From: Gammaproteobacteria bacterium
GTDB taxonomy: Bacteria; Pseudomonadota; Gammaproteobacteria; Eutrophobiales; Eutrophobiaceae
Length of the DNA: 32,017 bases
Direction of reading: 5' to 3'
Assembly (NCBI GenBank): GCA_016193395.1
Contig: JACPSH010000030.1
Location: 1-32,017 of the forward strand
Below the pieces are notes generated by a model, which saw nothing but the letters and a program-made list of their open reading frames with translations, made no database searches and had not been told where the DNA came from. Below, in pieces: positions 1 to 32,017 of this stretch; the first letter of the stretch is position 1, and each line of letters begins with the position of its first letter. Position numbers and translations under genes: made by a program.

Positions 1-422
1 CCGATGTGAGTGGCGATCAAATCGGCGCTGTGCAGCGCCTCGCTTCGAGCGCCTTCCGGGCCGATCACCACGACCGAGAGCGCGGCGGCTCGCAGCATTG
101 CGACATCGTTACGCCCGTTACCGATTGCAACAACCCGCCGGCGCCCGATCTGGGTCACCCACCGGCGCTTGTCCTCTCCCGTACGCACTATCGTCAAATG
201 CACCGGCAGACCGCGCAGGGATCGTGCAGCACTGCCAAAGGTGTCCGCGGTCAGGACGTGAATGGTGAACGTCCTGGCGAGCCGCCGCAGACGCCGCTTG
301 ACGCCTGGAAGCAGACGCCCATCGAGGGCCAGCGTGCCGTTGAAATCGAGCAGCACGTGCGTCAGGCGTAACGCCCGCTTTCCCGGTATCGAGACGCGGA
401 GACCGTGGGGCTTTGGAATCAT
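1..422 (-). CDS. HAD-family soluble P-type-ATPase-like phosphatase (3' end outside window)
   Basis: I translated this by hand on the minus strand from an ATG at 422. The frame stays open to the window edge, giving about 140 residues. HAD motifs are visible: motif I DFNGT at about residues 26-30 (Asp26 nucleophile, with Asn where many phosphatases have a second Asp), a motif II-like LTAD at about 57-60, a Lys near 85, and motif IV GNGRND at about 101-106. This pattern, without membrane segments or a cap domain, fits the 'soluble P-type ATPase' group (COG4087), whose members are about this long, so only a few residues should be missing. The substrate is unknown. It starts 33 bp after the antiporter stop on the same strand, so it is probably co-transcribed with that gene under the fluoride riboswitch (inference). 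No strong ribosome binding site is seen. Confidence 0.8.
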   Translation of the reverse strand, partial: MIPKPHGLRVSIPGKRALRLTHVLLDFNGTLALDGRLLPGVKRRLRRLARTFTIHVLTADTFGSAARSLRGLPVHLTIVRTGEDKRRWVTQIGRRRVVAIGNGRNDVAMLRAAALSVVVIGPEGARSEALHSADLIATHI

Positions 423-455
423 ATTATCCAGAAACGGCGCTGACCATTCGGAAGT

Positions 456-1613
456 TCATGCCTCATCGCCGTAGATATCCACAATGTCCTCCGAGTGCAC
501 GGGCATGAACCACTTCTGCGCAATGAACGTCGGAATCACCGCGCTGGCGACCACGACGCCGACCAGCACAGAATACTGGACTTCGTTGATGTACCCCGCG
601 TTCAGGCCAAACACGCTGGAGATCGTGCCAAAGGTCAGGCCCGTGCTCATGAGAAGCGTGACGTACACTTCGCCCTGCGGAAGATACCGCTTCGCGAGGA
701 AATATACGCCTATGAACTTTGTCATCATCTTGAGCAGGAACAGCACCATGAACAGGCCAAGCGCGGAATAGATCAACGGCAACGAGATTTTCAGCCCGCC
801 GACGATGAAGAACAACGGCGTGATCACCGCGTAGGCGACCGTCCGGAGACGATTGCGCAGCTCCTTTGTCTGGGAGGTCTCGCCGAAGTGCTTCGACATC
901 AGCAGACCGAGTAGGAACGCGGGCAAAACGGCGTGCCCGTCTCCGAGGTTGGCGAAATAGATGAAGACCAGCAACAACAGGAATATATATTTGATTTCCG
1001 GCTCGATGACTTTGTTCTTCAGGCCGGGATGCTCGATCACATGGTGCGAGAAATTCACCGCACCGACAATGACGAGAATCGAAACCACCACGAACAGCGC
1101 CGTGTATGCCGTCGGCTTCAGAAACACGATGCTGAGTGCGAGCGCAGTGCCCATATCCGTAATGAATGTGGCGGCCATCAATATTTTGCCGAGCTCCGTT
1201 CGGTTTAGCCGCGTTTCGACGAGCACGGCGTAGACGACCGCAAGCGAGGTCGTGGACAGGGCGATACCCGCTATCAGCGCGGCGTTCCAGTCCCAACCCG
1301 CGACAAACCGTGCAAACAGAAAAACGCCCACGCAAGGCAGAAGGAATGAAAAGAAGCCGATCAGGAAACTTTCCTTGAACTTCTCCTTCATCAGCGCCGT
1401 ATCAATCTCGGTCCCCGCAAGATAAGTGAGCAGGATGCCGCCAAAGGTCGCCATGTACTGCATCCATTCCTCCGTGCGCAGTCCCAGGCTCCCGGCGATC
1501 GCGCCGAGCGTGATTTCGATGATGGCGACCGAAAGGCCAAACCGCAGCGACAGCAGGCTCGCCATGAAAATAATGAGGCCAACGATGACGGGGATGGGGT
1601 CTGCTAGGGGCAT
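456..1613 (-). CDS. CPA2-family cation:proton antiporter under a fluoride riboswitch
   Basis: This 385-residue integral membrane protein consists almost wholly of hydrophobic segments, about 11-13 helices, and has the Na+/H+ exchanger (Kef/NapA-like) fold. The helix that carries the ion-binding pair in this superfamily reads ATFITDMGTALA, with Thr-Asp near residues 152-153 (Asp-Asp in NapA, Gln-Asp in KefC). There is no C-terminal RCK/TrkA-N domain, so it is not a full Kef channel. A GTG at 1619 extends the frame by two codons. I chose the ATG at 1613 because AAGGAG lies five bases before it and would abut the GTG. The leader carries a fluoride riboswitch. Antiporters are a known class of fluoride-riboswitch targets, so a role in fluoride or proton homeostasis is likely. 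The actual ions are not determined. Confidence 0.85.
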   Translation of the reverse strand: MPLADPIPVIVGLIIFMASLLSLRFGLSVAIIEITLGAIAGSLGLRTEEWMQYMATFGGILLTYLAGTEIDTALMKEKFKESFLIGFFSFLLPCVGVFLFARFVAGWDWNAALIAGIALSTTSLAVVYAVLVETRLNRTELGKILMAATFITDMGTALALSIVFLKPTAYTALFVVVSILVIVGAVNFSHHVIEHPGLKNKVIEPEIKYIFLLLLVFIYFANLGDGHAVLPAFLLGLLMSKHFGETSQTKELRNRLRTVAYAVITPLFFIVGGLKISLPLIYSALGLFMVLFLLKMMTKFIGVYFLAKRYLPQGEVYVTLLMSTGLTFGTISSVFGLNAGYINEVQYSVLVGVVVASAVIPTFIAQKWFMPVHSEDIVDIYGDEA

Positions 1614-1675
1614 ATTCACTCCTTCGTCGTGATATGACGGTGCCGGTTAAACGGATTTTTCCCCGATTACGGGGA

Positions 1676-1732
1676 CAGGCATCATCAGCCCGGGCGGGCG
1701 GTTGAACTACAGGAGGAATGCCATCTCCCTGT
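1676..1732 (-). promoter_or_regulatory. Fluoride riboswitch (crcB motif) aptamer
   Basis: Read on the minus strand, the segment has all the landmarks of the fluoride aptamer. It opens with CAGGGAGATGGCATTCC. P1 forms between CAGG-AG and CTCCTG. The invariant stretch CAACCGCCC follows, then a P2 hairpin (GCCC/GGGC), then GCTGATGATGCC. The pseudoknot is GGCAT (about 1717-1721) with ATGCC (1679-1683). The order matches the known Thermotoga petrophila aptamer (GATGAGGCC..., AAACTGCCC, GGGCTGATGGCCT). A hairpin follows (CCCCG-TAAT-CGGGG, 1661-1674), but As rather than Us come after it, so it is not a classical terminator. The P1 strand CTCCT is complementary to the antiporter Shine-Dalgarno AGGAG, which suggests control of translation (inference). 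Confidence 0.9.
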
Positions 1733-1743
1733 CAGCGCCCTCA

Positions 1744-1749
1744 AGTATA
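1744..1749 (-). promoter_or_regulatory. Promoter -10 box for the riboswitch leader
   Basis: TATACT on the minus strand lies about 11 bases before the aptamer. Initiation about 7 bases downstream, near 1737, would start the transcript just before P1, as is usual for riboswitch leaders. No convincing -35 hexamer is seen 16-18 bases upstream. On the opposite strand a TACACT at 1815-1820 could serve crcB, leaving a leader of only about 9-15 bases. Confidence 0.5.
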
Positions 1750-1835
1750 CCCCAGCGAGCCGCGTGGATTCAGCGATCCGCCGCGGCCGGTATTCGTGGA
1801 ACACGGACTTGCGCTACACTCCGGCGGGGCGAAGC

Positions 1836-2222
1836 ATGACGGACCTTCTCTGGATTTCGCTGGGCGCGATTGTGGGGGCGAATCTGCGGTTCGCGGTCGG
1901 CACGTGGGCCGCGAATGCGCTGTCGCCGTCATTGCCGTACGGCACGCTTATCGTCAACACCACCGGCAGCTTCGTGCTTGGATTCTTCCTCATCTGGACA
2001 TCCGAGCGCGTGCTCGCCGATCCTCACTGGAGATTGCTCGTCGCGATAGGTTTCTGCGGCGCCTACACGACCTTTTCGAGCTACAGCTTCGAGACCCTCA
2101 AACTGCTGGAAGGCGGCAATTTCGTCGCGGCCATTGGAAATTTCCTTGCCAACAACCTGCTCGCGCTGCTCGCCGTCCTGGGCGGAGCAGTACTGGCGAG
2201 GGCGGTGCAACATGCCGGCTGA
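1836..2222 (+). CDS. crcB: Fluoride ion channel CrcB/FluC
   Basis: CrcB/FluC forms dual-topology dimers that let fluoride leave the cell. The 128-residue product has four hydrophobic segments. It carries the family signatures GAIVGANLRF near the N terminus, GTLIVNTTGSFVLGF (the Asn of the pore-lining segment) and GFCGAYTTFSSYSFE (the central Phe/Thr/Ser polar track). An upstream ATG at 1764 would add 24 polar residues absent from the family, so I start at 1836, which gives the normal length. The gene overlaps the DUF190 gene by 11 bp. It is divergent from the riboswitch-controlled antiporter, and the aptamer is in the wrong orientation to act on crcB. The location beside rarA is conserved in Pseudomonas-like genomes. 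Confidence 0.93.
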   Translation: MTDLLWISLGAIVGANLRFAVGTWAANALSPSLPYGTLIVNTTGSFVLGFFLIWTSERVLADPHWRLLVAIGFCGAYTTFSSYSFETLKLLEGGNFVAAIGNFLANNLLALLAVLGGAVLARAVQHAG

Positions 2223-2523
2223 AGCCGTGAAGGTCTCGGTGTATGTCAACGAGGCCGACCAGTGGCGGCACTTGCCGCTGCACCTTGAAATCCTGCGCAT
2301 GCTGCACGAACAGGGACTGGCCGGCGGCACCGTGCTCCGCGCGGTGGCCGGCTTCACCGGTCAGGGAGGAGTGCAGTCCACGTCGCTCGTGGACGTTGGC
2401 GGCAAGCTACCGCTGGTGATCGAGTTCATCGACAGCCCGGAGGCGGTCGAACGGGTGATGCCGCTGCTGAAACAGATGGCCGGTTCACGGCTTATCGTGC
2501 GCCAGACGGTGGAGCGGGCTTGA
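2212..2523 (+). CDS. DUF190 family protein
   Basis: The product is a small soluble protein of 103 residues, starting MPAEAVKVSVYVNEADQW. It matches the DUF190 (PF02641) pattern: an N-terminal beta strand, then HLEILRMLHEQGLAGGTVLRAVAGF, and later SLVDVGGKLPLVIEFID. The fold resembles PII-like ferredoxin-type proteins, and the function is not established. The ATG at 2212 lies inside the end of crcB in another frame, so the two are translationally coupled. DUF190 genes are recurrent crcB partners, which suggests an accessory or regulatory role in fluoride export (inference). The gene ends only 7 bp before the end of the convergent rarA. Confidence 0.85.
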   Translation: MPAEAVKVSVYVNEADQWRHLPLHLEILRMLHEQGLAGGTVLRAVAGFTGQGGVQSTSLVDVGGKLPLVIEFIDSPEAVERVMPLLKQMAGSRLIVRQTVERA

Positions 2524-2530
2524 CGCCGGA

Positions 2531-3835
2531 TTACTTGCGGTGTTTCGCGTCCAGCGCGCGCAGATGCGCAAGCTTCTCCGCGATCCTTGCTTCGAGGCCG
2601 CGATCAGTCGGCTCGTAGTAGCGCCGGCCTTCGAGTTCATCCGGAAAGTATCGCTCGCCGGCGGCGTAGGCCTCCGGCTCGTCGTGCGCGTACCGGTATT
2701 CCCTGCCGTAGCCCAGTTCCTTCATCAGTTTGGTCGGCGCGTTGCGCAGGTGCACAGGGACTTCCAGCGAGCCGTGCGTCTTCGCATCTTCGGTCGCCTC
2801 GCCGAATGCCTTGTACACCGCGTTGCTCTTCGGCGCGCAGGCGAGATAGATGATCGCCTGGGCTATCGCGAGTTCGCCCTCGGGTGATCCCAATCGCTCC
2901 TGCGTATCCCAGGCATCGAGTGCGATGCTCAACGCGCGCGGATCGGCATTGCCGATATCTTCGGCCGCCATGCGCACCACTCTCCTCGCGATGTACAGGG
3001 GATCGCAACCGCCATCCAGCATTCGAGCAAACCAGTAGAGCGAGGCATCCGGCGCGGAACCACGCACGGATTTGTGCAGGGCCGAAATCAGGTCATAAAA
3101 CGCCTCGCCCTGCTTGTCGAATCGCCGCAGGCCCCCGGCAGCGACCTCACGGATCAGATCGATGTCTATTGTCTTAACCTGCACCAGGTCAGATGCTATT
3201 TCGAGCAGGTTGAGGGCGCGGCGCGCATCGCCGTCCGCGGCGCGTGCCAGGAGTTCCAATGCGCCTGATTCGATTTCCAGATCAAGATTACCGAGGCCAT
3301 GTTCCCTGTCGTGCAGGGCGCGCTGGATGACGGACTCAATTTCGGCCTGCTCCAGCGGCTTCAGTACATAAACGCGGACCCTGGACAGCAACGCATTGTT
3401 TAATTCAAAGGACGGATTTTCGGCGGTCGCACCGATAAACGTGATGGTTCCATCCTCGACGTGCGGCAGGAAGGCATCCTGCTGGGACTTGTTGAAGCGG
3501 TGCGCCTCGTCGACGAACAGCACCGTGTCGCGGTTGTACACGTCGCGGTACTGGCGCGCCCGCTCGATGGATTCCCGAATTTCCTTCACGCCGCTCAAGA
3601 CCGCAGAGATTTGCAGGAACTGGGCGTTGCAGGTTTCCGCGATCATGCGCGCAAGCGTGGTCTTGCCCGTGCCGGGCGGTCCCCAGAACACCATCGAATG
3701 CAGCCGGCCGGTCTCGATGGCCTGCCGCAACGGACGGCCAGCCGCGAGCAGGTGGGACTGGCCGACGAAGTCCTCAAGCTTGCGCGGCCGGATGCGATCG
3801 GCGAGGGGGTGGAAGTCTTCAGGCGTTTTGGTCAT
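2531..3835 (-). CDS. rarA: Replication-associated recombination protein RarA (MgsA), AAA+ ATPase
   Basis: RarA is an AAA+ ATPase related to clamp loaders. It acts at stalled replication forks and is known to interact with SSB. The 434-residue length is typical. Visible elements are the N-terminal [16 protein letters not shown], Walker A GPPGTGKT at about 52-59, Walker [11 protein letters not shown] at about 105-114, sensor 1 [13 protein letters not shown], and an arginine finger region LLSRVRVY. The C-terminal oligomerisation domain includes [12 protein letters not shown]-type sequence and [13 protein letters not shown]. The gene follows lolA on the same strand after 62 bp, in the conserved ftsK-lolA-rarA order. 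In many relatives serS comes next, but here the convergent DUF190/crcB pair occupies that place. Confidence 0.96.
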
Positions 3836-3897
3836 TGCAGGATTCCAGCCAATCCCCCTCCCCCGACCGGTTCCATTCGCGGGCGACGCGGAGAGGT

Positions 3898-4572
3898 TCA
3901 GGGTTGCGCGGGAGCCGGTGCGTCACCGGGCCCGGGCTCACGGTTGTCAATCACGTCTATCCCTTCGGGCGGCGTGAACTCAAAAAGTTCTGGTTTCAGG
4001 ACAGGATTGCGCTTCGTGTCCTTGAAGACAATATCGGTCTTCTGGCCCAGGTTGTCGTGCAGGATCATGCCGCCAAGGTCGCGATCGCGGAAACCGAGCA
4101 ACACGGCCTTGTACTGGGAGTCGATATTGCGCGGGGTCAGCTCCAGCCAGTCCACCCCTCCCGCTTCGCCCAGGTCAATGACGACGTAGTGCGTGTTGAC
4201 GTCGACGTACCCGCCCAGCACTTCCGCCGGCGTGTCGTCCAGCGACTGCGCGACGTCCTTGATCGTGACCTGTTCCAAATCCTCGTCGTAGATCCAGAGG
4301 GTGACGCCATTGCTTATGATGTACTGCGAATAGGGTTCCCAATACGCCCAGTGAAACTTGCCCGGCCGGTGGATGTAGACGACACCGACCGACTTCTCGA
4401 TCTGCTCCCCCCGTTCGTTGGTCAGCGTCTGCTCGAAAGCGGAACTGAAGCCGTCGAGGCCCTCAAGGAATTCATCGAGCGCGGTGGCGGGCGCCTGTTC
4501 CTGCGCAAAAACGGAAAGCGAAAAACAGATCATCGCGAGCAGAGAGACCGCGATGAATAGAGCCAGCCGCAT
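3898..4572 (-). CDS. lolA: Outer-membrane lipoprotein carrier protein LolA
   Basis: LolA is the periplasmic chaperone that carries lipoproteins from the LolCDE complex to LolB at the outer membrane. From the ATG at 4572 the product is 224 residues, with a clear signal peptide ([20 protein letters not shown], cleavage after VFA). The mature part shows LolA features: [56 protein letters not shown] and a late [14 protein letters not shown]. The frame is open up to 4725, but the extra 51 residues would precede the signal peptide and come from a hairpin-rich spacer, so I reject that start. The C terminus ends in an unusual Pro/Ala/Gly-rich tail. The neighbours are ftsK upstream and rarA downstream. 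Confidence 0.93.
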
Positions 4573-4591
4573 TGCTTCCACGAGGGCTGGG

Positions 4592-4692
4592 TTCCGGATG
4601 CGGCCTGCGGCCGATCCGGAATGACGGACGAACATGGACCCCGGGTATCGGCGCAGCCTGCCCCGGGCTTCGACCCGGGGCCGATTCCGGGG
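4592..4692. repeat. Palindromic repeats between ftsK and lolA
   Basis: Two strong inverted repeats sit in the 153-bp spacer. The first pairs TTCCGGAT (4592-4599) with ATCCGGAA (4614-4621) around an inner CGGCC/GGCCG. The second has a perfect CCCCGGG/CCCGGGG stem with loop CTTCGA (4661-4680), nested inside an imperfect outer pair (4639-4652 with 4679-4692). They resemble repetitive extragenic palindromes and could cause RNA processing or attenuation between ftsK and lolA. No U-tract follows, so I do not call a terminator. Confidence 0.6.
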
Positions 4693-4725
4693 TGATGGAA
4701 TCTCGGCCGGTCTGAAAAGTCCCAT

Positions 4726-7023
4726 TCAGTCTGCCGGCGGAGGTTCGGCGAGGATCTCGCGATTACCGTTCGCTTCCAGCGGTCCGACGAGTCCGCTCTT
4801 CTCCATCTCCTCGACCATGCGCGCGGCGCGGTTATAGCCGATCTTGAGCCGCCGCTGGATGTAGGAGATCGACGCCCTGCGCGTCTCCGTGACGATGCGC
4901 ACCGCCTCGTCGTAAAGCGGATCCGCGTCTTCCGGGACCGTTTCAATCCCGGGAATCGGCTCGGCGCCGCCTTCGGACGGGCCGCGCAGGATTTCCGTCA
5001 GGTAATCCGGCTCGCCGCGCGACTTGATGTTCTGGACGACCTTGTGCACCTCGTCATCATCGACAAAGGCGCCATGCACGCGCACCGGGATGCTCGTGCC
5101 GCCCGGCAGGAACAGCATGTCGCCGTGGCCAAGCAGGCTCTCCGCCCCCATCTGGTCGAGGATGGTGCGCGAATCCACCTTCGCGGAGACCTGGAACGCG
5201 ATCCGGCACGGTATGTTGGCCTTGATGAGGCCGGTGATGACGTCCACGGAAGGCCGTTGCGTCGCCAGGATCAGATGGATCCCGGATGCCCGCGCCTTTT
5301 GCGCGAGCCGCGCGATCAGCTCTTCCACCTTCTTGCCGACCGTCATCATCATGTCAGCGAACTCGTCCACGACCACGACGACGAACGGCAGGGCTTCGAG
5401 CTGCGGCGCCTGCTCGCCGGGCAGGACCGCCTCGAAGGTCGGATCGGGCAGCGGCGAACCGCGGATTTCGGCCTCCTTGATCTTGCGGTTGTAGCCGCTG
5501 ATGTTGCGCACGCCGAGCGCGGCCATGAGCCGGTAGCGGCGCTCCATTTCCGCCACGCACCAGCGCAGGGCATTGCCCGCTTCGCGCATGTCCGTCACCA
5601 CGGGCGTCAGAAGGTGTGGGATGCCCTCGTAGACGGACAGTTCCAGCATCTTCGGATCGATCATGATCAGGCGCACGTCCCGCGCCGTCGCCTTGTAGAG
5701 GATACTGAGGATCATCGCATTCAGGGCCACCGACTTGCCGGAGCCCGTGGTCCCTGCCACCAGCAGGTGCGGCATGCGGTTGAGTTCAGTCACTACCGGC
5801 CGGCCACCGATGTCCTTGCCGAGCGCCAGCACCAGTGGCGATTGCGTCGATTCGTATTCCACCGATTTCAGGATTTCTCCGAGCGTCACCAGCTCGCGGT
5901 GTTCGTTGGGGATCTCGAGTCCGACGACCGACTTCCCGGGGATCACGTCCACGACGCGCACGCTGATCACCGACAGCGATCGCGCGATGTCCTTGGCCAG
6001 ATTGCTGATCTGGCTGCCCTTGACGCCGGGCGCCGGCTGCAGCTCGAAACGCGTGATCACCGGTCCGGGGTGGACTTCCACGACTTGTACGTCGACGCCG
6101 AAATCGCGCAGCTTGATTTCCACCTGCCGCGACATGGCCTCGAGGGCCTCGGTGGAGTAGCGTCCCTTCGGTGGCGGCGGCTCATCAAGCAGATCGAGCG
6201 GAGGCAGGACGGAATCGGCGGGCGGGGCAAACAGGTGTTCCTGTTTTTCCTTCAGCACCCGCACCCCGGGCCTGGGCTCGCCGATCACCGGCTCGATGCG
6301 CGGCGGCAGCCGATGCTCGACCTTCTCCTGCTCTCGCGCCACGTGCACTTCGCGTTCGCGTTTCGCATGGCGGCCTTCGCGCGCCTCCCGCATGCGGCCG
6401 ATCCACTCGTTGAGTTGCGCGCCCAGTTCCAGCGTCAAGTAACCGGTCTTGTCCATCAGCCAGAGCCACGACAAACCCGAGTACAGCGTCACGCCGATCA
6501 GGAACATGGCCAGCATGACCAGCGTGCCGCCCAGTTCACCGAACAGGAGCAGCAGCAGCGAGCCGGTGCCGTCGCCGAAAATGCCGCCCGCCCCACTCAC
6601 GCCATGCGGCAGGTGTGGGCCGGCCTGAAAATACATCCAGGCCAGTCCGCAACCGCCGGCAAACGCCAGGATGAATCCCAGCACGCGCAAACCGAACTGG
6701 AAGTGGTTGAACGGCTCCTGCCGGCTGCGGGACTGAAACAGCCGCCAGCCATCGAAGAGGAGGATGAAGGGCATCAGGTTACCCAGGTAACCGAGAAGGT
6801 AGAGCAGCAGGTTCGCGATCCACGCGCCGGCGACTCCGCCGCTGTTGCGCACGAGTTCCGATGCCCCGGCCTGTGACCAGCCCGGATCGTCCGCATGAAA
6901 CGTCAACAGGGACATTTCCAGGAAGATCGCGGCCGCGACCAGGGCAATGAAGCTGATTTCCTTGATGTTGCGGACCCAGGGTCCGGAGCGGAGGGATTCG
7001 CGTTTCTTCGAGGCCTGCGCCAC
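4726..7023 (-). CDS. ftsK: DNA translocase FtsK
   Basis: FtsK is the septal DNA pump that clears chromosome ends and activates XerCD at dif. The 765-residue length is the compact form, with a short linker. The N-terminal 200 residues hold four hydrophobic segments, followed by a charged linker to about residue 290. The motor domain has Walker A GTTGSGKS near 424-431 and Walker [11 protein letters not shown] near 555, followed by [34 protein letters not shown]. The C-terminal winged-helix gamma domain (about 695-760) ends with [31 protein letters not shown] and recognises KOPS. The start is a GTG at 7023, preceded by AAAGGG at a good distance. An extended -10 promoter lies at 7077-7082. Confidence 0.96.
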
Positions 7024-7076
7024 ACTTAAACCCTTTTGGTGAAAAACATCTATATGATTTTGTTTCTCAAGAGGGA

Positions 7077-7082
7077 ATTATA
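7077..7082 (-). promoter_or_regulatory. Extended -10 promoter of ftsK
   Basis: On the minus strand the sequence TGGTATAAT is a perfect extended -10 element (TG, one base, TATAAT). It lies about 54 bases before the GTG of ftsK. No good -35 hexamer is visible, as is common for extended -10 promoters. The short stretch from here to the gene is AT-rich, unlike its surroundings. Confidence 0.6.
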
Positions 7083-7145
7083 CCATTTTCTGCGGGTTTC
7101 CGGGAGCCGCGCCAGGCCGCGAGGCCCCCACCGCGGACTGGGTGC

Positions 7146-7364
7146 TAACAGGGTGATGCAAAACCCCGTTTTGCATCACCCCGTGGCGTCCCAGGGCAGA
7201 TTTCCTGCTCCTGCGAAATCTGCACTTCCGCCATCCCTGGCGGTCGGACCGGACGCATCGCATATCAAACACGCGAGTGTTTGAGATGCGGAGCGAGGCC
7301 GAAGCGGTGCTTTGGCCGAGCGAGATGCAAAAGTCCATGGATGGACTTTTGCATCAACCTGTTA
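7146..7364. repeat. Hairpin-array element, copy 1
   Basis: A non-coding element of about 219 bp bounded by 18-bp inverted repeats with one mismatch: TAACAGGGTGATGCAAAA at 7146-7163 and its complement at 7347-7364. Inside are consecutive hairpins. 7151-7181 has a 14-bp stem and loop CCC. 7196-7223 has a 9-bp stem and loop CTGCTCCTGC. 7228-7243 is CCGCC-ATCCCT-GGCGG. 7259-7290 has a 14-bp stem with one mismatch. 7297-7317 has a 9-bp stem with one wobble pair. 7324-7355 has a perfect 15-bp stem and a two-base loop. The 20-base core TTCCGCCATCCCTGGCGGTC (7226-7245) is identical in copy 2 at 13231-13250. It has no coding capacity and occupies most of the ftsK/hydrolase divergent spacer. Confidence 0.8.
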
Positions 7365-7394
7365 ACGTAGCATGAGTGGGCCGCCCCGCCCACA

Positions 7395-8240
7395 ATGGGG
7401 CCCCGATCCGTGGACCTACTCCGCCGCATGCTCGCTTCACTGCTGACGATATTCATCAGCGTCTGGGTTCTGTTGAGCGCGCTCCTGTATTTCATGCAAC
7501 CGCGCTTCATCTATTACCCCTCGACGGCCCTGGCCGGGAAGCCGTCCGACATCGGCCTGGAGTATCAGGACCTCGAACTGCGCACGGCCGACGGCGTGCG
7601 CTTGCACGGCTGGCTCGTCCCTCACCCGCAATCGCGGCTGATGCTGCTATTCCTGCATGGCAACGCCGGGAATATCAGCCATCGACTGGATTTCATCCGT
7701 GTATTCCACGACATGGGGCTGGCAGTCCTGATGCTCGATTACCGCGGTTACGGCCGGAGCGAAGGCCGGCCCACCGAGGAAGGGACCTACCAGGATGCCC
7801 TCGCCGCCTGGAGCGCCCTGACCCAGGATCGGGGGACCGCGCCGCGCGATATCGTCGTTTACGGACAGTCACTCGGCGGCGGCGTCGCGACGTGGCTTGC
7901 GGAGCGCATCACGCCCGGCGCCGTGATCCTCGAATCCGCGTTTACTTCGGTAACGGACATGGCACGGCACTATTACCCGTATCTGCCGGTCGGCCTGCTC
8001 ACCCGCATACGCTACCCGAACATCGAGCGCGTGCCCCGCATCCATTCACCCATCCTGTTCATTCACAGCAGGACCGACGAAATCGTGCCTTATGAATTCG
8101 GCGCCACGCTGTTTGCGGCGGCAAACGAGCCGAAGTCCTTTCTCGAGATCCGCGGCGGGCATAACGATGGCTTCTACGTGAGCATGGACGCCTACACAAG
8201 GGGCATTGCCAAGTTCCTCCGGAAACATCTGGGAACCTGA
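7395..8240 (+). CDS. Membrane-anchored alpha/beta hydrolase (Bem46/ABHD-like)
   Basis: A serine hydrolase of 281 residues with an N-terminal membrane anchor (about residues 12-34), so the catalytic domain is probably periplasmic or membrane-facing. Visible alpha/beta-hydrolase features are the oxyanion loop LHGNAG (88-93), DYRGYGRSEG (115-124), the nucleophile elbow GQSLGG with Ser159, then Asp228 (SRTDEIVP) and His256 (GGHNDGF). The arrangement matches the ABHD12/13-Bem46 group, whose bacterial substrates are generally unknown. An alternative start at 7428 (second Met, MLASLLTIF) would remove 11 residues and still keep the anchor. The hairpin-array element lies just upstream. Its link to the next gene is loose, because a likely promoter lies between them. 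Confidence 0.85.
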   Translation: MGPRSVDLLRRMLASLLTIFISVWVLLSALLYFMQPRFIYYPSTALAGKPSDIGLEYQDLELRTADGVRLHGWLVPHPQSRLMLLFLHGNAGNISHRLDFIRVFHDMGLAVLMLDYRGYGRSEGRPTEEGTYQDALAAWSALTQDRGTAPRDIVVYGQSLGGGVATWLAERITPGAVILESAFTSVTDMARHYYPYLPVGLLTRIRYPNIERVPRIHSPILFIHSRTDEIVPYEFGATLFAAANEPKSFLEIRGGHNDGFYVSMDAYTRGIAKFLRKHLGT

Positions 8241-8249
8241 GGCATGTGC

Positions 8250-8255
8250 TAAAAT
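8250..8255 (+). promoter_or_regulatory. Possible extended -10 promoter for the DUF1820-aat-bpt gene run
   Basis: TGCTAAAAT is an extended -10 match 24 bases before the DUF1820 ATG at 8280. No -35 is evident. It lies in the 39-bp gap after the hydrolase gene, so the downstream genes probably have their own transcript in addition to any read-through. Confidence 0.4.
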
Positions 8256-8279
8256 CGACCGCACGCAAGGCGCGGATTT

Positions 8280-8618
8280 ATGTCCAAAAGGCACCTCTTC
8301 AAGGTCATCTTTCACAACCAGGGCAAGGTCTACGAGATCTATGCCCGGGGCGTGAGCCAAGGCAGCCTGTTCGGCTTCGTCGAGGTGGACAGGATTGTAT
8401 TCGGCGAGAAGAGTTCGGTGGTCGTCGACCCGTCGGAGGAGAGCCTCAAGTCCGAATTCAGCAACGTGTCACGGTTCTACATCCCCATGCATGCCGTGAT
8501 CCGCATCGACGAGGTGAACAAACAGGGACCCGCCAAGGTGTCGGAATTCACCGGCAAGGGCGCCAACGTTATGACCTTTCCGATCTACACCCACGGCGGG
8601 GAAGAATCGAAGTCCTGA
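8280..8618 (+). CDS. DUF1820 family protein
   Basis: The product is a 112-residue soluble protein starting MSKRHLFKVIFHNQGKVYEIYARGV. It has the DUF1820 layout: N-terminal strand pairs, then GSLFGFVEVDRIVFGE, then VVVDPSEESLKSEFSNVSRFYIPMHAVIRIDEV, and a short polar tail. The family is common in gammaproteobacteria. Its function is not known to me, and the fold looks like a small beta-rich domain. The ribosome binding site is weak. The gene begins a same-strand run through the secreted unknown, the acyltransferase, aat and bpt. Confidence 0.85.
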   Translation: MSKRHLFKVIFHNQGKVYEIYARGVSQGSLFGFVEVDRIVFGEKSSVVVDPSEESLKSEFSNVSRFYIPMHAVIRIDEVNKQGPAKVSEFTGKGANVMTFPIYTHGGEESKS

Positions 8619-8645
8619 GGTCGCGGATCCACGCGCGGATGCCCC

Positions 8646-9191
8646 ATGTTCGCACCCGTAGGAAAAAAAACAAACCCGTGGCGGGTCGCACTCTGGTTCG
8701 CGATGCTGGCGTTCCTGGCCGCGTCGCCGCTCATGGCGCACGCCGACTGGAGCGTGATCAAGACCCGGCCGGAAGGCGCCAACACGGACACGGTCATCGC
8801 CCATTCGCAGAACACCGACGGTTACATCCTCGAGATTTACCGCGACTCCGGCGGCGCGGTACGCAGCCGGTTCACGCTGGACCCCGGCCTCACCAGCCTC
8901 CTTGAACGCTCCTGCCCCACGTTCCAGATCGATCGCTGGCCGGCGATCAATAAGTCCCTCAACGGGGCGCAATGCCTGGCCACGGGCAGGTGGGCCGAAT
9001 TCATTCTCGGCTACGTCGCCGACAGGAAAGTCATCTCGCCCCGGCTGTTGACGTTCATGAACGGCAATAACATCACGTTCCGCTTCCGCCTCTCCGCCGG
9101 CGACTACCGGGAAACGCAGTTCTCCCTGCTGGGTTCGAAACGCTCCATGACCGAGGCGATAGGCGTGGACGTAGTCGTTTCGGCGCGCTGA
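8646..9191 (+). CDS. Secreted protein of unknown function
   Basis: I do not recognise this 181-residue protein. The first 34 residues form a signal peptide (positive start, then WRVALWFAMLAFLAASPLMA, cleavage after AHA before DWSV), so it is exported to the periplasm or beyond. The mature part is predominantly beta-like and has two cysteines (in RSCPTF and AQCLAT) that could form a disulfide. There is no lipobox, membrane segment or catalytic motif that I can identify. It lies 27 bp after the DUF1820 gene and 14 bp before the acyltransferase gene, consistent with one operon. Confidence 0.75.
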   Translation: MFAPVGKKTNPWRVALWFAMLAFLAASPLMAHADWSVIKTRPEGANTDTVIAHSQNTDGYILEIYRDSGGAVRSRFTLDPGLTSLLERSCPTFQIDRWPAINKSLNGAQCLATGRWAEFILGYVADRKVISPRLLTFMNGNNITFRFRLSAGDYRETQFSLLGSKRSMTEAIGVDVVVSAR

Positions 9192-9205
9192 TTCGCACGG
9201 GGGCG

Positions 9206-10360
9206 ATGTCCGCAGAACTGGAAATCCGCCAGCTCGATGGCCTGCACGATATCCGGCCGGCCGACTGGGACCGGCTTGCCGGCGGCGGCAACCCGTTCCT
9301 GCGGCACGCGTTCCTGCACGGACTGGAGGAACACGATTGCCTGGATGCCCACGGCTGGCAGCCCTGCCATCTCGCGGCATGGTCGGGATCGCGGCTGGTT
9401 GGGGCACTGCCGCTCTACCTGCGCAGCAATTCCTATGGCGAATTTGTGTTCGACTGGGCCTGGGCGGACGCCTACCAGCGCGCGGGCGGGCGTTATTATC
9501 CCAAGCTGGTCTCGGCGATTCCGTTCACTCCGGTTTGCGGGCCGCGCCTTCTGATCGATGCTGAGTTCCCCGGTGCGGCCGCGGTTCGCGAACAGCTCGC
9601 CGCGGCCGCGCTGCATTTCGCCGAGCGCCACGCACTATCGTCCGTGCACTGCCTGTTTCCCCCTGCCGATGACGAGCCGACTTTTGAGCGCAACGGCTTT
9701 CTGCGCCGCAAGACCTGCCAGTTTCACTGGTTCAACCGCGGTTACCGGGATTTCCAGGATTTTCTGGATGCGTTGACTTCCAAGCGGCGCAAGGCGATCC
9801 GTCGCGAACGGCGCGCCGTCGGCGAGGCCGGCGTGAACATTGAACGCCTGGACGGCAGGGACGTCACCGACCCGCACTGGCGGAGGTTTTACGAATTCTA
9901 TTGCTCCACCTTTCACCGGCGCTGGGGCAGCCCACGGCTCACCCTGCCCTTCTTCATGTCGCTCAGCCGACGGATGCCGGAGCAGACGCTGCTGATCCTC
10001 GCCAGCCGGCGTGGCCGCTGCATCGCCGGCGCCTTCGCGATGCTTGGAGATGATGCCATTTACGGCCGCCACTGGGGCTGCGAGGAGGACCTGCCATTCC
10101 TGCATTTTGAGTTGTGCTACTATCAGACCATCGATCTGTGCATCGAGCGGCGTCTGTCCCGCGTGGATGCGGGCGTGCAGGGTGAACACAAACTCAGCCG
10201 CGGATTCGCGCCTATCGCCGCGTCGTCGTTCCACTGGCTGAGGCATCCCGGTTTTCGCGCCGCCATCGAGGATTACCTGAAGCAGGAGACACGCGAAGTC
10301 GACGCTTACATGGAAAGTCTCGAGTTCCATCTCCCGTACCGATCCGGCGAAGTCCAATGA
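9206..10360 (+). CDS. GNAT/FemAB-like N-acyltransferase (COG3146)
   Basis: A 384-residue protein of the COG3146 (former DUF482) group, annotated as GNAT or peptidoglycan-type acyltransferases. Typical family stretches are NPFLRHAFLHGLEEH near the start, LVGALPLYLRSNSYGEFVFDWAWADAY, KLVSAIPFTPVCGPRLL, KRRKAIRRERR, and the late block ACEED-like WGCEEDLPFLHFELCYYQTID followed by AGVQGEHKLSRGFAP. No signal peptide is present. The substrate is unknown. Its last codon overlaps the ATG of aat by four bases (ATGA). It therefore shares an operon with the N-degron transferases, but nothing in the sequence shows that it acts in that pathway. Confidence 0.88.
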   Translation: MSAELEIRQLDGLHDIRPADWDRLAGGGNPFLRHAFLHGLEEHDCLDAHGWQPCHLAAWSGSRLVGALPLYLRSNSYGEFVFDWAWADAYQRAGGRYYPKLVSAIPFTPVCGPRLLIDAEFPGAAAVREQLAAAALHFAERHALSSVHCLFPPADDEPTFERNGFLRRKTCQFHWFNRGYRDFQDFLDALTSKRRKAIRRERRAVGEAGVNIERLDGRDVTDPHWRRFYEFYCSTFHRRWGSPRLTLPFFMSLSRRMPEQTLLILASRRGRCIAGAFAMLGDDAIYGRHWGCEEDLPFLHFELCYYQTIDLCIERRLSRVDAGVQGEHKLSRGFAPIAASSFHWLRHPGFRAAIEDYLKQETREVDAYMESLEFHLPYRSGEVQ

Positions 10361-11094
10361 CCACTGCCGGCCACAAGTTCACTGCGGGCAATGCCCTGTT
10401 CTGGGTCCGGGACAACGTCATGGCGGATCATTTCCCGCCCGTCCAGTCCGCGCTGCGCGATCCGGACGGTCTGCTCGCGATCGGCGGCGACCTCAAGGCA
10501 GAACGACTGCTGGATGCGTACCGCCTCGGCATTTTCCCCTGGTTCAGCCAGGGACAGCCGATCCTGTGGTGGTCTCCGAATCCCCGCTGCGTGCTCGAGC
10601 CTGAAGCGCTGAAGATCTCGCGCAGCCTCGGCAAGACCCTTCGGAAGCGCCGGTTCCGGGTGACCTTCAACCAGGCCTTCAACGAAGTCGTGCGGGCCTG
10701 TGCCGGTCCGCGAAAGAGCACGCGCGACACCTGGCTGACGCGTGACATGGCGGTGGCCTACTACCGTCTGCATGTACTTGGCCACGCCCTGTCCGTTGAA
10801 TGCTGGAACGGGCAAAAGCTTGTGGGCGGCCTGTATGGCGTCTGCATCGGCCGCATTTTCTTCGGCGAGTCCATGTTCAACACGGAAACGGACGCCTCCA
10901 AGGTGGCTCTCGCGCATCTGGCGCATGAATTGCGGCAACGGACTTTCCGGCTGATCGACTGCCAGGTCCATTCGCGACACTTGCAGTCGCTCGGGGCCGT
11001 GCCTATGTCGCGCAACCTGTTCGTGAACATCCTCAAACAGGAATGCGCCGCTCCGGCCCGGCATGACTGGCCGGTGGAGTCGCGGCTGCCATGA
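10357..11094 (+). CDS. aat: Leucyl/phenylalanyl-tRNA-protein transferase
   Basis: Aat transfers Leu or Phe from aminoacyl-tRNA to proteins with N-terminal Lys or Arg, marking them for ClpS/ClpAP. The product is 245 residues, of usual length. Family blocks are clear: FPPVQSALRDPDGLLAIGGDL, LGIFPWFSQGQPILWWSPNPRCVL, TWLTRDMAVAYYRLHVLGHALSVE, GGLYGVCIGRIFFGESMF and LIDCQVHSRHLQSLGA. The N terminus is about 20 residues longer than the E. coli type. The start is fixed by the ATGA overlap with the upstream acyltransferase, and the end overlaps bpt in the same way, so the three genes are translationally coupled. Confidence 0.96.
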   Translation: MTTAGHKFTAGNALFWVRDNVMADHFPPVQSALRDPDGLLAIGGDLKAERLLDAYRLGIFPWFSQGQPILWWSPNPRCVLEPEALKISRSLGKTLRKRRFRVTFNQAFNEVVRACAGPRKSTRDTWLTRDMAVAYYRLHVLGHALSVECWNGQKLVGGLYGVCIGRIFFGESMFNTETDASKVALAHLAHELRQRTFRLIDCQVHSRHLQSLGAVPMSRNLFVNILKQECAAPARHDWPVESRLP

Positions 11095-11840
11095 CGCGCG
11101 TCCAGAAGCTCGGCTTTTACGCGACGCCGCGCCATGACTGCAATTACCTGCCCGGCCGTGAGGCCACGACGCTGTTCGCGGATCCGCGCTTCCCGAAGAA
11201 CGGCCGCCTGTACGCCGCGCTCGCGGAATGCGGATTCCGGCGCAGCGGCGAGCATCTTTATATCCCGCATTGCGGCACGTGCTCGGCCTGCATTCCGGTG
11301 CGCATCCCCGTGGCCGAATTCCGGCGCACGCGCAACCAGAACCGCGCCTGGCGCCGCAACGCCGATCTCGAGATCCGCGCGCTGCCGGCCGAGTACCGGC
11401 CCGAGCATTTCGCCCTGTACCGCGACTACCTCGCGGTGCGGCACGCCGGCGGCGGCATGGATAACCCGTCGCCCGAAAACTTCCTGGAATTCCTGGCGGC
11501 TACCTGGTCGGAAACCCTCTTCTATGAAATGCGCCTGTCCGGACGACTGATCGGCGTCGCGGTCGCGGATGTCATGCACAATGCGCTCTCCGCCGTTTAC
11601 ACGTTCTTCGACCCGGCGTACTCCTCCCGCAGCCTGGGCCGCTTCGCCATCCTGTTCGAGATCGAGGAGGCGCGCCGGCGCGGTCTGCCGTGGATTTACC
11701 TCGGTTACTGGATCAGGCAGTGCCGCAAGATGAATTACAAGAACGAATACAGGCCGCTCGAGTACTACATCAATGATCAGTGGCGGCGCCATGTCGATGA
11801 CCCGCCCGCCTCCAATCCACCGGAGCCGGCCCCGGAATAA
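11091..11840 (+). CDS. bpt: Aspartate/glutamate leucyltransferase Bpt (ATE family)
   Basis: Bpt adds Leu to proteins that begin with Asp or Glu, the second bacterial branch of the N-degron pathway alongside Aat. The 249-residue protein has the ATE N-terminal block with the characteristic cysteines (HDCNYLPGREATTLFADP and HCGTCSACIPVRI) and the C-terminal block GVAVADVMHNALSAVYTFFDPAYSSRSLGRFAILFEIEEAR ending in YLGYWIRQCRKMNYKNEYRPLE. It overlaps aat by four bases. The gene order aat-bpt-infA is conserved in Pseudomonas-like genomes, where clpS/clpA follow nearby. Those genes are not seen after infA here. Confidence 0.94.
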   Translation: MTRVQKLGFYATPRHDCNYLPGREATTLFADPRFPKNGRLYAALAECGFRRSGEHLYIPHCGTCSACIPVRIPVAEFRRTRNQNRAWRRNADLEIRALPAEYRPEHFALYRDYLAVRHAGGGMDNPSPENFLEFLAATWSETLFYEMRLSGRLIGVAVADVMHNALSAVYTFFDPAYSSRSLGRFAILFEIEEARRRGLPWIYLGYWIRQCRKMNYKNEYRPLEYYINDQWRRHVDDPPASNPPEPAPE

Positions 11841-11891
11841 TTTCCGGATCTCACGCCGGCACTTCCCTCACGCGCGCAACGCCCGGGAAAT

Positions 11892-11921
11892 TTGACTCTG
11901 ACCCCTGTTACGCCACAGAAT
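11892..11921 (+). promoter_or_regulatory. infA: infA promoter, possibly built from a repeat remnant
   Basis: TTGACT (11892-11897) and CAGAAT (11916-11921), 18 bases apart, form a plausible sigma-70 promoter 26 bases before the infA start. The stretch AATTTGACTCTGACCCC around the -35 looks like the 'TTTGACTCTGACCCC' sequence that I associate with scattered repeats in proteobacterial genomes. I base that on memory and cannot verify it here. A ribosome binding site (AGGAAAG) precedes the ATG. Confidence 0.45.
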
Positions 11922-11947
11922 TCGCTTCCCCCTGAACAGGAAAGCGC

Positions 11948-12166
11948 ATGGCGAAGGAAGATCAGATAGAAATGGAGGGGACCGTCATCGAGACGCTCCC
12001 CAACACCATGTTCCGAGTAGAGCTCGATAACGGCCACGTGATCACGGCGCACATCTCCGGCAAGATGCGCAAGAACTACATCCGTATCCTTACCGGCGAC
12101 CGGGTCACGGTGGAAATGACACCCTACGATCTAAGCAAGGGCCGCATTATCTATCGCGCGCGTTGA
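11948..12166 (+). CDS. infA: Translation initiation factor IF-1
   Basis: IF-1 binds the 30S A site and helps IF-2 and IF-3 select the start codon. The 72-residue product is the standard length and nearly invariant in sequence: [66 protein letters not shown]. It is a single S1/OB-fold domain. AGGAAAG sits about six bases before the ATG. The gene is monocistronic: bpt ends 107 bp upstream and the next gene downstream is convergent. Confidence 0.98.
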
Positions 12167-12170
12167 CCGA

Positions 12171-12212
12171 ATGCGCCGGTTCCAGGTCGACGCCTTCACC
12201 GTAGTCCCCTTT
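12171..12212 (+). pseudogene. Possible 5' stub of a PhzF-family gene
   Basis: Four bases after infA, an ATG opens a frame reading MRRFQVDAFTVVPF. PhzF-family isomerases typically begin with a (Q/H)VDAFT..PF block followed by GNPAAVV. Here the resemblance stops after 14 residues, and the frame runs into the end of the convergent kdsB gene. It could be the remnant of a gene truncated by rearrangement, or chance, since the match is short. Confidence 0.3.
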
Positions 12213-12950
12213 TTATCCCTTCATCCGCCGCGCCCGTTCCAGGTCCTCGTGGGTATCCACGCCGATCCCCGCCGGCGCGCACGCCACCTCCACCCGGATC
12301 TTGAAGCCATAGTGCAGCGCCCGTAACTGCTCGAGGCGCTCGCTCAATTCGAGTTCCGTCGGCTTCAAGACAGTGAACCGGCGCAGAAGGCCCGCGCGAT
12401 ACGCGTAAAGTCCCATGTGCCGCAGGGGCAGCGACGGCACATCCATCCCGTCCTGCCACGGGATGGGCGCGCGGCTGAAATAGATCGCATCCCCGTTCGC
12501 ATCCACGATGACCTTCACCACATGCGGGTCGAGCCATTCGTTCCGATCCCGGAAACGCGCCCCCAGTGTTGCCATCTCCCGTTCCGGGTGCGCATGCAGC
12601 GCCTCGGCAACCTGATCGATGAGCGCCGGGGTAAGGCCGAATTCATCACCCTGCACGTTAATGACGATGGCATCGTCGGGCAGCTTCAGCTTGCGTGCGA
12701 CTTCTGCAATGCGGTCGGTGCCTGAGGCGTGGCTGGATGAGGTCATCACGACGTCCGCGCCGAAGGCGTGTCCGGCCTCGCTGATGCCGTCGTGATCCGT
12801 GGCGATGTACACGTGGGCTGCGGCGCTGGCGCTGGCCGATTCCCAGACCCATTGAACGAGCGGCTTGCCGCGGATGGCCTCGAGCGGCTTGCCCGGCAGG
12901 CGCGTGGCGCCGAAGCGGGCGGGGATGACCACTGTGAATGCTGCCGTCAC
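12213..12950 (-). CDS. kdsB: 3-deoxy-manno-octulosonate cytidylyltransferase (CMP-Kdo synthetase)
   Basis: KdsB activates Kdo with CTP to give CMP-Kdo for lipopolysaccharide inner-core synthesis in the cytoplasm. The 245-residue protein has the family start [19 protein letters not shown], then [43 protein letters not shown], the metal-binding [18 protein letters not shown] and [15 protein letters not shown]. The frame, length and C terminus ([16 protein letters not shown]) are all standard. It overlaps the upstream trm112-like gene by four bases (ATGA), as in many gammaproteobacteria. Confidence 0.96.
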
Positions 12951-13144
12951 TTCATCTTCTTGTAGTGGTCCAGCTCCTCGTCCGTCAGCGCGCGCGCCTC
13001 GCTCTCCAGCATGATCGGGATATCGTCGCGGATCGGATAGGCCAGACGCGCGGAGGTCGAGATCAGCTCCTGGCGCTCCTTGTCGTAAACGAGCGGTCCC
13101 TTGGTGACCGGGCAGACCAAAATTTCAAGCAGCCTCTTGTCCAT
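12947..13144 (-). CDS. Trm112/YcaR family small protein
   Basis: From the ATG at 13144 this is a 65-residue protein, [21 protein letters not shown]..., aligning over its length with E. coli YcaR (UPF0434/Trm112-like). A longer frame to 13285 runs into the hairpin-array element, and its extra residues are unrelated to the family, so I reject that start. The CPVT motif keeps only one of the zinc-type cysteines (CPxC in many relatives), and the second pair position reads ISTS, so metal binding is unlikely. The gene is always near lpxK/kdsB in gammaproteobacteria, but its role there is not established. Confidence 0.88.
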
Positions 13145-13158
13145 CCGCGAGTTCCTCC

Positions 13159-13365
13159 AGGGAAGCTCTGAACAAGTCCATCCGGGACTTGTCAGAGCAC
13201 GGCGGAAAATTGCTCCTGCATTTTCCGCGTTTCCGCCATCCCTGGCGGTCAGAAAACGAAAAGTGTGATTTTCGTTTTCCTTCATTTTCCAATCGCTTAG
13301 GCGATTGGAAAATGGCCATACCTCCCTGTATGGCGGGAACCTCTGAACTGGTTCAGAGGTTCCCT
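13159..13365. repeat. Hairpin-array element, copy 2
   Basis: About 207 bp bounded by 15-bp inverted repeats with one mismatch: AGGGAAGCTCTGAAC at 13159-13173 and its complement at 13351-13365. Hairpins in order: 13165-13198 with one bulge; 13202-13228 with a 9-bp stem and loop TGCTCCTGC; 13233-13248 CCGCC-ATCCCT-GGCGG; 13252-13279 with an 11-bp stem; 13283-13314 with a 14-bp stem and loop TTAG; 13315-13334 with a 7-bp stem and loop CTCCCT; 13335-13364 with a 14-bp stem and a two-base loop. The core and the GCTCCTGC loop match copy 1, whereas the other arms differ in sequence but stay paired. It splits lpxK from trm112-kdsB, and its right end carries the lpxK stop codon. Confidence 0.8.
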
Positions 13366-14336
13366 AGCAACACGCCGAGCCGGTGCTGAAACGCCGCCGG
13401 CATGACCGCTTCGATCGGCAGGTACCAAAAACGGTCGGTGGCGAAGCGCCGACATTTTACTGCATCCTTCTCCGTCATCACTATCGGTAGCTCATCGCCG
13501 AAGCGGAAATCCGCGGCGCTGAAGGGGTGATGATCGGGGAAACGGTGCTTGACGATGTTCAAACCCTGGCTGCGCAGGTAGGAGAAAAACCGGTTCGGGT
13601 TGCCGACCCCGGCCACGGCATGGACTTCGCGGCCGCGCAGGCTTTCCACGTTGATGCGACGGTTCTCATCCGCCACGGACCGCAGCGGCTGAGGGGAATA
13701 CTCCATGAGGAATTCGGACCTGCTCGCCTTGGCGTTCGCCACCACCATGTCGACGCTGCGCAATCTCGATGCCGGCTCACGCAACGGCCCGGCGGGCAGG
13801 CAACGGCCGTTGCCGAAGCGCCGGTCGCCGTCGATTACGGCGATCTCGATATCGCGGCCCAGCGCATAATGCTGAAGGCCGTCATCGCAAAGAATTATGT
13901 TGCAGCCGGTGCGCTGCACCAGTTCGCGGGCGGCAATGAATCGCCGCGGCGACACGGCCACCGGGCAGCCAGTGCGTTGCGCCATCAATACCGGTTCATC
14001 CCCTACCGCCTCCGGGCTGCTGTCCGGCCGCGCCTGTTGCGGCATCTTCGACGGCCTGCCCCCGTAACCCCGGCTTACGATCCCCGGACTGAAGCCTTTC
14101 TCCTTCAGGAATTGCGCAAGCCAGATCACGAGCGGCGTTTTCCCCGTGCCGCCGACGGTGATATTGCCGACGACGATGACCGGAACGAGGAGTTCGCCGA
14201 CCGGGATCAGCCCGGCGATGTAGGCCATCCGGCGCAGCCACATGGCGGCCGCATACAGCCAGGACAGCGGCGCCAGCGCCACGGACAGGCGGTGGTTTTC
14301 GTACCAGAGTTTATCCAGGAGCGGGTCCGGAGACAT
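13353..14336 (-). CDS. lpxK: Tetraacyldisaccharide 4'-kinase LpxK
   Basis: LpxK phosphorylates the 4' position of the lipid A disaccharide at the inner membrane. The product is 327 residues. A hydrophobic N-terminal helix (about 18-50) is followed by the P-loop [13 protein letters not shown] (Lys66), then [29 protein letters not shown], the [20 protein letters not shown] block and the C-terminal [13 protein letters not shown]. The last residues LLGNL and the TGA lie in the right inverted repeat of the hairpin-array element, so the native C terminus may have been altered by a few residues. It sits 35 bp after exbD in a comEC-exbB-exbD-lpxK run. Confidence 0.95.
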
Positions 14337-14371
14337 GGACCGGGGGATCCGGAAAGCAAAGCGGACTCCCT

Positions 14372-14806
14372 TTACGGGGAGGCCTCCTCCTCGATCACCT
14401 TCGTCACAAAGGTCATGCGCACCAGCCCGACCTGGCGCGCCGCATCCATGACCGTGACCACCGACTGGTGCGTCGTTTCGGCGTCGGCATGAATAATCAG
14501 GATCGGCTCGGGGATGTCGTGCATCCGGTCGCGCAAGGCTTCGCGAATGGTCATGACCTGCCGGTTTACCAGCATTTGATCGCCGATATAGACGTTGCCC
14601 TGCTTGTCCACGGACACTTCGATGCCGTCGATATTCGGCTTGGTCTTCTCGTGGCTGGCCTTCGGCAGATCGATGTTGATCTCGGATTTCTTGCCGAAGG
14701 TCGTCGTGACGACGAAAAACAGCACCAGCATGAACATGACGTCGATGAGCGGGACGACGTTGATGCTCGCGTCCACGTCCTCCGGGCGCCTAGTCTGGAA
14801 TTTCAT
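14372..14806 (-). CDS. exbD: Biopolymer transport protein ExbD/TolR family
   Basis: The 144-residue ExbD/TolR-type protein has a short cytoplasmic start, one membrane helix (about residues 16-36) with the conserved functional Asp at position 22 (PLIDVMFMLVLFF), and a periplasmic domain (EINIDLPKA, YIGDQMLVN, ILIIHADAETTHQSVVTVMDAARQVGL). It works with the ExbB/TolQ-type partner immediately upstream, with which it overlaps by four bases, to turn proton flow into force. Location next to comEC and lpxK, with no tonB or tolA nearby, makes the exact function uncertain. Confidence 0.93.
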   Translation of the reverse strand: MKFQTRRPEDVDASINVVPLIDVMFMLVLFFVVTTTFGKKSEINIDLPKASHEKTKPNIDGIEVSVDKQGNVYIGDQMLVNRQVMTIREALRDRMHDIPEPILIIHADAETTHQSVVTVMDAARQVGLVRMTFVTKVIEEEASP

Positions 14807-15438
14807 GCCGCCCGCTCGCCGGGATTCTCCCGATCGCGCTCACCGTGCATCACCTCGACCATCTTCAGCGCCTCGACCTCCATGGTGATGACCAGGTCAT
14901 CCACCCGCGCGCGGAAATACCGGTAGAAAATGAGCGTGGGAATGGCGACGATTAGGCCGGTCACGGTCGAAATCAGCGCGGTCGCGATGCCACCCGCGAC
15001 GATGCTGCCATCGCCCACGCCCTTGAGCGTGATGGCGTTGAACATCTGGATCATGCCGAGCACCGTGCCGAGCAGCCCGAGCAACGGCGAGACGGACGCA
15101 ATCGTCGACAGGGCACCCAGGAACTCCTCGAGTTCATGCACCACCTGGTGGCCGATTTCTTCCACGCTTTCCTTGACGACGGCACGGCTGTGGCGGCGGT
15201 TCTCCAAGCCCGCGGCAAGGATGCGGCCGAGCGGCGAGCCGCGGCGGATCTGCTGTATGCGCCTGGGATCGAGCTGTCCCGCGTGATCCCATTGCCAGAT
15301 CTGCACCAGCAGGCCCTTCGGCGCGACCCGCTTGGTCTGCAACGACCAGAAGCGCTCGACGATGATCCCCAGGGCGACGATCGAACAAGCCAGCAGGGGC
15401 CACATGACGATCCCCCCGGCCTTGAACAGTTCAAGCAA
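14803..15438 (-). CDS. exbB: MotA/TolQ/ExbB family proton channel protein
   Basis: A 211-residue inner-membrane protein with three hydrophobic segments: about 8-28 (GGIVMWPLLACSIVALGIIVE), 108-130 and 150-175. Family blocks are LSTIASVSPLLGLLGTVLGMIQMF and VAGGIATALISTVTGLIVAIPTLIFYRYF. It forms the pentameric part of the ExbB/ExbD-type motor. It lies 18 bp after comEC and overlaps exbD by four bases, so the three are probably one transcript with lpxK. Assignment as ExbB rather than TolQ follows the genomic context usual for this cluster, not a decisive sequence feature. Confidence 0.93.
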   Translation of the reverse strand: MLELFKAGGIVMWPLLACSIVALGIIVERFWSLQTKRVAPKGLLVQIWQWDHAGQLDPRRIQQIRRGSPLGRILAAGLENRRHSRAVVKESVEEIGHQVVHELEEFLGALSTIASVSPLLGLLGTVLGMIQMFNAITLKGVGDGSIVAGGIATALISTVTGLIVAIPTLIFYRYFRARVDDLVITMEVEALKMVEVMHGERDRENPGERAA

Positions 15439-15456
15439 GGCTACATTCCCCCAAGT

Positions 15457-17787
15457 TCATTGTAGCTGCGAATGCCAGAAACGCCGGGTGTGCCGGCGGA
15501 CTTCGCGGATGGAAAGACCGACGCGGCTGACGCGCACTTCAATGGCCCCCGATCGGCCGGTATCCAGTACCCTTGCGCCATGTCTCTGATAGCGGACGAT
15601 TATATCCTTTTTCGGGAAACCGAAGCGATTGCGGTAGCCCGCCGGGAACAGCACGACATCGGGCCGCACGGCGTCAATGAACGCCGGGGACGATGACGTC
15701 CTGCTGCCGTGATGCGGCGCAATCAGCACGCCGGCGTGCAATGCGGATGAAGCACGCTCCACGAGCGCGCGCTCGGCTTCCCATTCGATGTCGCCAGTCA
15801 GAAGCGCCGCCCGGCCAGCCGCGCTGACGCGCAATACGCACGAACGGTTGTTGCCGGCCAGCGCCGAATTCACCGGCGGGTGGAGAATGGCGAACACAAC
15901 ACCGTCCCACTCCCACGTTTCACCGGCACGGCAGGCCGTCGCGCCCGGCGCCGGCACCGCTTCCGGCACTCCGGCAAGGAGACGTTTCACTCCGATGCTG
16001 TCCAGTACGTCGGCCAGGCCGCCGACATGATCATTGTCACCGTGGCTGAGCACGAGCGTATCGATCGACCGCAAACCGTAATGGCGCAGGTACGGCATTA
16101 CGACCGCGGAGCCGGCATTGAAGTCCGCTCCAAAACGCGGACCGGTATCATAGACCAGCGTGTGATGGTGCGTCCGGATCACCGCGGACAGTCCCTGCCC
16201 TACATCCAGCAGCGCCAGGTCGAACTCCCCCGGCAAGGGCGCGGTGTCCGGCGGAAACCAGAGCGGCAAAAACCACACCATGCCGAGCCAGCGACCCGGG
16301 AGTCCGCGCGGCAGGAGCAGGATGGCGGCGCCGAGCGTCCCGCTGAGGAGCGCCGACACCGAAGGGGCCTGCAGACCCAGTACGCTCCAAGTGGTATCGG
16401 CCAACGATTGCAGGAAGGGCCAGAGGAGATCGAGCGACCACAACGCAACCCGGAGCAGCAGTTCACCGGCATGCGCCCAGATCGGGAAAAGCATCGTGCC
16501 GGCAAGAATCAGCGGGACGGCCAGAAACGTGATCCATGGCACCGCCACCAGGTTCGCCACGATGCCGACCAGCGGCACCTGCTGGAACCATGCGACCAGA
16601 ATGGGAATCAAGGCGACCGACACCACCCACTGCACGTGGCCCCAGCGCCACCACCATCCGCTTTGGCCCACACGGTTGCCGAGGCCCCAGGCAATGGCCG
16701 CAACGGCCAGGAACGAGAGCCAGAATCCCGGCGCCAGCGCCGAGAACGGATCGATCAGCAACACCGCAAGCAGGGCCAGCGCCAGGACGTGCGACATCGC
16801 GGATTGCGAATGCAAAACCCGCAGCGACATCCATACGCCGATCATGACGACCGAGCGCTGCGTCGGCACCGAAAATCCCGCCAGGGCCGAATAGATGATG
16901 GCGCCTGCCACAGCGGCAATCGACGCGGCATGCGGCGCGGCGAGCAGTCGGCAGGCGCTCGCCGACAGTGGCCACACGCGGCCCGCAAACAGGAAACAGA
17001 GTCCGGCGAAGAATGCGACGTGCAATCCGGAGATCGCCAGCAGATGGGTCGTGCCGCTTCGGTTCAGCACGCGCCAGTGCGCGGAAGTCATCGCGCCCGT
17101 ATCGCCGACCGCAAGCGCAGCGATCAACGGCCCGCGTCGCTCGCCATCGAACAGCGGGTTCAGCCGCTCGCGGACCGCAAAGCGGTAGCGATCCACATTC
17201 AGGAGATTCGGGCTCTCGAGCTTCCCGTTCGAAGGCGACTCGACTACGTAACCCGTCGCGCGGATCCCCTGCTGGAACAACCAGCCCTCGTAATCGAAGC
17301 CGCCCGGATTCATGAAGCCCGCCGGGCGTTTGAGCTTGAGCGTGAGTTTCCAGCGATCTCCAGGAACCAGCTCAGGCGCGGCGCGGTACCAGCTCAGCCT
17401 CACCTTGCCAAGTGGCGGCCAGTGGTGATTACCCGCATCTCCCAACTCTGCGATGCGGAGATCGAAACGCACGACACCGTCGCGCGCAGTGGGTAGTGAA
17501 TCAATCTCGCCGATTGCGGTCAGGACCCGCCCTTCCAGCTCCGGCTCGAGCCGATCATCGAGCGCGATGTCGGCCCGGAACAGCGCCCAGAGAAATCCCG
17601 CCAGGAACCATAGCGGCCATCGCAACCACGAACAGCGCAGCGCGAAGACAAGCACGGCCGGAAAGACAGCCAGAAACCACAACGAGGGAAGATCGGGGAG
17701 GCGGGTGAGACACCACACACCGAGCAGAAAGAGAGCACTTCCTGTGCGCATCCTTGCGAATCCCAGGCGACTTATGTCATACCGCAC
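15457..17787 (-). CDS. comEC: ComEC/Rec2 DNA uptake channel
   Basis: ComEC is the inner-membrane channel that brings single-stranded DNA into the cytoplasm during natural transformation. The 776-residue protein has an N-terminal membrane/OB-type region (DUF4131-like), the central 'competence' domain with many helices (HLLAISGLHVAFFAGL, GFSVPTQRSVVMIGVWM) and a C-terminal metallo-beta-lactamase domain (LLDVGQGLSAVI, LSHGDNDHVGG, LLTGDIEWEAE, APHHGS). The metal-binding HxDxDH-type motif is intact, so nuclease activity is possible. The start could instead be the Met at 17751 (MRTGSALFLLG), which lies closer to the first helix. The upstream four-gene envelope operon ends 59 bp before it on the same strand. 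Confidence 0.95.
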   Translation of the reverse strand: MRYDISRLGFARMRTGSALFLLGVWCLTRLPDLPSLWFLAVFPAVLVFALRCSWLRWPLWFLAGFLWALFRADIALDDRLEPELEGRVLTAIGEIDSLPTARDGVVRFDLRIAELGDAGNHHWPPLGKVRLSWYRAAPELVPGDRWKLTLKLKRPAGFMNPGGFDYEGWLFQQGIRATGYVVESPSNGKLESPNLLNVDRYRFAVRERLNPLFDGERRGPLIAALAVGDTGAMTSAHWRVLNRSGTTHLLAISGLHVAFFAGLCFLFAGRVWPLSASACRLLAAPHAASIAAVAGAIIYSALAGFSVPTQRSVVMIGVWMSLRVLHSQSAMSHVLALALLAVLLIDPFSALAPGFWLSFLAVAAIAWGLGNRVGQSGWWWRWGHVQWVVSVALIPILVAWFQQVPLVGIVANLVAVPWITFLAVPLILAGTMLFPIWAHAGELLLRVALWSLDLLWPFLQSLADTTWSVLGLQAPSVSALLSGTLGAAILLLPRGLPGRWLGMVWFLPLWFPPDTAPLPGEFDLALLDVGQGLSAVIRTHHHTLVYDTGPRFGADFNAGSAVVMPYLRHYGLRSIDTLVLSHGDNDHVGGLADVLDSIGVKRLLAGVPEAVPAPGATACRAGETWEWDGVVFAILHPPVNSALAGNNRSCVLRVSAAGRAALLTGDIEWEAERALVERASSALHAGVLIAPHHGSRTSSSPAFIDAVRPDVVLFPAGYRNRFGFPKKDIIVRYQRHGARVLDTGRSGAIEVRVSRVGLSIREVRRHTRRFWHSQLQ

Positions 17788-17846
17788 GCAGACAGGCTTT
17801 CAGTCGAACTCCGCCTGTATGTCCATCGAGGGCAGGTGGATGCATG

Positions 17847-18164
17847 CTAGACAAACGTCGCCAGTTTTGCGGCCAGCTTCGCGGCGGCTATCACCAACTG
17901 CTGCGTCTGGGCCGCCTGGTCTATCTCCGCACGAATCAGCCGCATCTGCTTCACGTCATTCTCCGTAGTCACTACCCCCGCGGCCAATAGCTTCTTACGT
18001 GCGCGGCTGAGCGCGTTGTATGCTGCGGTCACCTTCGGCTTCAGTTCCTGCACGGTCGGCATATCTCCATTCTGGATCGCCCGACGATAAGCCTTGTCGA
18101 GAGTAAACGCGGCCTCCTTTGCGTCCTCCAGGACTATTTGATCAGTATCTGTCGTGGTGGGCAT
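17847..18164 (-). CDS. Small helical protein of unknown function (envelope operon, gene 4)
   Basis: I do not recognise this 105-residue protein. It is polar and strongly helical, with Ala, Lys, Gln and Leu spaced as in a coiled coil, for example ALSRARKKLLAAGVVTTENDVKQMRLIRAEIDQAAQTQQLVIAAAKLAAKL split over two helices. There is no signal peptide or cysteine, so it is likely cytoplasmic, unlike the other three products of the operon. TGAGGA precedes the ATG by about eight bases. It is last in the operon, 17 bp after the lipoprotein gene, and comEC follows after 59 bp. Confidence 0.7.
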   Translation of the reverse strand: MPTTTDTDQIVLEDAKEAAFTLDKAYRRAIQNGDMPTVQELKPKVTAAYNALSRARKKLLAAGVVTTENDVKQMRLIRAEIDQAAQTQQLVIAAAKLAAKLATFV

Positions 18165-18181
18165 ATATGAATCCTCAGCGA

Positions 18182-19123
18182 TTATTGTTCGCTCCTCGCA
18201 GCGTTGACTTGTTGCAGCGCGTTGTCGAACAGAGCCTTGATATCAGAGTCAGCACGAATCTCCCCCAGAACCTGATCGGCCTTCGCCTGGGCTTCGGACA
18301 AATCGAAGCCTGTGATGTGACCGGCGACCTTGAAGGCGACGGTCAGGGCCTCGTTAATGTCATCAAGAGATAACTGGTCATAGGCCAGCAATAACTTTTT
18401 CAACTCAACACCCAATTTGGCGGCCGTCACGCTTTGCTCGATTGCCTCCTTGGTCGTCTGTGCTTCCAGTGCTCCTAGGCTTCGCAGCCGCTTTTCCACA
18501 TCGAGATAGCGAAGCCGTTTCACTTCATCGCTTGCCTTCGGATCGCCCTTGATTGTTTCCAGGTCCAATGCCAACTCGGCCCTCTGGCGGGTGAATTCGG
18601 GCGGGGACGCCTTGATGGACTGGGCGAACGCAACCAGTTGCGCCACAAGCTTGTCCAGATACGGAACGGCTTCCTTCACGGATTCACGCGCCAGGAAACT
18701 GCCCTTCTCGAGGGACGCGAATATTGCGGTGAATGTCGTATGCTGCTCCCTGATGTCTGCGAGGAACGACTGCCATTCTGATTCGCTCTCACTCAAGTCC
18801 AGCTTGGCGGGATCGACTATCGTCCGGAGATCCTCAAGCGATATTCCGTCCGTGTCTCCCTGGACCAGTTCGATCAATTCCTTCGAGGCCTGCTCCGAAG
18901 TACGAAGCGTTGTGCTCGTTTCCTTGACTCTCAACCCATCAATCCTGTCGACAGCCGCAAGCGACTCCACTTCGAACTGCGCCGCTCCCACCTTTATGGC
19001 CTTTGCTTTTTGCGCGCATCCCTGCGAAAGGGCCGCAAGCACGATTAAGAGAAAAACGGTTCCACTCCGTGTTGCCATCTCTGCCGGACTCCTCATAACC
19101 ATTCCCCATTTGTGAGATGTCAT
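18182..19123 (-). CDS. Putative helical lipoprotein (envelope operon, gene 3)
   Basis: The 313-residue product has an N-terminal hydrophobic stretch and a lipobox, LSQGC, at about residues 32-36, which indicates lipid attachment after export. The mature part is nearly all predicted helix with high Glu, Lys, Leu and Ala content (DIREQHTTFTAIFASLEKGSF, KEAVPYLDKLVAQLVAFAQSI, AIEQSVTAAKLGVELKKLLLAYDQL), suggesting a long bundle or coiled coil. I find no known domain. The ATG at 19123 overlaps the stop of the preceding gene (ATGA). Later in-frame starts at 19102, 19096 or 19078 would give a more standard signal peptide length, so the exact start is open. Confidence 0.72.
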   Translation of the reverse strand: MTSHKWGMVMRSPAEMATRSGTVFLLIVLAALSQGCAQKAKAIKVGAAQFEVESLAAVDRIDGLRVKETSTTLRTSEQASKELIELVQGDTDGISLEDLRTIVDPAKLDLSESESEWQSFLADIREQHTTFTAIFASLEKGSFLARESVKEAVPYLDKLVAQLVAFAQSIKASPPEFTRQRAELALDLETIKGDPKASDEVKRLRYLDVEKRLRSLGALEAQTTKEAIEQSVTAAKLGVELKKLLLAYDQLSLDDINEALTVAFKVAGHITGFDLSEAQAKADQVLGEIRADSDIKALFDNALQQVNAARSEQ

Positions 19124-19731
19124 TTGGCTGTGTTGTCAGCACTATCTGCTGACGTATCGGCTCCGTCCGGCTGCGTAGCCACGTTATCAATCGCCTTCAC
19201 CGGGTACACTTCGCTCAGATACAGGTAAAAGAAGCCGAGCGATACGATCAGGACAATCAATCCGATCACGGTCGACGATATCTCAAGCCCGTCCCTGGAT
19301 ATCTTGAACGTTGTTGTCTCATTAGCGCCGGCGCGGAACTCCAGGTACGCCATTCGCATCGCAAATGTGATCAATACGACCACCATCAGGAAAATAAAGA
19401 TAGACGACCAGTAGTGCCACCTGAAAACCGTGAGCCGCTGCTGCCACGCGTTCTTGTCGTAGTTGCTTCGATTCTCGTAATACGCTTTAAGCTCCAGTAG
19501 CGACGCCTTGGTGGCTTCATCGCGTGTGCGGCGCAAGTCGTCTGACGCACTCAAGCCAGTAGTTCCGGGCCGGACGGCTTCAGCACTTGCTCGCGCAGTT
19601 TCCGCCGCCTTGGCAAAATCGATCTTTGCCGTATCGGCGGTTGCGTTCGTCCCCGAGTCAGCGGCGCCTAGCAGCACTCCCGGCTGCAACAACGCAGCTA
19701 TGCAAGCTAAGGAAATGACCAGTCTCTTCAT
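19120..19731 (-). CDS. Membrane protein with signal peptide and two TM helices (envelope operon, gene 2)
   Basis: Starting at the ATG at 19731 (MKRLVISLACIAALLQPGVLLGAAD) the product is 203 residues. It has a cleavable signal sequence, a soluble helical stretch (AETARASAEAVRP, ATKASLLELKAYYENRSNYDKNAWQQRL), a first membrane helix (HYWSSIFIFLMVVVLITFAM), a loop with FKISRDGLEISS, and a second helix (TVIGLIVLIVSLGFFYLYL) followed by an acidic Asp/Ala-rich tail. An upstream ATG at 19755 would overlap the previous gene and put eight residues before the signal sequence, so I prefer 19731, four bases after that gene's stop. The family is unknown to me. Confidence 0.7.
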   Translation of the reverse strand: MKRLVISLACIAALLQPGVLLGAADSGTNATADTAKIDFAKAAETARASAEAVRPGTTGLSASDDLRRTRDEATKASLLELKAYYENRSNYDKNAWQQRLTVFRWHYWSSIFIFLMVVVLITFAMRMAYLEFRAGANETTTFKISRDGLEISSTVIGLIVLIVSLGFFYLYLSEVYPVKAIDNVATQPDGADTSADSADNTAK

Positions 19732-19735
19732 TGCA

Positions 19736-20185
19736 TTAGCGCCACGCGTCGGCAAGTTGCTTGAAAATGTTTTCGTAATAACTGATCAACTCCTTTGCAC
19801 AACCTGTCGGCTCACTCTCTTCCATTTGTTGTCTTTCCTCCTCCGACAGCCGATCCCAGACCCGTGCCCGCAGTGTCGCGGCCCGCAACACATCATCCAC
19901 CGAATCCTCGCAACCCGCCCCCAATCCCCGGCCCTCACCGATGGCGTGACCACTGATTGGCTCCGGTCCAGTCGGCGCCATCGTCGCTGGAAACTGCTGA
20001 TTCTGTATGCTCGCAGGCCCATCCGGAGCGTACATACCGAAATCGCCGCTTCCGTTTCCAGAGACTGATGGAATCGAGACGGGTTGAGGCGGAGCCGGGG
20101 GCGCCACGATTTGGGCGTGCGTGGGGGAAACAACGATGAGAGACAACAATGCTGATAATCCGGTCGTCCGCAGTGCGAGATTCAT
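19736..20185 (-). CDS. Secreted Pro-rich protein of unknown function (envelope operon, gene 1)
   Basis: The 149-residue product begins MNLALRTTGLSALLSLIVVS and has a signal peptide cut after THA, then a Pro-rich segment (QIVAPPAPPQPVSIPSV), a Gly/Ser-rich linker and a C-terminal helical domain with two cysteines (GCEDSVDD and TGCAKEL) that could pair. AGGAG six bases before the ATG at 20185 fixes the start; the frame extends to 20218, but without such a site. It heads a tight operon of four genes (gaps or overlaps of -4 to 17 bp). No function can be assigned from sequence. Confidence 0.7.
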   Translation of the reverse strand: MNLALRTTGLSALLSLIVVSPTHAQIVAPPAPPQPVSIPSVSGNGSGDFGMYAPDGPASIQNQQFPATMAPTGPEPISGHAIGEGRGLGAGCEDSVDDVLRAATLRARVWDRLSEEERQQMEESEPTGCAKELISYYENIFKQLADAWR

Positions 20186-20315
20186 GTCATCTCCTCTGAC
20201 AGGCAGTCGGCCTTGCACCGAAGCTGCAACTTTTCCGGTTTATGGGGTCACAAACGACTGGGAAAGGCTACTCCTGGATGGATTTCCACAACATCACCCA
20301 AATGGGTGAGGAAAA

Positions 20316-20349
20316 GCTGTAAACTGCGCCCCCCATGCCCCACCCCCCG
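20316..20349 (+). repeat. 34-bp direct repeat, copy 1 (copy of the DUF2062 promoter/start)
   Basis: The segment GCTGTAAACTGCGCCCC, one variable base, CATGCCCCACC, one variable base and CCGC is repeated at 21759-21792 with two mismatches. At the second site it forms the presumed -10 region and first codons of the DUF2062 gene. Here the open frame after the ATG (20335) diverges at once into GC-rich sequence and encodes nothing recognisable. The two copies bracket the APC permease gene. Confidence 0.85.
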
Positions 20350-20392
20350 CGCGGAGGCGGCGAGCGGAACGACCCATGGCCCGGACCCGCGC

Positions 20393-21736
20393 TCAAACCT
20401 TCGCGTTGCGGCCCACCAGGTATGCGAAGCACCCGATGACAAACACCACCACGATCCAGTATGCCTCGTGAAGATCGTGTCCGAACGCGTAATCCACGCT
20501 CGCGTAGCACAGGAACAACGTCACGATGCAGAACAGCAGGGGCGTAAAGGGAAACCATGGCACGCGAAAGGCGCGTGGCCGATCCGCGTCGCGCCGGCGC
20601 AATACGAAAACTCCGACCACAACCATGAGCGTGAAGAGCCAGTAGACCGGGGCGCTGAAGACGACCAGCCGCGTAAAGGCATCCCGATTGGTGCCAACGG
20701 CCAGGATCAGGGCAAGCGTCGCGAGCGACTGAAGCGTCAGCGCCGCGACGGGCGAGTCGAGTCTCGCGTTCCAATTGCCAAGCCAGCGATAGAGGCGGTA
20801 ATCCCTTCCCAGGGCGTAATAGACCCGCGCATTGGTGAACAACATGGCGTTGATGTTCCCGAGACAGGTCACGCAGATCAGAAGGCTGATCACGTCACCT
20901 CCGAACTCGCCCAGGAGCGGTGTCACCACATCGGTCGCAATGGACTGTGAAGAACGGGCGCCCTCATAACCGAGGACATCGAGATAGGCGAGATTGACCA
21001 GAACATAAATGAGCGTGATGCCAATCGTCCCCCACAGCAGGGCGCGCAGAAGGTTGCGGTTCGGATCGATGACTTCGGCGGCGACAAAGGAGATATTCGA
21101 CCAGCCGCCATAGGCGAACAGCACCAGGATCAGCGCGAGACCGGGATCCGGCTCCGTCAGCGGCCCGCTGGATTGCGTCCCGGGCGCGCCCGGCGCCAGG
21201 AATCCGGCAAGGCATACGACTGCAATTCCACCGACCTTGGCAACCGTCAGGACGTTCTGCGTGTATTTGCCCTCGCGGACTCCCGACACGTTTATCAGCG
21301 TCAGAACGGCCACCGCCGCGCTCGCCGCCAGAAGGTCGCCATGGCTGTCGGGCTGTGCCGGCATCAACTGCCACCAATAGCGCGCGAAGATGAATGCCAG
21401 GGCTCCGATGTTCGCCGGCTGCACTATCCAGAAGTGCATCCATGCAAACAGGAACCCCGCGCCTCTGCCAAAGGCGCGCGTGAGGTACAGATAATCCCCG
21501 CCCGCACCCGGGTAAGTCGTGGCAAGCTCGGCGTAGCATAATGCGCCCGCCAGGGAGACGAGCCCGCCCAGCAACCAGAACGCCATGAACACGAGCGGGC
21601 CGGGCAAGGCAGCCGCGATCAGCGGCGTCGTCTGGTAGATCCCGGCGCCGATCACGATCCCGACGATGATGCTGACGGAATCGAACAGCGTGAGTTGGCG
21701 GCGTGGTCCGCTCATAGGCGGGGACTTTATGCCCAT
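20393..21736 (-). CDS. APC-superfamily amino acid permease
   Basis: A 447-residue transporter with about 12 membrane helices. It begins with the APC signature LTLFDSVSIIVGIVIGAGIYQTTPLIA (the GxG unwound region of helix 1), then ALCYAELATTYPGAGGDYLYLTRAFG (helix 2-3 block), and later FAYGGWSNISFVAAEVIDPNRNLLRALLWG (helix 6 block). This matches the amino acid/polyamine/organocation family, LAT-like subgroup. The substrate cannot be told from sequence. The start could also be the Met at 21715. It lies between the four-gene operon and the DUF2062 gene, only 41 bp from the divergent DUF2062 start, and is bracketed by the 34-bp direct repeats, so it was probably acquired by insertion. Confidence 0.9.
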   Translation of the reverse strand: MGIKSPPMSGPRRQLTLFDSVSIIVGIVIGAGIYQTTPLIAAALPGPLVFMAFWLLGGLVSLAGALCYAELATTYPGAGGDYLYLTRAFGRGAGFLFAWMHFWIVQPANIGALAFIFARYWWQLMPAQPDSHGDLLAASAAVAVLTLINVSGVREGKYTQNVLTVAKVGGIAVVCLAGFLAPGAPGTQSSGPLTEPDPGLALILVLFAYGGWSNISFVAAEVIDPNRNLLRALLWGTIGITLIYVLVNLAYLDVLGYEGARSSQSIATDVVTPLLGEFGGDVISLLICVTCLGNINAMLFTNARVYYALGRDYRLYRWLGNWNARLDSPVAALTLQSLATLALILAVGTNRDAFTRLVVFSAPVYWLFTLMVVVGVFVLRRRDADRPRAFRVPWFPFTPLLFCIVTLFLCYASVDYAFGHDLHEAYWIVVVFVIGCFAYLVGRNAKV

Positions 21737-21758
21737 TCGCTTACCGTAGCGACAAAAC

Positions 21759-21792
21759 GCTGTAAACTGCGCCCCGCATGCCCCACCGCCGC
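21759..21792 (+). repeat. 34-bp direct repeat, copy 2, spanning the DUF2062 gene start
   Basis: This is the partner of 20316-20349. It includes TAAACT (21763-21768), a reasonable -10 box, nine spacer bases and the ATG at 21778, so the transcript would have little or no leader and no Shine-Dalgarno site. It is presumably the original copy, since it is continuous with an intact gene. Confidence 0.8.
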
Positions 21793-22329
21793 TTCCTGAA
21801 ACGCGTCCTGCCCCGCCACGAGCACATCCGCGGCCACCGCCGGTTCCGGCTGCTGGACGAGCTGCTCGACGACCCGCAGATCTTCCACCTCACGCGGCGC
21901 TCGGCCGCGGGCGGCGTGGCCAACGGACTGTTCATGGCCTTCATTCCCGTGCCGGGCCACATGCTGCTCGCCGCCGTCACCGCGATCCTGCTGCGGGTCA
22001 ATTTGCCGCTCTCGATCGTGCTGGTGTGGATCAGCAACCCGATCACGCTGGCGCCGCAGATGATCCTCGCCTACAAGGTGGGGGCGAAAGTGCTGCACCA
22101 GTCCATCGGACCGATCCACTTCGAGATGTCACTTCGCTGGATGGGCTCGACGCTGATGCAGAGCTGGGAGGAAATGCTGCTGGGGTGCTTTATCCTTGCG
22201 ACGGCGGCGGCGATCCTGGGTTACCTCGCGGTCGACCTTGCCTGGCGTACCGCCATCATGTACAAGGCCGCACAACGCCGGAAAGAACGACGCATTCGGG
22301 ACAAACATCGCAAGGCCGCGCACGACTGA
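21778..22329 (+). CDS. DUF2062 domain membrane protein
   Basis: The 183-residue protein has a basic N terminus (MPHRRFLKRVLPRHEHIRGHRRFRLL split by Arg/His), two to three hydrophobic segments and the DUF2062 core GGVANGLFMAFIPVPGHMLLAAVTAILLRVNLPLSIVLVWISNPIT, with the Pro-rich turn and ISNP motif typical of the family. The C terminus is another hydrophobic segment followed by a Lys/Arg-rich tail. Function is unknown. In related gammaproteobacteria the gene lies between lolCD and comEC. Here lolD is still adjacent on the other side, but comEC is 4 kb away, separated by the permease and envelope operon. Confidence 0.88.
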   Translation: MPHRRFLKRVLPRHEHIRGHRRFRLLDELLDDPQIFHLTRRSAAGGVANGLFMAFIPVPGHMLLAAVTAILLRVNLPLSIVLVWISNPITLAPQMILAYKVGAKVLHQSIGPIHFEMSLRWMGSTLMQSWEEMLLGCFILATAAAILGYLAVDLAWRTAIMYKAAQRRKERRIRDKHRKAAHD

Positions 22330-22355
22330 GGTCGCGAAAAGAAACGAACGACTCT

Positions 22356-23045
22356 TCAGCGCTGCCGTTCGGCCAAATTCCCGTCGTGCAGTTCGTACAC
22401 CCGGTCGAAGCGGTGCATGAGCCCCGGGTTGTGCGTCACCATGATCAGGCTCACGCCATACTCGCGGTTCAGTTCCAGCATCACGTCGAAGACACGCGCA
22501 GCGGTGGCTTCATCCAGGTTGCCGGTGGGTTCATCCGCGAGGATGCACTGCGGGCGCGTCACCAGCGCCCGGGCAATCGCGGCGCGCTGGCGCTCGCCAC
22601 CGGACATCTCGCCGGGCTTGTGCCGCATGCGTTCCGCCAGGCCCACCTTGCCGAGTATCGCCCCGGCCGACTCTTTCGCTTCCGCGGGGCTCGCGCCGCG
22701 GATCAACATCGGCATGGCCACGTTCTCCAGCGCGGTGAACTCCGGCAGCAGGTGATGGAACTGGTAGACGAACCCAAGCTGGCGGTTGCGCAACTCCCCG
22801 CGTTCGCGCTCGGACAACGCCGACATGGGACGCCCGCCGACCTGGACCTCGCCCCCGCTCGGCGCATCGAGCCCGCCCAACAGGTGCAACAGCGTGCTCT
22901 TGCCCGAACCGGAAGCCCCGACCACGGCCACGCACGCGCCGGATTCAACCGCCAGGTCTACGCCCCTCAGCACATCGACCTTGAGATCCCCCTCGGTAAA
23001 GGACTTCGAGAGGCCGGAGCAGGACAGTGCAAAGCCGTTACTCAT
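22356..23045 (-). CDS. lolD: Lipoprotein-releasing system ATP-binding protein LolD
   Basis: LolD powers extraction of mature lipoproteins from the inner membrane and their transfer to LolA. The 229-residue ABC ATPase shows Walker [21 protein letters not shown], the Q-loop region [22 protein letters not shown], the signature [16 protein letters not shown], Walker [13 protein letters not shown] and the H-loop [14 protein letters not shown] is the stretch characteristic of LolD rather than MacB or FtsE. The start overlaps the end of lolC/E by eight bases, so the subunits are made together. Confidence 0.95.
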
Positions 23046-24282
23046 AGCGCAGGGCCTCCGCCGGTTGCGTACGCGCCGCGCGCCACGCCGGGTAGAGGGT
23101 CGCCGTCATGCAGAACAGGAATGCAACCGTCGCAATCACGACCACGTCCCCGCGGTGCAGGTCCGAGGGCAGCTCGCTGATGTAATAGATATCCGGAGAC
23201 AGGAACTTCACGCGGAACAGGCTTTCGATAGCCGGCACGATCGTTTCCACGTTGAGGGCCAGCCACACGCCGCCGATGACGCCGAGCAGGATGCCGATGA
23301 GGCCGATCACCGTGCCCTGGATCACGAAGATGGCGAGGATGCTGCGCGGGCTCGCGCCGAGTGTTCGTAAAACGGCGATGTCCGCCTCCTTGTCCGTCAC
23401 CGTCATGACCAGCGTGGAAATGATATTGAATGCCGCGACCGCCACGATCAGGCTGAGGATCACGAACATCACCGTCTTCTCGGTCTTCAGCGCCCGGAAG
23501 AAATTCACGTGCTGCTGGGTCCAGTCCACGACCCCGTAACTGCCGGGGATCTGGCGCATGATCTCGCGGCTGATGACGGGGGCCTGCATGACGTCGCGGG
23601 TCTTCAGTCGCAGCCCGGTCGCACCCTCGATGCGGAAGAACTTCTGCGCATCCTCCATGTGCACCAGGGCGAGCGCGCTGTCGAACTCGTGCATGCCGAT
23701 CTCGAAAATGCCGGCCACCCGGAAGCGCTTGAGGCGCGGCAGGATCCCGGCCGGGGTGACGTTCGCCTGTGGGGCGACCAGCGTGATCATGTCCCCGGTT
23801 AGCACACCCAGCGAGCGCGCCATCTCCGCGCCGATAATCACGTTGAAGTCACCGGCCTTGAGCGCGTTGAAGTCCCCTTCCCGCATCTTGCCCGCGACCA
23901 TGGACACCTTCGGCTCCTCTTCCGGCAGGATGCCGTTGATGATCGTGCCCTGCACGAGCTTGTTGTTCATGGCCATCCCTTCGGCGCTGACATAGGGCGC
24001 GACGCCGAGGATGTCCGGATGGCCGGACACTTCCCTGGCAATCGTGCGCCAGTCCTTCAGCGTGCCGCCGTAGTCAATCACGGTGGCGTGGGAGGTCATG
24101 CCGAGAATGCGTTCCTTGAGTTCCTTCTCGAAGCCGTTCATCACGGACAGCACCGTGATCAGGGCCGTGACGCCCAGCGCCACGCCAATCATGGAGGTCA
24201 GGGAAATGAAGGAGATGAAGTGATTGCGGCGCTTGGCCCGGACATAGCGCAGGCCGATGAACGCCTCGAAGGGGCGGAACAT
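23038..24282 (-). CDS. lolC: Lipoprotein-releasing system permease LolC/E
   Basis: The 414-residue permease has an N-terminal helix ([40 protein letters not shown]), a large periplasmic MacB-PCD-like domain and three C-terminal FtsX-type helices ([47 protein letters not shown] and [24 protein letters not shown]). Only one lolC/E-type gene is present beside lolD, so it may function as a homodimer (LolF-like), or a second gene lies elsewhere. The proposed -10 box is only six bases before the ATG and no ribosome binding site is present, which points to a leaderless transcript. Confidence 0.93.
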
Positions 24283-24288
24283 CGTGGC

Positions 24289-24294
24289 ATTATA
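24289..24294 (-). promoter_or_regulatory. lolC/E promoter -10 box, implying a leaderless mRNA
   Basis: TATAAT on the minus strand is a perfect -10 hexamer, with TTGTTA (four of six -35 bases) 16 bases upstream. Only GCCACG separates it from the lolC/E ATG, so transcription would begin at or next to the A of the start codon. No Shine-Dalgarno sequence is present. Confidence 0.55.
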
Positions 24295-24386
24295 CGGGCC
24301 CTTCTGCGCCTAACAAACCACGTGCCGGCAATCTGCCTCAAACAGTCAAGGAGCTGCGTTTATCGGCGTCAGAGCTCGTTTTCTTA

Positions 24387-27300
24387 TCACGCCATCACTG
24401 CATGTCTCGATATTGTTTCAGTGATGTTGCCGGTAGAAGATATCGAGTGCCACGTCAATTCACTGGACCAAGGCAGGTCAAACATGGAACTCCAATCCAG
24501 TCCGCTAGCCTCCGCAGACAAATAAGCGGGCGACTCCGATCTTGCTACAAACCAACCCATCGCCTGCACGAGCGACTGAACCTGCGATTCCAACAGAACC
24601 GAGCCATCGGCAAATTCGAAACGCTCGATACGCTGAGGCTGGGTTGCAAACCACTTTCTGATTGAGACAGAACACAGGCTCTCGGACGCGCGTATTATCA
24701 GGTCAGCACCGCGTCTCGCGAAGGAAAGATCATCCAGCGTCAAATCGCCCTCAAACCGCAAAACGTCACTCCCTGACCAATCGACGATCCTGTCCCTGCC
24801 ATCGTCGCCTCCGAAAATGTACAAGTCATCCCCGGCTCCGCCATTCATCGTGTCGCGGTCCGCTCCGCCGAAAAGGACATCATTGCCCGTTCCTCCAGCC
24901 AGTTGATCATGTCCGGGGCCGCCATGAAGGATGTCATTCCCTCCACCACCCTGCATTGAATCCCTGCCAGCACCTCCATCGAACTGATCATTCCCCTCCC
25001 CTCCAAACAACGTGTCATTACCGTCTTCGCCAATAAGAAAGTCATTACCTGCATCTCCGGACAATCGATCCCGCCCCGTGCCGCCGTAAATGCTGTCGTC
25101 ACCAAGTCCACCCCAGACATGATCGCGTCCGGCGCCAACACTAATCACATCGTTTGCTGCTGTCCCAGACACGCGATCCCTGCCCTCCGTACCCACGATA
25201 TTCGGTTCTGATGTGCCTGTACCTGAATTGCTTACCGTAATCGCAAACGTGTGCGTAGCTGTTGCACCAGCCCGATCCGTGGCGATCAGTTCGATCTCAT
25301 ATGAATTCAGGGCATCTGCGGGTACGACTCCGGTAAACCTCCCCACGTCGCCATCGAAATGAAGCCATTCCGGCAGTGGCGCCCCTGCGGAGACCCTGGC
25401 CGACACTTTCACCTCGTCGCCGATATCAGGATCCACAAATACGTCTGGCGGCAATTGCAGTGAAAATTCGCCGCCCCTCTCGACCGGAATGTCTGAAAGG
25501 GCTACCTGAGTGACAGGGGCGTCATTTGTATTGGCAACAGTCAATGAGAACGTGTCAACGGCGACTTCACCCAGCCTGTTTGTCGCGGTCACTTCTATAT
25601 TCAATTGCCCCACATCCTCGTTCTGTGGCGCCCCGGACAATAAGAGGCTGTCAGTATCAAAGGTGAGCCACTCCGGCAGTGGATTTGAGCCCGCAATACT
25701 TACGGCAATCTGAAGTTCATCCGACCCGAATGGAGTCTCGAAGCCATTTCGAGATATGGTGAGATTGATTGGCGCGTCTTCTGCAACCTCCTGGTCCGCA
25801 ATCGGCGTCAGCACGATCGGCGCCGTCTCGATGATTTCTAGTTGTTGTCCATCATTCATCAATCCGGGGATCCGCAGCATCTCCGATTGCGTTGTCAACC
25901 CGATAGCTGCCGCGTGCCCCAACAGTCCGAATTCATAGGCAATCTGGCCGCCAATTGCAACGGTATCTGACGCAAGCAACAACGACTCTGCCGCAGAACC
26001 GGAAATCGACCAGTGTTCCCCCGATTCCACGTTGTCGTCGAAGCTGACAAACTCGTCAATCAGCCAATCAAGGTCGAAAAGGTGAATCCGGCTGTTTACG
26101 AGCACACCAGTTGAACCCGGGTCGTAATCCCCCGATCCTTGAGTAATTACCTGAAGCGTGAGGATTCTGTCGTCTCGTGGGATATTCAGCGCAAACCAGT
26201 CCGACAAAACAATCTCATCCGCCGCCCCAACTTCGATGACGAGATTCATGTCATCTCGTCGCAGGTGGATGTCATCGACCCCCACGCCCCCCACAGAGAC
26301 AGTGAGACGAAACGAGCTGCCCTCGCCGTCTCCCTCCATATCGAATGGCGTCTCGCCCGTGAATTCAACGTAATCCACGCCGTCGCCTTTGTTGAACAAA
26401 ATCATGCCTGTTGCGTCAACGGTATTGACCACGATGTGATCCTGTCCCTGTTGTCCAATGTATAACGTACTCCCGGCGACACTGCTCTGCAGATGATCCT
26501 GTCCCTCTCCTCCGTCAAGGATGGAGAAAGTCGGGACAAAAGACCCATTGAGGATCAGGACATCGTTACCTTCGCCGCCGAACAGAAGATTCTCACTGGC
26601 GGCGCTCAACAATCGATCGTCTCCCTCATCTCCGAACAGCAGACTGCTTGCGCCAAATCCAAAGAGCTCGTCATTCCCTCCGAATCCGTGAATGACATCG
26701 CTATCGGACCCGCCGGTAAGATAATCATGGCTGTCCGTGCTCTTGTTAACCAGCGCATCCACCTCATCCGACGTAATTAGAATGCCGCCCGAAAATATGA
26801 ATTGTTCAATTCGCGTCCCCTCTTCCTCGAACCATCCTGGAATGATGATGTTCGCCCCGCCGACAATCTCTGCCTGGACCACATCGATGGTCAAATCACT
26901 ACCCGGAAAACCGAAGTATGACGGGCGGCCGAAGCGAAGATCCTCAGCCGCGATCCCTGACCCGAACACAACGGCATCGACATCGTCGCCCTCTTCGTCG
27001 GTTTCAACGAACAGGTGCGTTCCCGTGTAGCCAAGGTCGAATACATATGCGTCACTCCCTTCGCCACCGGATTCCAGTTGGCCGTACAGCAGCGCAGGAC
27101 CGCCGTCCAGAAGATCGTCTCCATCCCCACCGTCCAACTCATCCGTTCCTTCCTCGCCGATCAGTGCGTCGTCCCCCGGGCCGCCCAGCAGGATGTCATT
27201 TCCATCTCCACCCATGAGCGTGTCATTGCCGGCATCGCCGACGAGAAAATCATCGCCGGCGTTTCCATCGAAGATGTCGGAGCCGGCGCTGCCGAAATAC

Positions 27301-30300
27301 TCGTCGGCCGCACTCGTTCCTCCTCCGGAAAGCACGGCCTTGATGTCATCCGCATCCCACGTCAAGCCGTGCCAGAACACTATTCGGTCGATGGTCCGAT
27401 CTTCGTAGGCAAACCAGTTCTGGATGGTGACGGAATCCTGGGAATCGGCCAGCGAGATCCGCAGATCCGACCCGGCCCTTTCGAGTTCGAGTTCCCAGGT
27501 GCCGATACCTCCCTCAATCGCAATGACGTCCAAGCCATCCCCGGCTTGGGGATCGACGTCAAGAAACACGTCATTACCCCGATTTCTCCCGAAGAGGATT
27601 ACGTCATCGCCCGCTCCGCCGTGCAGAATGTCATTTCCCTCTCCCCCATCAAGGATATCGTCACCCTGCCCACCCCAAAGAACATCGTCATCCTTGTCAC
27701 CAAACAGTCGATCGTCCCCGTCATCGCCGAAAAGTCGATCCTCTCCATATCCGCCCTGCAGCGAATCGGCCCCCCCGCCGCCCTCCAGGCTGTCGTCCCC
27801 CGCATCGCCAGCCATTCGATCGTTACCATTCCCCCCTAGAAGAATATCGTCACCTCCCGTAGTGGCTTCCCGGTTTCCGTCGTCTCCGATCAGATCATCG
27901 TCGCCGTCGCCCCCTTCGAGATAATCGTCGCCAATTCCGCCTTGCAACAAGTCACGTTCGGAGCCGCCGAAAAGCACATCATCCCCGTAGTCTCCGAACA
28001 ACTTATCGCGCCCATTCCCTCCGAAGAGATAGTCGTTGCTTCCACCGTCCTCGTCCGGTGGTCGATTCAGATATCTATCCGGGATGTCCACCAGGCCAGG
28101 GCCGCCGTAATCATCATCTCCACTCCAAACGAGGTTTTTATATGGGTAACCGATTTCGTCGCCGCTGAGAATGTCGTGACCATCGCCTCCCACCAGCCGA
28201 TCGCTGCCCGCTCCCCCATTTAAGACATCGGCCCCGGCCTCCCCCTGCAACAGATCGTTTCCAGGGCGTCCCTGAAGGTAGTCATCGTCATCGCCGCCGA
28301 ACAACTGGTCGGCGCTGCGGCTACCCACCAGGACATCGTCGCCGGCGCCGCCGAATAAAAAATCGCCGGGCCCCATCGAGTCCGGAAGTAACTCCACACT
28401 GGAGATGTAGTCTGGCCCGGTCGCCCCGTCGACCACATCGTGACCCTCGTACACGTTAATCTGATCGCCGCCTGCAAGCCCGGCAACAATATCTGCGCCC
28501 GTGGTTCCGGAAATTGGCGGAAACTCAACCGTGAACTCTCCATATCGATCCGGATGCTCCGTTCCGATAATCACGCCTGGAACGGTGAGGTCCGGCGATC
28601 CCGCTTCCTCAATCAGTGATATCCGGAAGTCGCCGTTGCGAAAAGTTCCACCCTGCTCCCAGAAATCGAATATCCGGATACTGGCTGCCTGGCCCTCGGT
28701 ATTGGTGATAATCAAGGCGGAATCGCCCTCCCGGATCAGATCGATGTCCTTTGCCTCATTTCGATAGACACCCTCCGATACCTTGATGTACTCACCTGTG
28801 ATTTCCATGCCAAGAAGCGTGATCGCACTGACCATCCTGTCGCTGTCAACGATTTCATCACTATCGCCCACATAGTACCTGTCGTCCCCCGCGCCTCCGC
28901 GCAGCCGGTCCGCATCCCCGTCGTCCCCCAGAGTGTCAAGATGGTCGTTTCCAAAAAGGGAATCATCGCCGTAGCCACCGTCCAGAAAGTCCATGCCGGA
29001 ATGACCAACCAGAATGTCGCTGCCGAATCCGGCAAACAGCACATCATCCTCGACATCGCCCTCGAGAAGATCGATATCGGCTGCATTATTGCTGCCAAAA
29101 ACGACTTGTGCTCCGTCAAAATCACCGCGTGCAAGATGCAAGTCCGATGGCTCATCAACGTAGATGACGGAAGCACCCTCGATGTCCAGAAATGCACTGT
29201 CCAACTGCCCCGCCTCAATCTTCAGAACCAGGAAATCTGCTCGGTTCTGCCAGTATTCCCCGCTGAATTTCGCATAATCCAGATCCCCGCCGACATTGTG
29301 TTGGTCGTAAATTCCATCATCGCCCATCACGGCAAACGAGTTCAGGTGCTGCAATGCATAGCGTATGGCCGTGGACCCGCTCGCAAGGTCGACCAGATCC
29401 GCTGCCGAATAGCCAGCGAGATTCATGAATGTCAACTGCCGACCCTCCACCGCGGCCAGAATTTCAAGTACATGATCGTGTATTTCGCTGCGTCTCCCGA
29501 AATCTCCGTGACTGATGACTCCTGCTTCCACAACCGGCAGCGATGGATCCTGCCCAAGGAACAACATCGACAAAGAATCAATCAGCTCCTCCTCCGTGGA
29601 TCCACTCTGGATAGCGGCCGCTTCGTAGAAATTGGCGATATCGCTGATGGTCGAGTCAGGACTCAATGTCTGCAGCAAACTGAGGACCGAGAGCGCGTCC
29701 ATCAATTGATCCATGCTGTGACTGTTGTTCTCAGTGGGGATAAGCGTAGTGACTCCAACCGGGGTGCCGGTAAAGAGGGAAGAGACGACACTGATATCGT
29801 CCCCCGGGGCAGAGCCTTCACTTTCGATGCGGAAGATGCGATCGGACAGATCCGCAAATGATGTCGCCGGAGGATATTCGAGGTAATTTGCAAACAGACC
29901 GATGAACGCATCCGTGAGGGCGGCGGATGACAGCGGATCGAACCCCGGGGAGTTGAAAATGACGGCCTCGTCGAAAAGTTCCGGGAACAGTCTGATCGCC
30001 AGCGCGCTCAGGTGACCGCCCAGAGAATGCCCGGTGACGGTCAGTTGGTCCCCTGAAGAAATGACGCCGAGGCCGATCCCGTCATATGTCGGCTCGAACC
30101 AGAAATACTCGTCCGTTCCGAAGGGTGAGAGCTCGGTCGCGGGATGGTGAATCATGATGAACGGTTCAGTAGTCGGAGCCTCTACCCCGCTTGCAGTTGT
30201 TTCGGTATGCAGGGTCAACTGCAATACCTGGTTGTCGGATGTGTCCGCCTTCAAGCATTGGACATAGTTGAACATGCTCACGCACTGCTTGATCGCGAGG

Positions 30301-30650
30301 CCGACCAGGCCGATGTCCTGGATGTCGGCGCCAAACAAATCCAGTAACGTCTGATCCCCAATGTCCGGCGGCAACAGTTCCGAATCGAATTCGGTACCAC
30401 GAATTGCGAGGACCTTTTCGCCGTTCAATTCAAATACGTTTCCCGCAAATCCGACATCATCGTTGGGGTGGTAGTCACTAATCGCCCAGGAGTTCTGAGC
30501 GAAAATGACATCTCCAAGTACGCTGGGTACGCGACTTCTGGAAGCTGCCTCATTTCGAATTTCTGCGGGCGAATTCGTATTTGCCGCAGACCATGACACA
30601 TAACTTAGATTTGCAAACCATGAGTATTTATAAATATCCGATATGTCCAT
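24387..30650 (-). CDS. Giant RTX-repeat protein with N-terminal lipase domain
   Basis: The product has 2087 residues and no N-terminal signal, as expected for type I secretion. Residues 1-330 form a lipase class 3-like alpha/beta hydrolase with nucleophile elbow GHSLGG (Ser209), Asp284 or Asp285 and His311 (NNSHSMD) as the likely triad. Roughly fifty calcium-binding nonapeptides of the GGxGxDxLxG type fall in blocks near 530-600, 715-1030, 1110-1200, 1305-1410 and 1820-1950. They alternate with RTX-associated domains of the HCBP type (for example DLRISLADSQDSVTIQNWF near 1063). Two Ig/cadherin-like He_PIG domains lie at about 1610-1810 (PLPEWLTFD, PLPEWLHFD). Cys123, Cys132 and Cys1993 are unusual for RTX exoproteins. 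GGAGAA overlaps the upstream stop, coupling it to the membrane-protein gene. No type I transporter is present. Confidence 0.9.
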   Translation of the reverse strand: MDISDIYKYSWFANLSYVSWSAANTNSPAEIRNEAASRSRVPSVLGDVIFAQNSWAISDYHPNDDVGFAGNVFELNGEKVLAIRGTEFDSELLPPDIGDQTLLDLFGADIQDIGLVGLAIKQCVSMFNYVQCLKADTSDNQVLQLTLHTETTASGVEAPTTEPFIMIHHPATELSPFGTDEYFWFEPTYDGIGLGVISSGDQLTVTGHSLGGHLSALAIRLFPELFDEAVIFNSPGFDPLSSAALTDAFIGLFANYLEYPPATSFADLSDRIFRIESEGSAPGDDISVVSSLFTGTPVGVTTLIPTENNSHSMDQLMDALSVLSLLQTLSPDSTISDIANFYEAAAIQSGSTEEELIDSLSMLFLGQDPSLPVVEAGVISHGDFGRRSEIHDHVLEILAAVEGRQLTFMNLAGYSAADLVDLASGSTAIRYALQHLNSFAVMGDDGIYDQHNVGGDLDYAKFSGEYWQNRADFLVLKIEAGQLDSAFLDIEGASVIYVDEPSDLHLARGDFDGAQVVFGSNNAADIDLLEGDVEDDVLFAGFGSDILVGHSGMDFLDGGYGDDSLFGNDHLDTLGDDGDADRLRGGAGDDRYYVGDSDEIVDSDRMVSAITLLGMEITGEYIKVSEGVYRNEAKDIDLIREGDSALIITNTEGQAASIRIFDFWEQGGTFRNGDFRISLIEEAGSPDLTVPGVIIGTEHPDRYGEFTVEFPPISGTTGADIVAGLAGGDQINVYEGHDVVDGATGPDYISSVELLPDSMGPGDFLFGGAGDDVLVGSRSADQLFGGDDDDYLQGRPGNDLLQGEAGADVLNGGAGSDRLVGGDGHDILSGDEIGYPYKNLVWSGDDDYGGPGLVDIPDRYLNRPPDEDGGSNDYLFGGNGRDKLFGDYGDDVLFGGSERDLLQGGIGDDYLEGGDGDDDLIGDDGNREATTGGDDILLGGNGNDRMAGDAGDDSLEGGGGADSLQGGYGEDRLFGDDGDDRLFGDKDDDVLWGGQGDDILDGGEGNDILHGGAGDDVILFGRNRGNDVFLDVDPQAGDGLDVIAIEGGIGTWELELERAGSDLRISLADSQDSVTIQNWFAYEDRTIDRIVFWHGLTWDADDIKAVLSGGGTSAADEYFGSAGSDIFDGNAGDDFLVGDAGNDTLMGGDGNDILLGGPGDDALIGEEGTDELDGGDGDDLLDGGPALLYGQLESGGEGSDAYVFDLGYTGTHLFVETDEEGDDVDAVVFGSGIAAEDLRFGRPSYFGFPGSDLTIDVVQAEIVGGANIIIPGWFEEEGTRIEQFIFSGGILITSDEVDALVNKSTDSHDYLTGGSDSDVIHGFGGNDELFGFGASSLLFGDEGDDRLLSAASENLLFGGEGNDVLILNGSFVPTFSILDGGEGQDHLQSSVAGSTLYIGQQGQDHIVVNTVDATGMILFNKGDGVDYVEFTGETPFDMEGDGEGSSFRLTVSVGGVGVDDIHLRRDDMNLVIEVGAADEIVLSDWFALNIPRDDRILTLQVITQGSGDYDPGSTGVLVNSRIHLFDLDWLIDEFVSFDDNVESGEHWSISGSAAESLLLASDTVAIGGQIAYEFGLLGHAAAIGLTTQSEMLRIPGLMNDGQQLEIIETAPIVLTPIADQEVAEDAPINLTISRNGFETPFGSDELQIAVSIAGSNPLPEWLTFDTDSLLLSGAPQNEDVGQLNIEVTATNRLGEVAVDTFSLTVANTNDAPVTQVALSDIPVERGGEFSLQLPPDVFVDPDIGDEVKVSARVSAGAPLPEWLHFDGDVGRFTGVVPADALNSYEIELIATDRAGATATHTFAITVSNSGTGTSEPNIVGTEGRDRVSGTAANDVISVGAGRDHVWGGLGDDSIYGGTGRDRLSGDAGNDFLIGEDGNDTLFGGEGNDQFDGGAGRDSMQGGGGNDILHGGPGHDQLAGGTGNDVLFGGADRDTMNGGAGDDLYIFGGDDGRDRIVDWSGSDVLRFEGDLTLDDLSFARRGADLIIRASESLCSVSIRKWFATQPQRIERFEFADGSVLLESQVQSLVQAMGWFVARSESPAYLSAEASGLDWSSMFDLPWSSELTWHSISSTGNITETISRHAVMA

Positions 30651-30652
30651 AT

Positions 30653-31339
30653 CTATTCTCCGAGTCCGTTCAATGGTGGAATGATTACAGCCTTGATGAG
30701 GTTTGTTTGTGTAAGGTGGCTCCCGCTGGCGCTGGGAGGATTACTTCCATCGCACATCGGCGGCGTCCATGTAAATCCGAGTCCACCAACGGTGTTCCGG
30801 TCCAGCCTGCCAGGATAAATATTAAACAAGATCAACTGACCCATGATGCCGCCAGTATGCCGATCTGAAACAATGGTCCTTATCTTCGTGAAATGCGGGA
30901 TGGTATAGATAAATTCGGTTTTCACTTCGTAGCGGCTGATGATTTCACTTATTTCGGACTCCTTCCTTTTGCCGTCCAGAAGTTCATAGCGCCGTTTGTT
31001 TCCACCACGAAATTCCGCCTCAACATATCTGAAACCGTAATTAGCCCAATATTCGATGCCCGAATCACCAAGAAAGCCTTCAGCTTGCACGGTCTTGTAA
31101 ACCCGCACTCCCGCCTCCGCGGTACACAAACGTCTTGCCTCTCTAGCTATAAGGTAAACGTCGGTGAAACCGATTGCGATTGCAGCAAGCCAGAGCCCAC
31201 AAATCGCGAACATTCGACTGCGCCACCGCAAGCTCTTCAGACCACACAGGTAAACGACAGGCGTGACGATGAAGACGGTAAATAGAACGAACAGCTCCGG
31301 CCCGCCGTACGTGAACATGTAATCCAGAATCATCGGCAA
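30653..31339 (-). CDS. Small membrane protein coupled to the RTX lipase
   Basis: A 228-residue protein with two membrane helices (about 14-33 and 43-64), then a soluble domain of about 160 residues beginning REARRLCTAEAGVRVYKTV. That domain has Tyr/Glu-rich beta stretches (GFRYVEAEFRGG, EISEIISRYEVKTEF), a SDRHTGG motif near 158-164 and a late cysteine (PPMCDG). The arrangement LC...G..VY.TV...D..TG...C resembles a family of short proteobacterial hypothetical proteins, but I cannot name it. Its stop codon lies two bases before the RTX gene and provides the ribosome binding site for it. This tight pairing suggests it helps or protects against the lipase, for example as chaperone or immunity protein (inference only). 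Confidence 0.75.
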   Translation of the reverse strand: MPMILDYMFTYGGPELFVLFTVFIVTPVVYLCGLKSLRWRSRMFAICGLWLAAIAIGFTDVYLIAREARRLCTAEAGVRVYKTVQAEGFLGDSGIEYWANYGFRYVEAEFRGGNKRRYELLDGKRKESEISEIISRYEVKTEFIYTIPHFTKIRTIVSDRHTGGIMGQLILFNIYPGRLDRNTVGGLGFTWTPPMCDGSNPPSASGSHLTQTNLIKAVIIPPLNGLGE

Positions 31340-31726
31340 CTACGCTCGGCGCGGACTACAAACGCCCGGTGGGCTGGAATGGGGGAAGGAAGAACGCGGT
31401 CGGCATGTCATCCTTGCATACCTGTCAATCCATGATTCGTGTTGCGGTCGATATTACTCCCGCGCCATGCGCTTTGAACATACGCCAATACGGTGACACT
31501 TGAGACTACTCAGGAAGCCTAGCGAGACCGGAGCGTGCGCCACCATTGGTCTTCCCCCAATCTGGAAATCGATATTTGCCCCCGCTTCCCGGGCGGCAAC
31601 GGCCAGGCCATATTCCAATGGGGCTGGCCGGTTCCTTCCTTGATCTAGTGAGATGTGCGTCACCCATTTGGATCAGGGTTTGCCCTCGGGTATGCAGACT
31701 TCTGGACAGGCGTGTCACAATTGGCC
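31340..31726. other. Intergenic region without a recognised gene
   Basis: About 390 bp between the divergent membrane-protein gene and tsaB. The two minus-strand frames here (69 and 79 codons) overlap each other and show no recognisable motif or ribosome binding site. No terminator, tRNA or strong promoter was found. TTGGAT about 65 bases before tsaB, followed 17 bases later by TATGCA, is a weak promoter candidate only. Confidence 0.5.
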
Positions 31727-32017
31727 ATGGCGACGCTGCTCGCAATAGATACCTCCACCGAGGCCTGTTCGGCCGCGCTCGGCATCAACGGCGATGTCCG
31801 TGAGCGCTTCGAGATCGCCCCGCGCCGGCACGTGGAATTGATCCTGCCCATGGTGGATGCCCTGCTCGCGGAAGCCGGGTTGAAACTCGTCGATCTCGAT
31901 GCGCTGGCCTTCGGCCGCGGCCCCGGCGCTTTCACCGGAGTCCGCATTGCCACGGGCGTGATCCAGGGCCTGGCCTTCGGGGCCGGGATCCCGGTGGTGC
32001 CGGTCTCGAGTCTTGCG
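31727..32017 (+). CDS. tsaB: tRNA threonylcarbamoyladenosine biosynthesis protein TsaB (3' part outside window)
   Basis: I translated this by hand from the ATG at 31727 to the window edge (97 residues). TsaB is the scaffold partner of TsaD in making the t6A37 modification of ANN-decoding tRNAs. The N terminus [19 protein letters not shown], the stretch [18 protein letters not shown], and [28 protein letters not shown] are diagnostic of the family (ASKHA fold). The protein is normally about 220-240 residues, so more than half is missing here. No clear ribosome binding site precedes it. Confidence 0.95.

Follow-up and report, generated by a model that had tools for sequence, protein, structure and literature searches.

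A probable IS5-type miniature transposon of unusual, all-hairpin and modular build in a gammaproteobacterial genome

The window, that is the whole stretch of 32,017 nucleotides analysed here (contig JACPSH010000030.1 of a Gammaproteobacteria bacterium), carries an array of closely spaced hairpins between two divergent genes, ftsK at 4726-7023 on the minus strand and, on the plus strand from 7395 onwards, an alpha/beta-hydrolase-like gene, both named from their translations; in having such a site it is one of 13 copies of the element described below. The original prediction had placed six hairpins in a row, without coding capacity, at 7146-7364. Both points held, as the hairpins are borne out by folding and the interval contains just short, overlapping mechanical open reading frames; the transposable unit, however, is better set at 7149-7361 (213 bp, CAGG...CCTG), the longer interval taking in part of the flanks. 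The features are as follows.

7145-7148, no strand: left flanking tetranucleotide CTAA (YTAR), candidate target duplication
7149-7361, plus strand: probable hairpin-array MITE, 213 bp, ends CAGGGTGATGCAAAA ... TTTTGCATCAACCTG, one of 59 end-paired copies in its own genome
7149-7184, plus strand: hairpin 1, left terminal palindrome with a short loop
7197-7224, plus strand: hairpin 2, stem GCAGATTTC, loop with TGCTCCTGC, stem GAAATCTGC; first half of the nested module
7225-7247, plus strand: hairpin 3, ACTTCCGCCATCCCTGGCGGTCG; second half of the nested module
7254-7295, plus strand: hairpin 4, GCATATCAAACAC/GTGTTTGAGATGC, with changes on both sides in 6 of 14 pairs
7298-7318, plus strand: hairpin 5, GGCCGAAGC/GCTTTGGCC
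7324-7355, plus strand: hairpin 6, right terminal palindrome, GATGCAAAAGTCCAT/ATGGACTTTTGCATC
7362-7365, no strand: right flanking tetranucleotide TTAA
13161-13363, minus strand: second, related hairpin array, ends GGAACCTCTGAAC / GTTCAGAGCTTCC, flanks CTAG and CTGG (read on the minus strand)

RNA folding of 7146-7364 gave -123.4 kcal/mol (z -9.45) and DNA folding a z of -10.0, values reached by no dinucleotide shuffle in either case. The proposed inverted-repeat ends are present (the 18 nt at 7146-7163 and at 7347-7364 are 94% complementary) and, since each terminal repeat lies within a palindrome, the ends are hairpins as well. The word said to recur four times in the outermost arms does so as the 9-mer GATGCAAAA, whereas the 10-mer TGATGCAAAA is found just three times, GA preceding at 7324; the window contains TTTTGCATC four times, always within the element, against 0.25 expected occurrences. 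The 219-bp stretch found no match in plasmid and phage collections, and in an Rfam scan the element was without a match at gathering thresholds. The sole Rfam match in the window is a fluoride riboswitch (RF01734, 45.4 bits) at 1669-1737 on the minus strand, just upstream of an antiporter-like open reading frame (456-1619, minus strand) and opposite in strand to a CrcB-like one (1764-2222). A further open reading frame of 2087 amino acids (24387-30650, minus strand) contains many glycine/aspartate-rich repeats of the GGxGxD type and is RTX-like.

Searching the own genome (2.7 Mb, 60 contigs) with the stretch 7146-7364 yielded 94 matching pieces, and the pattern GATGCAAAA-N(0-20)-TTTTGCATC was present at 46 places (reversed control 0). 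Copies were located by search and their neighbourhoods then taken as stretches; 59 elements with both ends were obtained, dispersed over many contigs. They comprise full elements of about 213 bp, elements of about 264 bp with the internal module doubled, elements of about 162 bp without the module, a subfamily B of about 151 bp, and, as the smallest classes, palindromes standing alone (44 or 35 bp). The terminal inverted repeats read CAGG-N-TGATGCAAAA in subfamily A, whose ends (GATGCAAAA) the window copy carries, and CAGG-N-TGTTGAAAAA in subfamily B; A ends differ from B ends at 2 positions of the 15-mer, and full elements of both subfamilies are alignable end to end. A relative known from a separate assembly (G003) has many full copies, and most other matching relatives match the internal module alone. 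The genome-wide search for further copies, suggested as a check on the original prediction, was thus successful in the own genome as well as in a relative. That the palindromes cluster by chance, or through faulty assembly, can be regarded as a practically negligible explanation: two contig ends do fall inside copies (L017, L018), and nothing further speaks for it, against which stand the fold z of about -10, the 59 copies on many contigs, those in the separately assembled relative, and covariation. By the same fold, copy number and covariation, the earlier view that these are not random palindromes is well founded.

Evidence for mobility comes from the insertion sites. Identical tetranucleotides flank the CAGG ends in 25 of the 59 elements, compared with a mean of 7.7 when flank partners were shuffled (25 was reached in 0 of 10,000 shuffles), and the consensus of these tetranucleotides is YTAR, the conserved target motif of IS5 (PMC10359306). 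Matching flanks are seen in 19 of 35 longer elements versus 6 of 24 elements below 80 bp; the solo palindromes of 35 or 44 bp seldom possess them and so may be remnants rather than transposed units. In the window copy, the flanks CTAA and TTAA agree at just three of four positions. In G003, an element lies exactly at the stop codon of lon, and the lon end in G019, which belongs to the same genus, is without it; as about 30 bp beside the site cannot be aligned, the G019 allele is to be called element-free and not a base-exact empty site. Marks of an IS5-family MITE are hence found together here, namely a 4-bp YTAR duplication, IS5-like terminal inverted repeats and insertion polymorphism between G003 and G019, along with 59 dispersed end-paired copies and the absence of a transposase gene, for which 213 bp is too short. 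We consider the window element very probably to be a non-autonomous miniature transposon (MITE) of the IS5 type.

IS5-type partner elements are present in other genomes. The exact motif YTAR+CAGGCTGTTGAAAAA was found in 36 of 369 Gammaproteobacteria genomes (reversed control 0), at loci that, besides ordinary MITEs and hairpin arrays found in another family (L284-L286), include two elements of IS size. One of these two (L265, 1298 bp, both flanks TTAA, ends CAGGCTGTTGAAAA..CTTTTTCAACAGCCTG) has an intact open reading frame for a 363-aa transposase with the Pfam domains DUF772 and DDE_Tnp_1, scoring 267.6 bits for NCBIfam IS5_4 (cut-off 140 bits); in the other (L290, 1320 bp, both flanks TTAA) the transposase gene is broken. 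The ends of subfamily B, CAGGCTGTTGAAAA, equal those of both. No IS with the ends of subfamily A (GATGCAAAA) was found, and the tie of A to IS5 goes via B, to whose full elements those of A can be aligned over their whole length. PF05598 (DUF772), PF01609 (DDE_Tnp_1) and the L265 protein gave no match in the own genome (G000), though an IS may have been lost from an assembly in as many as 60 contigs; an autonomous partner in the same genome is usual for an IS5-family MITE, but not required. We propose that an IS5-type transposase, for which this assembly yielded no match, would act in trans, cutting at the CAGG ends and inserting at YTAR. Two other groups of candidates were set aside: the ends of IS1182-like elements (L115, L118, in relatives) are similar but not identical, IS5_4 matching better, and the same ends were not seen in ISAzs10-like copies (Azospirillum) or in ISAtc5 (Acidithiobacillus).

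With IS5_4 (L265, and the Thiolapillus brandeum plasmid copy L301) the element shares CAGG-type repeats with GTTGAAAA, as well as YTAR-type 4-bp flanks (TTAA on both sides in L265 and L290), but it lacks a transposase gene, has about one sixth of the length, is built of hairpins and carries the A ends TGATGCAAAA. Ordinary MITEs of other Gammaproteobacteria (L262, L268, L271, L278, 139 bp) have the same terminal repeats, YTAR flanks and a similar size, whereas their interiors contain neither an array of separate hairpins nor the nested module. In the sections of PMC5896051 drawn on here, QMITE1 and QMITE2 of Coxiella are likewise gammaproteobacterial MITEs with very stable predicted transcripts and with full-size and small versions; those sections give direct repeats of 7-9 bp for QMITE2 and do not report an IS5-type YTAR duplication.

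Ends of the GGAACCTCTGAAC kind, which delimit the second array of the window, also bound elements of the IS5 type in relatives, namely L114 and L113, the latter flanked by TTAG left and right, and the second array includes a diverged copy of the nested module. The last residues and the stop of an lpxK-like open reading frame (13353-14336, minus strand; CTA GGG AAC CTC TGA) apparently stem from the end of the array. Arrays of a third type, composed of the nested module and CATTTTCC-like hairpins, with GGAACCTCTGAAC ends and in part truncated, can be found elsewhere in the own genome (L032, L041, L045, L048).

A different mode of movement has to be weighed at this point, as REP/BIME elements (PMC3733652) are palindromic, extragenic, present in many copies and mostly located downstream of genes, all of which applies to our element too. 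The solo palindromes and palindrome pairs look like REPs and BIMEs, and the own genome has one Y1 transposase gene, so that a RAYT (Y1 HUH family) acting on single-stranded hairpins might be thought of. This seems very improbable to us: the 4-bp target duplications with the IS5 consensus are unexpected for HUH transposition, the terminal repeats match those of DDE-type IS, and the stretch surrounding the Y1 gene (L031, L079) is without array hairpins.

The location of the elements relative to genes is likewise informative for the IS5-type MITE. None of them lies inside a called gene, and the stop codon of a flanking gene falls within the duplicated target in 25 of 59 elements versus 18 of 107 (17%) control YTAR sites. 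Of 57 neighbouring gene 3' ends, 27 lie at most 10 bp from the element, compared with 4 of 57 gene 5' ends; these statistics, like the absence of elements from called genes, rest on a simple home-made gene caller based on codon usage. As YTAR includes TAA or TAG, an insertion at the stop codon keeps the stop in place; such insertions being tolerated, a pile-up at gene 3' ends is explicable without active targeting, and the bias can, as we infer, come from the loss of harmful insertions.

The hairpins are kept by compensatory change. In a set of nine full elements of subfamilies A and B, 97.3% of the cells are paired and changes on both sides occur in 22 of 71 pairs; double-change cells number 72 compared with 27.4 (sd 4.0) after shuffling (0 of 500), a signal destroyed by sliding the partners, although the A/B split makes much of it, so that independent events are fewer than 72. 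Within A-type copies alone, double changes are present in 13 pairs. Hairpin 3 is nearly invariant and therefore uninformative on the conservation of pairing. Mismatches of the G-U kind outnumber A-C ones by 18 to 9, a lean only, too weak to prove constraint at the RNA level. The hairpins may be held by structural selection, through upstream mRNA 3' ends, transcription stops or recognition by the transposase or as single strands; alternatively, imperfect palindromes may be corrected by template switching.

These data bear on the question whether the element is foremost a structured regulatory RNA, stabilising mRNA 3' ends or stopping transcription, RNA function being the main reason for its retention and transposition just spreading it. 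In favour of such a role are the strong fold, the slight G-U excess, compensatory changes found in almost all hairpins, and the closeness (10 bp or less) of roughly half of the neighbouring gene 3' ends. Template-switch correction, however, could also yield compensatory change, and loss of harmful insertions the 3'-end bias; in addition, no gene neighbour is conserved, Rfam offers no match, and no consensus terminator-like or promoter-like site was found in the window copy. We regard this explanation as unlikely, if clearly less so than a RAYT origin. Of the two natures originally offered, mobile element or structured RNA, the first is backed by copies, terminal inverted repeats, YTAR duplications, the element-free allele and IS5 ends elsewhere, and the second, lacking an Rfam counterpart, may hold as an added property, the hairpins being conserved by compensatory change.

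Hairpins 2 and 3 form a separate repeat of about 50 bp, which is absent, single or doubled among other copies of the element and in relatives is also found alone, with different stems. It was probably acquired from outside the element and can be lost or duplicated, which makes the array modular. A scan of species genomes revealed the module in at least 114 stretches of Gammaproteobacteria; Vreelandella, Marinobacter, Shewanella, Endozoicomonas, Microbulbifer, Bowmanella, Sedimenticola and others carry it among the matches listed. Among these, 82 module occurrences show 40 different right arms, to which the left arm is complementary in many occurrences, not all. The search pattern fixed the loop and the second hairpin, so their constancy among the matches listed is by construction; they are likewise constant in module copies of relatives found by similarity. 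Again among the matches listed, the module is enclosed by a stem of 5 bp or longer in 26 of 72 cases, against 8.1 by chance (200 shuffles, highest 14). Three A-type copies of the element (L015, L016, L018) have a diverged module placed in the loop of hairpin 6, the terminal one. In other genomes (L082, L088, L092, L215), many more short palindromes with changing stems and cores such as ACATGGATGT or GCAGGATGC are seen beside the module. Tentatively, and as a possibility we would not yet favour, mobile hairpins might exist in two tiers: an IS5-type MITE carrying, and sharing with many unrelated palindromic repeats, a hairpin pair of about 50 bp (variable paired stem, TGCTCCTGC loop, CCGCCATCC[AC]TGGCGG hairpin) that would spread across Gammaproteobacteria into the loops of other hairpins via some enzyme or template switching. 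Pneumococcal BOX/RUP/SPRITE clusters (reviewed in PMC10969869) are comparable in that they consist of small hairpin elements inserting into each other; they belong to another host group and are likened by description, not by sequence.

The copies very probably make up a family of IS5-type MITEs, unusual in being modular and built of hairpins throughout, and the nested module is the part most remote from anything known; a motif-based literature search found neither the element nor the module described. It presents a transposon consisting almost wholly of hairpins, held by paired changes, whose four-base target includes the stops TAA and TAG, which allows copies to build up at the 3' ends of genes while doing little harm. 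Two testable questions follow. One is whether the structure of such elements is under selection or is re-created by errors in copying, the other by what means the widespread module with its variable stems is mobilised.
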